From assembly GCA_024998815.1 (NCBI GenBank), contig JACEUQ010000002.1, positions 132,501 to 196,500 of the forward strand: a stretch of 64,000 nucleotides of DNA, given 5' to 3'. The notes beneath the pieces are model-generated. The model made no database searches, was not told the DNA's origin, and saw only the letters and a list, made by a program, of their open reading frames with translations. The stretch's first letter is position 1, and the number at the start of each line of letters is the position of its first letter. The DNA comes from Opitutus sp. (GTDB taxonomy: Bacteria > Verrucomicrobiota > Verrucomicrobiia > Opitutales > Opitutaceae). The position numbers were made by a program, and so were the translations under genes. Of the stretch, positions 1 through 64,000 are shown piece after piece.

Positions 1-417
1 GAGCATCTGAGGGAAGTGCAGCTTCTTTGCCTCACCGGCTTTGGGTTGCCCCCAGCGAGCGACGTTACCGGCTTCGTGAGGTGCCCAAACCCACGTGCCG
101 TCGACCGCCACCCATTGCAGTCCGCCGACGGTCCGGCGGGACTTGGCAATCAACTTTACCGCATGTTCGACCAGACGCTGCCACAGATCCCGCATGGCCG
201 TCGGGAACTGTTTGGCAAACTTCTGCCGCGCCTCGACGAAGGTCGAGTCAGACGGAATGCACGGCAGCAGAAACGGTTCCACAAGCTCCGACATGAGCTT
301 CTCCACCGAGGACATGCAAGGCTGTGATATCAGCGTGAGCATCCCCACCACCACCCTTTCAGGCGTCCATATCCTCCTGCGCTTAAAACGGATGTCGAGG
401 GTCCGAAAGTGCTCCAT
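1..417 (-). CDS. IS4-like transposase, N-terminal part (runs off left edge)
   Basis: The minus strand is open from an ATG at 415-417 to the window edge, giving 139 residues and no stop. The protein starts MEHFRTLDIRFKRRR and reaches WVAVDGTWVWAP near residue 105. The VDGT motif after a hydrophobic strand is typical of the first catalytic Asp of DDE transposases of the IS4/IS5 type. The preceding segment, with PFLLPCIPSDSTFVEAR, resembles their N-terminal helical region. The C-terminal half, the remaining catalytic residues and the far inverted repeat lie outside the window. I could not define the near end of the element in 418-550. Family assignment below IS4/IS5 level is uncertain. Confidence 0.7.
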   Translation of the reverse strand, partial: MEHFRTLDIRFKRRRIWTPERVVVGMLTLISQPCMSSVEKLMSELVEPFLLPCIPSDSTFVEARQKFAKQFPTAMRDLWQRLVEHAVKLIAKSRRTVGGLQWVAVDGTWVWAPHEAGNVARWGQPKAGEAKKLHFPQML

Positions 418-681
418 CAAAACGGTAAGCAGGGCGTGTGTGTGTGTAGGAGACATACAATCGCCGACCGCCCCCCATGCATAGGGTTCACGACCATCGC
501 ATTGGCCATAAAAAATCAGGTCTTACGATGTGTTTCGGGGTTAACCGAGGGCCATTGCCCCCGGCGGATCCTCGGCGCAGCACCTCGCGGCTCAAGTTTT
601 TGCCGGGTTGTGCCGATATACTCACTTTGACGCGCTCACCACGAAAGGTAACGCGTCGCACCTTCGTCCATTCCGCCCGTC

Positions 682-2394
682 ATGCCCATGCCACCCTCCG
701 ACCCCACCTCGCTGTTAACGGTACTTTTGCAGAACGCCGCCGAGGCGATTTATTTCAAAGACCGCCAAAGCCGGTTTGTCTGCGTCAGCCGCACTCTGGT
801 GCGTTACTTGGGGTGCAACGTGGTCGAGCAGGTGATCGGGCGTACCGATGCGGATTTCTTTGGCGACAAGCACGCCGCGCAGGCGCTGGCCGATGAACAG
901 GAAATCATGCGCACGGGCGCACCGTTGCTCAACGCCGAGGAGCGGGAGGACTTCCCCGACGGCAGCGTACGCTGGGCACACACCTGCAAATACCCCTTTT
1001 TTAATTCGCGCGGTGAAATCGTCGGCACTTTCGGTGTGTCGCGTGACGTCACCGCTCTCCACGAGGCCAAGGAACGCCTGCAAAAAACCACCGATTTGCT
1101 GGCCAAGGCCGGCCGCATCGCCCGGCTGGGCCATTGGCAGGTCGATGCCTCCCGTGACTTCGTTTTTTGGTCGGACATCACTTACGAGCTACACGGGATC
1201 GAACCCGGCACACCGGTCACCTTCGACGCCAGTATCAATTTCTACCACCCCCTTGATCGCCAACGTATCCAGTCTGCTTTCGACCTAGCCATGAACCAAG
1301 GCGTGGCCTTCGACCAGGAGGCACGTTTACTCAGGGAGGATGGCGAATTTGTGTGGGTGCGCGTCAAGTGCGAGTCGCTCTACGACTGCTCCGGAGGCGC
1401 TCGGCGGGTAACGGGCATCTTGCTCGATATCGATGCCCTCAAACGCACCGAGGAGCTCCTCAAGGAACGCAATCAGGCCCTAGAACAGGCGACTAACCGA
1501 GCAGAACAACTGACGCGCGAGGCTCAAATGGCTGCGTTGGCCAAGGCCGAGTTCCTTGCCAGCATGAGCCACGAAATCCGCACCCCGCTCAATGCCATCA
1601 TCGGCATGTCGGAACTCTTGCTCGATACGCCGCTGTCCCACCAACAACGCGATTTTGCCGCCACGGTGCGCACCAGCAGCGATGCCCTGCTGGGGCTGTT
1701 AAACGACATCCTGGATTTCTCCAAAATCGAGTCTGGGCAGATGGAACTGGAAAAGGCGCCCGTGCATTTGCGCGACTGCGTCGAGGGCGCACTCGACATC
1801 GCCGCACGTCCGGCGGGTAAAAAGGGCGTCGAATTGCTCTGCCGCGTCTCTCCCGACCTGCCCGACCTGTTGGTGGGCGATATCACCCGGCTACGGCAGA
1901 TTTTTATTAACTTGGTCGGCAATGCAGTTAAGTTCACCGAGAAGGGCGAAGTCCTGGTGGCGTGCACCCCCCGGATCAACGCCACCGGCGCACTCTGCCT
2001 GCACGTGTCCGTGCGCGACACCGGCATCGGCATTTCCAGCGACGGCATCAACCGGCTCTTTAAATCCTACAGCCAGGCCGAGGCCTCCACGACGCGTAAA
2101 TATGGCGGCACGGGCCTGGGGTTGGCCATCTGTCAGCGCCTGGTCGCCCTGATGGGCGGGCGCATTTGGGTGGATTCGGTCATCGGCCAGGGCTCGGATT
2201 TCCAGTTTGAAATCCCCCTGGAGCCGATCGGCAAAGCCACGGCCATGGCCAAACGCATCCCCAAACTGGAGGGGCGGCGTATCCTGATTGTGGAGGACAA
2301 CGCCACCCACCGCCAAATCCTCGCCCAAGAGGTGCAAAACTGGGGCGTCATCCCCCTGCTGGCCGGTTCAGCGGCGGAGGCCCTGGCGCTGCTA
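682..2394 (+). pseudogene. Hybrid sensor histidine kinase, 5' part (gene split by IS630)
   Basis: Residues 1-571 of a reconstructed 802-residue hybrid kinase. The order is a PAS domain (about 10-125), a second PAS domain (about 145-265, PAS_3-like), a short coiled coil, a HisKA domain with phospho-acceptor H297 in [11 protein letters not shown], and a HATPase_c domain with DTGIGIS and GGTGLGLAI. The start of a receiver ([15 protein letters not shown]) follows before the frame is broken. Codon 571 (cta, 2392-2394) contains the TA target of the IS630 insertion. Read directly, the frame gains seven IS-encoded residues and stops at 2418, so the receiver lacks its phospho-Asp. No membrane segment is visible, so a soluble PAS-sensing kinase is inferred. 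Joining to 6901 restores the frame exactly. Confidence 0.9.
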
Positions 2395-2437
2395 GTGCTT
2401 ACTTGCAATAATAAGTGATATTGTATCCGCTTTGTAG

Positions 2438-2642
2438 ATGGGACGAAAAGCCGTGCGAATCACTTGTAGCGAGGGGGATCAGCAATCCCTAGAAAAACGG
2501 GCAACCAGCCGGATTGAGTCGAGGCAGCGAGTTGAGCGCGCCCGGATGATCCTTGGGTGCGTGAGTGGCGAGCAGGTGCAAGAGGTGGCGCGCCGCTGCA
2601 ACACCAGGCCGAACACCGTAATAAAGTGGAGGGATCGCTTTG
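2438..2642 (+). pseudogene. IS630 transposase, N-terminal fragment
   Basis: This encodes the DNA-binding part of an IS630 transposase: MGRKAVRITC at the start and a helix-turn-helix around EVARRCNTRPNTVIKWRDRF. The reading frame runs into the IS21 left end and stops at once. The last seven bases, CGCTTTG (2636-2642), are the target duplication repeated at 6025-6031. Removing IS21 plus one copy gives the continuous sequence WRDRFVLLGMKG, so this and 6025-6894 are one gene. Confidence 0.92.
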
Positions 2643-2834
2643 TGTGAGCGGCGAGCGGGAAAGCGTCTATTTCTGGCGGTTAGGAATGCACTTCTTCTTC
2701 GGTGGATCTTCTTCCCCTTAAAAAGAGTAATACTCTTCTTCCGTGGGTGGGTTTTCTTCCCTGTCCGGCTGGGGATATGAGGGGTGCGAATGGGTGGAGA
2801 TTGAACCGGCGGGACGCTTGGCGGATGCACAGCG

Positions 2835-3392
2835 ATGCATCCAACCGGTTCACGCAAGTGTTTGCACTGTGTCGATTTCTTTCTGCCCGACGCGCATAAC
2901 CGCGAGCGTCAGCGCTACTGCGGGAAGCCGGGATGCCGACGGGCGAGCCGGGCGGCCAGTCAGGCCAAATGGTTGGCGAAGCCGGAGAACCTCGACCACT
3001 GGAAAGGCCCAGAAAATGTCCAACGGGTGCAGGAGTGGCGGAAGGCCAATCCGGGGTACTCAAGGCGGAGGGGGCCGCGACGGCGGGTGGCGTTACAAGA
3101 CATCCCAACTACGCAATCCGTTGTGCACCAGCCTAAAGCCGAGCCGGTCGCCGAGGTGGCGTTACCGAATCCCTGCGTGCCGTTACAAGACAGATGGGAG
3201 TCGCAAAACCCTGTGCTCGTGGGGCTTATCGCGCAGTTCGCCGGAGTGACGTTACAAGAGGACCTCGAACCCATGCTGCGACACCTGCAATCCCGGGGGC
3301 GGGTGATCCTGGGCATCGACGTCCAGCCGCCCGATTATGCAAAAACAACCGATCGATCGCGAACAACTCCGGCGCACGCCGGCCCAGTTTAG
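2835..3392 (+). CDS. IS21 accessory protein 1, putative zinc-finger (copy A)
   Basis: A 185-residue protein of unknown function. Residues 9-34 contain CLHCVDFFLPDAHN followed by RYCGKPGCRR, a C-x2-C...C-x4-C arrangement that fits a small zinc ribbon or knuckle. A basic helical stretch follows (RRASRAASQAKWL). The middle is low in structure and repeats VALQD/VALP/VPLQD/VTLQED phrases. The C-terminal part, LRHLQSRGRVILGID, may fold as a small helical domain. It overlaps the next gene by 56 bp in another frame and is the first gene of the IS21 operon. It is intact in copies A and C, partly in view in D and missing from B. A DNA-binding or target-selection helper is inference only. Confidence 0.75.
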   Translation: MHPTGSRKCLHCVDFFLPDAHNRERQRYCGKPGCRRASRAASQAKWLAKPENLDHWKGPENVQRVQEWRKANPGYSRRRGPRRRVALQDIPTTQSVVHQPKAEPVAEVALPNPCVPLQDRWESQNPVLVGLIAQFAGVTLQEDLEPMLRHLQSRGRVILGIDVQPPDYAKTTDRSRTTPAHAGPV

Positions 3393-3696
3393 CTGGCTGG
3401 ACCACCGGCTGGTGCGGGGCAATTACCTGGGGCGGGCCAGTGCCCCCGCCTGGGGCCTCTATCTGGTCCTGGTCACCGTGGGCGACGCCGACGGGCTGAG
3501 TTACTACGCCACGCGCACCCTGGCCCGGCTGCTCACGCTCAGCGAGGACGGCCTGGTCGAGGCGCGCCGGCAGTTAATCGAGGCCGGGGTGATCGCCTAC
3601 GCCGCGCCACTTTACCAGGTGCTCTCCTTGGACCGGGGCAGGCCAACGCACACGCTGGCGGCAACGCCGCCGCCGAGCCGGGAGGTGGGCGCGTGA
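3337..3696 (+). CDS. IS21 accessory protein 2, small winged-helix-like (copy A)
   Basis: A 119-residue protein starting MQKQPIDREQLRRTPAQF. Residues 40-95 (LYLVLVTVGDADG, then YYATRTLARLLTLSEDGLVEARRQLIEAGVIAY) look like a winged helix of the kind seen in replication-initiator or DnaD-like domains. The pattern is a helix, a turn, a recognition helix and a short beta wing (LYQVLSL). It overlaps accessory gene 1 at its start and istA at its end (GTGA). The tight coupling suggests it is made together with the transposase. Function is unknown; recognition of element ends is a reasonable but untested idea. Confidence 0.72.
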   Translation: MQKQPIDREQLRRTPAQFSWLDHRLVRGNYLGRASAPAWGLYLVLVTVGDADGLSYYATRTLARLLTLSEDGLVEARRQLIEAGVIAYAAPLYQVLSLDRGRPTHTLAATPPPSREVGA

Positions 3697-5159
3697 TCGA
3701 TTACGAACTGTATTGCCGGATAAAACAGGCGGAGGCGGCCGGTCACAGTGCGCCGCAAATCGCCCGCTCGCTCCAGTTGCACGTGCAGACGGTGAGGCGC
3801 TGGCAGGCGCAGGAAAAGTACGTGCGCAGCCAGGCCGCGCAGGTGCCTAGGCCAAGCAAGCTCGACGTGCACAAGCCGGCGATCGCGCGCTGGCTGGAGG
3901 CCCATCCGTTCACCGCCATGCAGCTCTGGCAAAAGGTGCGCGAGCGGGGGTACACGGGCGGGTATTCAATTTTGAAAGACTACGTGCGGCGGGTGCGGCC
4001 GAGGAACCTGGAGGCGTTTCTTACCCTCAAGTTTGCCCCCGGCCAGACCGCGCAGGTGGACTGGGGCAGTTTTGGCGCGGTGGAGGTGGACGGCACCCGG
4101 CGGGCTTTAAGTTTTTTCGTCATGGTTTTGGGGTACAGCCGGTTCCTGCATGTGGAATTTACCCTCGGGCAGGGCCAGGAGTGGTGGCTGGGCTGTCACC
4201 GGCGCGCCTTTGAAAAACTCGGCGGGGTGCCGCGCGAGGTGATGGTGGACAACTGCAAGACGGCCGTCCTCTCGCATGTGCCCGGGACCGACCCGGTGTA
4301 CAACGCCCAGTACCTGGACTTTGCCCGGCACTACGGGTTTACGATAAAAGCGTGCGGGCCGGGGCATCCGCAGTCCAAGGGCATGGTGGAAAACGCGGTG
4401 GGTTACGTGAAAAAAAGCTTCCTTGGCGGGCGGCAGATGAACGGGTTTACCGAGCTGGGGCCGGCCGCCAGCTTGTGGCTGGAAACGGTGGCCAACGTGC
4501 GCGTTCACGCTGAAACCCAGGGCCGGCCGGTGGACCGGCTGCCCGAGGAGCGCGCTGCGCTCCTGCCGCTTAACCCGGTGGCCAGTCCGGCGGTGCGCAC
4601 CTTAAGCGTGCGGGCGTCGCGGCGGTGCCGGGTGAGTATCGAAACGAACCGCTACTCGGTGCCCACGAAGTTTGCCGGGGCGCTACTCACCGCGCAGATC
4701 GAGGGGGCGCAGGTGAGGTTTTATGCGGACCGCACCCTGGTGGCCGAGCATGCCCGCAGTTTTGCCCGCCGCGCCGATGTGGAAAACCCCGAGCATGTGC
4801 GCGAACTCGAGGAGCGCAAACGGCAGGGGGCGCGGCAGCGCCTGCGGCTACGGTTTTTGGAACTGAGCCCGGCGGCACCCGCCTACCAACGGGGGCTGGA
4901 GGAGCGCCGGCTCAACGCGGGACACCACCTGGCGACTATCGTGGGTTTGGTGGCCCTGTATGGAACGGAGGCAGTCGGCCGGGCGATCGAAAGCGCCCAT
5001 GAACTCGGCGCCTACTCCAGCGATTACATCCTCAACTTGCTCGAACAACGCGCGCGGGCCTTGCCGCAAGCCGGGCCGATCCACCTCACCCGCGCCGACG
5101 CGTTGGCCGCACTGGAACTCGAACTGCGTCCCCCGGATTTAAGCCCCTATACCCAATGA
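3693..5159 (+). CDS. istA: IS21 transposase IstA (copy A)
   Basis: A 488-residue DDE transposase. It starts with GTG at 3693, overlapping the previous stop as GTGA, with GGAGGTGGG just upstream as ribosome-binding site. An N-terminal helix-turn-helix lies at about 10-40 (SAPQIARSLQLHVQTVRRWQ). The RNase-H-like catalytic core has D123 (QVDWGSF), D186 (VMVDNCKTAV) and E233 (HPQSKGMVENAVGYVK). A C-terminal beta-barrel-like part (SIETNRYSVPTKF) follows. IstA cuts and joins the element ends and works with the IstB ATPase. The stop overlaps istB as ATGA, so the two are translationally coupled. Confidence 0.96.
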   Translation: MIDYELYCRIKQAEAAGHSAPQIARSLQLHVQTVRRWQAQEKYVRSQAAQVPRPSKLDVHKPAIARWLEAHPFTAMQLWQKVRERGYTGGYSILKDYVRRVRPRNLEAFLTLKFAPGQTAQVDWGSFGAVEVDGTRRALSFFVMVLGYSRFLHVEFTLGQGQEWWLGCHRRAFEKLGGVPREVMVDNCKTAVLSHVPGTDPVYNAQYLDFARHYGFTIKACGPGHPQSKGMVENAVGYVKKSFLGGRQMNGFTELGPAASLWLETVANVRVHAETQGRPVDRLPEERAALLPLNPVASPAVRTLSVRASRRCRVSIETNRYSVPTKFAGALLTAQIEGAQVRFYADRTLVAEHARSFARRADVENPEHVRELEERKRQGARQRLRLRFLELSPAAPAYQRGLEERRLNAGHHLATIVGLVALYGTEAVGRAIESAHELGAYSSDYILNLLEQRARALPQAGPIHLTRADALAALELELRPPDLSPYTQ

Positions 5160-5923
5160 AAACAGAACCCGAAAAAACCGATTTATTAAAAGATCAACTC
5201 AAGTACCTGAAACTCGGTTACCTGCTGCGCCACCACGGCGAACTCACGGCCGAGGCGGCCAAGGCGCGCTGTTCGCACGCCGAATTTTTACGCCGACTGG
5301 TGCAGGCCGAGACCCAGGACCGCCAGATCCGGGCGCTGGAGCGGCGCATCCAGGCAGCGCGCTTCCCGGTCAAGAAAACCGTCGACCAGTTCCAGTGGGA
5401 CTGGCCCAAGGAGTTGAACGAAGCGCAGGTGCGGCACCTCTTCGAACTGGGCTTTGTCAAGGAGCGCACCAACGCGGTGTTTTGCGGTGGTGTGGGGCTT
5501 GGGAAGACACATCTCGCGAGCGCGTTGGGCTACGCGGCGTGCCAGGCGGGCTACACGGTGCTGTTTACGACGGCGGTGGACGCGATCAACGCCCTGGTCA
5601 CCGCCCAGTCCCTGCACCGGTTGCAAGCCGAGTTGAAGCGTTACATGACCCCTGCGGTGCTCGTGCTCGATGAGGTCGGCTACCTGCCGCTCGACAAGTC
5701 GGGGGCCGACCTGCTCTTCCAGATCGTCAGCCAACGCTACGAACGCGGCTCGCTGATCGTCACCACCAACAAGGCCTACAAACACTGGGCAGGGATCTTT
5801 AACAACGACGCTGGCATCACCGCGGCGATCCTGGACCGCCTACTGCACCGGGCCCAGACCGTCGTCATCGAGGGCAAATCCTACCGCATGAAAGACCGCC
5901 TGGCCGACGAACCTGCAAGCTGA
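5156..5923 (+). CDS. istB: IS21 helper ATPase IstB (copy A)
   Basis: A 255-residue AAA+ ATPase of the IstB/DnaC type. The Walker A motif is GGVGLGKTH (111-119). Walker B is VLVLDEVGYLP (about 168-178). ITTNK-like sensor residues lie in SLIVTTNKAYKHW, and an arginine-rich segment follows in AILDRLLHRAQ. The N-terminal helical region (LKYLKLGYLLRHH) is the usual IstA/DNA-contact part. IstB promotes strand transfer and target choice. It is followed after 8 bp by a strong hairpin terminator. Confidence 0.96.
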   Translation: MKTEPEKTDLLKDQLKYLKLGYLLRHHGELTAEAAKARCSHAEFLRRLVQAETQDRQIRALERRIQAARFPVKKTVDQFQWDWPKELNEAQVRHLFELGFVKERTNAVFCGGVGLGKTHLASALGYAACQAGYTVLFTTAVDAINALVTAQSLHRLQAELKRYMTPAVLVLDEVGYLPLDKSGADLLFQIVSQRYERGSLIVTTNKAYKHWAGIFNNDAGITAAILDRLLHRAQTVVIEGKSYRMKDRLADEPAS

Positions 5924-5931
5924 CCGGGCCT

Positions 5932-5967
5932 GATGATCGGCCCCTGGCGGGGCCGGTCATCGGCTTT
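5932..5967 (+). terminator. Terminator after istB (copy A)
   Basis: The stem GATGATCGGCCCC pairs with GGGGCCGGTCATC around a TGGC loop, with one G-T pair. It is followed by GGCTTTTA. It sits just inside the right inverted repeat and closes the IS21 operon. The same hairpin is in copies B, C and D. Confidence 0.75.
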
Positions 5968-6024
5968 TACGACAGGTGATTTTGTAACCGCCAGAAATAG
6001 ACGGTGTTCGCGCCGCCGCTCACA

Positions 6025-6894
6025 CGCTTTGTGCTGCTTGGCATGAAGGGGCTGGATGATGCGGCACGGCCGGGCGCGAAGCGCACCTACGGTGAGGACT
6101 TTCGAGATCGGGTGCTGGCTTTATTGGAAGGGCCACCCCCTCCGGGGCAGGCGCGCTGGGATGGTCCAGCGGTGGCCCGTGTGCTCGGCGGCTCGGTGCA
6201 CGCGGTCTGGCGAGTGCTGCGCAAGGAGGGCATTTGCCTGCAGCGCCAGCGCTCGTGGTGCGTGAGCACTGACAAGCAGTTCGCAGCCAAGGCAGCCGAT
6301 ATCGTCGGGCTCTACCTGAGCCCACCGGAAAAGGCATTGGTGATAAGTGTGGATGAAAAGCCTGGCATCCAAGCCCTAGAGCGCGCCACCGGTTACGTGG
6401 AGACCGACAATGGTAAAATCGTCCAGGGACTCAAAAGCACCTACAAGCGCCACGGTACACTCAACTTGTTCGCTGCCCTTGATGTGGCCACGGGCTTGAT
6501 CAAGACGCAGAAAACCACCCTTAAGCGCCGGGAGGAGTTCCTGCTGTTCATGGACCAAGTGGTGGCGGATCACCCGCCCGAGAGAGAACTCCACGTGATT
6601 TTGGATAATTATTGCACCCACAAAAAGTGCGACGCTTGGCTCGCTCGGCACCCCAATGTCCACTTCCACTTTACCCCAACCTCGGCGAGTTGGCTCAATC
6701 AAGTTGAAATCTGGTTCGGCATACTAACAAGGAAGGCGCTACGGGGCGCGAACTTCAGAAGCGTCGCCGAACTTAGTCAGGCCATTGACGCTTTCGTCGC
6801 CGCCTACCTGCCCAATGCCAAGCCGTTCAAGTGGCGCAAGCGCGAGGTCAAGGGAAGCCAACTCAGAAATACTATCATTAATCTACGCAATTAA
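6025..6894 (+). pseudogene. IS630 transposase, C-terminal part
   Basis: Continuation of the transposase begun at 2438; the joined protein is about 355 residues. It holds the DDE catalytic domain: VISVDEKPGIQ (first Asp), VILDNYCTHK (second Asp) and SWLNQVEIWF (third acidic residue, Glu), all classical IS630 motifs. A second helix-turn-helix region (DGPAVARVLGGSVHAVWRVLR) precedes it. An in-frame start inside the IS21 end at 6004 could give a 296-residue N-truncated protein. Such a product would lack the first DNA-binding domain and probably does not recognise the ends. Confidence 0.9.
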
Positions 6895-6900
6895 GCACTA

Positions 6901-7596
6901 GCGCAAGAAGCAACACCCGAGGCGGCGGTCATTGACCTCCAATTGAAAGGCATGGACGGGCGGGCCCTGATCACGGAACTGCGGCGCACGTTTACGGCCG
7001 CGAGCCTGCCCATCATCGCCCTGACGTTGCTGGGCCCGGGTGGCCAGTCCCCGGAATGCCTGGGCGTGACGCGGCTCATTTCCAAGCCGGTTAAACTCGG
7101 CGTGCTGCGCGATGCGTTGATCAACCTGTTTCTTCCGCAGGGCCAACCCGTCGTGGATGCGCCGCAGCAAACGGCCGTGGCGCAAGGCCAGACCTACCCG
7201 TTGCGAATCCTGCTAGCCGAGGATCTGGAGGTAAACCAACAAGTCGTGACGTTCATGCTCGAGCGCATCGGCTACACCTGCGACGTGGTGGCCGACGGTC
7301 GGGCGGCGGTGGCCGCAGTCCAGACCGGCCTCTACGACGTCGTGTTTATGGACATGCAAATGCCCATCATGGACGGCCTGGAGGCGACCACGCGCATTTG
7401 CGAACAACACGAAACGAGCCGGCGTCCGTGGATCATTGCGATGACGGCGAACGCGCTCAACGGGGACCGTGAATCGTGCCTGGCGGCGGGCATGGACGAC
7501 TACCTGAGCAAGCCGGTCTCGATGCAACCGCTGGCGCAGTCGCTCGAGCAAGCGTGGGCGCACCTCAAGATCCGCCGCGGCAGCCCCGCGACGTAG
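6901..7596 (+). pseudogene. Hybrid sensor histidine kinase, 3' part (two receiver domains)
   Basis: Residues 572-802 of the kinase that begins at 682. The first codons (AQEATPEAAVIDLQLKGMDG) follow codon 571 in frame and supply the phospho-Asp of the first receiver (gac at 6934). A complete second receiver follows: LAEDLEVNQQ acidic pair, phospho-Asp in VVFMDMQMPIMDG (gac at 7351), MTANA and the conserved Lys in YLSKPVS. The full protein was therefore PAS-PAS-HisKA-HATPase-REC-REC. An internal ATG at 6943 leaves a possible free receiver protein, but no promoter is evident. The gene is inactive as a kinase unless the IS leaves precisely. Confidence 0.88.
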
Positions 7597-8285
7597 CCGG
7601 CTGAACCGTTTAAGCCGAACGCCTGAGTTGGTCGGCGCGATCTGGTGCAACTTGCTGGGCATCTGACCGTTCATTCACCCACTCGAAGCGCTATTCAGTG
7701 CACCTCGGGGATTCACTCACGATCATCTGCTCCAGCATCTTGCGCCAACTCATCGCCGCCAACTCAGGAGTTCGGGTTTAACAGGTTGGACTCTCAATCG
7801 GAGTTTTAACCTGAACGGCTAACTCGCATTCGCATTCAAATTCAGCCTATCGCGAGTTTTGGCCGTCCCTGGCCAATTTGTCGAAACTCCCGCCCCCCCC
7901 TGGCCGTGACGGCCAACCCTGGTACATATCCCGATCCCGTACAGCGTTGGCCGGCCCTGGCCAATTCAACCAATCCTCAACGCGAATGGGGGTAAGACTT
8001 CCCTGATGAGACCGAGCAAGCTGTTGGCGCAGATAAATCCGAAACCAAGATGCTGGATTTTAAACGCAGCGAAGCCCTGAGGCGCACAGCAGCAGGAGCC
8101 AAACGGACCGAGGTATACATTGAGGAGCGTGGAGCTAAATGAGCGGGGATTCAGAAAAAAAACATTACAAGGTATCGCTTTTTTCCAAAAAAAGCGGATG
8201 ACTCCGCGCCCGGGTTTCAGTCTAGTCACGGAACATTTCCGTGTTACGACCACCCCCAACAGGAAAGCGTAAAAACGACAGCTGC
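7597..8285. other. Intergenic region with TGGCC-type repeats, no gene seen
   Basis: There are 689 bp between the broken kinase and the tRNA. A stretch at 7858-7965 repeats short TGGCCG/CTGGCCA units at least three times as small palindromes. The remainder has stop codons in all frames. A 97-codon minus-strand frame at 7966-8259 has atypical composition and no recognisable domain. The tRNA promoter presumably lies at the right end, but I could not pick it with confidence. Confidence 0.5.
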
Positions 8286-8361
<76 letters not shown>

Positions 8362-8670
8362 CTTTAAAAACCCGTTATCCAATAGTGATTAACAGGTTTT
8401 TTTCCCACCCGAAAACAGGACGGAAAAGTGAAGCTCTTTTTTGTGGTGTCCGGTTTGTGCCCCCCCCTTTTTCGACCTATCAACCCTGCGCACCTCGTCG
8501 CACGGCTTGGTTTTTCCCTTCGGGTTTCGGCGAAGCAAAGTGAAATGTAATTATAGAAATACCATGCCTCCCGCGGCTAGTCGCCTGCGTGGAGTGGCCG
8601 GGCGGCGGCGGGCTTTTTGCGTTTGTAGCGGGGGCGACGGGGCGCAAGGTGAGTTATTATTAGCACGTCC
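8362..8670. other. Intergenic region, no gene seen
   Basis: About 310 bp between the tRNA and dusB. A T-rich stretch (AACAGGTTTTTTTCCC, about 8390) follows the tRNA and may end its transcript. No ORF with a recognisable product was found. Confidence 0.4.
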
Positions 8671-9780
8671 ATGCGCATCGGCCCGCACACCCTTTCCTCG
8701 AATCTCTTCCTGTCTCCGCTCGCCGGTTACACCAACCTGCCCATGCGCCTCACCGTGCGTGAACTGGGCGGACTGGGCTGGGCCACCACCGATCTGGTCA
8801 ACGCCCGCTCATTGCTCGAACGCAACAGCGTCGCCCTCCAGCTCGTAGCATCCTGCCCCGAAGACCGCCCGCTCGCCATCCAGCTCTTCGGCTCCGTCGC
8901 CGAGGAAATGCGCGACGCCGCCGTGCTCTGCCAGGAAATGGGAGCCCAGTCCGTCGACATCAACATGGGCTGCCCGGTAAAAAAGGTCGTCAAAATCGGC
9001 GGCGGCTCCGCCATGATGACCGAGCTCGATAAAACCGCCGCCCTGGTGCGCGGCATGATCGCCGCAGTCAAAATCCCGGTCACCGCCAAGATGCGCCTGG
9101 GCTGGGACGACGACAACCTCACCGCACCCGACCTAGCTCGGGTGCTCGAAGACGCCGGTGTGGCGGCGGTTTTCGTCCATGGCCGCACGCGCGCCCAGGG
9201 CTTTGCCGGCCAGGTCAACCTCGCCGGCATCCGCTCGGTGGTTCAAGCCGTAAAATCCATCCCCGTGATCGGCAACGGCGATGTCACCACGCCCGAGGCC
9301 GCCAAACACATGATCGACCAAACCGGTTGCCACGGCGTGTCGGTGGGGCGCGGCGCGTTTTACGACCCGTGGATTTTCCGGCGCACCGACCACTACCTGC
9401 GCACGGGCGAACTGTTACCCGAGCCCGACTTCGCGGAACGCGTGCGCGTCCTGTGCCGGCACTTCGAGCGGTACTGCGAATTTTACGGCGAGGAACAAGG
9501 GTCGAAACTGTTCCGAAAAGTCGCCCCGTGGTACGCGAAACGGTTTGGCCCGTCCAAGCCGTTCAAGGCGCGGATCATTAGCATCAAATCGCGGGCCGAC
9601 TTTGAATCGGCGCTGGCCGAATTCCTGGAGTGGCGCCTGCCCTTCTGCGACGAGGCCGGCAACCTCCTGCCCAAATTCACGCCCGATCCCATGATTGCCT
9701 CCTTCATGCGGGCGGCGGACGACCCGGTGTTCGCGCGCGAATCCATCCCCGTCCCCAAGGGCCCGGTGGATACGTGGTGA
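8671..9780 (+). CDS. dusB: tRNA-dihydrouridine synthase (DusB-like)
   Basis: A 369-residue FMN-dependent enzyme that reduces specific uridines in the tRNA D-loop to dihydrouridine using NADPH. The TIM-barrel N-terminus has the family opening LSPLAGYTNLPMR. The active-site Cys is C101 in DINMGCPVKK. AKMRLGW, VHGRTR, IGNGDVTTPEA and VGRGAFYDPW are flavin- and tRNA-contact motifs of the Dus family. A helical C-terminal domain follows. The length is a little above the usual 320-340, owing to a C-terminal tail. It is a single gene, convergent with the gene at 9817. The DusB subtype is inferred from overall motif likeness. Confidence 0.92.
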   Translation: MRIGPHTLSSNLFLSPLAGYTNLPMRLTVRELGGLGWATTDLVNARSLLERNSVALQLVASCPEDRPLAIQLFGSVAEEMRDAAVLCQEMGAQSVDINMGCPVKKVVKIGGGSAMMTELDKTAALVRGMIAAVKIPVTAKMRLGWDDDNLTAPDLARVLEDAGVAAVFVHGRTRAQGFAGQVNLAGIRSVVQAVKSIPVIGNGDVTTPEAAKHMIDQTGCHGVSVGRGAFYDPWIFRRTDHYLRTGELLPEPDFAERVRVLCRHFERYCEFYGEEQGSKLFRKVAPWYAKRFGPSKPFKARIISIKSRADFESALAEFLEWRLPFCDEAGNLLPKFTPDPMIASFMRAADDPVFARESIPVPKGPVDTW

Positions 9781-9816
9781 TTTGGGGTATCTACCGATAG
9801 CGAGCCGCCAAGCCGT

Positions 9817-10938
9817 TCAGTACGGCTTAGCAGCCACGAAGCCGGCGCGATTTTTGAACATCACGCACTTTTTCTCGGTGTCGACTGATTCGAACACGAT
9901 GCCTTCGGTAGAATCGATCGTGTCACCGGGACGAACCAGGCGGCCGTTAATAATCACCCGCGGTACCGAGCCGGCACTTGCGGTAACACCATTGATGCGG
10001 ACGCCTTCGAGCCAGAGCCGGAAAGCCGGAGTCATTACCGGAACGACGGGGGCTTTTGTGGGTTTAGCGGCGACTGCGGCTTCAGGCTTTGGACTGCCGG
10101 GGGCAGGAGGCAGCGGATCGAGTCCTGCCAAATCCGGAGTGGGCACAGGGGCCACGACCGCAGGCGTTGCAGGGGCGGGTTTCGGAACCGGCGCAACCGG
10201 GGCACGGCGGACCAAGGGTGGCGGCGGCGGGGGCTCTTCCTGCATTAAATAAAAGTAGGCACCCGCACCGCCGCTCACCAGTAGCAACACGAGACCGCCT
10301 AGGATCAAAGCGCGCGGCGAACGCGTAGCTGCCTTGGGCTTCACCGGTTTCACCACCAAGGGCGGTGAAGTGGGTAAGGGCGGCGGAGTAGCCCGTGCGA
10401 CCGGGCTGGATACGGACGCCGCACTAGCCTCCGCAATAGGCTCCACCGCGGAATCCGCAGGAGCGGTTAAACTAGGAATGATCACCTGCTCCGCCTGATC
10501 GTCCGTGGAGGGAAGCCCCTCGATTTGCAGCGCATCGGGGGTCACAGCCGCAACGGCCTGGCCGATCCATGCAGAAGGGGTAACACGGGCATCCGGCATC
10601 GATTCAACGACCGGATCGCTTGGGGTAGAGGGGGCTACTTTGAGTTTGAGCCGGGGAACGCTAGCCGCGTCCTGGGCGGCGGCTAGCAGAGGGGATGAAG
10701 CGGGGGCGGGGGCCTCCGAAAGCGACCCCGCTTCATCTGCGCCTGGAGTTATTTTAGGCTTAAGACGAAAACGACCGGGCGCGGTTTCCGGACTGGAAAC
10801 AACTGCGGGCGTAGCCAAAGTCTCAGTGCCTTGATCCATCGGCACAACAGGCGGAGTTGTCGGTGTTACCGGGGCATCTGCGGCGTCTCGATTACGAGGC
10901 CGCAGGCGTAAAGAGGGGGGGGGCAGCTCGTCACTCAT
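9817..10938 (-). CDS. Proline-rich single-pass membrane protein, GspB/PulB-like C-terminus
   Basis: A 373-residue protein of uncertain role. The first 205 residues are Pro/Ala-rich and carry three short basic repeats (LRLRPR, RFRLKPK, RLKLKVA). One membrane segment lies at about 210-232. A long Pro linker leads to a C-terminal domain of about 70 residues: LWLEGVRINGVTASA, then VIINGRLVRPGDTI. That domain resembles the periplasmic domain of type II secretion accessory proteins such as GspB. Topology is inferred as cytoplasmic tail, membrane span, periplasmic domain. No other secretion genes are nearby, so pathway membership is not shown. Confidence 0.65.
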   Translation of the reverse strand: MSDELPPPSLRLRPRNRDAADAPVTPTTPPVVPMDQGTETLATPAVVSSPETAPGRFRLKPKITPGADEAGSLSEAPAPASSPLLAAAQDAASVPRLKLKVAPSTPSDPVVESMPDARVTPSAWIGQAVAAVTPDALQIEGLPSTDDQAEQVIIPSLTAPADSAVEPIAEASAASVSSPVARATPPPLPTSPPLVVKPVKPKAATRSPRALILGGLVLLLVSGGAGAYFYLMQEEPPPPPPLVRRAPVAPVPKPAPATPAVVAPVPTPDLAGLDPLPPAPGSPKPEAAVAAKPTKAPVVPVMTPAFRLWLEGVRINGVTASAGSVPRVIINGRLVRPGDTIDSTEGIVFESVDTEKKCVMFKNRAGFVAAKPY

Positions 10939-10996
10939 GAGCGCAGGTTACACATGCGATCACGACGAGCGGAATATAAATCTTACTATCCGAGCT

Positions 10997-11023
10997 CCCC
11001 GGCGGAAATTTTTCCTGCCGGGG
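10997..11023. terminator. Perfect-ended hairpin between two minus-strand genes
   Basis: CCCCGGCGGAAA and TTTCCTGCCGGGG form a GC-rich stem just past the end of the helicase gene. There is no clear T-run, so it may be an attenuator or RNA-stability element rather than a classical terminator. Confidence 0.4.
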
Positions 11024-11044
11024 GGAGGGCCTAACGGGTGAGGC

Positions 11045-12364
11045 CTAGCGGCGACCACGCCCGCCACCGCCACCCGCACCACCACCACCGCCACCGCCGC
11101 CGCCGCCTGAGCGACCGCCGCCACCACCCTGGCGGCCACCGGACTGACGCTGCGCAGGTCGGCCGCCACCACCACCGCCTCCGCCACCGCCACCGCCGCG
11201 CTTCTGCTGGCCTTTTTTAGGGTAAGAAGGGTTCACCACAAAGGGCTGGTAGGGAAATCCCTCGAGGCGCAGCTCAGGGATCTTCGCGCCAATGAAGCGC
11301 TGGATGTCACGGATGTCGTCGGCGTTTTCCGGCGAAACCAGCGTGAAGGCATCACCCACAGCCATGGCGCGTCCAGTGCGACCGATACGGTGCACATAAT
11401 CCTCGGGATTCTCCGGCACGTCGTAATTGATCACGTGGGTCACGCCCGCCACATCGATGCCGCGCGCGGCGATATCGGTGGCCACCATGACTTCGTACTT
11501 ACCGCTCTTAAAGCCGGCCAGCGCCTCGATGCGCTGGTTCTGCGAACGGTTGGCGTGGAGAATCGCCACGGTGTGCTTGGCGGACTTGAGGCGCGCGGCA
11601 ATCTTGTCGGCGCCATGCTTGGTGCGGCTGAAAATGAGCACGCTCTGGAAATCGGTTTTCTCAAGCAGGGCGACGAGCAGGTCGAATTTTTGAGCCCAGG
11701 CGACCGGGTAAAGCGCGTGGCTCACCGAGGTGTTGACGGAGCGGTTGATGCCGCATTCGACACGGTCGGGATTGCGCAAAGCAAACGCGGCAACCGCGGC
11801 GATTTCTGGCGGCACGGTGGCCGAGAAAAACAGGGTCTGGCGGCCCTTGGGGCAGCGCGCGATGATGTCTTTGACGACCGGCAGGAAGCCCATGTCGAGC
11901 ATGCGGTCGACCTCGTCGAGGACGAGGATCTCGATGGTGTTGAGAGAAAGCTCCCCACCCTTGATGTAATCAACTAGGCGACCCGGGGTTGCGGAAATCA
12001 CATCGACGCCGCGCTTGAGCTCGGCGCGTTGCGCGCCGTAGCCCACGCCGCCAAAAAGGGCGACCGTGCGCAAATCGGTGAAGCGGGCGAAATCGCGGAA
12101 GGCGGTTTCAACTTGGGCGGCCAGTTCGCGCGTGGGCTCTAGGATCAGCACGCGCGGGGCGCGCCCGTGGGAGGCCAGTTTAGATAAAATCGGCAGGGCA
12201 AAAGCCGCCGTCTTACCGGTACCGGTCTGCGCCGAGGCGATCAGGTCGCGTCCGGAAAGCACCACTGGAATGGCGCGAAGCTGAATGGGGGTCGGGTCGG
12301 TGTAACCGGCAGCGACGACACCGCGGAGCACGTCCGCGGATAGATTGAGATCTTTAAATGACAT
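11045..12364 (-). CDS. rhlE: DEAD-box-type ATP-dependent RNA helicase (RhlE-like)
   Basis: A 439-residue helicase that unwinds short RNA duplexes. I chose the start MSFKDLNLSADV at 12364 because the family begins here; the upstream 46 codons are Cys/Arg-rich and not helicase-like. Motifs in order are the Q motif (DPTPIQLRAIP), AQTGTGKT, PTRELAAQ, TPGRL, VLDEVDRMLDMGF, SAT, VLIFSRTK, ATDIAARGID and HRIGRTGR. Motif II reads DEVD rather than DEAD. The last 70 residues are a Gly/Arg-rich tail (GGGGG repeats), usual for unspecific RNA binding. The RRM-protein gene lies upstream on the same strand, separated by a terminator. Confidence 0.93.
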   Translation of the reverse strand: MSFKDLNLSADVLRGVVAAGYTDPTPIQLRAIPVVLSGRDLIASAQTGTGKTAAFALPILSKLASHGRAPRVLILEPTRELAAQVETAFRDFARFTDLRTVALFGGVGYGAQRAELKRGVDVISATPGRLVDYIKGGELSLNTIEILVLDEVDRMLDMGFLPVVKDIIARCPKGRQTLFFSATVPPEIAAVAAFALRNPDRVECGINRSVNTSVSHALYPVAWAQKFDLLVALLEKTDFQSVLIFSRTKHGADKIAARLKSAKHTVAILHANRSQNQRIEALAGFKSGKYEVMVATDIAARGIDVAGVTHVINYDVPENPEDYVHRIGRTGRAMAVGDAFTLVSPENADDIRDIQRFIGAKIPELRLEGFPYQPFVVNPSYPKKGQQKRGGGGGGGGGGGGRPAQRQSGGRQGGGGGRSGGGGGGGGGGAGGGGGRGRR

Positions 12365-12494
12365 GGGAACGAATAACGGGCCGGACTGAATACAGGCGCA
12401 TGGAAGCGCACAGCAGAGGACGCGCGACCCGCGCGCCCACGGACAAGCGGAAGTCGCCCGTCCTAAAAACCGCCTCAGCGGTGTGTAAAAATTG

Positions 12495-12533
12495 AAAAAC
12501 AAAAAGGGCGAGACGCGGTAGGCGTCTCGCCCT
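12495..12533 (-). terminator. Rho-independent terminator after the RRM gene
   Basis: On the minus strand GGGCGAGACGC pairs with GCGTCTCGCCC around a short loop and is followed by TTTTTGTTTTTC. It lies 40 bp after the stop of the RRM gene and separates it from the helicase gene. Confidence 0.9.
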
Positions 12534-12572
12534 TGGAAATTTCGGGATCAGCCATTTAGGCCGAAACAGGAA

Positions 12573-12956
12573 TTAGTAACGGCGATCGCCGCCGCCGGAG
12601 CGGCCGCCACCACCGAAGCCGCCACGGCGTTCGCCGCCGCCGCCGCCACCACCGAAGCCACGGCCACCGCCGCCGCCGCCACCACCGAAGGAACGGCCAG
12701 CGCCTTCCTCTTTCGGACGGGCTTCGTTAACGGTGAGAGCGCGGCCGCCGAGATCGACGCCGTTCAGCTTCTCAGCAGCGATCTTCGCCTCTTCAGGGGA
12801 AGAGAAAGTGACAAACGCGAAACCGCGGGGGCGGCCGGTCATTTTGTCCATAGCGACATAAACGTCAGTGACGTTGCCGAACTGGCCGAAAGCGGAGCGG
12901 AGCTCGTCTTCGGAGGTTTTGAAGGACATGTTGCCAACGTAGAGCTTGGAACTCAT
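12573..12956 (-). CDS. RNA-binding protein, RRM domain with Gly-rich tail
   Basis: A 127-residue protein with one RNA recognition motif (residues 3-80). RNP2 is LYVGNMSF and RNP1 is RGFAFVTF, with the usual aromatic residues for RNA stacking. The tail is Gly/Arg-rich. This architecture matches small bacterial RNA-binding proteins of the Rbp type, often cold-induced chaperones. The long leader (about 190 bp upstream) would fit post-transcriptional control, but I found no defined motif in it. Proximity to an RNA helicase fits a role in RNA remodelling. Confidence 0.93.
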   Translation of the reverse strand: MSSKLYVGNMSFKTSEDELRSAFGQFGNVTDVYVAMDKMTGRPRGFAFVTFSSPEEAKIAAEKLNGVDLGGRALTVNEARPKEEGAGRSFGGGGGGGGRGFGGGGGGGERRGGFGGGGRSGGGDRRY

Positions 12957-13257
12957 AGTAATGATTCGTCGATCCCCGTCTGCTGCCAGTCCGTTCCCGA
13001 CTATCGGGTTTCAAATCATCCCGGGTCCAATACCCACTGACGACTCACCAGTTCCTGTCATCTAACGCTTCTCTGACGATGAAGGCTCTAGAAATGATCA
13101 GGCATTTCCTAAGCGCAAGAAAAAACTCGATATATCGGCTTGGCTGCTTTTGCGAAATTGAGCCATGGCCTTTGCCTTCAGCTGCGGAGTGCGCTCTTTA
13201 AACGCCACATCCAACCCGCTTCCGTTCCTTTCAAGCCCGCACACCAACAATCAATTT

Positions 13258-13512
13258 ATGTCCAGCCACACAGCCCACGATGATCCGGCCCCAGGCCAGG
13301 CCAACAGCTCCCCCTCACCGCTGCCCCGTGAACCCCGTAATCCGCGCGCTGAAAAATGGATCGCCGCTGGATGGATGCTGATTCTCGTCAAATGCGCCCT
13401 CATCTGGTGGGCCATCATTGCCTACGCCGTCCCCATCCACCCGCTCTGGCTGGTCGCCCCAACCATCGCCTTTGCCGCACTCGCAACAGCCCTCTATATC
13501 TGGCGCGATTAA
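13258..13512 (+). CDS. Small membrane protein, two predicted spans
   Basis: An 84-residue hypothetical protein. I prefer the ATG at 13258 (MSSHTAHDD); an in-frame ATG at 13165 would add 31 residues of low-complexity sequence. The N-terminal 35 residues are Pro/Ser-rich. Two hydrophobic stretches follow: WIAAGWMLILVKCALIWWAI and PLWLVAPTIAFAALATALYI. The protein ends YIWRD. No family is recognised. It is followed by the deoxyribosyltransferase-like gene on the same strand after 143 bp. Confidence 0.55.
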   Translation: MSSHTAHDDPAPGQANSSPSPLPREPRNPRAEKWIAAGWMLILVKCALIWWAIIAYAVPIHPLWLVAPTIAFAALATALYIWRD

Positions 13513-13655
13513 GCCACCACAGCGCCGGACTGCGCGCCCGCCCCGATCCGCCCTACCCGCTCGCTGAGTTCCGGCAATCACCCCAAACGCAGACCTTTGG
13601 GCTTTTCGTCAAAAAACGTTGTGGCCTTCGGCCACCGTGGACTTGCTCAGCGCCC

Positions 13656-14381
13656 ATGTCCCGAGGCAGCAAATCCAGAAAAAAAAGCTACACGGTTTAT
13701 TTCGGCAGCGAGCTTTTCAGCCTAAAGCACCTCATCGGCAACGCCTACCTAGCCGAGGCGATTTTCGAAAAGTCTCATGGTAAATACCTGTGCGTTCTCC
13801 CGCAAAACCTCGAACAACGCCGAACGACCGCGCAAAGTATCCGCGACGCCGATATCCGCGCCCTGCTCTCCTGCGACTTGGCACTTTTTAACTATGACGG
13901 CACTGAACTCGACTCGGGCACCGTGGTTGAGTTCATGTTCGCCAAATTCGCCGATATTCCGGCGGTGATCCTGCGCAGTGACTTTCGCCACGGTGGTGAC
14001 CAGGTCGGCGATCCGTGGAATCTGATGTCGAGCTTCTATCCGCGCACCGCCACCGTCGTACTCAACAGCATCGGTCTGTACAAAACCGCGCGGCAAACCC
14101 GCCTGAACACGGCGCCCCGCAAAAACAAGCGCGACGAAGTCGTGTGTCTTGCCGGCCAGCACAGCACCGCCGACGCCCAAACCATGTGCGAGGTCATCGC
14201 CGATGCCTGCGTACGCGCCCTCGACCGCAGCCTGGCGACCGCGCCCGTCATGCCCAAACACTTGCGCGAAGAGGTTTATCAATGGCTCGCACTCATGCCC
14301 AACCTCAAGGGAAAGCCTGCGGAACTGCGGCGTGAGTTTGAGTCCATGCTTGAACGCAAGGTCGAGCACGACCTGCTCTGA
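13656..14381 (+). CDS. Nucleoside 2-deoxyribosyltransferase-like protein
   Basis: A 241-residue protein. The ATG at 13656 is chosen because the homologous-looking part begins TVYFGSELFSLKH. An upstream in-frame start at 13356 lies inside the previous gene and gives Arg/Pro-rich sequence. VYFGSELF, the glycine-containing KHLIGNAYLAEAIF, CDLALFNYDGTELDSGTVVEF and the later FADIPAVILRSDFR follow the pattern of the deoxyribosyltransferase/Rossmann-like fold, with D and E in DGTELDSGTVVE as likely catalytic residues. Such enzymes move the sugar between nucleobases, but relatives also act in nucleotide signalling. The C-terminal 90 residues are helical and unassigned. Confidence 0.65.
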   Translation: MSRGSKSRKKSYTVYFGSELFSLKHLIGNAYLAEAIFEKSHGKYLCVLPQNLEQRRTTAQSIRDADIRALLSCDLALFNYDGTELDSGTVVEFMFAKFADIPAVILRSDFRHGGDQVGDPWNLMSSFYPRTATVVLNSIGLYKTARQTRLNTAPRKNKRDEVVCLAGQHSTADAQTMCEVIADACVRALDRSLATAPVMPKHLREEVYQWLALMPNLKGKPAELRREFESMLERKVEHDLL

Positions 14382-14423
14382 AACAGCGGCCAGGGCTGAT
14401 TTGATCCCGACCGTTGTCGGCAT

Positions 14424-14488
14424 GTAGTGCGGCGCTTCTGCCCGCAACTCGAGGCCTATGCTACCGGCGGGCTGAAGCACCGCACTAC
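14424..14488. repeat. REP-like palindrome, type GTAGTGCGG
   Basis: Arms GTAGTGCGGCGCTTCTGCCC and GGGCTGAAGCACCGCACTAC are nearly complementary around a 24-bp loop. It lies between convergent genes. The arm resembles the GTAGCGCAGACTTCC family at 36-50 kb and may be a diverged member. Confidence 0.75.
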
Positions 14489-14531
14489 GTCAGCGGCCGG
14501 AATTTGTAGCCGCGCGGGTTACCGTAGCTTC

Positions 14532-15410
14532 CTAGGCCGCCAGCCCGGCGGCGAGGGCCAGGGCGCTTTTCGCCCGGTTCAGAATATAGAGGTGATAACC
14601 CGGTGCCCCGTGCGCGAGCAGATCGCGGATCTGGGTGAGCGCCCAATCGATCCCCATAATCTCAACCACGTCTGGATTAACCTCCGCGACCTCCAGACGA
14701 CGAGCAAGCGCAGTAGGCAAGACCGAGCCCGAGAGCGTGGCGATGCGTTGAACCTGTTTCACCGAGAGCACCGGCATCAGGCCGGGCACAATCGGCACCG
14801 TAATCCCAGCGGCGCGGCACTTGTCCACAAACCGGTGATAGATTGCGTTGTCGAAAAACAACTGGGTGGTCACAAACGCGGCGCCGGCATCCGCCTTGCG
14901 CTTGAGGTGGTCGAGGTCGGCTTCGAGCGAAATCGCCTCCGGGTGCTTTTCTGGATATCCGCCCACACCGAGGCAAAAGTCGGGATGACGCGACTTCAGC
15001 AGCGCCACCAGTTCGCTGGCATAACGCAGGCCGTCGGGCGCGACGGTAAATTCGGTTGCACCCTTGGGCGGATCGCCGCGCAACGTCATGATGTTGCGAA
15101 AACCGCCGTCATAAATCTGGTCGGCGAGCGCGGTGAGCTCACTGCGACTGTGGCCGACACAGGTCAGGTGGGGCATCACCGTAAAACCCAGCTCGTCCTT
15201 GAGCAGACGACTCACTTGGGCGGTTTTTTCGCGGGTGGTGCCTCCCGCGCCGTAGGTGACCGACACAAAATCCCACGGGATCGCCTTGAGCGCGGTGGCG
15301 GTCTGCCGCAGCGACTCGACGCCGGCATCGTCCTTGGGCGGGAAAAATTCGAGCGAGCGCAGCGGGCGGTTGGCGGCAAACAGGTCGGAGATGGGCCGGT
15401 CGGTATTCAT
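14532..15410 (-). CDS. metF: Methylenetetrahydrofolate reductase
   Basis: A 292-residue FAD enzyme reducing 5,10-methylene-THF to 5-methyl-THF for methionine synthesis. SLEFFPPKDD at the N-terminus supplies the catalytic acidic residue. SVTYGAGGTTREKT, HLTCVGHSR, ALRGDPPKG (as TLRGDPPKG) and FVTTQLFFDN are hallmark MetF motifs. The length matches the bacterial single-domain family. It is preceded by rlmN on the same strand with a 63-bp gap, so a two-gene transcript is likely. No SAM-type riboswitch fits in that gap. Confidence 0.95.
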   Translation of the reverse strand: MNTDRPISDLFAANRPLRSLEFFPPKDDAGVESLRQTATALKAIPWDFVSVTYGAGGTTREKTAQVSRLLKDELGFTVMPHLTCVGHSRSELTALADQIYDGGFRNIMTLRGDPPKGATEFTVAPDGLRYASELVALLKSRHPDFCLGVGGYPEKHPEAISLEADLDHLKRKADAGAAFVTTQLFFDNAIYHRFVDKCRAAGITVPIVPGLMPVLSVKQVQRIATLSGSVLPTALARRLEVAEVNPDVVEIMGIDWALTQIRDLLAHGAPGYHLYILNRAKSALALAAGLAA

Positions 15411-15473
15411 TCGGAGGACAGAGAGATTAGGACAGATACACGCAGGTCTAGTTGCGAAGGGAGAAAGAAGGAC

Positions 15474-16613
15474 TCAGCCCCCATTGCAACCGCTGGGTTC
15501 AGCACCAGCGGACTCGCGGTCTTTTTCGGTTTTGAGCCGGAGCTGGCCGCAGGCAGCGTCGATGTCGTGGCCCTTTTCGCGGCGCAGGGTCACGGAAATG
15601 CGTGCGTCGCGCAGGATGTCGGCGAAGCGCTCCTGGCGGGTAATCGAGGGGCGCTTCCACGGCAGGCCTTCAACGGTGTTGTAGGGAATGATGTTAACGT
15701 GGGCGTGGAGGTCGCGGGCGATGTCGCGGAGTTTTTCGGCCTGATCGAGCGAGTCGTTGATCTCCTCGATGAGGATAAACTCCAGCGTGACCATGCGGCC
15801 GTGTTTTTCGTTAAACGCCTTGATCGCCGGGAGCAGTTTTTCCAAGGGGTAGGCCTTGTTGACCGGCATGATCTTCTCGCGGACCTCGTTGGTCGCGCCG
15901 TGTAACGAAATGGCCAAGCGCAGACCCAGCGGCTCCTCGGCGAGTTTCAGGATTTTGGGAACCAGGCCGCTGGTGGAAAGGGTGATGCGGCGGGCGCCGA
16001 CCCCGAGTCCCCACTCGGCGTTTACGATAGTGAGGGCGCGGATGATGTTGTCGTAGTTGGCGAGCGGCTCGCCCATGCCCATGACCACGATGTTGTCAAA
16101 AGACGCCAGCTCCATGCGGGCTCGCGGCGTACGGGCGTCCTCGCGGTAGCACACCTGGAGGAGCTGGGCGACGATCTCGCCGGCATTGAGGTCGCGCTTA
16201 AGTCCGGCGAGTCCGGAGGCGCAGAATGCGCAGGCCATGGCGCAGCCGACCTGGGTGGAAATACAAATGGTTTTGCGCGATTGATCGAGGCCCACGCCTT
16301 CCTGCGGCACACGGATGATGACCGTCTCGATCAGCGAGCGGTCGCCCATCTCAAGGAGGAGCTTGTCGGTGACATCCAAGGACTGTTTACCGGAAACGAG
16401 CGAGGCGGGCATGAGCTCAAAAGTCTCGTCGAGCCACGTGCGCAGCGGCTTGGAGAGGTTGGTCATGTCGTCCCAGGTGCGGGCGCGTTTTTTGTAAACC
16501 CACTCGAGAATCTGCTTCGCGCGGAACGCCGGTTCACCCTTCTCCTTGAGACGGGCGGTGAGGGAATCGAGGGTCTCGCCGGTGAGCGGCGGTTTGGCGG
16601 GCGTAAACTTCAT
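15474..16613 (-). CDS. rlmN: 23S rRNA A2503 / tRNA A37 methyltransferase RlmN
   Basis: A 379-residue radical-SAM enzyme that methylates C2 of adenine 2503 in 23S rRNA. The iron-sulfur motif is CAMACAFC within STQVGCAMACAFCASG. Family motifs are MGMGEPLANYDN, ITLSTSGLVPKI, LAISLHGATNEVREKIMP and EFILIEEINDS. The C-terminal Cys used in the methyl-transfer mechanism appears as AACGQL. An N-terminal HhH-like region (AKQILEWVYKK) is present. It is divergent from the LptF/G gene with 49 bp between starts and leads into metF. Confidence 0.96.
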   Translation of the reverse strand: MKFTPAKPPLTGETLDSLTARLKEKGEPAFRAKQILEWVYKKRARTWDDMTNLSKPLRTWLDETFELMPASLVSGKQSLDVTDKLLLEMGDRSLIETVIIRVPQEGVGLDQSRKTICISTQVGCAMACAFCASGLAGLKRDLNAGEIVAQLLQVCYREDARTPRARMELASFDNIVVMGMGEPLANYDNIIRALTIVNAEWGLGVGARRITLSTSGLVPKILKLAEEPLGLRLAISLHGATNEVREKIMPVNKAYPLEKLLPAIKAFNEKHGRMVTLEFILIEEINDSLDQAEKLRDIARDLHAHVNIIPYNTVEGLPWKRPSITRQERFADILRDARISVTLRREKGHDIDAACGQLRLKTEKDRESAGAEPSGCNGG

Positions 16614-16662
16614 GCTTGGAATGCGAGTCGATAGACAGAATTAACAGAATTACAGATAAAAC

Positions 16663-17784
16663 ATGAACCTGCTCCAACGCCATATCTTCAAAAGCGTGGT
16701 CTTCGCCTGCGCGGTGGCGGCTGGGATCTTCAGTTTCGTGCTCATTGTCGGCAATGCGTTCAAGGACCTGCTCGGCTACCTGCTCGCCGGGCAACTCACG
16801 GCGGAAACCTTCCTCCAGTTGCTCCTCCTCCTCGTGCCCTTTGTCAGCATCAACGCCTTGCCCATTGGCATGCTCACCGGCGTATTGCTGGTGCTCGGGC
16901 GCATGTCGGCGCAGCAGGAAATCACCGCGATGCGCTCGGCCGGTCTAGGCATCGGCTTTGTCGCCCGCCCGATCCTGCTGATCGCCGCGCTCGGCGTGAT
17001 CGTTTCGCTGGGACTTAACTTTTACTACATGCCGCTGGCGCGCACACTCTACCGCAGCACGGTCAACGATGCGGTGCGGCAAAACCCGCTGAGCATCATC
17101 GTGGAAAAGACCTTCATCCGGGACTTCCCCGGCTTCGTCGTCTACGTGGGGCAAAAAAAAGGCGGCGAACTGGGCGACGTGTGGCTGTGGCGCCTCGACA
17201 AAGAAAAGCGCGTGACCGAGTTCCTGCGCGCGCAGACCGGGCGCATCGCCTACGATGACGATCTCAACGTGATGAAGGTGCGCCTGCTCAACACGTTCTC
17301 CGACCGGCGCAACCCGAAGAACCCGGAGCTCTTCGCCAACACGGACGCGCAGGTGTCGATGGACGAGGTGGCCGTGGACATCCCTCTCGACAACCTGTTT
17401 GGCCGCCAAGTCGTGCAACGTAAGCTCAGTTCGTTGACCTTTGGTGAGCTGCTGGAGCGCAAACGGCAACTGGAGCGCGACAACGCCCCTCTGGCGGATC
17501 GTATGAAGGTTTCGACGACCTTGAACGAGAAAGGCGCCAGCTCGTTTACCCTGTTGGCCTTCACGCTGCTGGCGATTCCCCTCGGCATTAAGGTGTCGCG
17601 CAAGGAAACCTCGGCCAACCTCGGCATCGCGCTGCTGTTAACCCTCGGCTACTACTTTTTGACCGTGGCCGTGGGCTGGCTCGACCGCACTCCGGCGTTG
17701 CGGCCCGACCTCTTGGTGTGGCTGCCGCCGGTGCTGTTTATTGGCTGCGGCGTGTGGCTGTTCCGCCGCGTCGAGCGGATTTGA
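16663..17784 (+). CDS. LptF/LptG family permease
   Basis: A 373-residue inner-membrane protein of the lipopolysaccharide export ABC transporter. It has three membrane spans at each end (the first near residue 15: VVFACAVAAGIFSFVLIVG) and a central periplasmic jellyroll-like domain of about 180 residues. The N-terminus MNLLQRHIFKSVV and the segment MSAQQEITAMRSAGLG are characteristic of LptF/LptG, the latter being the coupling helix that meets the LptB ATPase. F versus G cannot be told from the sequence alone, and the partner permease is not in the window. Confidence 0.9.
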   Translation: MNLLQRHIFKSVVFACAVAAGIFSFVLIVGNAFKDLLGYLLAGQLTAETFLQLLLLLVPFVSINALPIGMLTGVLLVLGRMSAQQEITAMRSAGLGIGFVARPILLIAALGVIVSLGLNFYYMPLARTLYRSTVNDAVRQNPLSIIVEKTFIRDFPGFVVYVGQKKGGELGDVWLWRLDKEKRVTEFLRAQTGRIAYDDDLNVMKVRLLNTFSDRRNPKNPELFANTDAQVSMDEVAVDIPLDNLFGRQVVQRKLSSLTFGELLERKRQLERDNAPLADRMKVSTTLNEKGASSFTLLAFTLLAIPLGIKVSRKETSANLGIALLLTLGYYFLTVAVGWLDRTPALRPDLLVWLPPVLFIGCGVWLFRRVERI

Positions 17785-17818
17785 GCCGGCGTGCCTGTCC
17801 GACCGCCTAACGATCGAC

Positions 17819-17945
17819 TGACGAACGAGAAAGAGAAAGAGAAAGAGTAAGAGTAAGAGTAAGAGAACGATTCAATCCCCCCCGCGACAGGCAACAATGC
17901 CGCCCCTCCCGCATCCTTCTCGTTCTCTTACTCCTACTCGTTCTC
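17819..17945. repeat. GAGAAA/GAGTAA microsatellite with inverted partner
   Basis: At 17824-17863 GAGAAA units change to GAGTAA units. At 17917-17945 a pyrimidine stretch (TTCTCGTTCTCTTACTCC) is its approximate reverse complement. It lies between convergent genes (lptF/G and leuA) and could fold into an imperfect hairpin in either transcript. Confidence 0.7.
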
Positions 17946-17968
17946 GGTTCCTTCCGGTCACCCGCCGA

Positions 17969-19636
17969 CTACCCCTTGGCCAGCGCGCGGTTAAGCGCAC
18001 TGACCACCGCCTTGATCGAGGCCAGCTCGATGTTGGTGTCGATGCCCGCACCAAAGAACGTAGCCCCGCGCTCCGTCTTGATCTGGATGTAACTCACCGC
18101 GCGCGCCTCCGCGCCGCTGCCGAGGGAGTGCTCCGCGTAACTCAGCAACTCGAATTTGGGCAATTCAGCAGCCCGTAGCGACTGCACGAAGGCGTCGATC
18201 GGGCCGTTGCCGGCACCGGTCACGCTTTGCACCTTACCGTGCACGAGCAGGTCCGACTGGCAGGTGACGGTGCTGGTGCGCTCGATGGTGCGGAACTGGC
18301 GCAACTCGACGGGCGCGGCGCGATCAATGTATTCGCGCACAAATACGTCGTGGATGTCCTGCGCCGCCAACTCAGCCCCGCGCGAGTCGGCCAGGTCGTT
18401 GATGATGCGGCCGATTTCCTTGTGCATGAGCTTGGGCAACTGGTAGCCAAAATCGTTTTCAAGAACATAGGCGACGCCGCCTTTGCCCGACTGGGAATTG
18501 ATGCGGATAATCGCCTTGTAGCTGCGCCCGATGTCAGCCGGATCGATCGGGATGTAGAGCACGTCCCACGGGCGATCGGCCTTTTGGTGCGGCCAAGATT
18601 TTTTGATGGCGTCTTGGTGCGAGCCGCTGAACGCGGTGAACACCAACTCGCCGGCGTAGGGGTGGCGCGGATGCACCTCCATGCGCGTGCAACGCTCATA
18701 GACCTCGCGCACCGCGTTGATGTCGCCGAAGTCCAGCTTCGGGTCGATGCCATGCGTGTAGAGGTTCAACGCCACGGTGACGACGTCGAGGTTGCCCGTG
18801 CGTTCGCCGTTGCCGAACAAGGTGCCCTCGACCCGGTCGGCGCCGGCCAACAGCGCCAACTCGGTCGCGGCCACACCGGTGCCGCGGTCGTTGTGCGTGT
18901 GCAGCGAAATCTGCGTGAGCTCACGACGCGTGAGGTGGCGGCACATCCACTCGATCTGGTCGGCGTGCACATTGGGCCCGGCGTATTCCACGGTGGCCGG
19001 CAGGTTGAGAATGATCTTGTTGTCCAGCGTCGGCTGCCAGACGTCGGTCACGGCCTCGCAAATCTCCAAGGCGAACTCCAGCTCGGTGCTGGTAAAGCTC
19101 TCCGGCGAATACTCCAAGCGCAGGCGCGTACCCTCGTCGATGAGCGCCTGGCCGTGCTGCTTGAGCAAGGCGATGCCCTTGGCCGCGATGGCCACGATGT
19201 CGGCCTTGGTCGCGCCGAAGACGTACTCGCGCTGCTTGGGCGAAGTGGAGTTATAGAGGTGGAAAATCACGCTCTTGGCCCCGCGCACCGCCTCGAGCGA
19301 ACGGGTGATGAGCTCCTCGCGGCATTGGCACAGCAGCTGGATGGAGACGTCGGCCGGAATGTGATTCTCCTCGATCAGGCGGCGGCAGAAATCGAATTCG
19401 ATTTGCGAGGCGGAGGGGAAGCCGACCTCGATTTCCTTAAACCCGATCTTAACGAGCAGGTCGAAAAACTCGATTTTCTCCTCCACGCTCATGGGCTGGG
19501 CGAGGGACTGGTTGCCATCGCGCAAGTCGACGCTGCACCACACGGGCGCGCGGTCGAGGACGCGGCTGGGCCACTGGCGGTTAGGCAAATCGACGGAGGG
19601 GAAAGGGCGGTATTTCGAGATAGGAGCGGATTGCAT
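17969..19636 (-). CDS. leuA: 2-isopropylmalate synthase
   Basis: A 555-residue enzyme condensing acetyl-CoA with 2-oxoisovalerate, the first step of leucine synthesis. The start MQSAPISKYRPF at 19636 is chosen; 33 upstream codons are Cys-rich and unlike the family. The catalytic TIM barrel has CSVDLRDGNQSL (metal and substrate), EVGFPSASQ, HTHNDRGTGVAA and GNGERTGN. The C-terminal leucine-binding regulatory domain begins around VTCQSDLLVHGK. The length and opening identify the longer LeuA2-type form found in actinobacteria and fungi. No Leu-rich leader peptide was found upstream. Confidence 0.94.
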   Translation of the reverse strand: MQSAPISKYRPFPSVDLPNRQWPSRVLDRAPVWCSVDLRDGNQSLAQPMSVEEKIEFFDLLVKIGFKEIEVGFPSASQIEFDFCRRLIEENHIPADVSIQLLCQCREELITRSLEAVRGAKSVIFHLYNSTSPKQREYVFGATKADIVAIAAKGIALLKQHGQALIDEGTRLRLEYSPESFTSTELEFALEICEAVTDVWQPTLDNKIILNLPATVEYAGPNVHADQIEWMCRHLTRRELTQISLHTHNDRGTGVAATELALLAGADRVEGTLFGNGERTGNLDVVTVALNLYTHGIDPKLDFGDINAVREVYERCTRMEVHPRHPYAGELVFTAFSGSHQDAIKKSWPHQKADRPWDVLYIPIDPADIGRSYKAIIRINSQSGKGGVAYVLENDFGYQLPKLMHKEIGRIINDLADSRGAELAAQDIHDVFVREYIDRAAPVELRQFRTIERTSTVTCQSDLLVHGKVQSVTGAGNGPIDAFVQSLRAAELPKFELLSYAEHSLGSGAEARAVSYIQIKTERGATFFGAGIDTNIELASIKAVVSALNRALAKG

Positions 19637-19924
19637 AAACGAAACAAAGACGGACGGTTGAAGCGATAATTGCGCCTGGCAGTGCGGCCGGCAGCAGGTG
19701 GGGAGGAAACAACAGACGCACGACCAGCCGAACACGCGGCCCTCTCAGATCGTGCGTCTAGCTAAGTCGGAGCGACTGAATGATGTTTCGCATCAAGATA
19801 TGAGGTTAAATACCCGCCGCCCCCTCGCAAAGTCAAGGAACGCATTGGAAGAGGGCCCTCGCGTGTAACCTGGCTCGCGCAACGGCGTCTTGCCTAACGT
19901 GTATGCTGGTTCATTCCTCCACCG

Positions 19925-20518
19925 ATGCCCCCTGACGACGAGACCTTCGACCTCTGCGGATGTCTGGAGCGTGTCCGGGCGGCCGACCAGCGGGCGGCCC
20001 GGGAACTCGTCGAACACCTTCACCCGATGGTCATCCGCATCGTTCGTGCGCGCCTGCCTCGGCGCGTGGCCGAAGAAGACCTCACCCAGGAGATTTTCCT
20101 GAAAATGTTCACCCGCATCGCACAGTATCAGGGCAACGTGCCGTTCACCCACTGGGTTTCGCGCATCGCGGTCACGACCTGCATCGACAACCTGCGCGCC
20201 CAGCAACGCCGCCCCGAATTCCGCTGGGCCGACCTCTCCGAAAACGAGGCCGACGTACTCGACGCCGTGCTCACCAGCGAAAACGAAGTCGGCGCGGGCG
20301 ACGCGCTCGCCGCACACGAACTGGTGCATAAATTACTCGACCAGCTAAAGCCCGACGACCGCGTCGTTTTGCAACTGCTCGACCTGGAGCAAAAAACCCT
20401 GGCCGAAGTCGGAGAACTCACCGGCTGGAACATCACTCTCATCAAAGTCCGCGCCTTTCGGGCGCGGCGGAAACTACAGAAGCTTTTCACCGAGCTAAAA
20501 ACCAAGGAACGCGCATGA
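19925..20518 (+). CDS. ECF-type RNA polymerase sigma factor
   Basis: A 197-residue sigma-70 family protein. Region 2 includes AARELVEHLHPMVIRIVRARL and EEDLTQEIFLKMFTRIAQYQ for core and -10 binding. Region 4 includes DRVVLQLLDLEQKTLAEVGELTGWN then IKVRAFRARRKLQ, the -35-binding helix-turn-helix. It is the first gene of a three-gene set; the stop overlaps the next ATG by 4 bp. The next gene is likely the anti-sigma factor. It is divergent from leuA across 288 bp, which holds no other gene. Confidence 0.92.
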   Translation: MPPDDETFDLCGCLERVRAADQRAARELVEHLHPMVIRIVRARLPRRVAEEDLTQEIFLKMFTRIAQYQGNVPFTHWVSRIAVTTCIDNLRAQQRRPEFRWADLSENEADVLDAVLTSENEVGAGDALAAHELVHKLLDQLKPDDRVVLQLLDLEQKTLAEVGELTGWNITLIKVRAFRARRKLQKLFTELKTKERA

Positions 20519-20817
20519 AAACCAACCCTACGCCCTGGCCCCGACTGCTGAAGGCCGCCCGCCAAGCCCCCGCCGACCCGCGCGACACCGCCGCGCCCCT
20601 CGGGTTTGCCGCGCGGGTGAGCGCGCTGGCCTTCGCCACGCCTGCGCCCAGCTTTGCCACGCTGTTCACCCGCTTTGCCCCGCGCGCTTTGGGCGTGTGC
20701 GGACTCTTGATGATGCTCGGCGTGACCCTGAACATCGGCACCGTGCTGCGCGCCATCGAACCCGATACCACGGTCATTAACGACCCGGTCGCCGAATGGC
20801 TCGCCGCTTCCTCCTAA
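20515..20817 (+). CDS. Small membrane protein, probable anti-sigma factor
   Basis: A 100-residue protein overlapping the sigma gene (ATGA). The N-terminal 50 residues form a cytoplasmic stretch (LLKAARQAPADPRD). One membrane segment follows at about 60-80 (ALGVCGLLMMLGVTLNIGTV) and a short periplasmic tail. Position and topology fit a small single-pass anti-sigma factor, but there is no zinc-binding HxxxCxxC motif. The role is inferred from context. Confidence 0.7.
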   Translation: MKTNPTPWPRLLKAARQAPADPRDTAAPLGFAARVSALAFATPAPSFATLFTRFAPRALGVCGLLMMLGVTLNIGTVLRAIEPDTTVINDPVAEWLAASS

Positions 20818-20819
20818 CC

Positions 20820-21305
20820 ATGGCTGCCAACATCAAAGTCGTACTCGCCGTCGGCGGCATCTTTTTGACGGGCGCCGTCACCGGAGGATTCGCGGGTTTC
20901 CGCCTAGGCGAACACTACGCCAAGCCCCCACCCATTCAGCCGCGCGGCGGCGCCGTCGAGTTGATTGGTGGGCGCGCCGCCGATCAGCTCAATCTCACAC
21001 CCGAGCAAAAACAGCAGATCCGCCCCATCATCGGCCGGACATCCGAGGAGCTGCGCAGTATCTCCCGTGATGCCTTCAGTCGTTCGGGCGAACTCATCGC
21101 CAAAATGGACGCCGATCTGGCCAAGATCCTCACACCTCAACAGTTGGATAAACTTCGCGAGATCCGCGCCAAGGAAAACGAACGGCGCCGGCAATGGATG
21201 AAGGACCGCCCCAAGCAATTCGAAGGCCGTCCATCCGGCGGGCCCAGTGGTAATCATCCGCGTCCACCTAGTCCGCCTGAGGCACCTGAGCCGGCAAACC
21301 CGTGA
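20820..21305 (+). CDS. Membrane-anchored periplasmic protein, LTXXQ/CpxP-like
   Basis: A 161-residue protein (169 if started at 20796). One N-terminal membrane span (VVLAVGGIFLTGAVTGGFAG) is followed by a helical region with LNLTPEQKQQIRPII and ILTPQQLDKLREI. These two LTxxQ motifs are typical of CpxP/Spy/ZraP-like envelope-stress sensors. A basic, Pro-rich tail ends the protein. It is third in the operon after the sigma factor and small membrane protein. A periplasmic stress-sensing input to the sigma pair is the natural inference. Confidence 0.8.
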   Translation: MAANIKVVLAVGGIFLTGAVTGGFAGFRLGEHYAKPPPIQPRGGAVELIGGRAADQLNLTPEQKQQIRPIIGRTSEELRSISRDAFSRSGELIAKMDADLAKILTPQQLDKLREIRAKENERRRQWMKDRPKQFEGRPSGGPSGNHPRPPSPPEAPEPANP

Positions 21306-21360
21306 GTTTGGGCCGGAGCCCGTCCGGCGGACGGGCGGAACGGGCGGGGGGAAAAACAAG

Positions 21361-21457
<97 letters not shown>

Positions 21458-21512
21458 AAGGTGGACAGTGCTGGGCTTGCCCTCTGGTTCAACGAGAATC
21501 TTCACCGACCTA

Positions 21513-23319
21513 GAGCCTGTCCCAAATTTCCGGATTTTTAAAAAGTGCGCAGAGGTCCATTGGGATTGCGGGCGAACGAGGTGGCACGAATCACCCCAGC
21601 GACGTTAAACGGCGGCCCGAATCGATTTTTCCCGCCCCCAAGCGCGGTAGTAAGGTACGGCAAAGCCGGGGCGAGCCCCAGGGTTATTCACATTTTTGCC
21701 GGAAAATTGAATTAAGCGGCCAGCGGAAGTGTTATTTCCTCGGCAAGGATTCGTGACACCAGCCAGAGGTTGTGACCGAGTACACTCCAACCCACCGAAC
21801 GGTAGCGGTTGGCAAACCCTTTACAGCGCAAGCGTCCGCCGAGGCGTTGTTTGAGGATCGCAATGCGCGCTTCGGTCGCCGAACGGCGCCGCTGCAATTG
21901 GGCGAAGCGTTTTTCGCTCAAACGCTCCTTGAGCGCGTGCGGATCACGCGGGCATACCGCATCGTAAACGTCTTGTTGCTTGAGCATTGCGGAAGTTTTT
22001 TTGGTGGCGAAGCCGCGGTCGGTGCCGACCGCGCTAATCGGCGCACTCAGGTCAAAGCGGTTCTGCCGCGCCAGGCTTTCCTCGAGTTGGCACCATTCTG
22101 CCGGAGCCGCGCCCTGGTAGAGTTGCCAGTCGGTGATTAAACCGGAGAGCGCCTCGCTCAACAGCAACGAGTTGCCAAACTCGACTTGGCTCCCTGCTTT
22201 GCCGCGAACCAGTACGTTCACATCAAGTTCATGCACGCTGAGGATCTTTTGGTCGTTGGGCACCGGGCGTCCGCCGATGATGCGCTCGTGGGCCTGCTTG
22301 ATGACGGCGGGCAGTTGGCCGAGCATAGCGTCGATGCGGGTGGTTATCCGCTTGGTTTGGCGTTGGCTGTAATGGGTTTGGCTATACTTCTGCGCCAACA
22401 GGTCGCGGTGGCGGCGGGCATGTTCTCCGATCGTGCGTAACAGCGTCTTCATCTTGCGCAGGATCTGTTTACGCGCGCGCTTGGCGTCGTTGCGGCGGCC
22501 TGCGTGGGTCATTGACATGCACAACTTGTTCATCTGCTTGGCAAAGCACTCCGGCTCTTCAGGCATACGGTGGAGCAGTCCAGCGCGGCGGATTAAAATC
22601 ATGGCCTTGAGCAAAGTCTTGGACACATCACGCAACAGCACCCAGTCCACCGGGAAGTGGATGTTGGTCTCCAAGCACGTGCCGTCGATGAGGCAAACAT
22701 CCATGTCCAGCGGCGCGCTCAACCCGAGTTCAGTGGCGCGATCCTTCTCGCCGCACATCTCCACCAACACTTGCCCCATCCAGCGCACCTGTTCGGCGGT
22801 GAAAAACTTCGAGGCCCGCTCCAGCACACTTTTGGACGCCCCCTTGATTCCCTCAAGCGTGCGAACACCGCAAAAATCCGCCAGTAAATCACTTGAGGCA
22901 ATGCTACGGGAAAGCTCGCGAAAGGATATGTTGCCCAAATGCACCCGCAACACTTCAAAGCGTAACGCTTTGAGCGCAAACTCCATACGCTGGCGTAGTT
23001 GTGCGACACTGGCTTGGCCTGCCCCCGCCTTGGCAAAGTCCATCGCCATCGTCTCCAAGTGGCTGCCACGCAACAACGCGTCGAGTCCTTCCAATTGCTG
23101 GCGAAACTCGGCGTAATCTTTATTGGCACCGACTGGCGTTAGCGCCGGACGCAACCAGCGTTGCAGGGCAATGGCCGAGGTGGCGGATACGGGTTTTGAC
23201 TTCATGGCCGATTATAGCGGCTTTTTTTTGACCAAAACCAGGGAATTACCCCTCTTTAGGCATCATTAAACTTATGCTAATAGTTCACTGCTAGGTTTTT
23301 ATGCTTTCGGGACAGGCTC
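21513..23319 (-). mobile_element. Complete insertion sequence, 1807 bp, IS5/IS1182-like
   Basis: The ends GAGCCTGTCCC (21513-21523) and GGGACAGGCTC (23309-23319) are inverted repeats. They are flanked by the direct repeat GACCTA at 21507-21512 and 23320-23325, taken as the target duplication. One transposase gene fills the element on the minus strand. The insertion lies about 55 bp upstream of the ffs 5' end. Confidence 0.9.
21712..23205 (-). CDS. Transposase (DDE, IS5/IS1182/ISNCY-like)
   Basis: A 497-residue protein and the only gene of its element. Catalytic candidates are the Asp of CLIDGTCLETNIHFPVDW, the Asp of SAVGTDRGFATKK and the Glu of RRSATEARIAILKQRLGG. The long helical insert between the first two (THAGRRNDAKRARKQILRKM) is typical of larger transposases of the IS1182/ISNCY group. 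The N-terminus has a DUF772-like helical region (FEVLRVHLGNISFRELSRS). The frame is intact, so the element may be active. The exact family is unsettled. Confidence 0.88.
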   Translation of the reverse strand: MKSKPVSATSAIALQRWLRPALTPVGANKDYAEFRQQLEGLDALLRGSHLETMAMDFAKAGAGQASVAQLRQRMEFALKALRFEVLRVHLGNISFRELSRSIASSDLLADFCGVRTLEGIKGASKSVLERASKFFTAEQVRWMGQVLVEMCGEKDRATELGLSAPLDMDVCLIDGTCLETNIHFPVDWVLLRDVSKTLLKAMILIRRAGLLHRMPEEPECFAKQMNKLCMSMTHAGRRNDAKRARKQILRKMKTLLRTIGEHARRHRDLLAQKYSQTHYSQRQTKRITTRIDAMLGQLPAVIKQAHERIIGGRPVPNDQKILSVHELDVNVLVRGKAGSQVEFGNSLLLSEALSGLITDWQLYQGAAPAEWCQLEESLARQNRFDLSAPISAVGTDRGFATKKTSAMLKQQDVYDAVCPRDPHALKERLSEKRFAQLQRRRSATEARIAILKQRLGGRLRCKGFANRYRSVGWSVLGHNLWLVSRILAEEITLPLAA

Positions 23320-23374
23320 GACCTATCCACAGGGGCAAAAACACCTCGTCGGCCCGCAGAACTCAAAGCACACC

Positions 23375-24010
23375 TCAGAACTGCAACGGCACCCCGAGTT
23401 GGCGCAGCGCATTGAGGGCAAATTGCACCGCCACCGCCGCCAGCAGCAAGCCCATGAGCCGCGCGGTGAGTTTCAACACCAAGGGGCTTAACCACTGCGT
23501 CCCCAGCACGGCGAAGCGCAGGATAAAATAGCCCGTCACACACACCAGCCCGATGGCCCCCAACAGCGCCAAATGCTGGGAAATTCCCTGGGCCTGAGCG
23601 CGCAGAATCAGCACCGCCGAGATCGCCCCGGGGCCGGCCAGCATCGGTACCCCAAGCGGGGTGATGGCAATGTCGTCCTTGGCCACACCGGCCTGCACCT
23701 CTTCCAGCGTCTCCCGCGCCCCGGTGGGTCGGGCGTGAAGCATGTCGAAGGCGATGCAAAACAAGAGGATACTACCCGCGATCTGGAACGCCGGCAGGGT
23801 CACGCCCAACAGCTTAAAAATCCACGGGCCGGTCAAAACAAACAGCGTGAGCACGATCCCCGCCACGGCACAGGCCAGCCGCGCCATACGAATTTGTTCA
23901 GCACGCGAATCCCGCGCCGTCATGGTCACAAACGCCGGCACCACCGCGAGCGGGTCGACGATCGCAAAAAGCGAACCGAAGGCCAGGAGTGCGTATTCCA
24001 GGAGGCTCAT
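23375..24010 (-). CDS. MarC family integral membrane protein
   Basis: A 211-residue protein with six hydrophobic segments. The family signature is near the N-terminus (LLAFGSLFAIVDPLAVVPAFVTMT), and ITPLGVPMLAGPGAISAVLIL is the highly conserved central loop. MarC/YchE/YhgN proteins are inner-membrane proteins of unclear transport function. The gene is divergent from the response regulator at 24202. Confidence 0.92.
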   Translation of the reverse strand: MSLLEYALLAFGSLFAIVDPLAVVPAFVTMTARDSRAEQIRMARLACAVAGIVLTLFVLTGPWIFKLLGVTLPAFQIAGSILLFCIAFDMLHARPTGARETLEEVQAGVAKDDIAITPLGVPMLAGPGAISAVLILRAQAQGISQHLALLGAIGLVCVTGYFILRFAVLGTQWLSPLVLKLTARLMGLLLAAVAVQFALNALRQLGVPLQF

Positions 24011-24201
24011 CGTGACCCCAATTTGCCCCCAACTTGCCCCGCTGCCAAGCGCGCACCTGCTTTAAAATAGCCGCTCCCCGCGCAATCTCTTTGCCATGTC
24101 AGCCGCGACTCGCGCTCATACGCGTTCTTATAAGCGTTCTCACCGAGCGCCTCGCCCGCCTGCACCACCTTTCAGCCACCGCGCTCACGCCTCTCCGTCC
24201 C

Positions 24202-24588
24202 ATGCCCGTTCCTATTCTTGTCATTGATGATTCCAAAGCGGTGCGCCTGATCGCCCTAAAAGCCCTCGCGCCCTTCGACTGCGTGGTTCACGAGGCGACC
24301 AACGGTTTCACCGGGCTGTTCGCCCTGGAGCGCACCCAGGCAAAACTGCTGGTCATCGACGTCAGCATGCCGACCATGGACGGCCTGGAAATGCTCACCA
24401 TGCTCAAATCCCACCCCGAGCTGAGCAAACTCCCCGTGATCATGCTCACGTCCACGACCGACCACAAAGTGCTTCCGAAAATCACGGCGCTGGGGGTTAA
24501 CGGCCAGGTCAGGAAACCGTTCACGCCGGAGGCGTTAGTCTCGGCCATAAAGGCGGTTATCCCATTAAAACCGGCGAAGTCAGCCTAA
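24202..24588 (+). CDS. Stand-alone response regulator receiver
   Basis: A 128-residue CheY-like single domain. The start at MPVPILVIDDSKAVR is chosen; 56 upstream codons are not receiver-like. The acidic pair is in VIDDSKAVR, the phospho-Asp in LLVIDVSMPTMDG, the Thr/Ser in VIMLTSTTD and the Lys in QVRKPFTPE. There is no output domain, so it must act by protein contact or phosphotransfer. The cognate kinase is not adjacent. Confidence 0.92.
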   Translation: MPVPILVIDDSKAVRLIALKALAPFDCVVHEATNGFTGLFALERTQAKLLVIDVSMPTMDGLEMLTMLKSHPELSKLPVIMLTSTTDHKVLPKITALGVNGQVRKPFTPEALVSAIKAVIPLKPAKSA

Positions 24589-24609
24589 CGGCTGGGCCGT
24601 GGGGCATCC

Positions 24610-24737
24610 CTGAGCTCACGCTCAGGGCCACGGGATGCTGCGGGCCTGATGCGCCAAGGTGCTCCTGGGATTCGGGATGTCGCCAGCGTAGCCAACAGTG
24701 GACCCTCAGCGTGGCCTTGAGCGTGAGCTCAGGGTTT
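24610..24737. repeat. GAGCTCACGCTC palindrome pair
   Basis: CCTGAGCTCACGCTCAGGGC (24610-24629) and an inverse-oriented partner CCTTGAGCGTGAGCTCAGGG (24715-24734) flank a short spacer. The same core, as CCTTGAGCTCACGCTCAAGG, lies inside the MITE-like element at 44 and 50-55 kb. It appears here without the rest of that element. Confidence 0.65.
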
Positions 24738-24756
24738 CCGGTCGAAAAGCAGGTCG

Positions 24757-24793
24757 CAAAAAAAAGCGGCCCCGCCGATGTGGCAGGGCCGCT
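24757..24793 (-). terminator. Terminator after glnA
   Basis: On the minus strand AGCGGCCC pairs with GGGCCGCT and is followed by TTTTTTT. It is about 60 bp beyond the glnA stop. Confidence 0.88.
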
Positions 24794-24850
24794 TCGCTAA
24801 AAACTGAGGCGGCTCAGGTCGAGCCGCACCAGCTTGAGTTTTTTCAAGAC

Positions 24851-25885
24851 TTAGGCGGTCGGGACCGTCTGGATGGTCTTGAGGATGCGCGAGGCGATCT
24901 CGTAGGGGTTACCCGCGGAGTTCGGACGGCGATCCTCGAGGTAACCCTTGTAGCCGGCGTTGACGAAGCTGTGGGGGACGCGCACGGAGGCGCCGCGGTC
25001 GGCGATGCCGTAGGAGAACTTGTCGATCGACTGGGTCTCGTGCAAACCGGTGAGGCGGAGGTGGTTATCCGGACCGTAAACGGCAATGTGCTCGGCGCAG
25101 TACTTGCTGAATGCGGCCATCAGCTTCTCGAAGTAGTCCTTGCCGCCGACTTCGCGCATGAACTTGGTGGAGAAGTTGGCGTGCATGCCGGAACCGTTCC
25201 AATCGAGGGCCTGCTGGTAGGCGCCGAGGATCGGCTTGCAGTGGAACTCGACGTCGATCTGGTACTGTTCGCAGAGGCGGATCAGCAGGTAACGGGCAAC
25301 CCAGACCTCGTCGGCGGCGCGCTTGGAGCCCTTGCCGAAGATTTGGAATTCCCATTGGCCCTTGGCCACTTCGGCATTGATGCCTTCGTGGTTGATGCCG
25401 GCTTCCAAGCAGAGGTCGAGATGCTCTTCGACGATCTGGCGGGCAACGTCGCCCACATTCTTGAAGCCAACGCCCGTGTAGTAAGGGCCTTGGGGAGCGG
25501 GATAACCACCCTCGGGGAAGCCGAGCGGGCGACCGTCTTGATAGAAGAAATATTCCTGCTCGAAGCCGAACCAGGTGTCGGGATCGTCGACGATGGTAGC
25601 GCGGGAGTTGGAGATATGCGGGGTTTTGCCGTCCGGCATCATCACTTCGCACATCACGAGGGCACCGTTGGTACGGGTGGCATCGGGATAAATGGCGACT
25701 GGCTTCAGCACGCAGTCGGAACTGCGGCCCTCGGCCTGCTGGGTCGAGCTGCCGTCAAAGCCCCAAAGGGGAAGTTCTTCGAGCTTCGGGAAAGCGGCGA
25801 ATTCCTTGATTTGGGTCTTGCTGCGCAGGTTGGCGACGGGCTTGTAGCCGTCGAGCCAGATGTATTCCAATTTGTATTTGGCCAT
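24851..25885 (-). CDS. glnA: Glutamine synthetase, eukaryotic-type (GSII)
   Basis: A 344-residue enzyme making glutamine from glutamate, ammonia and ATP. The start MAKYKLEYIWLDG is chosen over a 21-codon extension. GSII features are the short length, IWLDGYKP, LWGFDGSST (beta-grasp), FGFEQEYFFY with metal-binding Glu residues, the GINAEVAKGQWEFQI block, DWNGSGMHANFST and RGASVRVPHS. There is no adenylylation loop Tyr of the GSI type. GSII occurs in a limited set of bacteria, so this helps place the organism. No PII or NtrC gene is adjacent. Confidence 0.95.
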   Translation of the reverse strand: MAKYKLEYIWLDGYKPVANLRSKTQIKEFAAFPKLEELPLWGFDGSSTQQAEGRSSDCVLKPVAIYPDATRTNGALVMCEVMMPDGKTPHISNSRATIVDDPDTWFGFEQEYFFYQDGRPLGFPEGGYPAPQGPYYTGVGFKNVGDVARQIVEEHLDLCLEAGINHEGINAEVAKGQWEFQIFGKGSKRAADEVWVARYLLIRLCEQYQIDVEFHCKPILGAYQQALDWNGSGMHANFSTKFMREVGGKDYFEKLMAAFSKYCAEHIAVYGPDNHLRLTGLHETQSIDKFSYGIADRGASVRVPHSFVNAGYKGYLEDRRPNSAGNPYEIASRILKTIQTVPTA

Positions 25886-26102
25886 GAGGAGGTGGTGTAG
25901 ATGTAGGTTTGGAGGTGATCGAACGGAGGTTTTGGCCCGTGAGAACACGAAATGAAACCTGCGAAGGAATTAGCATTTCACATGCCACTGGCAATCTGAA
26001 GTTGGGGATGATGCGTGAGAATTTCACCGCCCCCCCCTCCCCCGACACAGGCCTTACCGCTGGGCGCCAAACTCGCCCTTGCCAGCACCGCGTCGCCCTA
26101 CG

Positions 26103-26531
26103 ATGGTCAAAAACACCATGCAAGAGGTCAAAGATACCGCCCGCGCCCTCGTGCGCATCGGCTACGACGGCCGGGTGCACAAAACCTTCCGCGGTCACCA
26201 GGCACGCGAGCGCTTTGAAAACGAGGTCCGCGTGCTCAAGCACTTAGAGGAGCGCGGCTGCGACTTCGTGCCCCGCCTGCTCGAATCAGAACCCGAAATC
26301 CTTAAGATCATCACCACCAACTGCGGCATCATGATCGAACACATCAGCGATGAACGCATGAAGGAGGTTTTTAACGAGTTAGAGGCCTATGGCGTCCGCC
26401 ACGATGACGCCTTTATGCGTAACATCACTTACCGCAAAACCGACGGGAGGCTCTGCGTGATCGACTTCGAATTGGCCACCTTACTGGACCCACCTCCCGC
26501 TCCCCCACCCGCGCCGTCCTTGGCGCCGTGA
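26103..26531 (+). CDS. Miniature protein-kinase-like protein
   Basis: A 142-residue protein. A start at 26103 is chosen; a TTG at 26079 or an ATG at 26118 is possible. It reads like a shortened kinase core: a Lys in GRVHKTFRG, a Glu in FENEVRVLKHL (possible alpha-C Glu), a hinge-like IMIEHIS, then RHDDAFMRNITY (HxD/N catalytic-loop-like) and VIDFELATL (DFE in place of DFG). A Pro-rich tail ends it. This is about half the size of a standard Ser/Thr kinase and resembles small bacterial RIO/APH-like kinases. A PP2C phosphatase follows after 120 bp, which supports a phosphorylation role. Confidence 0.6.
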   Translation: MVKNTMQEVKDTARALVRIGYDGRVHKTFRGHQARERFENEVRVLKHLEERGCDFVPRLLESEPEILKIITTNCGIMIEHISDERMKEVFNELEAYGVRHDDAFMRNITYRKTDGRLCVIDFELATLLDPPPAPPPAPSLAP

Positions 26532-26650
26532 GCGGCTGCGCATTTTTACCCACACCCCACGCCTGAGCTGCGCAAATATGAACAGTATTCATTTCAGGTG
26601 AGCACTCCGCAGCGCCGATCGAACTTTTCACACACCCCGTTTTCCCTTTC

Positions 26651-27505
26651 ATGTCGTCCCTCCCCCCATCAACCGCTGCTTCGCCCCGCCTTCGCTGGTC
26701 GGGACTGACCGAACGCGGCCCCGTGCGCTCCAACAATGAGGATGCGTTCCTCGGCGTCACCTTTGACGGTCGCGATGTACGTTACCTTGGCAAAACCGGC
26801 GAAGCCTCCATGGCCTCCAGCGACTTTGTTTTTGCGGTAAGCGACGGCATGGGCGGCGCAAAATCCGGCGAATTTGCCAGCCGCATCACCATCGACCACA
26901 TCACCCGGCTCTTGCCCAAAGGTTACCGCCTGTCCGCCCAGGGCCTGAGCAGCGGCTTCAACGACCTGCTGGGTGAACTCTTTGACTCCAGCCACCAGGC
27001 GTTGCTCAAACTCGGCAACGCCTACGAGGAATGCGCGGGCATGGGCGCGACCTTGAGCCTATGCTGGTTCTCTCCCGAATGGATGTACTTCGGCCACTTG
27101 GGCGACAGCCGCATCTACCACCTGCCGCGCGGGGGTGAGCTGCGCCAACTCACTCACGACCACAGCTATGTCGGCTGGCTGCGCCGCCAGGGCCAGCTCA
27201 ACGAGCGCCAATGCCGCACCCACCCGCGCCGCAATGTGATCCAGCAGGCCCTCGGCGCTGGACACCAATTTATCGAGCCGCACATTGGCGCGGTTAACTA
27301 CCAGCCCGGCGACCGCTTCCTGCTGTGCACCGACGGCCTCATCGACGGCCTTTGGGATCACCACCTCGACGACCTGTTGCGTCACCCCGATCCCGCCCAC
27401 CCCGAAAAGGACGCCACGCATCGGCTGATTGAGCAGGCGCTGGCTAACTCAGGTCGGGACAACACCACGGCCGTGGTCGTCGAAATCCTCGCGCCCACGG
27501 ACTGA
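26651..27505 (+). CDS. PP2C-type Ser/Thr protein phosphatase
   Basis: A 284-residue metal-dependent phosphatase. Motifs in order are RSNNEDAFL, FAVSDGMGGAKSGEFAS (metal-binding Asp and Gly), GMGATLSL, FGHLGDSRIYHL, LLCTDGLIDGL and SGRDNTTAVVV (metal Asp). No membrane segment is present, so it is cytoplasmic. It follows the kinase-like gene on the same strand. Bacterial kinases and PP2C phosphatases are commonly paired. Confidence 0.93.
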   Translation: MSSLPPSTAASPRLRWSGLTERGPVRSNNEDAFLGVTFDGRDVRYLGKTGEASMASSDFVFAVSDGMGGAKSGEFASRITIDHITRLLPKGYRLSAQGLSSGFNDLLGELFDSSHQALLKLGNAYEECAGMGATLSLCWFSPEWMYFGHLGDSRIYHLPRGGELRQLTHDHSYVGWLRRQGQLNERQCRTHPRRNVIQQALGAGHQFIEPHIGAVNYQPGDRFLLCTDGLIDGLWDHHLDDLLRHPDPAHPEKDATHRLIEQALANSGRDNTTAVVVEILAPTD

Positions 27506-27531
27506 TTGGCCTTAGCGGAAGCCGTTCCTGG

Positions 27532-27637
27532 CAACGTCCAACATTCAACATTGAACATTCAACGTCCAACATCGAACCGTTGAACATGAACGCCCCCCGT
27601 TGGATGTTGGACGTTCAATGTTGGATGTTGGATGTTC
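27532..27637. repeat. Inverted cluster of AACATTCAAC-type units
   Basis: The left arm (27532-27573) contains AACGTCCAAC, ATTCAACATTGAAC and ATTCAACGTCCAAC units. The right arm (27598-27637) has the complementary GTTGGATGTTGGACG and TTCAATGTTGG units. A second copy lies at 33503-33618. Each arm is itself built from 7-8-bp near-repeats, so many alternative hairpins are possible. The rest of the 27506-27816 gap shows no gene. Confidence 0.8.
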
Positions 27638-27816
27638 ACCTCCGTTCGCCTCCGTTGGCTGTTCGCCTCCCCCAGCGCGGGCGCCACGTGGGGAAATCGC
27701 CCCTGCGCATCCAAGCCAATTCCCTGTCCCTCGATTCATCCCGCTCTTCCCGCATCCCACCATTTTCACGCAAAAAACATGTTTATATTTAAGGGAAACA
27801 TGGCGATTACTCCCCC

Positions 27817-29850
27817 ATGGTGAATTTTTCAGGATCTCAAGAACGCGGCGTCTTTACCCTGAAATTTCTGCAAACCTCATTTCTGCTCGGCGCCGTCGCC
27901 GTCGCCCCCTTCACCGTTCTAGCGGGCGCGGCCCCGGTCGAAAAATTGGCTAATCTAGAGCTTGAGCAACTCATGCAGATGCCCGTCGAGTCCGTCACCG
28001 GCGCATCCAAATACGATCAATCCATCCGCCAAGCTCCAGCCAGCGTCACCGTACTCACCGCGGCCGACATCCGCAATTACGGCTGGCGCACCTTGGCCGA
28101 CGCCTTGCGCAGCGCCCCCGGCTTCCACATCCGCAGCGACCGCTTTTACGATTACATCGGCAACCGCGGTTTCACCCGCTCCTTTGACTACAACTCGCGC
28201 ACCCTCGTGCTCGTCGACGGCCACCGCATCAACGACGCCATTTACCAACAGGGCTCGGTGGGCACCGAGTTTTTGCTCGATCCCGACCTCATCGACCGCA
28301 TCGAAATCATCCGCGGCCCCGGCTCGTCGGTCTACGGCAGCAGCGCCTTCTACGGGGCGATCAACATCATCCCAAAAAAAGGCCGCGAGTTGGCCGGTGG
28401 ACAGGCCTCCGTCAGCGTCGACTCATCCCCCGGGGCCAAGGGCCGCGTGTCCGTGGGCAACCGCACGCCGGGCGGGGTCGAGTACCTGGTCTCGGCCACC
28501 GCCAGCGACTCGCGCGGCGAGAGCAATTTTGCCCTGCCGCAAGCCTGGCGCGATGCCACCGGCTCCAACGCAGAGAAGTCCACGGACAACGACGGCACGA
28601 CCCAGCGCCAGGCCTACGCCCGCGTCGCCTGGCGCGGACTGGAGAGCGAAGCCGCCTACGGAAAGCGCCAAAAGGACGTACTGCCGACCGTTTACATCAC
28701 CCAGCTAGACCCCAAAGCCAGCGCCATCGACGAGCGCGGCTACTGGCTGCTGCGCGCCACCGGCCAGCCCCTGCCTGACGCCACCCTCACCGCCAAAACC
28801 GGCGTGGATTACTACCACTACGACGGCCAGTTCCTGAACCTCGTAGAACCCGACACCACCAACACCACTAGCGCCCACTTCGACCAGCATCACTCCACCG
28901 CCACCGCCGCTTCACTCAACAACGAGGTGCGCTGGCATCAGCTCTTCGTCGAAGGCCATAGCCTGCTGCTCGGCATCGAACTTCAAAACAATCTCAAGCA
29001 GGAGACCGACAACACGAACCTCACCCACCCCGACGATTCCTCGCCGTCCACGCGCGCGTCCACCTCCAACATCAGCCCCTTCGCTCAAGTCGATTACCAG
29101 CTGCTTAAACCGCTGCGGCTTTCGCTCGGCGCACGCTACGACAACTACAGCACGGGCGAGAGCGCGGTGACCCCGCGCACCGGCCTGATTTGGGACGCCA
29201 CCCGCAGCACCACGGTCAAACTGCTCTACGGCGAAGCCTTCCGAGTACCCAACCTCGAAGAGCGCAACCCCACGGAGCCCTCGGTGACGGTCAACCCCAA
29301 CCTCGGACCCGAAAAAAACCAGAGCTGGGAGCTCAGTTGCGACCAGCGCTTCTCGAGCGTGTGGGCCGCCGATGCACGGCTATACTACACCCAGTCCACC
29401 GACCTGATCCTCGACTACGCCAACACCTCCAATTTCACCACCCAGGGCAGCGAACTGGGCGGCACCGCCCGCTTCGACTCCGGCCTGCACCTGCGCGCCT
29501 CGGCCTCCCTCCAGCAAACCCAGGACGAGGCCACCTCGCGCGATGTGGGCGACGCCCCGCAACTGCTCGGCAAACTCAACGCCACCGCCCCCGTTTATGG
29601 CAACTGGCTGCGCGCCTCCACCGAACTGCAGTACGTCGGTGCACGCTACGATTTCAGCACTGCACGCTCGAAGATGAACGACTACGTGGTGGTGAACTGC
29701 ACGCTGCGCGCCGCGCCGGTGTGGCAACGCTGGGAAATTTCGCTCTCGGTTTACAACGTGGCCAACTCACGTTGGTCTGACGCCAAAAACGACGGCACCA
29801 TCATCTCCCCACCGCGCACGGTCATCCTGCGTTTGGTCCGTAATTTCTGA
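27817..29850 (+). CDS. TonB-dependent outer-membrane receptor
   Basis: A 677-residue outer-membrane beta-barrel. A signal-like segment (FLLGAVAVAPFTVLAGAA) lies at about 20-42. The plug domain starts LEQLMQMPVESVTGASKYDQ and contains VTVLTAADIRNYGWRTLADAL, LVLVDGHRI and IEIIRGPGSSVYGSSAFYG. The barrel ends with a C-terminal Phe (VILRLVRNF), the usual BAM signal. The ligand is unknown. It is the first of four tightly packed genes; the stop overlaps the next ATG by one base. The closest plug resemblance is to the receptors paired with YfiR-like proteins rather than to SusC. Confidence 0.93.
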   Translation: MVNFSGSQERGVFTLKFLQTSFLLGAVAVAPFTVLAGAAPVEKLANLELEQLMQMPVESVTGASKYDQSIRQAPASVTVLTAADIRNYGWRTLADALRSAPGFHIRSDRFYDYIGNRGFTRSFDYNSRTLVLVDGHRINDAIYQQGSVGTEFLLDPDLIDRIEIIRGPGSSVYGSSAFYGAINIIPKKGRELAGGQASVSVDSSPGAKGRVSVGNRTPGGVEYLVSATASDSRGESNFALPQAWRDATGSNAEKSTDNDGTTQRQAYARVAWRGLESEAAYGKRQKDVLPTVYITQLDPKASAIDERGYWLLRATGQPLPDATLTAKTGVDYYHYDGQFLNLVEPDTTNTTSAHFDQHHSTATAASLNNEVRWHQLFVEGHSLLLGIELQNNLKQETDNTNLTHPDDSSPSTRASTSNISPFAQVDYQLLKPLRLSLGARYDNYSTGESAVTPRTGLIWDATRSTTVKLLYGEAFRVPNLEERNPTEPSVTVNPNLGPEKNQSWELSCDQRFSSVWAADARLYYTQSTDLILDYANTSNFTTQGSELGGTARFDSGLHLRASASLQQTQDEATSRDVGDAPQLLGKLNATAPVYGNWLRASTELQYVGARYDFSTARSKMNDYVVVNCTLRAAPVWQRWEISLSVYNVANSRWSDAKNDGTIISPPRTVILRLVRNF

Positions 29851-30470
29851 TGCCGCGCCGGTCTCCCATGGTTCGCTTTGCCTGCCGCAGCGCACTTGCC
29901 CTGTTCTGGCTGGGCGTGCCCGCCCTCGTCCCGTGCCTGCGCGCGGCCCCGCAGGCCAACTCGGTCGCGATCGACACCGACACGGCCACCGCCGCCTACC
30001 TGCTCAACTTCGTGCGCTTCACCGAATGGCCCGCCAGCGCTTCGGCTGGCACCTCGCGTCCGAGCTCGGCGAGTGAGCCCTATGTGATCGGCGTGTCCGG
30101 CAGCCGACCGTTACGCGATACGCTTATCCGCCTCGTCGAGGGCCAGCAGGTTCGCGGACACCCCGTGCAGGTCCTGCGGATTAAGGACGAGACCGACCTC
30201 GCCGAGTGCCACCTGGTCTACCTCAATCCCTCGCTCGACGATGAGGGCCAGGGCGTGCCGATCCCGACTGCGCTCGAGGCATTGCGGGGCAAATCCGTAC
30301 TCACCATCTCGCCTGCCACGGACTTCCTTGTCCAAGGTGGACTCGTGCAACTGTACCGAGCGGATTCGTATCTGCGCTTCGATATCGCTGGTGCGGCAGC
30401 TCGCGCCGCCGGCCTCAACCTCAACTCCCGAATTCTGGCCCTAGCCCGGCCCGTACCGGTTAGCCGATGA
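29850..30470 (+). CDS. YfiR family periplasmic protein (DUF4154)
   Basis: A 206-residue protein with a signal peptide (LALFWLGVPALVPCLRAAPQA). The YfiR pattern follows: AAYLLNFVRFTEWPA, YVIGVSG, VRGHPVQVLRI, ECHLVYLNPS, GKSVLTISPATDFL, GGLVQLYRADSYLRFDI and a C-terminal SRILALARPV. In proteobacteria YfiR is a periplasmic repressor that binds the CHASE8 domain of the diguanylate cyclase YfiN. Here the next gene encodes a kinase with a CHASE8-like sensor, overlapping by ATGA, which suggests an equivalent contact. Confidence 0.92.
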   Translation: MPRRSPMVRFACRSALALFWLGVPALVPCLRAAPQANSVAIDTDTATAAYLLNFVRFTEWPASASAGTSRPSSASEPYVIGVSGSRPLRDTLIRLVEGQQVRGHPVQVLRIKDETDLAECHLVYLNPSLDDEGQGVPIPTALEALRGKSVLTISPATDFLVQGGLVQLYRADSYLRFDIAGAAARAAGLNLNSRILALARPVPVSR

Positions 30471-32152
30471 AGACGATTCCACCCCTGACACACTCGATCC
30501 GCAGGCATGTGCTGAGCTTCGCCCTGCTCACCTGCGCCTGCGTGCTGTTACCCGTGGGAGGTGGACTATTTACCTACCACTATCAACAAACCCAGGCCCG
30601 CCTGAGTGATTCCCTGGCCGCCACCGCCCGCATCACCGCAGTCAACGTGGCTGCCGCACTCGCCTTCAACGACTCCACGACTGCCACCGAACTACTCCAT
30701 TCGCTCAGCCACGACCCGCTGATTACCTGCGCGAAGATCGAAGATACGAACCACGCACTGTTCGCTCTCTACCTCAGCCCACTTGCTCCAGTAAATACGA
30801 CCTGCGCTGAATTCTGCGACAAAGTTAACCCCTATAAAACGGCGATTCCCATCGTCCACGACGGGGTAACCTATGGGCTCCTCACGGTCGCTGCCGACAT
30901 CCGCAGCGAGCTGCGCCAAGCGATCGTGACCTGGGGAAGTGTGTGTGCGGCGGCATTCCTACTGGCTGGAACGGCGGTCTTTTTTATCGCGCGGCGTTTC
31001 CAACGCCAGATCGCCCAACCCATCACGGAGCTAGCCGCCACCGCACTGCGCGTGGCGCATGAACGCGATTTCGCAACCCGGGCTCCGGTGACGGGTTGCA
31101 GCGAAGTCATCGAGTTGTCCATCGCCATCAACCTGATGTTTACCGAGATCGCGCGCCGCGACGCCCGGCTCGCACGGCAAGTCTATAAACTCAACCGCGA
31201 GATCGAGGAGCGTGAGGCCGCCGAGGAGGCGCTACGCCACAACCAGCACGCCATGAGCCAACTCGCCCGTGAAGCCGGCATGGCCGAGGTCGCCTCCGGG
31301 GTGATCCACAATATCGGCAACACCCTGACGAGCATCAGCATTTCCAGCGACTTAGTAGCGACCCGGCTGGCCAACACCCGCCGCCGCTCGCTGGCCACGT
31401 TGAGCCAGTTGCTCGCCCCCGCCTCAACGCAAACGGCGGCCGTTTTCAGCGCCCATGCCGACGGCGCCGAACTCCGCACGCTGTTGGCGCAAATCACCGC
31501 AGCTCTGGCCACCGATTTGACCGAAACCACCCGGCTGGTCGAAATCCTGCAAGCCGGCAACAGCCACCTCAAACGCATCGTCGCCAGCCAGCAGTCGCTC
31601 GCCCGTACCCACCGCCACTGCGAGTTTTTTATATTACGCGAGGCGCTTCAGGAAGCCCTTCTGCTCGCCCGCACCATCGCGCGTCAACCGTGTGTCATCG
31701 CTGGGTGCCCGCTCGATGCCACGTGCGGCCGAAATGGAGACTGCCTGCGCAGCGGGCCCCACAGCTCAATCGACGAGTGTGCGCTCGACGCCACTGAAGT
31801 TTACGCCGACCGCAACCTGGTGGTGCAAATCCTCGTCAACCTGTTGATCAACGCCCACGACGCCATCGCCACTCACACACCGGCTGCCCCACTCATTTCC
31901 CTGACCATCGGACCGGCCCACGGCGGCCTACTGAGCCTCACCGTGACGGACAACGGCGAAGGCATAGCGGAGGACAAACTCCTGAGCCTGTTCACCTATG
32001 GCTACACCACTAAGGTAAGCGGCAACGGGTTTGGGCTTCACAACTCGGCCAATGCCGCCCGAATGATGGGCGGCGAGCTTTTCGTCAGCAGCCCAGGCCC
32101 CGGACTTGGGGCCACGTTCACGCTTCGACTTCCCGTTCATTCCAACGATTAA
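30467..32152 (+). CDS. Sensor histidine kinase with CHASE8-like input domain
   Basis: A 561-residue membrane kinase. Membrane spans lie at about 17-37 and about 155-177. The periplasmic part between (DSLAATARITAVNVAAALAF, then TATELLHSLSHD) matches the CHASE8 domain of YfiN. A HAMP domain (ITELAATALRVAHERDF), a coiled coil, a dimerisation part with phospho-acceptor candidate His in GVIHNIGNTLTS, and a HATPase_c (NLLINAHDAI, DNGEGIAEDKL, GFGLHN) follow. An unusual Cys-rich insert (CVIAGCPLDATCGRNGDC) lies just before the N box. There is no GGDEF domain. Confidence 0.92.
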   Translation: MKTIPPLTHSIRRHVLSFALLTCACVLLPVGGGLFTYHYQQTQARLSDSLAATARITAVNVAAALAFNDSTTATELLHSLSHDPLITCAKIEDTNHALFALYLSPLAPVNTTCAEFCDKVNPYKTAIPIVHDGVTYGLLTVAADIRSELRQAIVTWGSVCAAAFLLAGTAVFFIARRFQRQIAQPITELAATALRVAHERDFATRAPVTGCSEVIELSIAINLMFTEIARRDARLARQVYKLNREIEEREAAEEALRHNQHAMSQLAREAGMAEVASGVIHNIGNTLTSISISSDLVATRLANTRRRSLATLSQLLAPASTQTAAVFSAHADGAELRTLLAQITAALATDLTETTRLVEILQAGNSHLKRIVASQQSLARTHRHCEFFILREALQEALLLARTIARQPCVIAGCPLDATCGRNGDCLRSGPHSSIDECALDATEVYADRNLVVQILVNLLINAHDAIATHTPAAPLISLTIGPAHGGLLSLTVTDNGEGIAEDKLLSLFTYGYTTKVSGNGFGLHNSANAARMMGGELFVSSPGPGLGATFTLRLPVHSND

Positions 32153-32159
32153 CATTTCC

Positions 32160-33452
32160 ATGTACTCAGCTATTTCCCGCATCCTGATCGCAGACGACAC
32201 CCCGGCACTGCACGAATCCTACCGCAACATCTTCGCGGTCGAGACCGACGCGTTGGCTGGCCTGCCTGGCATGGCAAAATTCGCCCCGAATCACATGGAG
32301 CCCAACTCCCCGGTGGCGCCGACCTACGCGCTCACCCATGTGAAACAAGGCGAGGAAGCCCTGGCCACCGCCTCCAACGCCCAACAAATCGGCGAGCCCT
32401 TCGCGCTGGCCATCCTCGATGTGCGTATGCCACCAGGCATCGACGGGGTGCAAACCGCCCGCCGCCTGCGCGAGCAACACCCCGACATGCAGATCGTGCT
32501 GTGCACGGCGTTCGCCGACTACTCGTGGAGCGACCTGCTGAATGCGTTTCCCGAAAGCGACGGCGTTCTGCTGCTCAAAAAGCCTTTCGACGCGATTGAG
32601 ATCCACCAGATTGCCGCCGCCCTCTGCCGCAAGTGGCACTTGGCTATGGAGAATCAAGCACACGTACGTAACCTGGAAAAACGGGTCGCGGAACGCACGG
32701 CGCAACTCACCCAAACCACCGCCGAGTTGGCCTCCGCGCTCACTGCCGCACAAGGGGCCAATCGCGCCAAAGACGCCTTCCTGCGTTGCGTCAGTCACGA
32801 GCTCAACACGCCGCTCAACGGCATCCATGGTGCCGCCAGCCTGCTCTGCCTGCAGACTGACCCGACGACCCAGAAAATGGGCCAAATCATCACCGAATCG
32901 AGCTCCAGGCTCAACCGGATGTTCAACCGGATTCTGATCTATCTTCAGCTGGACGGAACCCCTGCACGGACGCCCCAGCCCCTGCAACCGGCCGGGTTGC
33001 TTGCGCGCTCGGTTGAACCCCATCGCACGGCGGCGCAGGCCAAGGGCCTGACGCTTCAGTCCAGTTTCACCGCCCCGCCCCTGCTCATGGTTCACGGCCG
33101 TTCCGGTCTGGTTGAAACCGCCCTCGATAACCTGATGGAAAACGCCATCAAGTTCACCTCGACCGGATCGGTCTGCGTAAACCTAAACTATGATCACCCC
33201 ACGCAGACGCTGATCATTGAAGTCACCGACACGGGTGAAGGAATCGTGCAAAGCCAGCGCGAGAATTTGTTCAACCTGTTCACCCCGGGAGATACCAGCC
33301 TGACGCGCAAGCAGTCCGGGGCGGGGCTGGGCCTGGCGCTGGTCTCGAGAATCGCGCGTGTAATCGATGGCGAAATCAGCATGCGCCCCGGTGTACCAGT
33401 CGGCAGCGTGTTCACGCTTAAGGTGCCCTGCACGGTGCCTGAAACGAAGTAG
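32160..33452 (+). CDS. Receiver-histidine kinase hybrid
   Basis: A 430-residue soluble protein. The start is ATG at 32160 (MYSAISRILIADD), 7 bp after the previous stop. An N-terminal receiver (ILIADDTPALHES, phospho-Asp in LAILDVRMPPGIDG, Lys in LLKKPFD) is followed by a coiled coil, HisKA with SHELNTPLNGIHGAAS, and HATPase_c with NLMENAIKF, DTGEGI and GAGLGLALV. The receiver at the N-terminus suggests it accepts phosphate from the preceding kinase or is tuned by it. No DNA-binding output lies in the operon, so the final target is elsewhere. Confidence 0.92.
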   Translation: MYSAISRILIADDTPALHESYRNIFAVETDALAGLPGMAKFAPNHMEPNSPVAPTYALTHVKQGEEALATASNAQQIGEPFALAILDVRMPPGIDGVQTARRLREQHPDMQIVLCTAFADYSWSDLLNAFPESDGVLLLKKPFDAIEIHQIAAALCRKWHLAMENQAHVRNLEKRVAERTAQLTQTTAELASALTAAQGANRAKDAFLRCVSHELNTPLNGIHGAASLLCLQTDPTTQKMGQIITESSSRLNRMFNRILIYLQLDGTPARTPQPLQPAGLLARSVEPHRTAAQAKGLTLQSSFTAPPLLMVHGRSGLVETALDNLMENAIKFTSTGSVCVNLNYDHPTQTLIIEVTDTGEGIVQSQRENLFNLFTPGDTSLTRKQSGAGLGLALVSRIARVIDGEISMRPGVPVGSVFTLKVPCTVPETK

Positions 33453-33502
33453 CGAGTAGCGGGCAGGCCGGAGCGGAGGCGGCGGAAATCGGAGATGGGG
33501 AG

Positions 33503-33618
33503 AACGTCCAACATTCAACGTTCAACATCCAACCTTCAACGGGGAGCAGCGATCAGCGAGTTAACGCTTGGGTGCTCAACGTTGGATGTTGAACGTTCAA
33601 TGTTGGATGTTGGACGTT
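33503..33618. repeat. Inverted cluster of AACATTCAAC-type units, second copy
   Basis: Left arm 33503-33541 (AACGTCCAACATTCAACG, then TTCAACATCCAAC) and right arm 33577-33618 (CAACGTTGGATGTTGAACG, then TTGGATGTTGGACG) are complementary. It sits between convergent genes and could act as a two-way transcription end. It is the same family as 27532-27637. Confidence 0.82.
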
Positions 33619-33648
33619 GCTCCGAACTCCAGCTCCGCCTCCCCCTCC

Positions 33649-36057
33649 TCACGGCTGCGGATAAATCAGCACCCGGTCGTGAACGAGCAGCAGGAGGTCT
33701 TTTTTCCCATCGCCGGTCACGTCGGCCACGACGACTTCTCGCGGCTCCAACGCCTCACCTTTGCGCCCTTGGTGGTGCTCATCGGTCTCGAACACGCGGA
33801 AGTGCAGTCGGCTCACCCAGGTTTTCGCCGCCTCGTCGCGCGCCAGCACCTCCACCACGTTGCGCTCCGGATCGAGGGCAACGAGTTCCGCTTTCCCGTC
33901 GCCGGTGAGGTCGCCCGCCACCACATCGCTGTAAGCCACCTCGGGCAGGTCGGTCGTGTAGGTTTCCACCGTGCGCGCGGTGAAGTCGCCCTGCCCGAGC
34001 GGCAGCCACCAAAAACGGTCTTTGCCCCACACGAAAAGCTCCGCCGCGCCCGCCTTCGCACCGATCTTCAGCTCGGCTCCGACCACGTCGATGCGCCCCA
34101 CCGGCACCGTGTCGACCACCTCGTAAACCCCGCGCGCGTTCGCCCGTAGGCGCTGGAACTGCTCGCCCTTGCGGTCGTAGAGCAACACCTCGGGGCGCTT
34201 GCCCTTGGCCGCCGGCAAGGCCCACGCCGCCGTGATCTCGGCGGTGCTGTCGCGGGCGTTGAACTGATCCACCACCGTGAGCGCGCCCGCCGCATCCACC
34301 CGCAGCGCCCGGGCAAAACCGCCCGCACTCACCAATAACTCCTGTCGGCCGTCGCCAGTCACATCACCAAGCGACAGCGCACTCGCGTCCAAATTATCCA
34401 CCAGCCCCTTGCGGAAACCCGCCGTGGCCGCCGCATCGGTAAACGCGCCGTCTTTGGCCTGCACGTACAGACGCAGCGAATCGAGCGGCGTGAACACCGT
34501 CACGTCGAGCAGCCCGTCTTGATTGGCGTCGACCAGACGCAGCCCGCGCGGGTCGGTTTTGAGTCCGGGTAAATCCACCGTGAGTGTGATGACGGGCTCA
34601 CCAGCCGGATTACGGGTAATAAAATCGAGCCAGCGTTTACCCTTCTCTTCGCGCAGCACGACAATCGTCAGGGTTTTCGTGCCCGCGAGGTCGCCGGCGG
34701 CCACCGCCAGCGGCCGACCGGTCCCGGGCAAAGGCTGCGGATAATCGAGGCGGCCCTCGGCGTTAAACCGCGCCAAACCCACCGCTTGTTCCTTAGTGCT
34801 GGCAACCACCAGTTCGGCGCGGCCGTCGCCGTCCCAATCACCCGCCGCCAGGCTGCGGATGTCGGCAAATGCCGGGAACCGCTCAGCCACGGTGAAGCCA
34901 CCATCGGGCTGGCGGAAGTAGACAAAAACCTGAGCACCATCGGCGTCGCTCACCGCGATGTCGTCAAGCCCATCGCCGTTGAAATCCCCCGTGGCGTAGG
35001 CGGCGGCAGTCTTGCCGGCCGCACGCGGGGTAAACACCCGCGGACGCAGCACGGGGACGGCGTCCGCCTTGTCCTTTTTCCCCACCGCCTTTTTCCCTGC
35101 TGCTTGTTTCCCCGACTCCAGGTTAAAAAACTCCAATTGTCCGGTGCGTTGCTGGGCGAAGACCAGGCGCGCCGGTTGCTTTTTGGCGGCGTCGGCGGGG
35201 GCGAGGATTTGCAAGGTGCAGCGTGCGTCCTTGATGGCGTAAGGCTGCTCGGGGCCGAACTGGCCCAGGGCGTTTTGCAGACGCACGCGCAGCGCATCAC
35301 GGCGGGTGTTGCTCAGATAAACCAGATCGGGGCGGAGGTCGCCGTCGAGCTCGACAATTTCCAATCCGTAACAGTTTTCATCGGCGAGCGGCAGGCGCAC
35401 CGGGGCGGCGAGTTCGCCCGTCTCGGTCTGGTAAAAAATCGCCAGTTCCTTCAACCCAAGCATGACCAAATCGGTGCGGCCATCGGCGTTGAGATCGGCC
35501 AGACGCAGGTTGCCCACCGCCAGACTTGGCGCGGGGGCCTCGGTCAGGCGAGTCTCGGACCAGGCGCCGTCGGCCTGCTGGTATTGCACGGTGAGGGCTT
35601 GGGGATCGCCCGTGTAAACCAAGTCGGGGCGGCCGTCGCTATTGAGGTCGCCGGTGGCCAGATCGTACATCGTGACGCCGGTGGTAACGCGTTCGCGGCG
35701 GAAGCGGGCGTCCTCAAGCACCGGCTCCCAACGGTTGGCGCGCGCGGTTTTGCCGCCTAAGACTGCGGCTGGAGTCGAACCCGAGAGCGGCACTGCGGCG
35801 AGTGGGTCGGTGCCGGCCTTGAGTTGAAAAAGGATATCGACGGTGGCGCGGTCGTTGTTAGCGACGACCAGGTCGAGCAGGCCATCGGCGTTGATGTCGG
35901 CGGCTTGGAGCGAGCGGGTGTTCCAATCGAGTTTTTGCACCAGCGGCCCGGCGAGCACGACCTCGGGGGCGGCGGCGTGAACGGGCGCGGAGGCTAAAAC
36001 CAAGGCCAGTCCAAAACCGGTGAAGGCGGTCGAGCCGATGTTAACAAAAGAGCGCAT
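33649..36057 (-). CDS. Exported FG-GAP/VCBS repeat protein
   Basis: An 802-residue protein with signal peptide (FGLALVLASAPVHAAAP). It carries about a dozen repeats of the FG-GAP/VCBS kind, each with a Ca-binding-like loop such as DINADGLLDLVV, DLNSDGRPDLVY, DFNGDGLDDIAV, DWDGDGRAELVV and DVTGDGKKDLLL. These form integrin-like beta-propeller blades. A Lys/Ala-rich linker (KQAAGKKAVGKKDK) splits two sets of repeats, suggesting two propellers. Function is unknown; cell-surface binding or scaffold roles are typical. The DUF3352-like gene is upstream on the same strand, with a REP between. Confidence 0.9.
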   Translation of the reverse strand: MRSFVNIGSTAFTGFGLALVLASAPVHAAAPEVVLAGPLVQKLDWNTRSLQAADINADGLLDLVVANNDRATVDILFQLKAGTDPLAAVPLSGSTPAAVLGGKTARANRWEPVLEDARFRRERVTTGVTMYDLATGDLNSDGRPDLVYTGDPQALTVQYQQADGAWSETRLTEAPAPSLAVGNLRLADLNADGRTDLVMLGLKELAIFYQTETGELAAPVRLPLADENCYGLEIVELDGDLRPDLVYLSNTRRDALRVRLQNALGQFGPEQPYAIKDARCTLQILAPADAAKKQPARLVFAQQRTGQLEFFNLESGKQAAGKKAVGKKDKADAVPVLRPRVFTPRAAGKTAAAYATGDFNGDGLDDIAVSDADGAQVFVYFRQPDGGFTVAERFPAFADIRSLAAGDWDGDGRAELVVASTKEQAVGLARFNAEGRLDYPQPLPGTGRPLAVAAGDLAGTKTLTIVVLREEKGKRWLDFITRNPAGEPVITLTVDLPGLKTDPRGLRLVDANQDGLLDVTVFTPLDSLRLYVQAKDGAFTDAAATAGFRKGLVDNLDASALSLGDVTGDGRQELLVSAGGFARALRVDAAGALTVVDQFNARDSTAEITAAWALPAAKGKRPEVLLYDRKGEQFQRLRANARGVYEVVDTVPVGRIDVVGAELKIGAKAGAAELFVWGKDRFWWLPLGQGDFTARTVETYTTDLPEVAYSDVVAGDLTGDGKAELVALDPERNVVEVLARDEAAKTWVSRLHFRVFETDEHHQGRKGEALEPREVVVADVTGDGKKDLLLLVHDRVLIYPQP

Positions 36058-36080
36058 TCGTAGGGTTGGGTTTCCGGAAA

Positions 36081-36153
36081 GTAGCGCAGACTTCCAGTCT
36101 GCTGGATCGTTGGTGGTGGGGACGGAGCGGAGCAGACTGGAAGTCTGCGCTAC
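36081..36153. repeat. REP palindrome
   Basis: Arms GTAGCGCAGACTTCCAGTCT and AGACTGGAAGTCTGCGCTAC surround a variable loop. It lies between the FG-GAP gene and the gene at 36166. Confidence 0.93.
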
Positions 36154-36165
36154 TCCAAGCCGTCG

Positions 36166-38064
36166 TCAGGGTTGCGGATAAACCAGCCGGGTGGTGCTAA
36201 ACAGACCTTCGGGCGTGCGGGTCACGTAACCCGACGAAAGCCCCCAGTGACGTGCCCACACGTCAGCATCTGGACGCGCTTTCACGTCCACAAAAGCTGG
36301 CTTCGCATCGGCGGGTTTTCCGGCGTTGAGCGCGGCTTGGTACGCCACAACCGACTCGACCAGCGAGGCCAGCAACACGCGAAGATCCTGAACTTGCAAC
36401 GAGACCGCATCGGACGGCAGGTCGGCGAGCGCGGCTTTCACGTCGGCACGTTGCCAAAACCCGCCCGCCCCCGAGGCCATGCCCTGCAGCGCGCCTTCCA
36501 CCGTCGCCGGCGAACCAATACCGACGAGCAGCGTTTTCTGCGCGATCGCATAGCTAAATCCCCGCGCAGCCCCGCTGGCTCCGGGCGCAGTCGGTACGTT
36601 GAGCGTGTAGAGGGTGTTACCCAAATAATCGCGCTGCGTGAACAGCTGCTCGGCAGCCGGTCCGGCGAGCGCCTTGAGCGCGTTCACCGAGCGTAGAAAC
36701 GCCTCCTCGTTGACCAACGAAACGGCGATCAACTGGTCCATCTGTGTCCACGCCGGCACGGTTCCCGCGTCCAGCCCGGGCGGCAGCGCGTAGGCGGTCA
36801 CCAGGTCGTCGCCAAGACTGCCGATCAGGTCGCGGCGCAGGTCGACGCCGAGTTTTTTGTCGAACGAGCGCAGTTGCCCCTGCGCCATGCCGAAGAGCAT
36901 CGGGCTGACCGCGTTGACCAGCGCCTCCAGCCCGGCATAGGCCTTGGGCACGCTGAAACGCGCTGTGGAGACGTTGGGCCATTTGGCCGGAACCCAGTCG
37001 GGCTGCGACGTCGGGCCGGGCTGATAAGCCACCAGTTGCATCACGCCGCGTTCTTCCGTGTAGGCCAGGCCGGTGTCGAGCCGCGCCTGAGTCGGCTCCA
37101 GCGCCACCGCCGCGTAAGCCTCGCCCAACACGTCAAGACCCAGGGCCTTAAGGATCGCTTCAGGATCGAGGCCGAAGGTATTGGGCTTGGCACCCGCCTT
37201 GGTTTTGGAGGCCACCACCGCCTCCTGAATGAGCGGATAAATCGCCGGCAGATTCAGGTAAGCCAACGCCTGCGCCGGGCCCACGCGCTGGCGGGTGCGC
37301 TGGAAGCGTTCGCTCGCCCCCAGTGAGGCCGACAGCCCGCCCTGATGCACGGCGTCGATCGCGGTAAACACCCGCTCCTTAGTGGTGCTGATCAACCACA
37401 CGCCGTCCACCAGCGCCCAGGCCAGGGTGCGCGGTGCACGCGTTTCGATCGCCGTGGCCCCAGCCGCGTCGGCGTCCGCGTCCGTATCACGGGACGCGCT
37501 GAGCGCCCGCACCTGCACCCGCACGCCGGCGAAGGTTTCGGTTTCCTCCTTTAGCCCGCGCTTCTCGGCTGCGTCGGCCAGGATTTTGACAATTTTTGGC
37601 CCGCGCGAGCCGACTTCCAGGGCGAGCAAGAAAGCCGGCACCGTGGTGGAGTTAGCCTGGCTAAAATCAAAGGAAGGCAGGGCGAACAACACCTCGCCTT
37701 CGACCAAACCGAGTAACTCCCGCACGCTCAAACCCGTGGCGGCCTGGGTATCGGCGTCCCATTGATCGACCTGCATCTGCTCGCGCAGGGGAGCGAGGAA
37801 TTTGACGATTTGCGGGTCGCTCCAGGAGGCGGCCAGCGGGCTGGCGTCCCAGCCGCGCAAGAGGGCCGGCGCATCGCTCACCGAGAGTGCGAGCAGCGTT
37901 TGGTCGTCGACCAAATTGGCCAGCGGCAGCTTCGGGGAGGCCGGCAGCCAGGTGGCCGCGAGAAGGAAAACGGGGAGAAGTAGCGCAGACTTCCAGTCTG
38001 CTCGGGTTGGTTTTGTGGATCGAAGCAGACTGGAAGTCTGCGCTACTTTTTGGATCAGATGCAT
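36166..38064 (-). CDS. Secreted DUF3352-like protein of unknown function
   Basis: A 632-residue protein. A hydrophobic segment (LLLPVFLLAATWLPASPKLP) at about 27-46 is the likely signal. It is preceded by 26 residues (HLIQ, then AQTSSLLRSTKPTRADWKSA) coded by a REP palindrome. No ATG, GTG or TTG start lies between the REP and the hydrophobic segment, so the REP seems to be translated. The body (DDQTLLALSVSDAPALLRGW, SLGDDLVTAYALP, LLVGIGSPATVEGAL) resembles DUF3352-type proteins. Function is unknown; the export signal places it outside the cytoplasm. Confidence 0.75.
   Translation of the reverse strand: MHLIQKVAQTSSLLRSTKPTRADWKSALLLPVFLLAATWLPASPKLPLANLVDDQTLLALSVSDAPALLRGWDASPLAASWSDPQIVKFLAPLREQMQVDQWDADTQAATGLSVRELLGLVEGEVLFALPSFDFSQANSTTVPAFLLALEVGSRGPKIVKILADAAEKRGLKEETETFAGVRVQVRALSASRDTDADADAAGATAIETRAPRTLAWALVDGVWLISTTKERVFTAIDAVHQGGLSASLGASERFQRTRQRVGPAQALAYLNLPAIYPLIQEAVVASKTKAGAKPNTFGLDPEAILKALGLDVLGEAYAAVALEPTQARLDTGLAYTEERGVMQLVAYQPGPTSQPDWVPAKWPNVSTARFSVPKAYAGLEALVNAVSPMLFGMAQGQLRSFDKKLGVDLRRDLIGSLGDDLVTAYALPPGLDAGTVPAWTQMDQLIAVSLVNEEAFLRSVNALKALAGPAAEQLFTQRDYLGNTLYTLNVPTAPGASGAARGFSYAIAQKTLLVGIGSPATVEGALQGMASGAGGFWQRADVKAALADLPSDAVSLQVQDLRVLLASLVESVVAYQAALNAGKPADAKPAFVDVKARPDADVWARHWGLSSGYVTRTPEGLFSTTRLVYPQP
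37980..38046. repeat. REP palindrome inside a coding region
   Basis: Arms as in the other copies (GTAGCGCAGACTTCCAGTCT and its complement). It falls within codons 6-28 of the gene ending at 36166. Confidence 0.93.
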
Positions 38065-38075
38065 GGAGGATATAT

Positions 38076-39065
38076 TCAGCGTTTGGCGGCAGCGCCGCCG
38101 TTGGCCTTCACCGGCTGGGGTGGTGGCAGGTAGCGGTAGCCGGCGTTGGGGTTACGCGGGTCGAAGGCGAAGGCGTCGCGGTTGCGCAGGAAGTTTTTCA
38201 ACACGTCGATCGGGATGGCGAAATTGAGCCCTTCCACGCCGACCTCCATCGCCTTCATGTTGTTCACCCCGACCACCTCGCCGCGCAGGTTAAACAGCGG
38301 GCCGCCGGAGTTACCGGGGTTAATTTGCGTGGTGGTCTGGATGTAAAGCTGCCCGTCGAGCAGGCGGGCGTGCGAGCTGATGATACCTTGGGAAACCGTG
38401 CGATCGAGGCCGAGCGGGCTGCCGATGGCAAAAACCGCCTGACCGTCGTTGAGTGTAGCCTCACCGCCCAGCGACACGGCAGGAAACGGCGTCGGGCTGG
38501 CGTCCTCGATTTTCAGCAGCGCGAGGTCGAGGCGGGCGTCGAGGGCGACGATGCGGACCTTGTTGTACTGGACCTTTTCCAACTCGGTGGCGCCGCGCCG
38601 GAACTGGGTAACGCTGATGTTATATTCGCCGGCGATGACGTGCTCGTTGGTCACGATGTAGCCGGACGGATGAATCAAAAAACCCGAGCCGAGGCCGACC
38701 GGCGTGCGCACCAAAACCACGGCCTCGCCCACGCGGTCGACATTTTCTTTGACCGAGAGCACCGGCAGACCGGCGGCAACGCGGTAAAGGTCGGCGGTGG
38801 CGGTTTCCACCACCGGCTCGGCGTCACCGGCCTCGGCGCGGGGTTTTACGCTCTCAATCTCGTCACGCGGAACGGCGAGAACGGTGAAGCCGAGATCGAC
38901 CACGAGGCGGTCGGCTTTTTCGGAAATGACCTCGGCGTCGAGACGAGCGCCGTTTTTGAGCTGCACGGTGCTGAAGGCGTGAGCGGGCGGCACCGCAGCG
39001 AACAAGAAACCGCAGGCAACAAACGTAGCGACAACGAGGGGATGCTTCATAACGGAAACGGGCAT
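38076..39065 (-). CDS. Trypsin-like (HtrA-type) serine protease without PDZ
   Basis: A 329-residue exported protease. The signal peptide is near the start (VVATFVACGFLFAAVPPAHA); a second ATG five codons in is an alternative start. About 80 residues of an extra beta-rich domain (TVQLKNGARLDAEVISEKADR) precede the catalytic part. The triad is His in YIVTNEHVIAG, Asp in ALDARLDLALLKI and Ser in TTQINPGNSGGPLF. The protein ends about 30 residues after the protease core, with no PDZ domain. Envelope quality control is the usual role of relatives. Confidence 0.88.
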   Translation of the reverse strand: MPVSVMKHPLVVATFVACGFLFAAVPPAHAFSTVQLKNGARLDAEVISEKADRLVVDLGFTVLAVPRDEIESVKPRAEAGDAEPVVETATADLYRVAAGLPVLSVKENVDRVGEAVVLVRTPVGLGSGFLIHPSGYIVTNEHVIAGEYNISVTQFRRGATELEKVQYNKVRIVALDARLDLALLKIEDASPTPFPAVSLGGEATLNDGQAVFAIGSPLGLDRTVSQGIISSHARLLDGQLYIQTTTQINPGNSGGPLFNLRGEVVGVNNMKAMEVGVEGLNFAIPIDVLKNFLRNRDAFAFDPRNPNAGYRYLPPPQPVKANGGAAAKR

Positions 39066-39160
39066 TTTTTAACCGCTAATGAACGCTAATGGCCGCTAAT
39101 AAAACACGCATTTCCATCGTTCCGAATTAGCGTCCGTTAGCGTCCATTAGCGGTTAAAAA
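39065..39160. repeat. Palindrome of GCTAATGGACGCTAA-type units
   Basis: Left arm TTTTTAACCGCTAATGAACG (39065 on) and right arm (to 39160) CGTCCATTAGCGGTTAAAAA form a long hairpin of about 35 bp per arm. Each arm has three GCTAATg-type sub-repeats. It sits between rluA-like and protease genes and could end the upstream transcript. Confidence 0.82.
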
Positions 39161-39195
39161 TGGTTCGTGGTTTTCGGTTCGTGATTCGGCGCGGT

Positions 39196-39981
39196 TCAGA
39201 GCAGTTGGGCGAACTCGGCGGGCAGCGGTGCCGTGGCGGCGAAGTGGAATTTCTTGCCCTGCCACTCGTAGTCGAAACTCGTCTCGTAGGAGTGCAAAAA
39301 GAGGCGCTTGTGGTTGGTGGCTTTGGCGAAGGCTTTGTTGGCGGGGAAATCGCCATAAGTCAGGTCGCCGACGATGGGCAGGTTGCGCCCGGCACATTGC
39401 ACGCGCAACTGGTGGCTGCGGCCGGTGAGCGGCTCCAGTTGGATCAGCGCCAAGGGTGGCACCACGTCGCGCTTTTGGCGGATAACCGTCATGCGCGACT
39501 CGGAGGCCTTGGCGGCGGCATCGGAGTGGTTGCCCATGCCGACGCGGATCTTGGCGCGTTTTTTCTGCACCGAGAGGCGATCGCGCCAGAGCTGTGAAGC
39601 CTCGGAGGGTTTTCCAAAAACCACGGCTTGGTAGAGCTTGCGGATGTCTTTTTTGAGGAAGAGCTCGCGCATGTAGGTGGCGAGTTTCTGGTTGGCCGTG
39701 ACCAGGATCACCCCGGAGGTGGCCGAATCGAGGCGGTTTAACAAATACAGGCGGCGGGAGGCGGCACCGGGGACGTCGGCGGGCGTCCAGTTAAAGCTCT
39801 CGTCCTTGATGTCGTAGGGCACGGTGAGCAAGGCGCGCGGGACTTCGCTTTCCATGTTGGGATGCGAGAGCACGCCCTCGGGCTTGCTGAGGGCGGCTAG
39901 GCCGTTGGCGTCGAGGTGCAGCAATGTCACGCCGGTGCCCAGTGGCAGTTGATCCCAAAATTTGGCAGGTAAGGCGCTCAT
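39196..39981 (-). CDS. RluA-family RNA pseudouridine synthase
   Basis: A 261-residue enzyme converting uridine to pseudouridine in rRNA or tRNA. The catalytic Asp is in LLNRLDSATSGVILV. Further motifs are RKLYQAVVFG, LEPLTGRSHQLRVQCA and IVGDLTYG. No S4 domain is present at the N-terminus. The exact RNA target cannot be read from sequence. It lies 10 bp from the TonB-like gene upstream on the same strand. Confidence 0.9.
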   Translation of the reverse strand: MSALPAKFWDQLPLGTGVTLLHLDANGLAALSKPEGVLSHPNMESEVPRALLTVPYDIKDESFNWTPADVPGAASRRLYLLNRLDSATSGVILVTANQKLATYMRELFLKKDIRKLYQAVVFGKPSEASQLWRDRLSVQKKRAKIRVGMGNHSDAAAKASESRMTVIRQKRDVVPPLALIQLEPLTGRSHQLRVQCAGRNLPIVGDLTYGDFPANKAFAKATNHKRLFLHSYETSFDYEWQGKKFHFAATAPLPAEFAQLL

Positions 39982-39990
39982 GTGTGGTGT

Positions 39991-41226
39991 TTATTTATAG
40001 AAAAAGCTGAAGGTAATCTCTTGGGATTCGCCGAGGACGCCAATCATATCGGCGGGCCAGGCGCCATAAGGTGCGCGGGCGACGATGGCGCTCACGCAGG
40101 CATCCTGCGCACTGCGTCCGCCACCACCGGAGACTTTGACGATCTCGGGGACCGCGCCCTTGGCGTCGAGTCGAAACACCACCGTGACCTTGGTGCCCGA
40201 GGGCGGCGAGACGCGGCTCTGGTCAAGAATGCGGTCCCACTGGCTTTGCACCGTCTCGATGAGTTTCTGTATGTATTCGCCATAGTTCGACCACTTGGCG
40301 TTGTAGGCGACCGCACCGATGTTCTCGGTGCCCAGCGCGCGATTGGCCAGCGGGGAGGCGCGGCCGCGGGCGATACTGGGGGCGAGCGTGGGGCGGGCCT
40401 GCGGGCGTTTGGCGTCCACCTTGTAATAAAGACCCGTGCGAGCGCCGGTGTCGGTTTTGGCGTCGACGGTGCCCTCGACGCGCTCGGTCACGGTGGCGGA
40501 GGCTGCAGGGGCGGCGGAGGCGACCTGCGTGCCGTAGCCCGACGGGCTGTCGCCCTGGAACTTTTCGGATCCGGGCAAGGGCGACTGCGCGCGGCGGGCG
40601 GCCTCTTGCGCGGCCGTCTCGACTGCGGCTGACGGCGCAAGCTCGGCGGGCTGCAGGGTCGTAGCAGCGGGCGAGGGCTGCGACTTGGGCGGGGGGGGCG
40701 TCGGCGGTTGGACGTTGGCCGGACGCGACTCAGAGTGATGGCCTTCGACGAGCACGGTGGAATCGGTGGACGGGTCGCCCTTGGAGGCGGGCGCGTCGCT
40801 CTGGCCCTTGGGCGTGGGCAGGAGTTGGGCAACCTGTTGGTTTTGCGCGGCGACGAGATCGGTTTTGTCGGGGGCGTTGTCGGGCGAGTTGGGGTTGGCC
40901 TCGACGAACTGCGGCAACTGCACGCGCGGCGGCTCCGGTGGCGCGGGCACGGGGACGACCACGGGGGCCAATTCGATCTGAAACTCCTTGGATGCCCAAT
41001 CCTCGGCGACCACCTCGGCGCTGTCGGGACTGATGAGTTGTTCAATCTGCGGAGCGAACAGCAGGATCAGGCCGTGAACGAGAAGCGTTGCGACGACGCC
41101 GATTTGCACGGCGCGGGTGTCGGCGTGCGTCGACCAACGCCACCAGCGCCCGCCGGCCCGCGCACGCTGACGCCGGGGAGGCGACGCGGGCGCGGGTGCT
41201 TCGGGTTGGGCGGACGGTTTGAGCAT
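39991..41226 (-). CDS. TonB/TolA-like energy-transducing protein
   Basis: A 411-residue protein. A basic N-terminus is followed by one membrane span (IGVVATLLVHGLILLFA, about 42-58). A long Pro/Ala-rich periplasmic linker then leads to a C-terminal domain of about 100 residues (YIQKLIETVQSQWDRILDQS, then VTVVFRLDAKGAVPEIVKVS). This domain is of the TonB/TolA C-terminal type. It might energise receptors such as that at 27817. ExbB and ExbD are not in the window. The Maf gene is directly upstream (19 bp). Confidence 0.85.
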   Translation of the reverse strand: MLKPSAQPEAPAPASPPRRQRARAGGRWWRWSTHADTRAVQIGVVATLLVHGLILLFAPQIEQLISPDSAEVVAEDWASKEFQIELAPVVVPVPAPPEPPRVQLPQFVEANPNSPDNAPDKTDLVAAQNQQVAQLLPTPKGQSDAPASKGDPSTDSTVLVEGHHSESRPANVQPPTPPPPKSQPSPAATTLQPAELAPSAAVETAAQEAARRAQSPLPGSEKFQGDSPSGYGTQVASAAPAASATVTERVEGTVDAKTDTGARTGLYYKVDAKRPQARPTLAPSIARGRASPLANRALGTENIGAVAYNAKWSNYGEYIQKLIETVQSQWDRILDQSRVSPPSGTKVTVVFRLDAKGAVPEIVKVSGGGGRSAQDACVSAIVARAPYGAWPADMIGVLGESQEITFSFFYK

Positions 41227-41245
41227 GGACGGGGCGCCAAAGAAC

Positions 41246-41827
41246 TCAGGCAGGGAGCAAACCGCAACGCGTCAAAAGGCGTTTGGTTTCCTCAACGGGC
41301 AGGCCGATGATGTTGCTCAACGAGCCGGTGTAGCCGGCGACGATCAATTCGCTGTGTTCCTGGATGGCGTAGCCGCCGGCCTTGTCGAGGGTGTGGACGC
41401 GGGCGAGATAGGCCTCAATTTGGGCCTCGTCGAGGGTGTGGAAAGTGACCTCGCTGGCGACGCCCTCGTCAATGCGGACGTTGTGCAAAATATTCCGCAA
41501 GGCGATGCCGGTGAACACAGTGTGAGTGCGCCCGCTGAGACGGCGGAGCATGGCGCGGGCCTCGGCCGCGTCGCGGGGTTTGTTGAGTGCGTGGCCCTCC
41601 AGGTACACGGTGGTATCGGCGCCGAGCACCCAGGCGATGGGGTTACGGGAGGCGACCCACTCGGCTTTGATGGAGGCATTGTAGGCGACCATCACGCGCG
41701 GATCGGTGGCGGGATCCTCGTTTTCGACCACCGGAGCAGTCATGGTATCGAATGCCAAACCCAACTCGGCCAGCAACTGACGGCGGCGAGGGGAAGCGGA
41801 GGCGAGGATGAGCACAGGCGGAGACAT
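41246..41827 (-). CDS. maf: Maf-type nucleotide pyrophosphatase
   Basis: A 193-residue enzyme that hydrolyses non-canonical or excess nucleoside triphosphates to monophosphates. The N-terminus PVLILASASPRRRQLLAELG is the Maf signature. VLGADTTVYLEG supplies the metal-binding Asp, and KAGGYAIQ and YTGSLSNIIGLPVEET are conserved substrate-contact motifs. Confidence 0.94.
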   Translation of the reverse strand: MSPPVLILASASPRRRQLLAELGLAFDTMTAPVVENEDPATDPRVMVAYNASIKAEWVASRNPIAWVLGADTTVYLEGHALNKPRDAAEARAMLRRLSGRTHTVFTGIALRNILHNVRIDEGVASEVTFHTLDEAQIEAYLARVHTLDKAGGYAIQEHSELIVAGYTGSLSNIIGLPVEETKRLLTRCGLLPA

Positions 41828-41880
41828 AGGGAGTTTGTGTTGGGCCGCGGGCGGCGGCGCAAGCGCGGCTTGTGGGCCAA

Positions 41881-41953
41881 GTAGCGCGGACTTCCCAGTC
41901 TGCTCCGCATCTGCCCAGCCAAAGCCATGAGGCAGACTGGATGTCTGCGCTAC
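41881..41953. repeat. REP palindrome (diverged), supplies a stop codon
   Basis: GTAGCGCGGACTTCCCAGTC pairs imperfectly with GACTGGATGTCTGCGCTAC. The CTA at its right end is, on the minus strand, the TAG stop of the signal-peptidase-like gene. Confidence 0.88.
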
Positions 41954-42420
41954 TTTTCGGCAAGCCGGCGATCCAGCCCACTCGGCTTAATCACGTAGAC
42001 CCGGACCACGCGGCGATCGTAGGTTTCGCGTGTCACGTGTACCGCATCGTAGCGGCGGTTGCCCAAACCCGAGGAGATCCAATTATCGCCCTGGCGGGCG
42101 ACGATTTGGTGCACGATGAATTCGCCCTGCCAGCGATAAACCACCAACTCCCCCTTTTGCAGATCGGCGTAAGGCGTTTTTTCGGTGGTGGCATAAGCCA
42201 CGATCTGGCGCGGGTCGGGACTTGCGGGAATGTAGGGCCGCATACTGCCGGTTCCGAGCACAGCAATGCACTGCGGCCCGGCGAGTAAACGGGCCTCAAG
42301 TGGAGTCGTCACCTCGTAGCGGGGGGGCAGCGCCGACTTGGCGGCGAGCGATCCCCCGGAGGTATTGTCCATGCACAAACCGATGGCCAGAATCGCAAGA
42401 AAACGGAGTTTTTTCGTCAC
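41950..42420 (-). CDS. Exported S24/S26 signal-peptidase-like protein
   Basis: A 156-residue protein using a GTG start at 42420 (then TKKLRFLAILAIGLCMD, a signal-like segment). Upstream in-frame sequence to 42486 is Pro/Arg-rich and rejected. VLGTGSMRPYI matches the catalytic Ser box of the S24/S26 signal-peptidase fold. KGELVVYRWQGEFIVHQIVAR follows, in which the usual general-base Lys would be expected but is not obvious. Function is unknown; it may be a peptidase homologue without classic signal-peptidase topology. Confidence 0.68.
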   Translation of the reverse strand: MTKKLRFLAILAIGLCMDNTSGGSLAAKSALPPRYEVTTPLEARLLAGPQCIAVLGTGSMRPYIPASPDPRQIVAYATTEKTPYADLQKGELVVYRWQGEFIVHQIVARQGDNWISSGLGNRRYDAVHVTRETYDRRVVRVYVIKPSGLDRRLAEK

Positions 42421-43024
42421 GGCCTCGAAGGGGTAAAGAGGGCAACGCGGAGGAAGGAGCGGCCTGAGGGGTGCGCAGGCCTCCAATCGCTAAGAACGAG
42501 CCGTTTTTAAGAAATAAAACGCCTCGGAACGGGTCCAAAAATCGGACGGGGGTAAGGGCCGCAACGTAGCCCGAAAACCGTGATTTCGAGAGGAGGTTTT
42601 CACCTCCAAATCACAGGGATAAGCAGCCCGCTTTTCCACACCTCCACGGGGTGACAACCAGGGACTAAAGTAGGTTGGCGCGAGATGGAAAAACGAACCC
42701 GTGGCGCAAACCCGGCTGAATTCCCGAGCCCACCCACCTTTGAATCAAAAACCCAGGCATTAATAATAAATAGAATTCCACGAATTCGAGTTTCTGGGGT
42801 TTAGCCGCAGGAAGTAGCGCAAACTTCCAGTCTGCTTTGACTCAATCCAGGCTAGGCAACAAGGAGCAGACTGGAAGTCTGCGCTACTTTTCGAGCCGTC
42901 ACGATTCTGCTTCGACCGCGCTCCCTGCTCATAGCTCCAAGCTCGCGGCTCTCAGCTCCTTACCGCAGCGCGCTCCTTATAGCTCGTAGCTCCCAGCGGC
43001 GCGCTCCATAGCTCTGCCTCAAGC
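42421..43024. other. Intergenic region with REP and AGCTC-rich tract
   Basis: This 604-bp gap has a small hairpin at about 42581-42617 (GTGATTT...GAGGAGGTTTTCACCTCC...AAATCAC), a REP at 42814-42887 and an AGCTCC/AGCTC-rich tract at 42930-43017 directly before the Hsp70-like start. No gene is evident. Confidence 0.55.
42814..42887. repeat. REP palindrome
   Basis: Arms GTAGCGCAAACTTCCAGTCT and AGACTGGAAGTCTGCGCTAC, one mismatch to the main form. It lies upstream of the Hsp70-like gene. Confidence 0.92.
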
Positions 43025-44302
43025 ATGGACACTTTTATTTACGGCATCGATTTTGGCACCAGCAACTCAGCGGTCACGATTTGGAATGCCACCACGCGCA
43101 CCCTTGTCCGCGATCCGCGGATAGCCGGAGTGGACGCTACCTTTTTGTACTTCCCCAAATCGAGCGGTCGCAATGGCCCGGTCTTGGGCAACGCCGCGAA
43201 ATTGCGCTACGTCGAAGACGAAATGCGCGGGCGCTTTTTCCAGGCGATCAAGACCATCCTGCCCTTCGCATCCTTCACCGAGACGCTCATCGACAACCAG
43301 AGCTACACCATCGAGGACTTGATCGCGATTTTCCTCCAGCACCTCAAAAAACGCGCCGACGCCGTCACCGGCCAAGACGTGAAACGGGTGGTGCTGGGCC
43401 GTCCGGCCGTGTTTTCGGTCGAACCCGCCGAAGACGAAATGGCCGAGGAACGCCTGCGCCGGGCCGCCCAGTTGGCGGGGTTCACCGAGATCCATTTTCA
43501 GTACGAACCGATCGCCGCCGCCTTTGCCTACGAGTCGCGCATCACCAAACCCGAACGCGTGCTGGTGGGCGACTTCGGCGGCGGCACCTCGGACTTCACC
43601 GTGGTGCAACTCGACCCGGCGCGCCAAGGCCTGACCGACCGCATGGGCGACATTCTCGCCACCGGCGGCCTGCCGGTGGCCGGCAACAAATACGACGCCG
43701 CCACCATGTGGCACAAAGTCACCCCGCGTTTCGGCCGCGGTGCCACCTACGACAGCTGGGGCAAACAACTCGAAGTGCCCGACTCGCTCTACCGCACGAT
43801 TTGCCAATGGGACCAGATCGTCTTCCTGCGCAATGCCAAGAAACTCGACCTGCTCTGGCGCTTGACCGGCCTGTCCAACGACCCGCCCGCCTTCGAGCGT
43901 TTCCAGGCCCTCATCACCGAAAACCAAGGCTTTGCCCTGTTTCAAGTCATCGAGGCCGCCAAGATCGCCCTGACCACCCAAGTCACCGCGCCGATCGTAT
44001 TTAACCACCCGCGCATCCCCATCGATCTGCGCCTGACCCGCTCCGAGTTCAACAAAAACTCCGCCGATCTCACCGCGCAAATCACCGGCTACCTCGACAC
44101 CTTCCTGGCCGAGGCAAAGCTCACGCCGGCGGACATCGAGACAGTTTTCCTCACGGGCGGCACCTCGCTCATTCGCAGCCTGCGAGCGGAATTCGTGACC
44201 CGTTTTGGCGAAGGCAAACTGCGTGACGGCGAAGAGTTCACCAGTGTGGCCGACGGCCTGGCGCTGAGCGCTCCGCTGTTTTTCCCCGAGTTGCACCGGT
44301 AG
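43025..44302 (+). CDS. Hsp70-like ATPase (YegD-like), no substrate domain
   Basis: A 425-residue protein with the actin/Hsp70 ATPase fold. Phosphate-1 is YGIDFGTSNSAV, phosphate-2 is LVGDFGGGTSDFTVVQ, and the adenosine motif is VFLTGGTSLIRSL. It ends right after the ATPase, with no peptide-binding or lid domain. Such YegD-type proteins are found widely, with unknown clients. AGCTC-rich repeats sit immediately upstream, so its promoter is not clear. Confidence 0.9.
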   Translation: MDTFIYGIDFGTSNSAVTIWNATTRTLVRDPRIAGVDATFLYFPKSSGRNGPVLGNAAKLRYVEDEMRGRFFQAIKTILPFASFTETLIDNQSYTIEDLIAIFLQHLKKRADAVTGQDVKRVVLGRPAVFSVEPAEDEMAEERLRRAAQLAGFTEIHFQYEPIAAAFAYESRITKPERVLVGDFGGGTSDFTVVQLDPARQGLTDRMGDILATGGLPVAGNKYDAATMWHKVTPRFGRGATYDSWGKQLEVPDSLYRTICQWDQIVFLRNAKKLDLLWRLTGLSNDPPAFERFQALITENQGFALFQVIEAAKIALTTQVTAPIVFNHPRIPIDLRLTRSEFNKNSADLTAQITGYLDTFLAEAKLTPADIETVFLTGGTSLIRSLRAEFVTRFGEGKLRDGEEFTSVADGLALSAPLFFPELHR

Positions 44303-44360
44303 AGCATTTAACGTTCTCACCGGTAGCCGGATGAAGTAGCGCAGACTTCCAGTCTGCTCA

Positions 44361-44689
44361 CTGGAGTTTGGCCCCAAAACGAGTTGAGATCCGTCCCCCC
44401 AGCTAAGGTAGAAGCGTACCGCATGTAGCAACGGCATGGGTTTCGATGCGTTCGTTGACGTGCGGGTGGCTGTTGCGAAGTCTGCGAAACTCTCCGGAGT
44501 GATCAGCTCAGATCGCCATACATGATGCGCAGCACCTGTGTGGTTCTTGGCACGAGTTAAACGGCCAAACTCCAGACCTTGAGCTCACGCTCAAGGCCAC
44601 AAGGAGTGTGTTCGCGAAGAGTGTGGCCTTGAGCGTGAGCTCAAGGATTCGGCTGATCTGCGTTCGACTAGTCAGGGGCCAAACTCCAG
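44361..44689. mobile_element. MITE-like element, copy 1 (329 bp)
   Basis: Terminal inverted repeats are CTGGAGTTTGGCCCC (44361-44375) and GGGGCCAAACTCCAG (44675-44689). There is no transposase. It holds an internal 24-bp inverted repeat built on CCTTGAGCTCACGCTCAAGG. It is flanked by a perfect 23-bp direct repeat at 44338-44360 and 44690-44712, which is a REP arm. The same unit in reverse orientation is at 50235-55475, interrupted. Confidence 0.8.
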
Positions 44690-44690
44690 A

Positions 44691-44754
44691 GCGCAGACTT
44701 CCAGTCTGCTCAGGGTGGTTTGGTGGAGCTAAGCAGACTGGAAGTCTGCGCTAC
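44691..44754. repeat. REP palindrome
   Basis: Arms GCGCAGACTTCCAGTCTGCT and AGCAGACTGGAAGTCTGCGC. Its left arm duplicates the 23-bp flank on the other side of MITE copy 1. Confidence 0.9.
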
Positions 44755-44781
44755 TTTTGCACCTTGAGCGCCACTGCGCCC

Positions 44782-45984
44782 TCAGCCGTGCAACTCCTCA
44801 TGGAGTCGCACCGGTTTGGCCGGTAGGGCGTCTTCGTCCGCCTCCACGGGGGTGGCCGTGAGTGGGTAGCGGAACGTGCGGCCCTCGTAATTTTTAAAAA
44901 CCACCTCGGTGTCGGTGATTTTTTCGACGTAGTGCGGGTTGATCGGCACCTTGCCGCCGCCACCGGGCGCATCGATCACGTATTGCGGCACCGCATAACC
45001 GGTGGTGTGCCCACGCAGCGCTTGGATGATCTCAAGGCCTTTGCGCACATCGACTTTGAAGTGCGATCCACCCGTAATCAGATCCATCTGGTAAAGGTAA
45101 TAAGGTCGTACGCGCATCCGCAGCAGCCGGTGCACGAGCGCCTTCATGACCTCGGCGTCGTCGTTCACGCCCTTGAGCAGCACGCTTTGGTTGCCCAACG
45201 GCACGCCGGCAAACGCCAACCGCTCACAGGCCTCCTTCACCTCAGCCGTCGCCTCCTTGGGGTGATTCACATGGATACTCATCCAGATCGGCCCGTGTTT
45301 CTTAAACACCTCGCACAGCTCCGGTGTGATGCGCTGGGGCAAGAACACAGGAATGCGCGAGCCGATGCGGATAAACTCCACGTGTTTGATGGCACGCAGC
45401 CGCCCCAACAGGTGGTCGAGCTTGCGGTCGGAGAGCAGCAGCGGGTCTCCGCCCGACAGCAGCACGTCGCGAATCTCGGGGTGCGCCTCAATGTAGCGCA
45501 GCCCCTGCTCGTATTCGGGATGGAAATTGTAGTCCTGGGCGTTGGAAACGAGCCGGCTGCGGGTGCAGTAGCGGCAGTAGGACGCGCACCGGTCGGTCAC
45601 CAAAAACAGGACGCGGTCCGGATAGCGATGGACCAAACCCGGGACTGGCGAATGTTCATCCTCGCCCAGCGAATCGAGCATCTCCTCGGCCTGCAGCTGC
45701 CCCTCGCCGGAGCGAGGGATCATCTGCAATCGGATGGGGCAGTTCGGGTTGTTGCGGTCAATCAGGTTGAAAAAGTAAGGCGTGATCGACATCGCCAGCT
45801 TATGGCCGGCAAAGAGCACGCCGGCGCGCTCGTCGGGGGTGAGCGTCATGAAACGCTCCAGCCCCTCAAGGGAAGTGATCCGGTTCTTGAGTTGCCAAGA
45901 CCAGTCCTGCCAGTCGGAGGCGGGGACGTGTTGCCAGAGCCCTTGCCCTTCAAACCAAGCTGAACGATCTTCGGTGTAAGTCAT
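44782..45984 (-). CDS. kamA: KamA-family radical-SAM aminomutase
   Basis: A 400-residue enzyme of the lysine 2,3-aminomutase family, moving the alpha-amino group of lysine to the beta position with SAM and PLP. The start MTYTEDRSAWFEG is chosen; 164 upstream in-frame codons are Arg-rich and antisense-like. The cluster motif is CASYCRYC in VTDRCASYCRYCTRSR. DVLLSGGDPLLLSD is the SAM-binding GGD motif, and the PLP Lys is expected near YVIDAPGGGGKVP. No other lysine-degradation gene and no EF-P are adjacent, so beta-lysine may serve as osmolyte, or the enzyme may differ in substrate. Confidence 0.92.
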   Translation of the reverse strand: MTYTEDRSAWFEGQGLWQHVPASDWQDWSWQLKNRITSLEGLERFMTLTPDERAGVLFAGHKLAMSITPYFFNLIDRNNPNCPIRLQMIPRSGEGQLQAEEMLDSLGEDEHSPVPGLVHRYPDRVLFLVTDRCASYCRYCTRSRLVSNAQDYNFHPEYEQGLRYIEAHPEIRDVLLSGGDPLLLSDRKLDHLLGRLRAIKHVEFIRIGSRIPVFLPQRITPELCEVFKKHGPIWMSIHVNHPKEATAEVKEACERLAFAGVPLGNQSVLLKGVNDDAEVMKALVHRLLRMRVRPYYLYQMDLITGGSHFKVDVRKGLEIIQALRGHTTGYAVPQYVIDAPGGGGKVPINPHYVEKITDTEVVFKNYEGRTFRYPLTATPVEADEDALPAKPVRLHEELHG

Positions 45985-46274
45985 CGCGTGGGGGGATTGA
46001 TGGGCAGAAGCTAAAACGGGTTTCGCGCCTGTCAAATCGAGCAACGGTTTAATCATCACGCCGACAAAACGCCCCGCCCCGCCGCGCTGAACGCTAAAAG
46101 CCCGCGGAAAAGTGTAACCCAATAGGTGACACTTTGTGCCGGTGCAGGCGGTCTCGTCCGCCCCTTGGCAATCGTGCGCTAGGGCGCTTTCGCGATGCTG
46201 ATCAGGCAACAACTGGGCGATGCCGCACGCGTTTGCGTGAACGCACGGGCCGGAACGCCTGTCCGTGTCAGCGT

Positions 46275-47936
46275 ATGACGAGCCGCAGCTTGGGAAATCG
46301 CGCCCCTTTTCTATGGGTTCTTTTGCCATTAATGGCCGGCTTGGTCGTGGGGCGACAACACGGGCTGCCCGTCCCCCCGCTCGCGTTGGCCGTCGCTGCC
46401 GTGGTGAGCGCCACCCTCTCCCTCGCCCGCCCGCGGAACGTGCCGTGGCTGTGGGCGCCCGCGCTCGTTCTCGCAATGACCTTGAGCGGGGCCGCCCTTT
46501 ACGAGCTCAACCGCGCTCGACTCCCCGCCTGGGACGCGCTGCCTGTGCGCGAGGTGCGCGTCACCCTGGAGCTCGACCGGGTTTTCCCTCCGCACCCTCA
46601 CGCCAAAAGCGTGACCGGGCTAGCCCACCTCCTCGCCACAGACGCCCATCTTACCGAATTGGTCGGGCAAACCGTGTATTTCTCCATCGCGTTATCCCCC
46701 GGCGAAACGCCCCCGTTGCGCTCCAGCCGCGTGGGCGTAACCGGGGTTCTGCAAACCCTGCCGCGCCTGCCGGCCAACGACACGTTCGATGGCTACCTGG
46801 CCAACCAAGGGGTTAACTACAAACTCACCCGCGCACGCGCTAGCGGAGCGGTTACGCCGGCCACAGCGTATTCGCGGTTTTGTGACACCACGCTGCGCTC
46901 GTTCGATGCTTTCCTCAGCCGCGGCGTCGAGTCCTACCCGGCGCAAGTGGGCGTTCTGCGCGCCATGCTGCTGGGCCAGCAACAGGAGCTGAGCGCGGAG
47001 CAAACCTGGGTGTTTCGCGCAAGCGGTACCATGCACTTGTTTTCCGTGAGCGGGCTGCACATCGCAGTGATCGCGGCGGCCATCCAAGGCATCCTGCTGG
47101 TGACGCGGATGCCGGTAGCGGCCCGCATCGGCATCGGAGGCGTGCTGCTGTGGTTGTATGTGGACATCACCGGCGGCACGCCATCGGCGGTGCGGGCGTT
47201 TTTAATGGTGATTTTCATCCAAGCTGCGGAGGTGTTGCGGCGGCCGGGCAATCCCGTGGCGGCGCTGATCGGCTCGGCGGTGTGCGTGCTGGTGATTCAC
47301 CCGCTACAACTGTTCTCGGCGAGCTTTCAACTGAGCTACGGGATCGTGCTGGCGCTGCTGCTGCTGGGACTGCCGCTGGGCGAGTACTGGATCGAAAATA
47401 CCGCGCCCTTCACCCGTCTGCCAAGCGTAACGTGGCGCTGGTGGCACCGCTGGATCGACTGGTGCTGGCGCTGGCTGCTCGGGGTGCTCGGAATCGGTTT
47501 GGCTACCAGTCTGGTGAGCCTGATCAGCGGCGTCGTTATTTTTAAACTACTCACCCCTGTGGCGATTTTCGCCAACCTGGTCCTGATCCCGCTCGGCTCG
47601 CTGGTCATCATCTCCGGTTTCCTCAGTTTACTCGGCGGACTGGTCGGCTTTGGGTACATGGTCCGTTTGTTTAACCATGCCAGCGTCTTGCTGCTGAAGC
47701 TGTCCGAATGGGGTGTGCACCGGTTCACCGAAGTGCCCGGGGCGTTTCAAGCCGCGGAGTTCATCAACGAAGCGATGGGCTATCCGGTGCTCGCCGGGCT
47801 GATGGCGGGGCTGATGTGGGGTTACGCCAATAACTGGACGGGGAAACGCGGAGGCTTCTGGGTTCCGTTTGTGTTCACCGCGCTGATACTAGCGACCTGC
47901 CTGCAACGCGTGGCAGCGGTGGCAGGAAAAAACTAG
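46275..47936 (+). CDS. comEC: ComEC/Rec2 family DNA-uptake membrane protein
   Basis: A 553-residue multi-span membrane protein. The start MTSRSLGNRAPFLW is chosen; the longer frame to 46134 begins with Cys/Arg-rich sequence. Membrane segments lead into an N-terminal OB-like soluble part (DUF4131-like, about 95-215). The Competence domain follows, with HLFSVSGLHIAVIAAA (the signature SGLH) and ITGGTPSAVRAFLMV. The metallo-beta-lactamase-like nuclease domain of longer ComEC proteins is absent. ComEC forms the inner-membrane channel for single-stranded DNA in natural transformation. Confidence 0.92.
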   Translation: MTSRSLGNRAPFLWVLLPLMAGLVVGRQHGLPVPPLALAVAAVVSATLSLARPRNVPWLWAPALVLAMTLSGAALYELNRARLPAWDALPVREVRVTLELDRVFPPHPHAKSVTGLAHLLATDAHLTELVGQTVYFSIALSPGETPPLRSSRVGVTGVLQTLPRLPANDTFDGYLANQGVNYKLTRARASGAVTPATAYSRFCDTTLRSFDAFLSRGVESYPAQVGVLRAMLLGQQQELSAEQTWVFRASGTMHLFSVSGLHIAVIAAAIQGILLVTRMPVAARIGIGGVLLWLYVDITGGTPSAVRAFLMVIFIQAAEVLRRPGNPVAALIGSAVCVLVIHPLQLFSASFQLSYGIVLALLLLGLPLGEYWIENTAPFTRLPSVTWRWWHRWIDWCWRWLLGVLGIGLATSLVSLISGVVIFKLLTPVAIFANLVLIPLGSLVIISGFLSLLGGLVGFGYMVRLFNHASVLLLKLSEWGVHRFTEVPGAFQAAEFINEAMGYPVLAGLMAGLMWGYANNWTGKRGGFWVPFVFTALILATCLQRVAAVAGKN

Positions 47937-47980
47937 CAGGCCGTAACGTAAAACGTGCCGGATTTAATCACAGCAATTTT

Positions 47981-48052
47981 GCCGCAAAAGAACGCAAGGA
48001 GCGCAAAGAACAAACCCTGTATTTCTTTGCGATCTTTGCGTTCTTTCGCGGC
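47981..48052. repeat. Palindrome of AAGAACGCAA-type units between convergent genes
   Basis: Left arm GCCGCAAAAGAACGCAAGGA, right arm (to 48052) TCTTTGCGTTCTTTCGCGGC. About 30 bp per arm with a 12-bp loop. It is likely a two-way transcription end between comEC and the metallophosphoesterase gene. Confidence 0.85.
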
Positions 48053-48096
48053 TAAATCGCCTTGGCCTCATCCGACGAGATAGATGTTAAAACCGG

Positions 48097-49071
48097 CTAC
48101 GAAGGCTGCGCGGCTCCGGCAGGCCAGAGTGTGTGCAGGGTGTATTCTCCGTGGCAGTTGAGCCGGGCAGGCACGCCGCACGAACCCGTACCAACGGAGG
48201 TGTAGCCTTGAGTGCCGGCAACCTTCCACGCCCCGCGAATACGTTCACAGGGCTGATTTTCAATCGGTACGTGCAGCCAGCGCCCACCCGGCAGGCACAG
48301 TTGGCCCCCATGCGTGTGGCCGCACAAAACGAGGCCGAAGCGGGCATCACGCAGCTCGTCGGCGATCTCTGGGGAATGGGCAAGGAGCACCGTGCAGGCG
48401 TCAGCCGGAATCGCCGCCGTGGCCGCAGCGAGGTCGTGGGTTTTATAAAAATGCGGGTCGTCAACCCCAGCGAACCAGAGCCGTTGCCCCTCGCGCTCAA
48501 CAAAGGCCGCTTCGTTTAACAGCATGGGCAGTCCCGCGTCCTCCAGGTGCGGGAGCTGCTCGACAAAATCGTGGTTACCCAGAATGCCAAAACGGGGGAC
48601 CGCAGGCAGCGTCGCGAGTAAGCGGCGCGCCTCGTTCACCGAGGGCATGAAGTCCGTACGCGTAGAGTTGCGGAAATCGCCCGTGATGACGATGGCGTCA
48701 CACTCCACGCCCTGGAGCAGGCCGATCAACGCGTCCGTGAATTCCGCATCCAGATCCAAGTGCAAATCGGTCAGCTGAAGCACGCGGTAGCCGGCAAAAG
48801 CGGTGGGCAAGCGGGGGATTTCCCACGTGCACTCGACTCGGCGAGGCGCGAGGTGGTTAACACGGGCGCGGCGCGAGAGGCCGGTTGCAGCCAGGGCAAA
48901 TGCCACGAACGCGTCCAAGGGCAGCTTGTTTTCCAAACGAAAAAGGCCGCTGCCCTGATGCGTCAATTTCGCCCAGTGACTCGCCTGGGTGAGCAGGCGC
49001 TGCTCTAATTTTTCACGCCCAAACCGAAGCGCGAGCGCAGCGTAAGGCTCGGGTAGATGAGCGTGTGACAT
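48097..49071 (-). CDS. Calcineurin-like metallophosphoesterase
   Basis: A 324-residue protein with the complete dimetal motif set: VLQLTDLHLD (D-x-H), VITGDFRNST (GD), GILGNHDFVE (GNHD), LLAHSPEI (H) and VLCGHTHGGQ (GHTH). An N-terminal 70-residue helical part (ARFG-like, LALRFGREKLEQRLL) precedes it. It resembles YkuE/Lpx-type phosphoesterases acting on phospholipid or nucleotide phosphodiesters; the substrate is not known. Confidence 0.9.
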   Translation of the reverse strand: MSHAHLPEPYAALALRFGREKLEQRLLTQASHWAKLTHQGSGLFRLENKLPLDAFVAFALAATGLSRRARVNHLAPRRVECTWEIPRLPTAFAGYRVLQLTDLHLDLDAEFTDALIGLLQGVECDAIVITGDFRNSTRTDFMPSVNEARRLLATLPAVPRFGILGNHDFVEQLPHLEDAGLPMLLNEAAFVEREGQRLWFAGVDDPHFYKTHDLAAATAAIPADACTVLLAHSPEIADELRDARFGLVLCGHTHGGQLCLPGGRWLHVPIENQPCERIRGAWKVAGTQGYTSVGTGSCGVPARLNCHGEYTLHTLWPAGAAQPS

Positions 49072-49133
49072 GCAGTGAAAAAGAACGCCAAAGACGCGGA
49101 GAGGCGAGCTCGCTTGCGAGGTTCGAAGCAGGC

Positions 49134-50078
49134 TCAGGAAAAGCGCACGTCGATCAGCTGTTCAAATGCGGCGACCTGATCCGCCCCTAAGAACTCCTTG
49201 GCGCCAGTAACGGCAGTCAGCACCGCAAGCGAACAGGCGGTTGCATACCGAGCCGTATCGGCGAGGGATGCGCCGCGCAATTGAGCCGCCACCACGCCGG
49301 CGACCATCGCATCGCCCGCGCCAACCGTGCTGCCAACCTTAACCGCAGGCGGACGCGCCACCACCACTTGATCAGCTGTCACGAAACACGCCCCGTCGGC
49401 CCCGCGCGACACCACCACCAGCCCCACCCCGCCCGCCACCAACTCCCGCGCCACCCCGATCACCGCAGCCTCAGTCGGCAGCGAACAACCGACCAGCACC
49501 TCCAACTCGTGCTGGTTCGGTTTGATGATTTCGGGGGCGGCCAGCAGTGCGGCTCGCAACGCCTCACCACTGGTGTCGACCACCGCACGAATCCCGCGGG
49601 CCTTGAGCCGGATGATAAATTCGGCGTAAAGCTCCGGTGCGACTCCAGGCGGCAGGCTCCCGGCCAGCACGCACCAACTCCCTGAATCCCCAAGGCAATC
49701 GACTTGCGCCCGCAACGCATCCAGATCGGCACCCGTAGGGGTGAGTCCGGGGAAATTGATATCGGTGGTCGCTCCGGATAACGGATCGAAAATCTTGATA
49801 CCCACGCGCGTCGCCCCCGGTAGACGCAGGCAGTGATCCCCGATCCCGAGCCTATTAAAAAACGAGGAGAACACCGCCGCGTTATCCTGCCCCAAAAAAC
49901 CCGATGCCGTGACGGGATGTCCGAGGGCGGCGAGCGTAGCGGCGACATTGATACCCTTGCCGCCCGCGCGGTCATTCGCCCGCTCCACCCGATTAACTGC
50001 ACCGATTTTAAAGTCTATAATCCGCACCGTGCGGTCGATGGCGGGGTTGAGCGTGAGGGTTAAAATAGGCGCTGGCAT
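49134..50078 (-). CDS. PfkB-family sugar kinase, 1-phosphofructokinase-like
   Basis: A 314-residue kinase. The start MPAPILTLTLNPAIDR is chosen; an ATG ten codons upstream is possible. LTLNPAIDRTVRI, RAGGKGINVAATLAALG and the C-terminal GSTVGAGDAMVAGV (catalytic Asp in GAGD) are PfkB signatures. The NPAID opening fits the 1-phosphofructokinase/6-phosphofructokinase-2/tagatose-6-P kinase subgroup. There is no PTS gene next to it, so the substrate is open. Confidence 0.92.
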   Translation of the reverse strand: MPAPILTLTLNPAIDRTVRIIDFKIGAVNRVERANDRAGGKGINVAATLAALGHPVTASGFLGQDNAAVFSSFFNRLGIGDHCLRLPGATRVGIKIFDPLSGATTDINFPGLTPTGADLDALRAQVDCLGDSGSWCVLAGSLPPGVAPELYAEFIIRLKARGIRAVVDTSGEALRAALLAAPEIIKPNQHELEVLVGCSLPTEAAVIGVARELVAGGVGLVVVSRGADGACFVTADQVVVARPPAVKVGSTVGAGDAMVAGVVAAQLRGASLADTARYATACSLAVLTAVTGAKEFLGADQVAAFEQLIDVRFS

Positions 50079-50180
50079 AAACCCAAGGATCATAATGCGC
50101 GGCAGCATGGCGAGCGCGATGAGTCAGGGCCGTGGCTCGGCACAACACTAGATCATTACACATTAATCTGTAGCCGCATA

Positions 50181-50234
50181 AAGTAGCGCAGACTTCCAGT
50201 CTACTTAGGGTGAGAGCAGGCTAGAAGCCTGCGC
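50181..50234. repeat. Diverged REP palindrome
   Basis: GTAGCGCAGACTTCCAGTCT, a short spacer, then AGCAGGCTAGAAGCCTGCGC. The right arm is diverged and is a 21-bp sequence repeated at 55476-55496 on the other side of MITE copy 2. Confidence 0.8.
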
Positions 50235-50295
50235 CTGGAGTTTGGCCCCTGACTAGTCGAACGCAGATCAGCCGAATCCTTGAGATCACGCTCAA

Positions 50296-50932
50296 CCTAA
50301 ATCCGGCAGTAGGAACTAGCCAAAAATCACGCAGGTGATTGTTTGGCGGTCATATGCCGCCGTTTTTACCGCCGGAAAAAGCTCACCCTGATGGTGAGTC
50401 AGAAAACCCTGATCACAAGGCAACGCCAAGCGATACCGCCGAGGTGTTGATTGTGGATACTCCCGGAGGGCGTTTTCGTGCGCAGTTCGCCCCGGAGTTG
50501 CCGGTGAGCCCCTTGGGGGCACTGGTGTTTTTCACTCAGTACTTGTGTGCGACAGGAGGTTTCGAGGCACTGATTGCGGACACGCCGCTTTGTTACAGCA
50601 GCAACCGCGCACACCGCCCTCGCGACGTGATTGGAACCCTGATTTTGGGAATGCTCTCCGGGCACTATCGCTACGCTCACCTCGCGGCCCTGCGCGGCGA
50701 CGACATTGCCCCGAGCCTGCTCGGACTAAAGTCGATTGTCAGCGAGGATTGTGTGCGCCGGGCACTGGCTCGCATCGGTGCCGAGCAGGGGCAGGACTGG
50801 TTGCGGCGTCACCTCGACCAAACCTGTCATGGGTTTTTGGATAACCAGTGGATCCTCGACATTGATGTCACCATCAAGCCCATCTATGGACGTCAGGAAG
50901 GTGCCAGCATTGGCTATAACCCGCAAAAGCCC
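50296..50932 (+). mobile_element. IS1380-family element, copy 1, 5' fragment
   Basis: The left inverted repeat CCTAAATCCGGCAGTAGGAA starts at 50296. The sequence matches the first third of IS1380 copy 2 (53458-55198, reverse orientation) with scattered differences. It ends where the IS21 right end begins, inside transposase codons for YNPQKP. The other end is missing. Confidence 0.88.
50354..50932 (+). pseudogene. IS1380 transposase, N-terminal fragment
   Basis: About 193 residues matching the intact transposase at 53551. It reaches the first catalytic region LDIDVTIKPIYGRQEGASIG and is then cut by IS21 copy B. The frame reads on into IS21 to 51076. It is inactive by loss of the catalytic core. 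Confidence 0.9.
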
Positions 50933-51033
50933 TGTGAGCGGCGGCGCGAACACCGTCTATTTCTGGCGGTTACAAAATCACCTGTCGTAAAAGCCGATGA
51001 CCGGCCCCGCCAGGGGCCGATCATCAGGCCCGG

Positions 51034-51801
51034 TCAGCTTGCAGGTTCGTCGGCCAGGCGGTCTTTCATGCGGTAGGATTTGCCCTCGATGACGACGGTC
51101 TGGGCCCGGTGCAGTAGGCGGTCCAGGATCGCCGCGGTGATGCCAGCGTCGTTGTTAAAGATCCCTGCCCAGTGTTTGTAGGCCTTGTTGGTGGTGACGA
51201 TCAGCGAGCCGCGTTCGTAGCGTTGGCTGACGATCTGGAAGAGCAGGTCGGCCCCCGACTTGTCGAGCGGCAGGTAGCCGACCTCATCGAGCACGAGCAC
51301 CGCAGGGGTCATGTAACGCTTCAACTCGGCTTGCAACCGGTGCAGGGACTGGGCGGTGACCAGGGCGTTGATCGCGTCCACCGCCGTCGTAAACAGCACC
51401 GTGTAACCCGCCTGGCAGGCCGCGTAGCCCAACGCGCTCGCGAGATGTGTCTTCCCAAGCCCCACACCACCGCAAAACACCGCGTTGGTGCGCTCCTTGA
51501 CAAAGCCCAGTTCGAAGAGGTGCCGCACCTGCGCTTCGTTCAACTCCTTGGGCCAGTCCCACTGGAACTGGTCGACGGTTTTCTTGACCGGGAAGCGCGC
51601 TGCCTGGATGCGCCGCTCCAGCGCCCGGATCTGGCGGTCCTGGGTCTCGGCCTGCACCAGTCGGCGTAAAAATTCGGCGTGCGAACAGCGCGCCTTGGCC
51701 GCCTCGGCGGTCAGTTCGCCGTGGTGACGCAACAGGTAACCGAGTTTCAGATACTTAAGCTGGTCTTTTAATAAATCGGGTTTTTCGGGTTCTGTTTTCA
51801 T
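51034..51801 (-). CDS. istB: IS21 helper ATPase IstB (copy B)
   Basis: A 255-residue copy of IstB. It differs from copy A by KPDLL in place of KTDLL near the start. Walker A GGVGLGKTH and Walker B VLVLDEVGY are intact. An in-frame extension to 51831 exists but the coupled ATGA start at 51801 is preferred. Confidence 0.93.
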   Translation of the reverse strand: MKTEPEKPDLLKDQLKYLKLGYLLRHHGELTAEAAKARCSHAEFLRRLVQAETQDRQIRALERRIQAARFPVKKTVDQFQWDWPKELNEAQVRHLFELGFVKERTNAVFCGGVGLGKTHLASALGYAACQAGYTVLFTTAVDAINALVTAQSLHRLQAELKRYMTPAVLVLDEVGYLPLDKSGADLLFQIVSQRYERGSLIVTTNKAYKHWAGIFNNDAGITAAILDRLLHRAQTVVIEGKSYRMKDRLADEPAS

Positions 51802-53264
51802 AGAGTGTAGGGGCTTAAATCCGGGGGACACAGTTCGAGTTCCAACGCGGCCACCGCGTCGGCGCGGGTGAGGTGGATCGGCCCGGCTTGCGGCAAGGCC
51901 CGCGCGCGTTGTTCGAGCAAGTTGAGGATGTAATCGCTGGAGTAGGCGCCGAGTTCATGGGCGCTTTCGATCGCCCGGCCGACTGCCTCCGTTCCATACA
52001 GGGCCACCAAACCCACGATAGTCGCCAGGTGGTGTCCCGCGTTGAGCCGGCGCTCCTCCAGCCCCCGTTGGTAGGCGGGTGCCGCCGGGCTCAGTTCCAA
52101 AAACCGTAGCCGCAGGCGCTGCCGCGCTCCCTGCCGTTTGCGCTCTTCGAGTTCGCGCACGTGCTCGGGGTTTTCCACATCGGCGCGGCGGGCAAAACTG
52201 CGGGCGTGCTCGGCCACCAGGGTGCGGTCCGCATAAAACCTCACCTGCGCCCCCTCGATCTGCGCGGTGAGTAGCGCCCCGGCAAACTTCGTGGGCACCG
52301 AGTAGCGGTTCGTTTCGATACTCACCCGGCACCGCCGCGACGCCCGCACGCTTAAGGTGCGCACCGCCGGACTGGCCACCGGGTTAAGCGGCAGGAGCGC
52401 AGCGCGCTCCTCGGGCAGCCGGTCCACCGGCCGGCCCTGGGTTTCAGCGTGAACGCGCACGTTGGCCACCGTTTCCAGCCACAAGCTGGCGGCCGGCCCC
52501 AGCTCGGTAAACCCATTCATCTGCCTCCCGCCAAGGAAGCTTTTTTTCACGTAACCCACCGCGTTTTCCACCATGCCCTTGGACTGCGGATGCCCCGGCC
52601 CGCACGCTTTTATCGTAAACCCGTAGTGCCGGGCAAAGTCCAGGTACTGGGCGTTGTACACCGGGTCGGTCCCGGGCACATGCGAGAGGACGGCCGTCTT
52701 GCAGTTGTCCACCATCACCTCGCGCGGCACCCCGCCGAGTTTTTCAAAGGCGCGCCGGTGACAGCCCAGCCACCACTCCTGGCCCTGCCCGAGGGTAAAT
52801 TCCACATGCAGGAACCGGCTGTACCCCAAAACCATGACGAAAAAACTTAAAGCCCGCCGGGTGCCGTCCACCTCCACCGCGCCAAAACTGCCCCAGTCCA
52901 CCTGCGCGGTCTGGCCGGGGGCAAACTTGAGGGTAAGAAACGCCTCCAGGTTCCTCGGCCGCACCCGCCGCACGTAGTCTTTCAAAATTGAATACCCGCC
53001 CGTGTACCCCCGCTCGCGCACCTTTTGCCAGAGCTGCATGGCGGTGAACGGATGGGCCTCCAGCCACCGCGCGATCGCCGGCTTGTGCACGTCGAGCTTG
53101 CTTGGCCTAGGCACCTGCGCGGCCTGGCTGCGCACGTACTTTTCCTGCGCCTGCCAGCGCCTCACCGTCTGCACGTGCAACTGGAGCGAGCGGGCGATTT
53201 GCGGCGCACTGTGACCGGCCGCCTCCGCCTGTTTTATCCGGCAATACAGTTCGTAATTGATCAC
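51798..53264 (-). CDS. istA: IS21 transposase IstA (copy B)
   Basis: A 488-residue intact IstA with GTG start at 53264. It starts VINYELY (copy A: IDYELY) and ends SPYTL (copy A: SPYTQ). All DDE residues are as in copy A. The frame is open upstream to 53471 only because the element is truncated there; that extension is not native. Confidence 0.93.
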   Translation of the reverse strand: MINYELYCRIKQAEAAGHSAPQIARSLQLHVQTVRRWQAQEKYVRSQAAQVPRPSKLDVHKPAIARWLEAHPFTAMQLWQKVRERGYTGGYSILKDYVRRVRPRNLEAFLTLKFAPGQTAQVDWGSFGAVEVDGTRRALSFFVMVLGYSRFLHVEFTLGQGQEWWLGCHRRAFEKLGGVPREVMVDNCKTAVLSHVPGTDPVYNAQYLDFARHYGFTIKACGPGHPQSKGMVENAVGYVKKSFLGGRQMNGFTELGPAASLWLETVANVRVHAETQGRPVDRLPEERAALLPLNPVASPAVRTLSVRASRRCRVSIETNRYSVPTKFAGALLTAQIEGAQVRFYADRTLVAEHARSFARRADVENPEHVRELEERKRQGARQRLRLRFLELSPAAPAYQRGLEERRLNAGHHLATIVGLVALYGTEAVGRAIESAHELGAYSSDYILNLLEQRARALPQAGPIHLTRADAVAALELELCPPDLSPYTL

Positions 53265-53457
53265 GCCCCCACCTCCCGGCTCGGCGACGGCGTTACCGCC
53301 AGCGTGTGCGATGGCCTGCCCCGGTCCAAGGAAAGCACCTGGTAAAGTGGCGCGGCGTAGGCGATCACCCCGGCCTCGATTAACTGCCGACGCGCCTCGA
53401 CCAGGCCGTCCTCGCTGAGCGTGAGCAGCCGGGCCAGGGTGCGCGTGGCGTAGTAAC
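53261..53457 (-). pseudogene. IS21 accessory protein 2, C-terminal fragment (copy B)
   Basis: About 65 residues, from YYATRTLARLLTLSEDG to the stop, matching copies A, C and D. The N-terminal half was lost at the IS1380 junction. Confidence 0.85.
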
Positions 53458-55198
53458 CCTAAATCCGGCAATAGAAAGTGCGGCCGGCGGGCGTTGCCCG
53501 TCGGATAGATGAGGGTGGAGAGTGCTGCGGCAGGCTGAACGGAAGCGCGATCAGCTTGGGGCGGTGGCCAAAGGCGGTTCAGGGCCGAGTACAGGGAAGT
53601 TTTCCTGTAAAATCCTCGCTACGATTTGCCCCCAGCGCTGGGCGACACTCCATTGCTCCGCATTATGAAGGATACCATGTAACCATCTGGCCAGCTTTGT
53701 GATGAGTTCACTCAGGCGAGGTGCCTCGGCATGGCTCAAGCGCACGTCCAGGCGGCGTTGACCGGAGTGTTCGCTCTGCCGGGTCGCTCCGCAGAGCAGA
53801 CGGGGACGTGTACTCACCGCCTCGTGGTGCTGACCGGGTTGAAGCAGGCGGTGATAGAGCGTCCACCAGTTGTAAACCAGTGCGGCCAAACGCGCGGCGT
53901 GCTGACAGGAGTTTAGCTCCTGGGAGGTAAACCCCGACCAGCTCCACTGGTTCTTGAGCTCGTCGAAGGGGTTTTCCGCGCCCCCACGTTCCCGATACAG
54001 GGTGGCAAGGGTAAGGATCTCGTAGGGCAGGCTCGTAACGAGGATCTGATGTTCGTAGATGATCGGCTCGCAGGCGGCCGCGTCGGGGATGTTCAGCAGC
54101 AAAGCGTGGTCGGCTTGCTCGCGCACGAGGCGGCGGCGGGCCCGGGGGTGGCGTTGGTCGTTGAGGCGACGGCGCAAGACCACCACACGTCGGGCCCGGT
54201 TCCAGCCTTGCAGGCGCAGGCAGCTTTCGCAGCCCTGCCAGCCTTGTCCGGCGTCGGTCCAAGCGGTGGTGGTGGTGCGTTCAAGCGCGGCCACCAGCTC
54301 GCGGGCCTTGGCGGTGCGGCGCAGTTTGAACAAATAGTTGAGTTTACGCGCTTCAGCTTCACTGAGCAGCGCCTCCTGGCCATAGGCGCAGTCACCGCGC
54401 AAAAGATGGGGCCGGCGCTCGGCTGGCAGTCGGTCGATGAGCGCCCACAGCCCCGCAAAACCATGTCCGGCGGCGGATTGATCGCCGGGGTGCACCTCCA
54501 CGTCCAGACACAGGCGCAAGGTGGCGATCCAGTAGGTGTGGTAGGCGTGGCTGGGGCGTCCGGGCTTTTGCGGGTTATAGCCGATGCTGGCACCTTCCTG
54601 ACGTCCATAGATGGGCTTGATGGTGACATCGATGTCGAGGATCCACTGGTTATCCAAAAACCCATGACAGGTTTGGTCGAGGTGACGCCGCAACCAGTCC
54701 TGCCCCTGCTCGGCACCGATGCGAGCCAGCGCCCGGCGCACACAATCCTCGCTGACAATCGACTTAAGTCCGAGCAGGCTCGGGGCAATGTCGTCGCCGC
54801 GCAGGGCCGCGAGGTGCGCGTAGCGATAGTGCCCGGAGAGCATCCCCAAAAGCAGGGTTCCAATCACGTCGCGAGGGCGGTGTGCGCGGTTGCTGCTGTA
54901 ACAAAGCGGCGTGTCCGCAACCAGTGCCTCGAAGCCTCCTGTCGCACACAAGTACTGCGTGAAAAACACCAGTGCCCCCAAGGGGCTCACCGGCAACTCT
55001 GGGGCGAACTGCGCACGAAAACGTCCTCCGGGTGTATCCACAATCAACACCTCGGCGGCATCGCTTGGCGTTGCCTTGTGATCAGGGTTTTCTGACTCAC
55101 CCTCGGGGTGAGCTTTTTCCGGCGGTAAAAACGGCGGCATATGACAGCCAAACAATCACCTGCGTGATTTTTGGCTAGTTTCTATTGCCGGATTTAGG
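53458..55198 (-). mobile_element. IS1380-family element, copy 2 (complete, 1741 bp)
   Basis: Both ends read CCTAAATCCGGCAATAGAAA inward (53458 on and 55198 back), a perfect 20-bp inverted repeat. One transposase gene fills the element. The left side abuts truncated IS21 copy B and the right side abuts MITE sequence (CTCAAGACC). The two flanks do not match each other, so its own target duplication has been lost. Confidence 0.93.
53551..55140 (-). CDS. IS1380 transposase
   Basis: A 529-residue transposase from ATG at 55140 (MPPFLPPEKAHPEG); a TTG at 55155 would add five residues. IS1380 hallmarks are LDIDVTIKPIYGRQEGASIG with YNPQKPGRPSH (first Asp), RGDCAYGQEALL (second Asp) and YRERGGAENPFDELKNQWSW (Glu). 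The frame is intact, so copy 2 may supply transposase to the composite. Confidence 0.93.
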   Translation of the reverse strand: MPPFLPPEKAHPEGESENPDHKATPSDAAEVLIVDTPGGRFRAQFAPELPVSPLGALVFFTQYLCATGGFEALVADTPLCYSSNRAHRPRDVIGTLLLGMLSGHYRYAHLAALRGDDIAPSLLGLKSIVSEDCVRRALARIGAEQGQDWLRRHLDQTCHGFLDNQWILDIDVTIKPIYGRQEGASIGYNPQKPGRPSHAYHTYWIATLRLCLDVEVHPGDQSAAGHGFAGLWALIDRLPAERRPHLLRGDCAYGQEALLSEAEARKLNYLFKLRRTAKARELVAALERTTTTAWTDAGQGWQGCESCLRLQGWNRARRVVVLRRRLNDQRHPRARRRLVREQADHALLLNIPDAAACEPIIYEHQILVTSLPYEILTLATLYRERGGAENPFDELKNQWSWSGFTSQELNSCQHAARLAALVYNWWTLYHRLLQPGQHHEAVSTRPRLLCGATRQSEHSGQRRLDVRLSHAEAPRLSELITKLARWLHGILHNAEQWSVAQRWGQIVARILQENFPVLGPEPPLATAPS

Positions 55199-55496
55199 CT
55201 CAAGACCACATGATTCGCGAACACACTCCTTGTGGCCTTGAGCGTGAGCTCAAGGTCTGGAGCTTGGCCGTTTAACTCGAGCCAAGAACCATACAGGTGC
55301 TGCGCATCATGTATGGCGATCTGAGCTGATACTCCGGAGAGTTTCGCAGACTTCGCAACAGCCACCCTCACGTCAACGAACTCATCGAAACCCATGCCGT
55401 TGCTACCTGCGGTACGATTCTACCTTAGCTGGGGGGGGGGGGCGGATCTCAACTCGTTTTGGGGCCAAACTCCAGGAGCAGGCTAGAAGCCTGCGC

Positions 55497-55628
55497 CTGG
55501 AGTTTGGCCCCTGACTAGTCGAACGCAGATCAGCCGAATCCTTGAGCTCACGCTCAAGGCCACATGATTCGCGAACACACTCCTTGTGGCCTTGAGCGTG
55601 AGCTCAAGGTCTGGAGTTTGGCCGTTTA
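55497..55628. mobile_element. MITE-like element, copy 3 (partial, cut by group II intron)
   Basis: It begins with CTGGAGTTTGGCCCCTGACT, directly after the 21-bp repeat that ends copy 2, and runs in the same orientation as copy 2. It contains the internal CCTTGAGCTCACGCTCAAGG palindrome and stops at GGCCGTTTA, where the intron 3' end lies. The remainder of the unit is not found at the intron 5' side. Confidence 0.75.
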
Positions 55629-55684
55629 GTAGAGTAGAGAGAGCCGCGCGTCGGTAACCCGTCAGCGCGACCCTCCCCCTCGTC

Positions 55685-55717
55685 AAACCGTGCAAGCGGT
55701 TTTCCCGCACACGGCTT
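55685..55717 (-). ncRNA. Group II intron domain V
   Basis: The minus strand folds AAGCCGTGTGCGG / GAAA / CCGCTTGCACGGTTT as a hairpin with a GAAA tetraloop. The catalytic AGC triad is near its 5' base. This is the catalytic core of the intron and lies shortly after the reverse-transcriptase stop. Confidence 0.87.
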
Positions 55718-55755
55718 ACCGAGTCCCCATTCTTTCGGTTTGGTTTCAGCGGAGT

Positions 55756-56797
55756 TCATTGCTTCCAAGCCGCCGTAAGCGGCCAGTGCCATAGTTTGTA
55801 TTGACCATGCAAACGGTCGTCGGTGAAGAACTCGAAGAGTCCGTGGGTGCGGCTATACTTTCGCCACAGCCACCGCCGCAACCGGTTGCGCACAAAAGCC
55901 TGCTGGTTACTAAACACGTGCGTGCTGTTGCCGTAATGAAACGCCGTCGCCCAACCGCGAGTGATTTGGTTGACCTTGCGGACCACCGCCACCGCCGGTT
56001 GGTTGCGCGTTCGCACATCTAGCTCCATCCGCACTTTGTCGCGTAACTTGGCCAGACTTTTCGCACTGGGTTCCACGTGCGGATACCTTCGTTTGCTCTT
56101 CATGCCTTGCCGCCATGCGACGGAAAAACCGAGGAACTCAAAGCCTTCCTTTCGTGTATCCACCAGTCGGGTTTTCTCTTCGTTGAGCTTTAACTTACGT
56201 GCCTCCAGCCACCGTTTCAGTCGCGTTTGCAGCCCCGCCCCTTGACCCGGTTTGCACAGGATCAGGAGGTCGTCGGCGTAACGCACCATCGTCGGCTTTT
56301 GTTCGCACTTCTCATTCACCGCATGATCGAGGTCGTTGAGGTAGAGGTTCGCCAGCAGAGGCGATATAACTCCGCCTTGTGGCGTGCCACACCGGTTCGC
56401 GCTCACCTTGCGGCACCCCGTGTCCCGGTCCTCTTCCACGATGGGTGCGCGCAGCCACGTTTTTATTAAACGCAACACACTCCCATCGCTCACCCGTTTG
56501 GCCACCAATTGCAGGAGTTCGCGGTGCGGGATCATATCGAAGTAGCTCGATAAATCCGCGTCCACCACCTCCACCTTTCCGCTCAGCAGGGCCTCTTTAA
56601 CTTTGTCCATCGCCTGATGGGTCCGGCGTTTCGGCCGGTAGGCGTAGGAGTGGTCATGGAAGTCCGCCTCCCAGATGGGTTGCAACACGATCGCCGCCGC
56701 ACTTTGCACCACACGGTCTTTTACCGTGGGGATGCCCAGCGCACGACGTTTGGTCCTGGCCTGATCCTTCCATATATAGACGCGCAGGACCGGACTG
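55756..56797 (-). pseudogene. Group II intron reverse transcriptase/maturase, C-terminal part
   Basis: About 346 residues continuing the protein begun at 60888. Joined at the duplication, the sequence reads TYRPSPVLRVYIWKDQ. RT motifs are ALGIPTVKDRVVQSA, DADLSSYFDMIPH (first catalytic Asp), GTPQGGVISPLLANLYL, YADDLLILC (YADD) and FEFLGFSV. The maturase domain (KVNQITRGWATAFHYGN) and C-terminal DNA-binding part follow. The frame is open into IS21, but that part is not native. Confidence 0.92.
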
Positions 56798-56989
56798 TGT
56801 GAGCGGCGAGCGGGAAAGCGTCTATTTCTGGCGGTTAGGAATGCACTTCTTCTTCGGTGGATCTTCTTCCCCTTAAAAAGAGTAATACTCTTCTTCCGTG
56901 GGTGGGTTTTCTTCCCTGTCCGGCTGGGGATATGAGGGGTGCGAATGGGTGGAGATTGAACCGGCGGGACGCTTGGCGGATGCACAGCG

Positions 56990-57547
56990 ATGCATCCAAC
57001 CGGTTCACGCAAGTGTTTGCACTGTGTCGATTTCTTTCTGCCCGACGCGCATAACCGCGAGCGTCAGCGCTACTGCGGGAAGCCGGGATGCCGACGGGCG
57101 AGCCGGGCGGCCAGTCAGGCCAAATGGTTGGCGAAGCCGGAGAACCTCGACCACTGGAAAGGCCCAGAAAATGTCCAACGGGTGCAGGAGTGGCGGAAGG
57201 CCAATCCGGGGTACTCAAGGCGGAGGGGGCCGCGACGGCGGGTGGCGTTACAAGACATCCCAACTACGCAATCCGTTGTGCACCAGCCTAAAGCCGAGCC
57301 GGTCGCCGAGGTGGCGTTACCGAATCCCTGCGTGCCGTTACAAGACAGATGGGAGTCGCAAAACCCTGTGCTCGTGGGGCTTATCGCGCAGTTCGCCGGA
57401 GTGACGTTACAAGAGGACCTCGAACCCATGCTGCGACACCTGCAATCCCGGGGGCGGGTGATCCTGGGCATCGACGTCCAGCCGCCCGATTATGCAAAAA
57501 CAACCGATCGATCGCGAACAACTCCGGCGCACGCCGGCCCAGTTTAG
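56990..57547 (+). CDS. IS21 accessory protein 1, putative zinc-finger (copy C)
   Basis: 185 residues, identical to the copy A protein as far as I can compare. Cys pattern CLHCVDF...YCGKPGCRR is intact. Confidence 0.75.
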   Translation: MHPTGSRKCLHCVDFFLPDAHNRERQRYCGKPGCRRASRAASQAKWLAKPENLDHWKGPENVQRVQEWRKANPGYSRRRGPRRRVALQDIPTTQSVVHQPKAEPVAEVALPNPCVPLQDRWESQNPVLVGLIAQFAGVTLQEDLEPMLRHLQSRGRVILGIDVQPPDYAKTTDRSRTTPAHAGPV

Positions 57548-57851
57548 CTGGCTGGACCACCGGCTGGTGCGGGGCAATTACCTGGGGCGGGCCAGTGCCC
57601 CCGCCTGGGGCCTCTATCTGGTCCTGGTCACCGTGGGCGACGCCGACGGGCTGAGTTACTACGCCACGCGCACCCTGGCCCGGCTGCTCACGCTCAGCGA
57701 GGACGGCCTGGTCGAGGCGCGCCGGCAGTTAATCGAGGCCGGGGTGATCGCCTACGCCGCGCCACTTTACCAGGTGCTCTCCTTGGACCGGGGCAGGCCA
57801 ACGCACACGCTGGCGGCAACGCCGCCGCCGAGCCGGGAGGTGGGCGCGTGA
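57492..57851 (+). CDS. IS21 accessory protein 2, winged-helix-like (copy C)
   Basis: 119 residues, identical to the copy A protein by eye. It overlaps accessory gene 1 and istA as in copy A. Confidence 0.72.
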   Translation: MQKQPIDREQLRRTPAQFSWLDHRLVRGNYLGRASAPAWGLYLVLVTVGDADGLSYYATRTLARLLTLSEDGLVEARRQLIEAGVIAYAAPLYQVLSLDRGRPTHTLAATPPPSREVGA

Positions 57852-59314
57852 TCGATTACGAACTGTATTGCCGGATAAAACAGGCGGAGGCGGCCGGTCA
57901 CAGTGCGCCGCAAATCGCCCGCTCGCTCCAGTTGCACGTGCAGACGGTGAGGCGCTGGCAGGCGCAGGAAAAGTACGTGCGCAGCCAGGCCGCGCAGGTG
58001 CCTAGGCCAAGCAAGCTCGACGTGCACAAGCCGGCGATCGCGCGCTGGCTGGAGGCCCATCCGTTCACCGCCATGCAGCTCTGGCAAAAGGTGCGCGAGC
58101 GGGGGTACACGGGCGGGTATTCAATTTTGAAAGACTACGTGCGGCGGGTGCGGCCGAGGAACCTGGAGGCGTTTCTTACCCTCAAGTTTGCCCCCGGCCA
58201 GACCGCGCAGGTGGACTGGGGCAGTTTTGGCGCGGTGGAGGTGGACGGCACCCGGCGGGCTTTAAGTTTTTTCGTCATGGTTTTGGGGTACAGCCGGTTC
58301 CTGCATGTGGAATTTACCCTCGGGCAGGGCCAGGAGTGGTGGCTGGGCTGTCACCGGCGCGCCTTTGAAAAACTCGGCGGGGTGCCGCGCGAGGTGATGG
58401 TGGACAACTGCAAGACGGCCGTCCTCTCGCATGTGCCCGGGACCGACCCGGTGTACAACGCCCAGTACCTGGACTTTGCCCGGCACTACGGGTTTACGAT
58501 AAAAGCGTGCGGGCCGGGGCATCCGCAGTCCAAGGGCATGGTGGAAAACGCGGTGGGTTACGTGAAAAAAAGCTTCCTTGGCGGGCGGCAGATGAACGGG
58601 TTTACCGAGCTGGGGCCGGCCGCCAGCTTGTGGCTGGAAACGGTGGCCAACGTGCGCGTTCACGCTGAAACCCAGGGCCGGCCGGTGGACCGGCTGCCCG
58701 AGGAGCGCGCTGCGCTCCTGCCGCTTAACCCGGTGGCCAGTCCGGCGGTGCGCACCTTAAGCGTGCGGGCGTCGCGGCGGTGCCGGGTGAGTATCGAAAC
58801 GAACCGCTACTCGGTGCCCACGAAGTTTGCCGGGGCGCTACTCACCGCGCAGATCGAGGGGGCGCAGGTGAGGTTTTATGCGGACCGCACCCTGGTGGCC
58901 GAGCATGCCCGCAGTTTTGCCCGCCGCGCCGATGTGGAAAACCCCGAGCATGTGCGCGAACTCGAGGAGCGCAAACGGCAGGGGGCGCGGCAGCGCCTGC
59001 GGCTACGGTTTTTGGAACTGAGCCCGGCGGCACCCGCCTACCAACGGGGGCTGGAGGAGCGCCGGCTCAACGCGGGACACCACCTGGCGACTATCGTGGG
59101 TTTGGTGGCCCTGTATGGAACGGAGGCAGTCGGCCGGGCGATCGAAAGCGCCCATGAACTCGGCGCCTACTCCAGCGATTACATCCTCAACTTGCTCGAA
59201 CAACGCGCGCGGGCCTTGCCGCAAGCCGGGCCGATCCACCTCACCCGCGCCGACGCGTTGGCCGCACTGGAACTCGAACTGCGTCCCCCGGATTTAAGCC
59301 CCTATACCCAATGA
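57848..59314 (+). CDS. istA: IS21 transposase IstA (copy C)
   Basis: 488 residues, IDYELY-type start and SPYTQ end as in copy A. D123, D186 and E233 are present. The GTG start overlaps the upstream stop. Confidence 0.95.
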   Translation: MIDYELYCRIKQAEAAGHSAPQIARSLQLHVQTVRRWQAQEKYVRSQAAQVPRPSKLDVHKPAIARWLEAHPFTAMQLWQKVRERGYTGGYSILKDYVRRVRPRNLEAFLTLKFAPGQTAQVDWGSFGAVEVDGTRRALSFFVMVLGYSRFLHVEFTLGQGQEWWLGCHRRAFEKLGGVPREVMVDNCKTAVLSHVPGTDPVYNAQYLDFARHYGFTIKACGPGHPQSKGMVENAVGYVKKSFLGGRQMNGFTELGPAASLWLETVANVRVHAETQGRPVDRLPEERAALLPLNPVASPAVRTLSVRASRRCRVSIETNRYSVPTKFAGALLTAQIEGAQVRFYADRTLVAEHARSFARRADVENPEHVRELEERKRQGARQRLRLRFLELSPAAPAYQRGLEERRLNAGHHLATIVGLVALYGTEAVGRAIESAHELGAYSSDYILNLLEQRARALPQAGPIHLTRADALAALELELRPPDLSPYTQ

Positions 59315-60078
59315 AAACAGAACCCGAAAAAACCGATTTATTAAAAGATCAACTCAAGTACCTGAAACTCGGTTACCTGCTGCGCCACCACGGCGAACTC
59401 ACGGCCGAGGCGGCCAAGGCGCGCTGTTCGCACGCCGAATTTTTACGCCGACTGGTGCAGGCCGAGACCCAGGACCGCCAGATCCGGGCGCTGGAGCGGC
59501 GCATCCAGGCAGCGCGCTTCCCGGTCAAGAAAACCGTCGACCAGTTCCAGTGGGACTGGCCCAAGGAGTTGAACGAAGCGCAGGTGCGGCACCTCTTCGA
59601 ACTGGGCTTTGTCAAGGAGCGCACCAACGCGGTGTTTTGCGGTGGTGTGGGGCTTGGGAAGACACATCTCGCGAGCGCGTTGGGCTACGCGGCGTGCCAG
59701 GCGGGCTACACGGTGCTGTTTACGACGGCGGTGGACGCGATCAACGCTTTGGTCACCGCCCAGTCCCTGCACCGGTTGCAAGCCGAGTTGAAGCGTTACA
59801 TGACCCCTGCGGTGCTCGTGCTCGATGAGGTCGGCTACCTGCCGCTCGACAAGTCGGGGGCCGACCTGCTCTTCCAGATCGTCAGCCAACGCTACGAACG
59901 CGGCTCGCTGATCGTCACCACCAACAAGGCCTACAAACACTGGGCAGGGATCTTTAACAACGACGCTGGCATCACCGCGGCGATCCTGGACCGCCTACTG
60001 CACCGGGCCCAGACCGTCGTCATCGAGGGCAAATCCTACCGCATGAAAGACCGCCTGGCCGACGAACCTGCAAGCTGA
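59311..60078 (+). CDS. istB: IS21 helper ATPase IstB (copy C)
   Basis: 255 residues, KTDLL-type as in copy A. It carries the synonymous GCTTTG variant at about 59746, shared with copy D but not with A or B. Confidence 0.95.
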   Translation: MKTEPEKTDLLKDQLKYLKLGYLLRHHGELTAEAAKARCSHAEFLRRLVQAETQDRQIRALERRIQAARFPVKKTVDQFQWDWPKELNEAQVRHLFELGFVKERTNAVFCGGVGLGKTHLASALGYAACQAGYTVLFTTAVDAINALVTAQSLHRLQAELKRYMTPAVLVLDEVGYLPLDKSGADLLFQIVSQRYERGSLIVTTNKAYKHWAGIFNNDAGITAAILDRLLHRAQTVVIEGKSYRMKDRLADEPAS

Positions 60079-60187
60079 CCGGGCCTGATGATCGGCCCCT
60101 GGCGGGGCCGGTCATCGGCTTTTACGACAGGTGATTTTGTAACCGCCAGAAATAGACGGTGTTCGCGCCGCCGCTCACACCGGACTG

Positions 60188-60888
60188 GGTCGGTAGGTTT
60201 TCGTTCGCATTTCCTCCGCCAGCGCAAGCAGCCATGCCGCCCGATAGGCTTCGTTCTTTGCGAGCGTTTCCACCTCGAACCCGTCCACTCCCGGCACGCC
60301 GTCATTGGCGATCACCTGATCGAGCGCATCCGACAGAATGTCCTGCCGATACAGCTCTCCATACAAACTATAGAACCGCCAATGCGGCTCCGCTTTTGCT
60401 TTCCGATATAGCACACGTTGCAGCTTCCGAACCTTCGGTGACGTTTTTATCCAGAGTTCATCACCCCAGCCATCGTCGGGTCCTTTGCCGCTCTGTGATG
60501 CGTGGGAACAAGTGCCCTCCCTTCGCTCCCCGGCGGTTTTAATGTCCGCTAGATCATCACTACTATGGAGGTCTCCGACTCCTGCCACGGCCCGTCCGGC
60601 CTTACGAGGTTTTGCCGCGCTTGTGCCGGTGGTTGAGGCATCGCAAGACGCCCCACCGCCGCAGGTCTCACCACTTAACCTAACGACCTTTCCCACCCCG
60701 CCGCCCCCGCTGACTCCGCCGACGTGTTGATCGGAAATCAACGATTTAGGTCCTACGTCTTTGCGAGACTGCCTTTTCCGATCCTTGCAGGCTTCACCGT
60801 TCAGGTAGCGGCTGGACTCGTCGGTTGTTTCGGTAACGGAGCTCATTGGATGGGGTTCACCTTCGTTGCGGCTGACTGGTTCGGGCAC
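60188..60888 (-). pseudogene. Group II intron reverse transcriptase, N-terminal part
   Basis: About 233 residues. MPEPVSRNEGEPHP starts at 60888; the in-frame MSSVTETTDESS 14 codons on may be the true start. A Gly/Ser-rich and basic stretch is followed by the RT-0/1 region: LWIKTSPKVRKLQRVLYRKA, WRFYSLYGELYRQDIL, then GVPGVDGFEVE. It ends at the IS21 duplication (TYRPSPV then stop). The joined protein would be about 580 residues. Confidence 0.88.
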
Positions 60889-61011
60889 ACGGTCGTGCTT
60901 TCCGGCGAGGCCTCGCGGCCTGCATCCGTGACCGGGCCCTTCGACCGCGAATCGTTAAATTCGGCCGAACAGACTTTCACTGTTATGGTTGTTAGTTTCA
61001 TGGTCGCACAC
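60889..61011 (-). ncRNA. Group II intron 5' region (start of domain I)
   Basis: Starts GTGTGCGACCATGAAACTAA on the minus strand, a typical group II 5' end. It is short because the reverse-transcriptase frame starts early or overlaps the structured part, which is common in compact bacterial introns. I did not resolve the full domain I fold. Confidence 0.6.
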
Positions 61012-61125
61012 CCAAATACCGAAGTGTGAGCGGCGGCGCGAACACCGTCTATTTCTGGCGGTTACAAAATCACCTGTCGTAAAAGCCGATGACCGGCCCC
61101 GCCAGGGGCCGATCATCAGGCCCGG

Positions 61126-61893
61126 TCAGCTTGCAGGTTCGTCGGCCAGGCGGTCTTTCATGCGGTAGGATTTGCCCTCGATGACGACGGTCTGAGCGCG
61201 GTGCAGCAGGCGGTCCAGGATCGCCGCGGTGATGCCAGCGTCGTTGTTAAAGATCCCTGCCCAGTGTTTGTAGGCCTTGTTGGTGGTGACGATCAGCGAG
61301 CCGCGTTCGTAGCGTTGGCTGACGATCTGGAAGAGCAGGTCGGCCCCCGACTTGTCGAGCGGCAGGTAGCCGACCTCATCGAGCACGAGCACCGCAGGGG
61401 TCATGTAACGCTTCAACTCGGCTTGCAACCGGTGCAGGGACTGGGCGGTGACCAAAGCGTTGATCGCGTCCACCGCCGTCGTAAACAGCACCGTGTAACC
61501 CGCCTGGCAGGCCGCGTAGCCCAACGCGCTCGCGAGATGTGTCTTCCCAAGCCCCACACCACCGCAAAACACCGCGTTGGTGCGCTCCTTGACAAAGCCC
61601 AGTTCGAAGAGGTGCCGCACCTGCGCTTCGTTCAACTCCTTGGGCCAGTCCCACTGGAACTGGTCGACGGTTTTCTTGACCGGGAAGCGCGCCGCCTGGA
61701 TACGCCGCTCCAGCGCCCGGATCTGGCGGTCCTGGGTCTCGGCCTGCACCAGTCGGCGTAAAAATTCGGCGTGCGAACAGCGCGCCTTGGCCGCCTCGGC
61801 GGTCAGTTCGCCGTGGTGACGCAACAGGTAACCGAGTTTCAGATACTTGAGCTGGTCTTTTAATAAATCGGGTTTTTCGGGTTCTGTTTTCAT
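61126..61893 (-). CDS. istB: IS21 helper ATPase IstB (copy D)
   Basis: 255 residues, KPDLL-type. Walker motifs are intact. It is coupled to istA by ATGA. Confidence 0.94.
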   Translation of the reverse strand: MKTEPEKPDLLKDQLKYLKLGYLLRHHGELTAEAAKARCSHAEFLRRLVQAETQDRQIRALERRIQAARFPVKKTVDQFQWDWPKELNEAQVRHLFELGFVKERTNAVFCGGVGLGKTHLASALGYAACQAGYTVLFTTAVDAINALVTAQSLHRLQAELKRYMTPAVLVLDEVGYLPLDKSGADLLFQIVSQRYERGSLIVTTNKAYKHWAGIFNNDAGITAAILDRLLHRAQTVVIEGKSYRMKDRLADEPAS

Positions 61894-63356
61894 TGGGTAT
61901 AGGGGCTTAAATCCGGGGGACGCAGTTCGAGTTCCAGTGCGGCCAACGCGTCGGCGCGGGTGAGGTGGATCGGCCCGGCTTGCGGCAAGGCCCGCGCGCG
62001 TTGTTCGAGCAAGTTGAGGATGTAATCGCTGGAGTAGGCGCCGAGTTCATGGGCGCTTTCGATCGCCCGGCCGACTGCCTCCGTTCCATACAGGGCCACC
62101 AAACCCACGATAGTCGCCAGGTGGTGTCCCGCGTTGAGCCGGCGCTCCTCCAGCCCCCGTTGGTAGGCGGGTGCCGCCGGGCTCAGTTCCAAAAACCGTA
62201 GCCGCAGGCGCTGCCGCGCCCCCTGCCGTTTGCGCTCCTCGAGTTCGCGCACATGCTCGGGGTTTTCCACATCGGCGCGGCGGGCAAAACTGCGGGCATG
62301 CTCGGCCACCAGGGTGCGGTCCGCATAAAACCTCACCTGCGCCCCCTCGATCTGCGCGGTGAGTAGCGCCCCGGCAAACTTCGTGGGCACCGAGTAGCGG
62401 TTCGTTTCGATACTCACCCGGCACCGCCGCGACGCCCGCACGCTTAAGGTGCGCACCGCCGGACTGGCCACCGGGTTAAGCGGCAGGAGCGCAGCGCGCT
62501 CCTCGGGCAGCCGGTCCACCGGCCGGCCCTGGGTTTCAGCGTGCACGCGCACGTTGGCCACCGTTTCCAGCCACAAGCTGGCGGCCGGCCCCAGCTCGGT
62601 AAACCCATTCATCTGCCTCCCGCCAAGGAAGCTTTTTTTCACGTAACCCACCGCGTTTTCCACCATGCCCTTGGACTGCGGATGCCCCGGCCCGCACGCT
62701 TTTATCGTAAACCCGTAGTGCCGGGCAAAGTCCAGGTACTGGGCGTTGTACACCGGGTCGGTCCCGGGCACATGCGAGAGGACGGCCGTCTTGCAGTTAT
62801 CGACCATCACCTCGCGCGGCACCCCGCCGAGTTTTTCAAAGGCGCGCCGGTGACAGCCCAGCCACCACTCCTGGCCCTGCCCGAGGGTAAATTCCACATG
62901 CAGGAACCGGCTGTAGCCCAAAACCATGACGAAAAAACTTAAAGCCCGCCGGGTGCCGTCCACCTCCACCGAGCCAAAGCTGCCCCAGTCCACCTGCGCG
63001 GTCTGGCCGGGGGCAAACTTGAGGGTAAGAAACGCCTCCAGGTTCCTCGGCCGCACCCGCCGCACGTAGTCTTTCAAAATTGAATACCCGCCCGTGTACC
63101 CCCGCTCGCGCACCTTTTGCCAGAGCTGCATGGCGGTGAACGGATGGGCCTCCAGCCACCGCGCGATCGCCGGCTTGTGCACGTCGAGCTTGCTTGGCCT
63201 AGGCACCTGCGCGGCCTGGCTGCGCGCGTACTTTTCCTGCGCCTGCCAGCGCCTCACCGTCTGCACGTGCAACTGGAGCGAGCGGGTGATTTGCGGCGCA
63301 CTGTGACCGGCAGCCTCCGCCTGTTTTATCCGGCAATACAGTTCGTAATTGATCAC
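61890..63356 (-). CDS. istA: IS21 transposase IstA (copy D)
   Basis: 488 residues. Small differences from copy A include INYELY, PQITRSLQ, EKYARSQ and SFGSVEVDG. The DDE residues are unchanged. Confidence 0.94.
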   Translation of the reverse strand: MINYELYCRIKQAEAAGHSAPQITRSLQLHVQTVRRWQAQEKYARSQAAQVPRPSKLDVHKPAIARWLEAHPFTAMQLWQKVRERGYTGGYSILKDYVRRVRPRNLEAFLTLKFAPGQTAQVDWGSFGSVEVDGTRRALSFFVMVLGYSRFLHVEFTLGQGQEWWLGCHRRAFEKLGGVPREVMVDNCKTAVLSHVPGTDPVYNAQYLDFARHYGFTIKACGPGHPQSKGMVENAVGYVKKSFLGGRQMNGFTELGPAASLWLETVANVRVHAETQGRPVDRLPEERAALLPLNPVASPAVRTLSVRASRRCRVSIETNRYSVPTKFAGALLTAQIEGAQVRFYADRTLVAEHARSFARRADVENPEHVRELEERKRQGARQRLRLRFLELSPAAPAYQRGLEERRLNAGHHLATIVGLVALYGTEAVGRAIESAHELGAYSSDYILNLLEQRARALPQAGPIHLTRADALAALELELRPPDLSPYTQ

Positions 63357-63712
63357 GCCCCCACCTCCCGGCTCGGCGACGGCGTTACCGCCAGCGTGTG
63401 CGATGGCCTGCCCCGGTCCAAGGAAAGCACCTGGTAAAGTGGCGCGGCGTAGGCGATCACCCCGGCCTCGATTAACTGCCGACGCGCCTCGACCAGGCCG
63501 TCCTCGCTGAGCGTGAGCAGCCGGGCCAGGGTGCGCGTGGCGTAGTAACTCAGCCCGTCGGCGTCACCCACGGTTACCAGGACCAGATAAAGTCCCCAGG
63601 CGGGGGCACTGGCCCGCCCCAGGTAATTGCCCCGCACCAGCCGGTGGTCCAGCCAGCTAAACTGGGCCGGCGTGCGCCGGAGTTGTTCGCGATCGATCGG
63701 TTGTTTTTGCAT
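63353..63712 (-). CDS. IS21 accessory protein 2, winged-helix-like (copy D)
   Basis: 119 residues. It ends RPSHTLAVTPSPSREVGA against RPTHTLAATPPPSREVGA in copy A; the core is unchanged. Confidence 0.72.
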   Translation of the reverse strand: MQKQPIDREQLRRTPAQFSWLDHRLVRGNYLGRASAPAWGLYLVLVTVGDADGLSYYATRTLARLLTLSEDGLVEARRQLIEAGVIAYAAPLYQVLSLDRGRPSHTLAVTPSPSREVGA

Positions 63713-64000
63713 AATCGGGCGGCTGGACGTCGATGCCCAGGATCACCCGCCCCCGGGATTGCAGGTGTCGCAGCATGGGTTCGAGGTCCTCTTGTAACGT
63801 CACTCCGGCGAACTGCGCGATAAGCCCCACGAGCACAGGGTTTTGCGACTCCCAGCTGTCTTGTAACGCCGCGCAGGGATTCGGTAACGCCACCTCGGCG
63901 ACCGGCTCGGCTTTAGGCTGGTGCACAACGGATTGCGTAGTTGGGATGTCTTGTAACGCCACCCGCCGTCGCGGCCCCCTCCGCCTTGAGTACCCCGGAT
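63657..64000 (-). CDS. IS21 accessory protein 1, C-terminal part (copy D, truncated by edge)
   Basis: About 114 residues in frame to the window edge, from the basic region YSRRRGPRRRVALQD to the stop. CAALQDSWESQ replaces CVPLQDRWESQ of copy A. The zinc-finger part lies outside the window. Confidence 0.72.
   Translation of the reverse strand, partial: PGYSRRRGPRRRVALQDIPTTQSVVHQPKAEPVAEVALPNPCAALQDSWESQNPVLVGLIAQFAGVTLQEDLEPMLRHLQSRGRVILGIDVQPPDYAKTTDRSRTTPAHAGPV

Follow-up and report, generated by a model that had tools for sequence, protein, structure and literature searches.

The window analyzed here, a 64,000-nucleotide stretch of DNA from Opitutus sp., holds at positions 27817 to 33452 of the plus strand a four-gene unit encoding a TonB-dependent receptor (TBDT), a YfiR protein, a CHASE8-HAMP histidine kinase and a receiver-kinase (Table 1). 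The open reading frames are as originally predicted, with the kinase gene overlapping that of YfiR and the receiver-kinase ending at 33452. The yfiR ATG overlaps the TBDT stop codon by 1 nt, the yfiR and kinase genes share 4 nt (ATGA), and the receiver-kinase likely starts at the ATG at 32160 rather than the TTG at 32106, judging from the sequence. Flanking genes vary between loci of the same genus, apart from a similar-sized convergent gene 3' of the unit in the window and at one related locus (L032), and the ligand is therefore unreadable from the neighboring genes.

Table 1. Features of the four-gene unit, in window coordinates
Feature	Position	Strand	Basis
TonB-dependent receptor (TBDT), 677 aa; plug and barrel	27817..29850	+	Pfam, NCBIfam, nearest solved structures
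YfiR/HmsC-like periplasmic protein (DUF4154), 206 aa	29850..30470	+	Pfam, PDB profile matches, structure model
CHASE8-HAMP histidine kinase, 561 aa, HNxGN-type H-box (His281), without receiver	30467..32152	+	Pfam, residues, model
CHASE8 periplasmic domain, residues 44-141	30596..30889	+	Pfam; AAxxF-like motif ending in Phe67
Cys-rich insert, residues 414-438, within kinase ATPase domain	31706..31780	+	Alignments, residues, model pLDDT
Receiver-histidine kinase, 430 aa; CTAxxDxxW-subtype receiver; kinase His213	32160..33452	+	Pfam on longer 448-aa frame, motifs

The receptor matched the Pfam barrel (E = 1.9e-32) and Plug (3.3e-22) families, and its closest solved structures by sequence are the colicin I receptor and BtuB. 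Plug and barrel were the only families in its Pfam match list, from which the STN domain was absent, and a FecA-like identity was rejected on this basis. Its score against the NCBIfam TOL_0244 model (NF053590) was 121.6 bits, below the cut-off of 645. Scoring the six best candidates per genome gave a bimodal distribution of TOL_0244-type receptors, in which 19 of the 20 matches at or above 443 bits had YfiR just downstream (the exception being G018:284178). YfiR-linked receptors were not cleanly set apart by an N-terminal motif. The original prediction placed the receptor at the head of a signaling chain, and gene order is the evidence for this putative link.

The YfiR protein scored well above the Pfam cut-off for DUF4154 (PF13689; E = 4e-33, 115 bits versus 24.9) and below that of the NCBIfam TOL_0243 YfiR-like model (NF053591; 110.4 bits versus 125). 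The strong PDB matches of its family profile were YfiR entries only, and the best folds for its structure model (pLDDT 85.9) were the YfiR structures 4zhu, 4yn9 and 4yn7; the match to 4zhu_B (E = 7.5e-8, target TM-score 0.75) gives it the fold of solved YfiR. Its cysteines lie at positions 12, 29 and 120 only, and on visual inspection of the profile alignment Cys120 corresponds to Cys110. The Cys145-Cys152 disulfide of Pseudomonas aeruginosa YfiR, called essential (PMC4655355), has no counterpart among these positions, and redox control through that known structural disulfide was rejected. Residues V160, F162 and L183 of YfiR and the AAVVF motif of YfiN belong to the proposed interface of the two proteins (PMC3375315); the YfiR equivalents here, counted by hand on the alignment, are the hydrophobic Leu175, Phe177 and Leu198, and the CHASE8 domain in the window carries AAALAF, ending in Phe67, which was matched by eye to the YfiN motif.

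In the kinase, Pfam detected CHASE8 (6.3e-14; 52.5 bits, cut-off 27), HAMP (2.4e-6) and HATPase_c (1.3e-17), the last in place of GGDEF, which Pfam did not find; HisKA gave no match at 0.1. A fold search with the full-length model (pLDDT 83.7) was dominated by kinase cores, so the CHASE8 call rests on Pfam and on the model's own confidence, which is high in this region; on both counts the CHASE8 domain originally predicted was borne out. The protein fell below the cut-off of the NCBIfam HK_near_YfiR_like model (NF053592; 113.5 bits versus 194), though its neighborhood fits. Scanning contigs with the kinase returned seven loci, two of them full-length relatives, and among the matches listed a close kinase occurs in 6 of 13 genomes of the same genus, so the unit appears dispensable.

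A Cys-rich insert had been predicted near the ATPase domain of this kinase. The insert is real and lies inside that domain (cysteines 409, 414, 420, 426 and 438), but it is a lineage-specific, low-confidence loop: pLDDT is below 50 at residues 407-417 and 420-438, and among 65 + 10 aligned CHASE8 proteins only those of the window and L032 (87% identical) carry it, with the alignments showing it absent from L114, L110, L111, L112, L113, L097 and both L098 kinases. A role as a conserved sensor was rejected given this restriction.

The receiver-kinase matched Response_reg (4e-11), HisKA (3.1e-12) and HATPase_c (2.2e-19) in its 448-aa frame. Residues for phosphotransfer are conserved in both proteins, namely His281 and Asn458 of the first kinase, Asp12/13, Asp87, Thr116 and Lys141 of the receiver, and His213 of the second kinase. 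Each of the 15 CHASE8 kinases found to carry an HNxGN H-box is followed by a CTAxxDx[ST][WF]-type receiver, an arrangement seen in none of the other 88 CHASE8 proteins, 75 of them with 700 nt or more of downstream sequence; one receiver of this subtype is fused to GGDEF-EAL. This pairing supports a predicted phosphotransfer from the kinase to the receiver-kinase.

This gene order is seen again within the genus, elsewhere in the phylum and in two further groups that were sampled: the phylum of a Desulfobacter genome and, less consistently as the third group, the class of a Methylophilus genome; with such recurrence it is not a product of chance. A survey of 194 Verrucomicrobiota genomes found 34 DUF4154 copies in 22 of them. 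Counting from YfiR, at least 30 of the 34 are followed on their own strand by a CHASE8-kinase-model match, at a distance of no more than 573 nt, and 4 have none within 1 kb, in both cases among the matches listed. These YfiR-first counts replace a figure of 51 of 52 for Verrucomicrobiota, which is biased because its loci were chosen by CHASE8. In the Desulfobacter phylum (19 of 20 matches fetched, with the gene caller keeping YfiR in 17 of 19, not in L147 and L149), a CHASE8 gene comes next in 16 of 17 cases and a TBDT lies immediately upstream in 15. The corresponding values for the Methylophilus class are 14 and 11 of 23 (20 stretches holding 22 of 30 matches, plus one from L119), where misses are likely since the search profiles were built on Verrucomicrobiota loci. 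The full arrangement, with a TBDT immediately upstream and CHASE8 next, accompanies 22 of 34 Verrucomicrobiota YfiR (a hand count from the six best TBDT candidates per genome), 15 of 17 in the Desulfobacter phylum and 6 of 23 in the Methylophilus class. The predicted YfiR-CHASE8 pairing is thus conserved across Verrucomicrobiota and both other groups, and the predicted gene order holds in the genus, the phylum and the second group while being patchier in the Methylophilus class. One scan left out L140 (a fragment) and took another frame of L139, and L118, the same locus as L142, was dropped from the neighbor counts and partial correlations onward.

We compared sequence distances across 48 loci. 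Related loci among those studied do not count as independent: L032 and L114 belong to one lineage with the window, and L111/L112 and L055/L059 are close pairs. YfiR distances track those of CHASE8 (rho 0.61, partial 0.56) more closely than those of the kinase core (rho 0.24, partial 0.07) or the TBDT (rho 0.21, partial 0.06 with CHASE8 and the kinase accounted for). Shuffles reached the observed value in 1 of 500 cases for YfiR-TBDT and 0 of 500 for YfiR-kinase, and since even these weak correlations beat nearly all shuffles, every protein pair carries some shared history. The phenylalanine equivalent to YfiN F70 (Phe67 in the window), which lies within the proposed YfiR site, is kept in 82 of 85 YfiR-linked CHASE8 proteins versus 6 of 17 unlinked ones, a count that excludes the fragment L139 and moves L052, L147 and L149 to the linked set because YfiR is in their cluster, 17 being the unlinked number after this reclassification. 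We note that 8 of the 11 unlinked proteins without the residue look like one subfamily. These data bear on the idea that the genes are mere neighbors, with the TBDT an ordinary importer and the kinase sensing its ligand directly through CHASE8. The 17 CHASE8 kinases without an adjacent YfiR, some from genomes without detected DUF4154 (G075, G140, G155), are what this would predict, but conservation across three sampled groups, YfiR-CHASE8 co-divergence and the absence of Phe67 from 11 of those 17 proteins make it improbable.

We consider it fairly likely that the unit encodes a trans-envelope phosphorelay running from the TBDT through YfiR and the kinase to the receiver. The receptor would import a substrate or signal its own occupancy, and periplasmic YfiR would bind the CHASE8 domain and set kinase activity, probably by an inhibition that the TBDT or its ligand relieves. 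In turn the HNxGN-type kinase would phosphorylate the receiver of the protein encoded downstream, and the kinase domain of that protein would hand the signal to a response regulator encoded elsewhere. The relay is built on what we observed, namely gene order, domain content, conservation, co-divergence of YfiR with CHASE8 and kinase-receiver subtype pairing; from these we infer physical YfiR-CHASE8 binding, inhibition as opposed to activation, the TBDT role, the ligand and the final output.

The relay can be drawn in two versions. YfiR may itself be the ligand sensor, a version to which we give slightly less than an even chance: the TBDT would only import a small molecule, and YfiR, making no contact with the receptor, would bind it and shift its grip on CHASE8. 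YfiR has a one-lobe substrate-binding-protein-like fold, the best folds after the YfiR entries being substrate-binding proteins (Rhodothermus marinus 8wgl/5z6v and L-Trp-bound 3lft), and TBDT and YfiR diverge largely independently, as expected of an importer. The YfiB site of P. aeruginosa YfiR is reported to bind vitamin B6 and L-Trp, although with affinities in the ten-millimolar range (PMC4887326), and TBDT and YfiR adjoin even where no CHASE8 gene comes next (L156, L165, L145), which also fits direct contact. Such contact is central to the other version, in which the TBDT replaces YfiB and the periplasmic face of the occupied receptor sequesters YfiR, freeing the kinase. The 1-nt gene overlap, the upstream TBDTs of the two other groups and the absence of a YfiB OmpA-like lipoprotein among the neighbor genes scanned are consistent with this, but the near-zero TBDT-YfiR partial correlation and the unlike kinds of TBDT that adjoin YfiR lead us to regard it as unlikely.

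If the phosphorelay is wired as proposed, many TBDTs have a dedicated signaling route that differs from the FecA type, and the wiring can be tested directly on the kinase-receiver pair with a few purified proteins. More tentatively, and with somewhat less than an even chance, TBDT plus YfiR may serve generally to bring input from the outer to the inner membrane by a route separate from STN and FecR, connecting via CHASE8 to interchangeable outputs (histidine kinases, hybrid kinases, chemoreceptors, SpoIIE phosphatases and GGDEF-EAL proteins). Here it would act via the receiver-kinase, possibly on the genome's only detected GGDEF protein, itself a response regulator.

A soluble or anchored extracytoplasmic partner sets the kinase state in LuxP-LuxQ, TorT-TorS, CpxP-CpxA and WalK-YycHI, but those partners have other folds and their units have no TBDT gene. 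In FecA-FecR-type signaling a TBDT heads the envelope signaling unit, whereas the unit described here has no STN domain, FecR or sigma factor by Pfam. With the YfiBNR and HmsCD c-di-GMP systems it shares the YfiR fold, the hydrophobic interface residues and a CHASE8-like sensor with an AAxxF motif, yet it has a histidine kinase rather than GGDEF, no adjoining YfiB and a YfiR without the Cys145-Cys152 pair. In the papers drawn on here, experiments assign YfiR/HmsC no function other than braking c-di-GMP synthesis. Malone 2012 described YfiR-YfiN[PAS/HAMP] cores with histidine kinase, GGDEF-EAL or MCP outputs in place of the cyclase, some of which resemble our unit in setting YfiR beside a periplasmic-sensor/HAMP protein bearing a histidine kinase. 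The distant examples in its alignment include Opitutus terrae YfiNR, for which the text gives no output domain (PMC3375315). The word TonB does not occur in its main text, and its description of the cores mentions no receiver-kinase partner, unlike the unit in the window (PMC3375315). NCBIfam models the same three kinds of gene (NF053590, NF053591 and NF053592), and each of the three corresponding proteins in the window falls short of its curated cut-off. Control of a kinase rather than a cyclase by YfiR, as originally predicted, is favored by co-divergence and the interface residues but is not new, the YfiR-kinase pairing having been proposed in print in 2012 (PMC3375315) and the kinase family already named in NCBIfam. 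The sequence comparisons provide good support for the unit being a member of an already known type of system, to which we add YfiR-CHASE8 co-divergence, retention of Phe67 in YfiR-linked proteins and the HNxGN kinase-receiver subtype pairing.

The unit lies in a genome of 4.24 Mb, in the plus-strand order TBDT (TonB-dependent receptor), YfiR, CHASE8-HAMP-kinase and receiver-kinase. One base is common to the TBDT stop and the YfiR start, an ATGA overlap joins the YfiR stop to the kinase start, and the receiver-kinase most likely begins at ATG 32160, 7 bases past the kinase stop. The YfiR protein is the sole DUF4154 match in the genome, and the TBDT carries one of its five TBDT plug domains. The closest kinase relatives among named genomes are in an Opitutaceae MAG (87% identity) and an Opitutus MAG (62% identity). 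A PP2C phosphatase gene lies upstream and a convergent FG-GAP gene downstream. Palindromic repeats based on GTTGGATGTTGGACGTTCAATGTTGGATGTT, with 24 genome matches (at most 3 mismatches) versus 0 for a reversed control, occur on both sides of the unit. Two further ORFs of the window, one TonB-like (∼6.5 kb downstream) and one transposase-like (497 aa), resemble these kinds by eye and have no Pfam match at 0.001.

Among the matches listed, a close kinase (at least 44% identity) occurs in 6 of 13 same-genus genomes, and the window shares an identical order of all four genes with L032 (TBDT truncated by a contig end), L110, L111, L112 and L114. A hybrid histidine kinase precedes the TBDT in four of the five same-genus loci with upstream sequence, the window being the exception, and in L110 a small receiver ORF lies between the two. 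Verrucomicrobiota hold 34 DUF4154 copies in 22 of 194 genomes; counted from YfiR and among the matches listed, 30 of these copies have a CHASE8-kinase-model match downstream, at a distance of 573 nt or less (79 nt or less for 29 of them), and the other four are G018:3418057 (CHASE8 in the same cluster, ∼3 kb off), G126:C27:56504, G086:C7 and G129:C136. The NCBIfam YfiR-like model matched 14 of 118 genomes in the phylum of a Desulfobacter genome and 17 of 143 in the class of a Methylophilus genome, with CHASE8 next after YfiR in 16/17 and 14/23 called cases and a TBDT immediately before it in 15/17 and 11/23, respectively. Scoring the best six candidates per genome against TOL_0244, an NCBIfam model of TBDTs beside YfiR-like genes, gave a high set of 20 at ≥443 bits (next match, 182), 19 of which have YfiR just downstream (G018:284178 does not); the window TBDT, at 119.6 bits, falls below this set. 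L151 and L165 carry tandem TBDT-YfiR-TBDT-YfiR arrays, that of L151 running into one CHASE8 kinase.

Across the 48 loci that have every part, the distances of YfiR correlated with those of CHASE8 at a Spearman coefficient of 0.61, versus 0.24 for the kinase core encoded in the same gene as CHASE8 and 0.21 for the TBDT, all uncorrected for a species tree. Values as high arose in 0, 0 and 1 of 500 permutations, and the partial correlations with YfiR were 0.56, 0.07 and 0.06, respectively. Split-half controls (YfiR, 0.36; CHASE8, 0.54; kinase, 0.70; TBDT, 0.85) make noisy TBDT or kinase distances an unlikely cause of the low YfiR correlations.

Passages of PMC3375315 place the YfiR site of YfiN, the CHASE8-type GGDEF cyclase inhibited by YfiR, at an AAVVF motif; on YfiR, they put the site for YfiN near V160, F162 and L183. 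In the window, the counterparts are AAALAF, ending in Phe67, and Leu175, Phe177 and Leu198. Phe occupies the Phe67 column in 82 of 85 CHASE8 proteins with an adjacent YfiR gene (Tyr in two of the others and Leu in one) versus 6 of 17 without one (Fisher p 2e-8, for related and hence not independent sequences), and 8 of the 11 unlinked proteins without Phe appear, from their sequences and gene order, to form a single subfamily. CHASE8 hybrid kinases with neither an adjacent YfiR nor the AAxxF Phe67 are found in L081, L082, L083, L084, L090, L092, L093 and L096; in L081, L084 and L092, similar secreted-looking proteins of 240 to 246 aa and no recognized kind are encoded just upstream.

The YfiR model (pLDDT 85.9) matched YfiR crystals first and substrate-binding proteins next. 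In the kinase model (pLDDT 83.7), block means for residues 21 to 150 were 91 to 95, except for 101 to 130 (74 to 89), and the Cys-rich insert (407 to 417 and 420 to 438) was below 50. Besides the window, this insert was found only in L032, which keeps Cys 414, 420, 426 and 438 but not Cys409. L032 also shares the periplasmic Cys88, Cys113 and Cys117 of the window kinase, which may have a role in redox or metal binding.

A Pfam survey of outputs at 81 YfiR-linked CHASE8 loci (52 + 29) found HATPase_c in 49/52 and 23/29, MCPsignal in 2/52, SpoIIE in 1/52, GGDEF in 5/29, EAL in 5/29 and a nucleotide cyclase domain in 1/29; the MCP (L051, L065), SpoIIE (L085) and GGDEF-EAL (L155, L159) outputs were confirmed individually.

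Locations of features in the window and in compared loci
Feature	Location	Strand
CHASE8-HAMP histidine kinase	window 30467-32152	+
Palindromic repeats, one side of unit	window 27533-27636	
Palindromic repeats, other side of unit	window 33503-33618	
TonB-like protein	window 39991-41226	-
Transposase-like ORF	window 21712-23205	-
Chemoreceptor output, YfiR-linked CHASE8 protein	L051:5978-7603	
Chemoreceptor output, YfiR-linked CHASE8 protein	L065:5081-6760	
GAF-SpoIIE phosphatase output, YfiR-linked CHASE8 protein	L085:4579-6771	
Receiver-GGDEF response regulator (G000, the window's genome)	G000:C1:748576-749052 (L116:1378-2568)	

The window kinase has no Pfam HisKA match, and its H-box reads SGVIHNIGNTL (HNxGN type). 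A gene for a CTAxxDx[ST][WF]-type receiver follows 15 of 15 HNxGN CHASE8 kinases in the loci compared and 0 of 88 other CHASE8 proteins (0 of 75 with at least 700 nt of downstream sequence). An earlier, stricter pattern gave 13/15 versus 0/89, the two missed partners carrying CTAYSDYSF. Fourteen partners also match a kinase profile and are thus receiver-kinases, and the remaining one (L162, in the class that includes the Methylophilus genome) fuses the same receiver type to GGDEF-EAL; judged from these sequences, the phosphotransfer step seems constant across HNxGN kinase loci, with later output varying.

We propose that YfiR would keep the CHASE8 domain in one state, that receptor occupancy or an imported ligand would alter this hold, and that the kinase would then phosphorylate the receiver-kinase. 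We slightly favor the version in which a ligand acts through YfiR, because the YfiR fold and passages of PMC4887326 point to small-molecule binding by YfiR and because the TBDT and YfiR diverge largely independently. The genome's sole GGDEF match belongs to a receiver-GGDEF response regulator, so c-di-GMP could, speculatively, still end the chain via phosphotransfer.

NCBIfam has names for all three neighbors (TBDT, YfiR-like and kinase), and no publication on a TBDT-YfiR-kinase unit was found among the matches listed in the literature outside subscription journals and supplements. Wiring of YfiR to a kinase was already proposed in 2012, in PMC3375315, passages of which describe an alignment of distant homologs that includes Opitutus terrae YfiNR. 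What our comparison of loci usefully adds is comparative evidence for the wiring of that already proposed YfiR-kinase arrangement.
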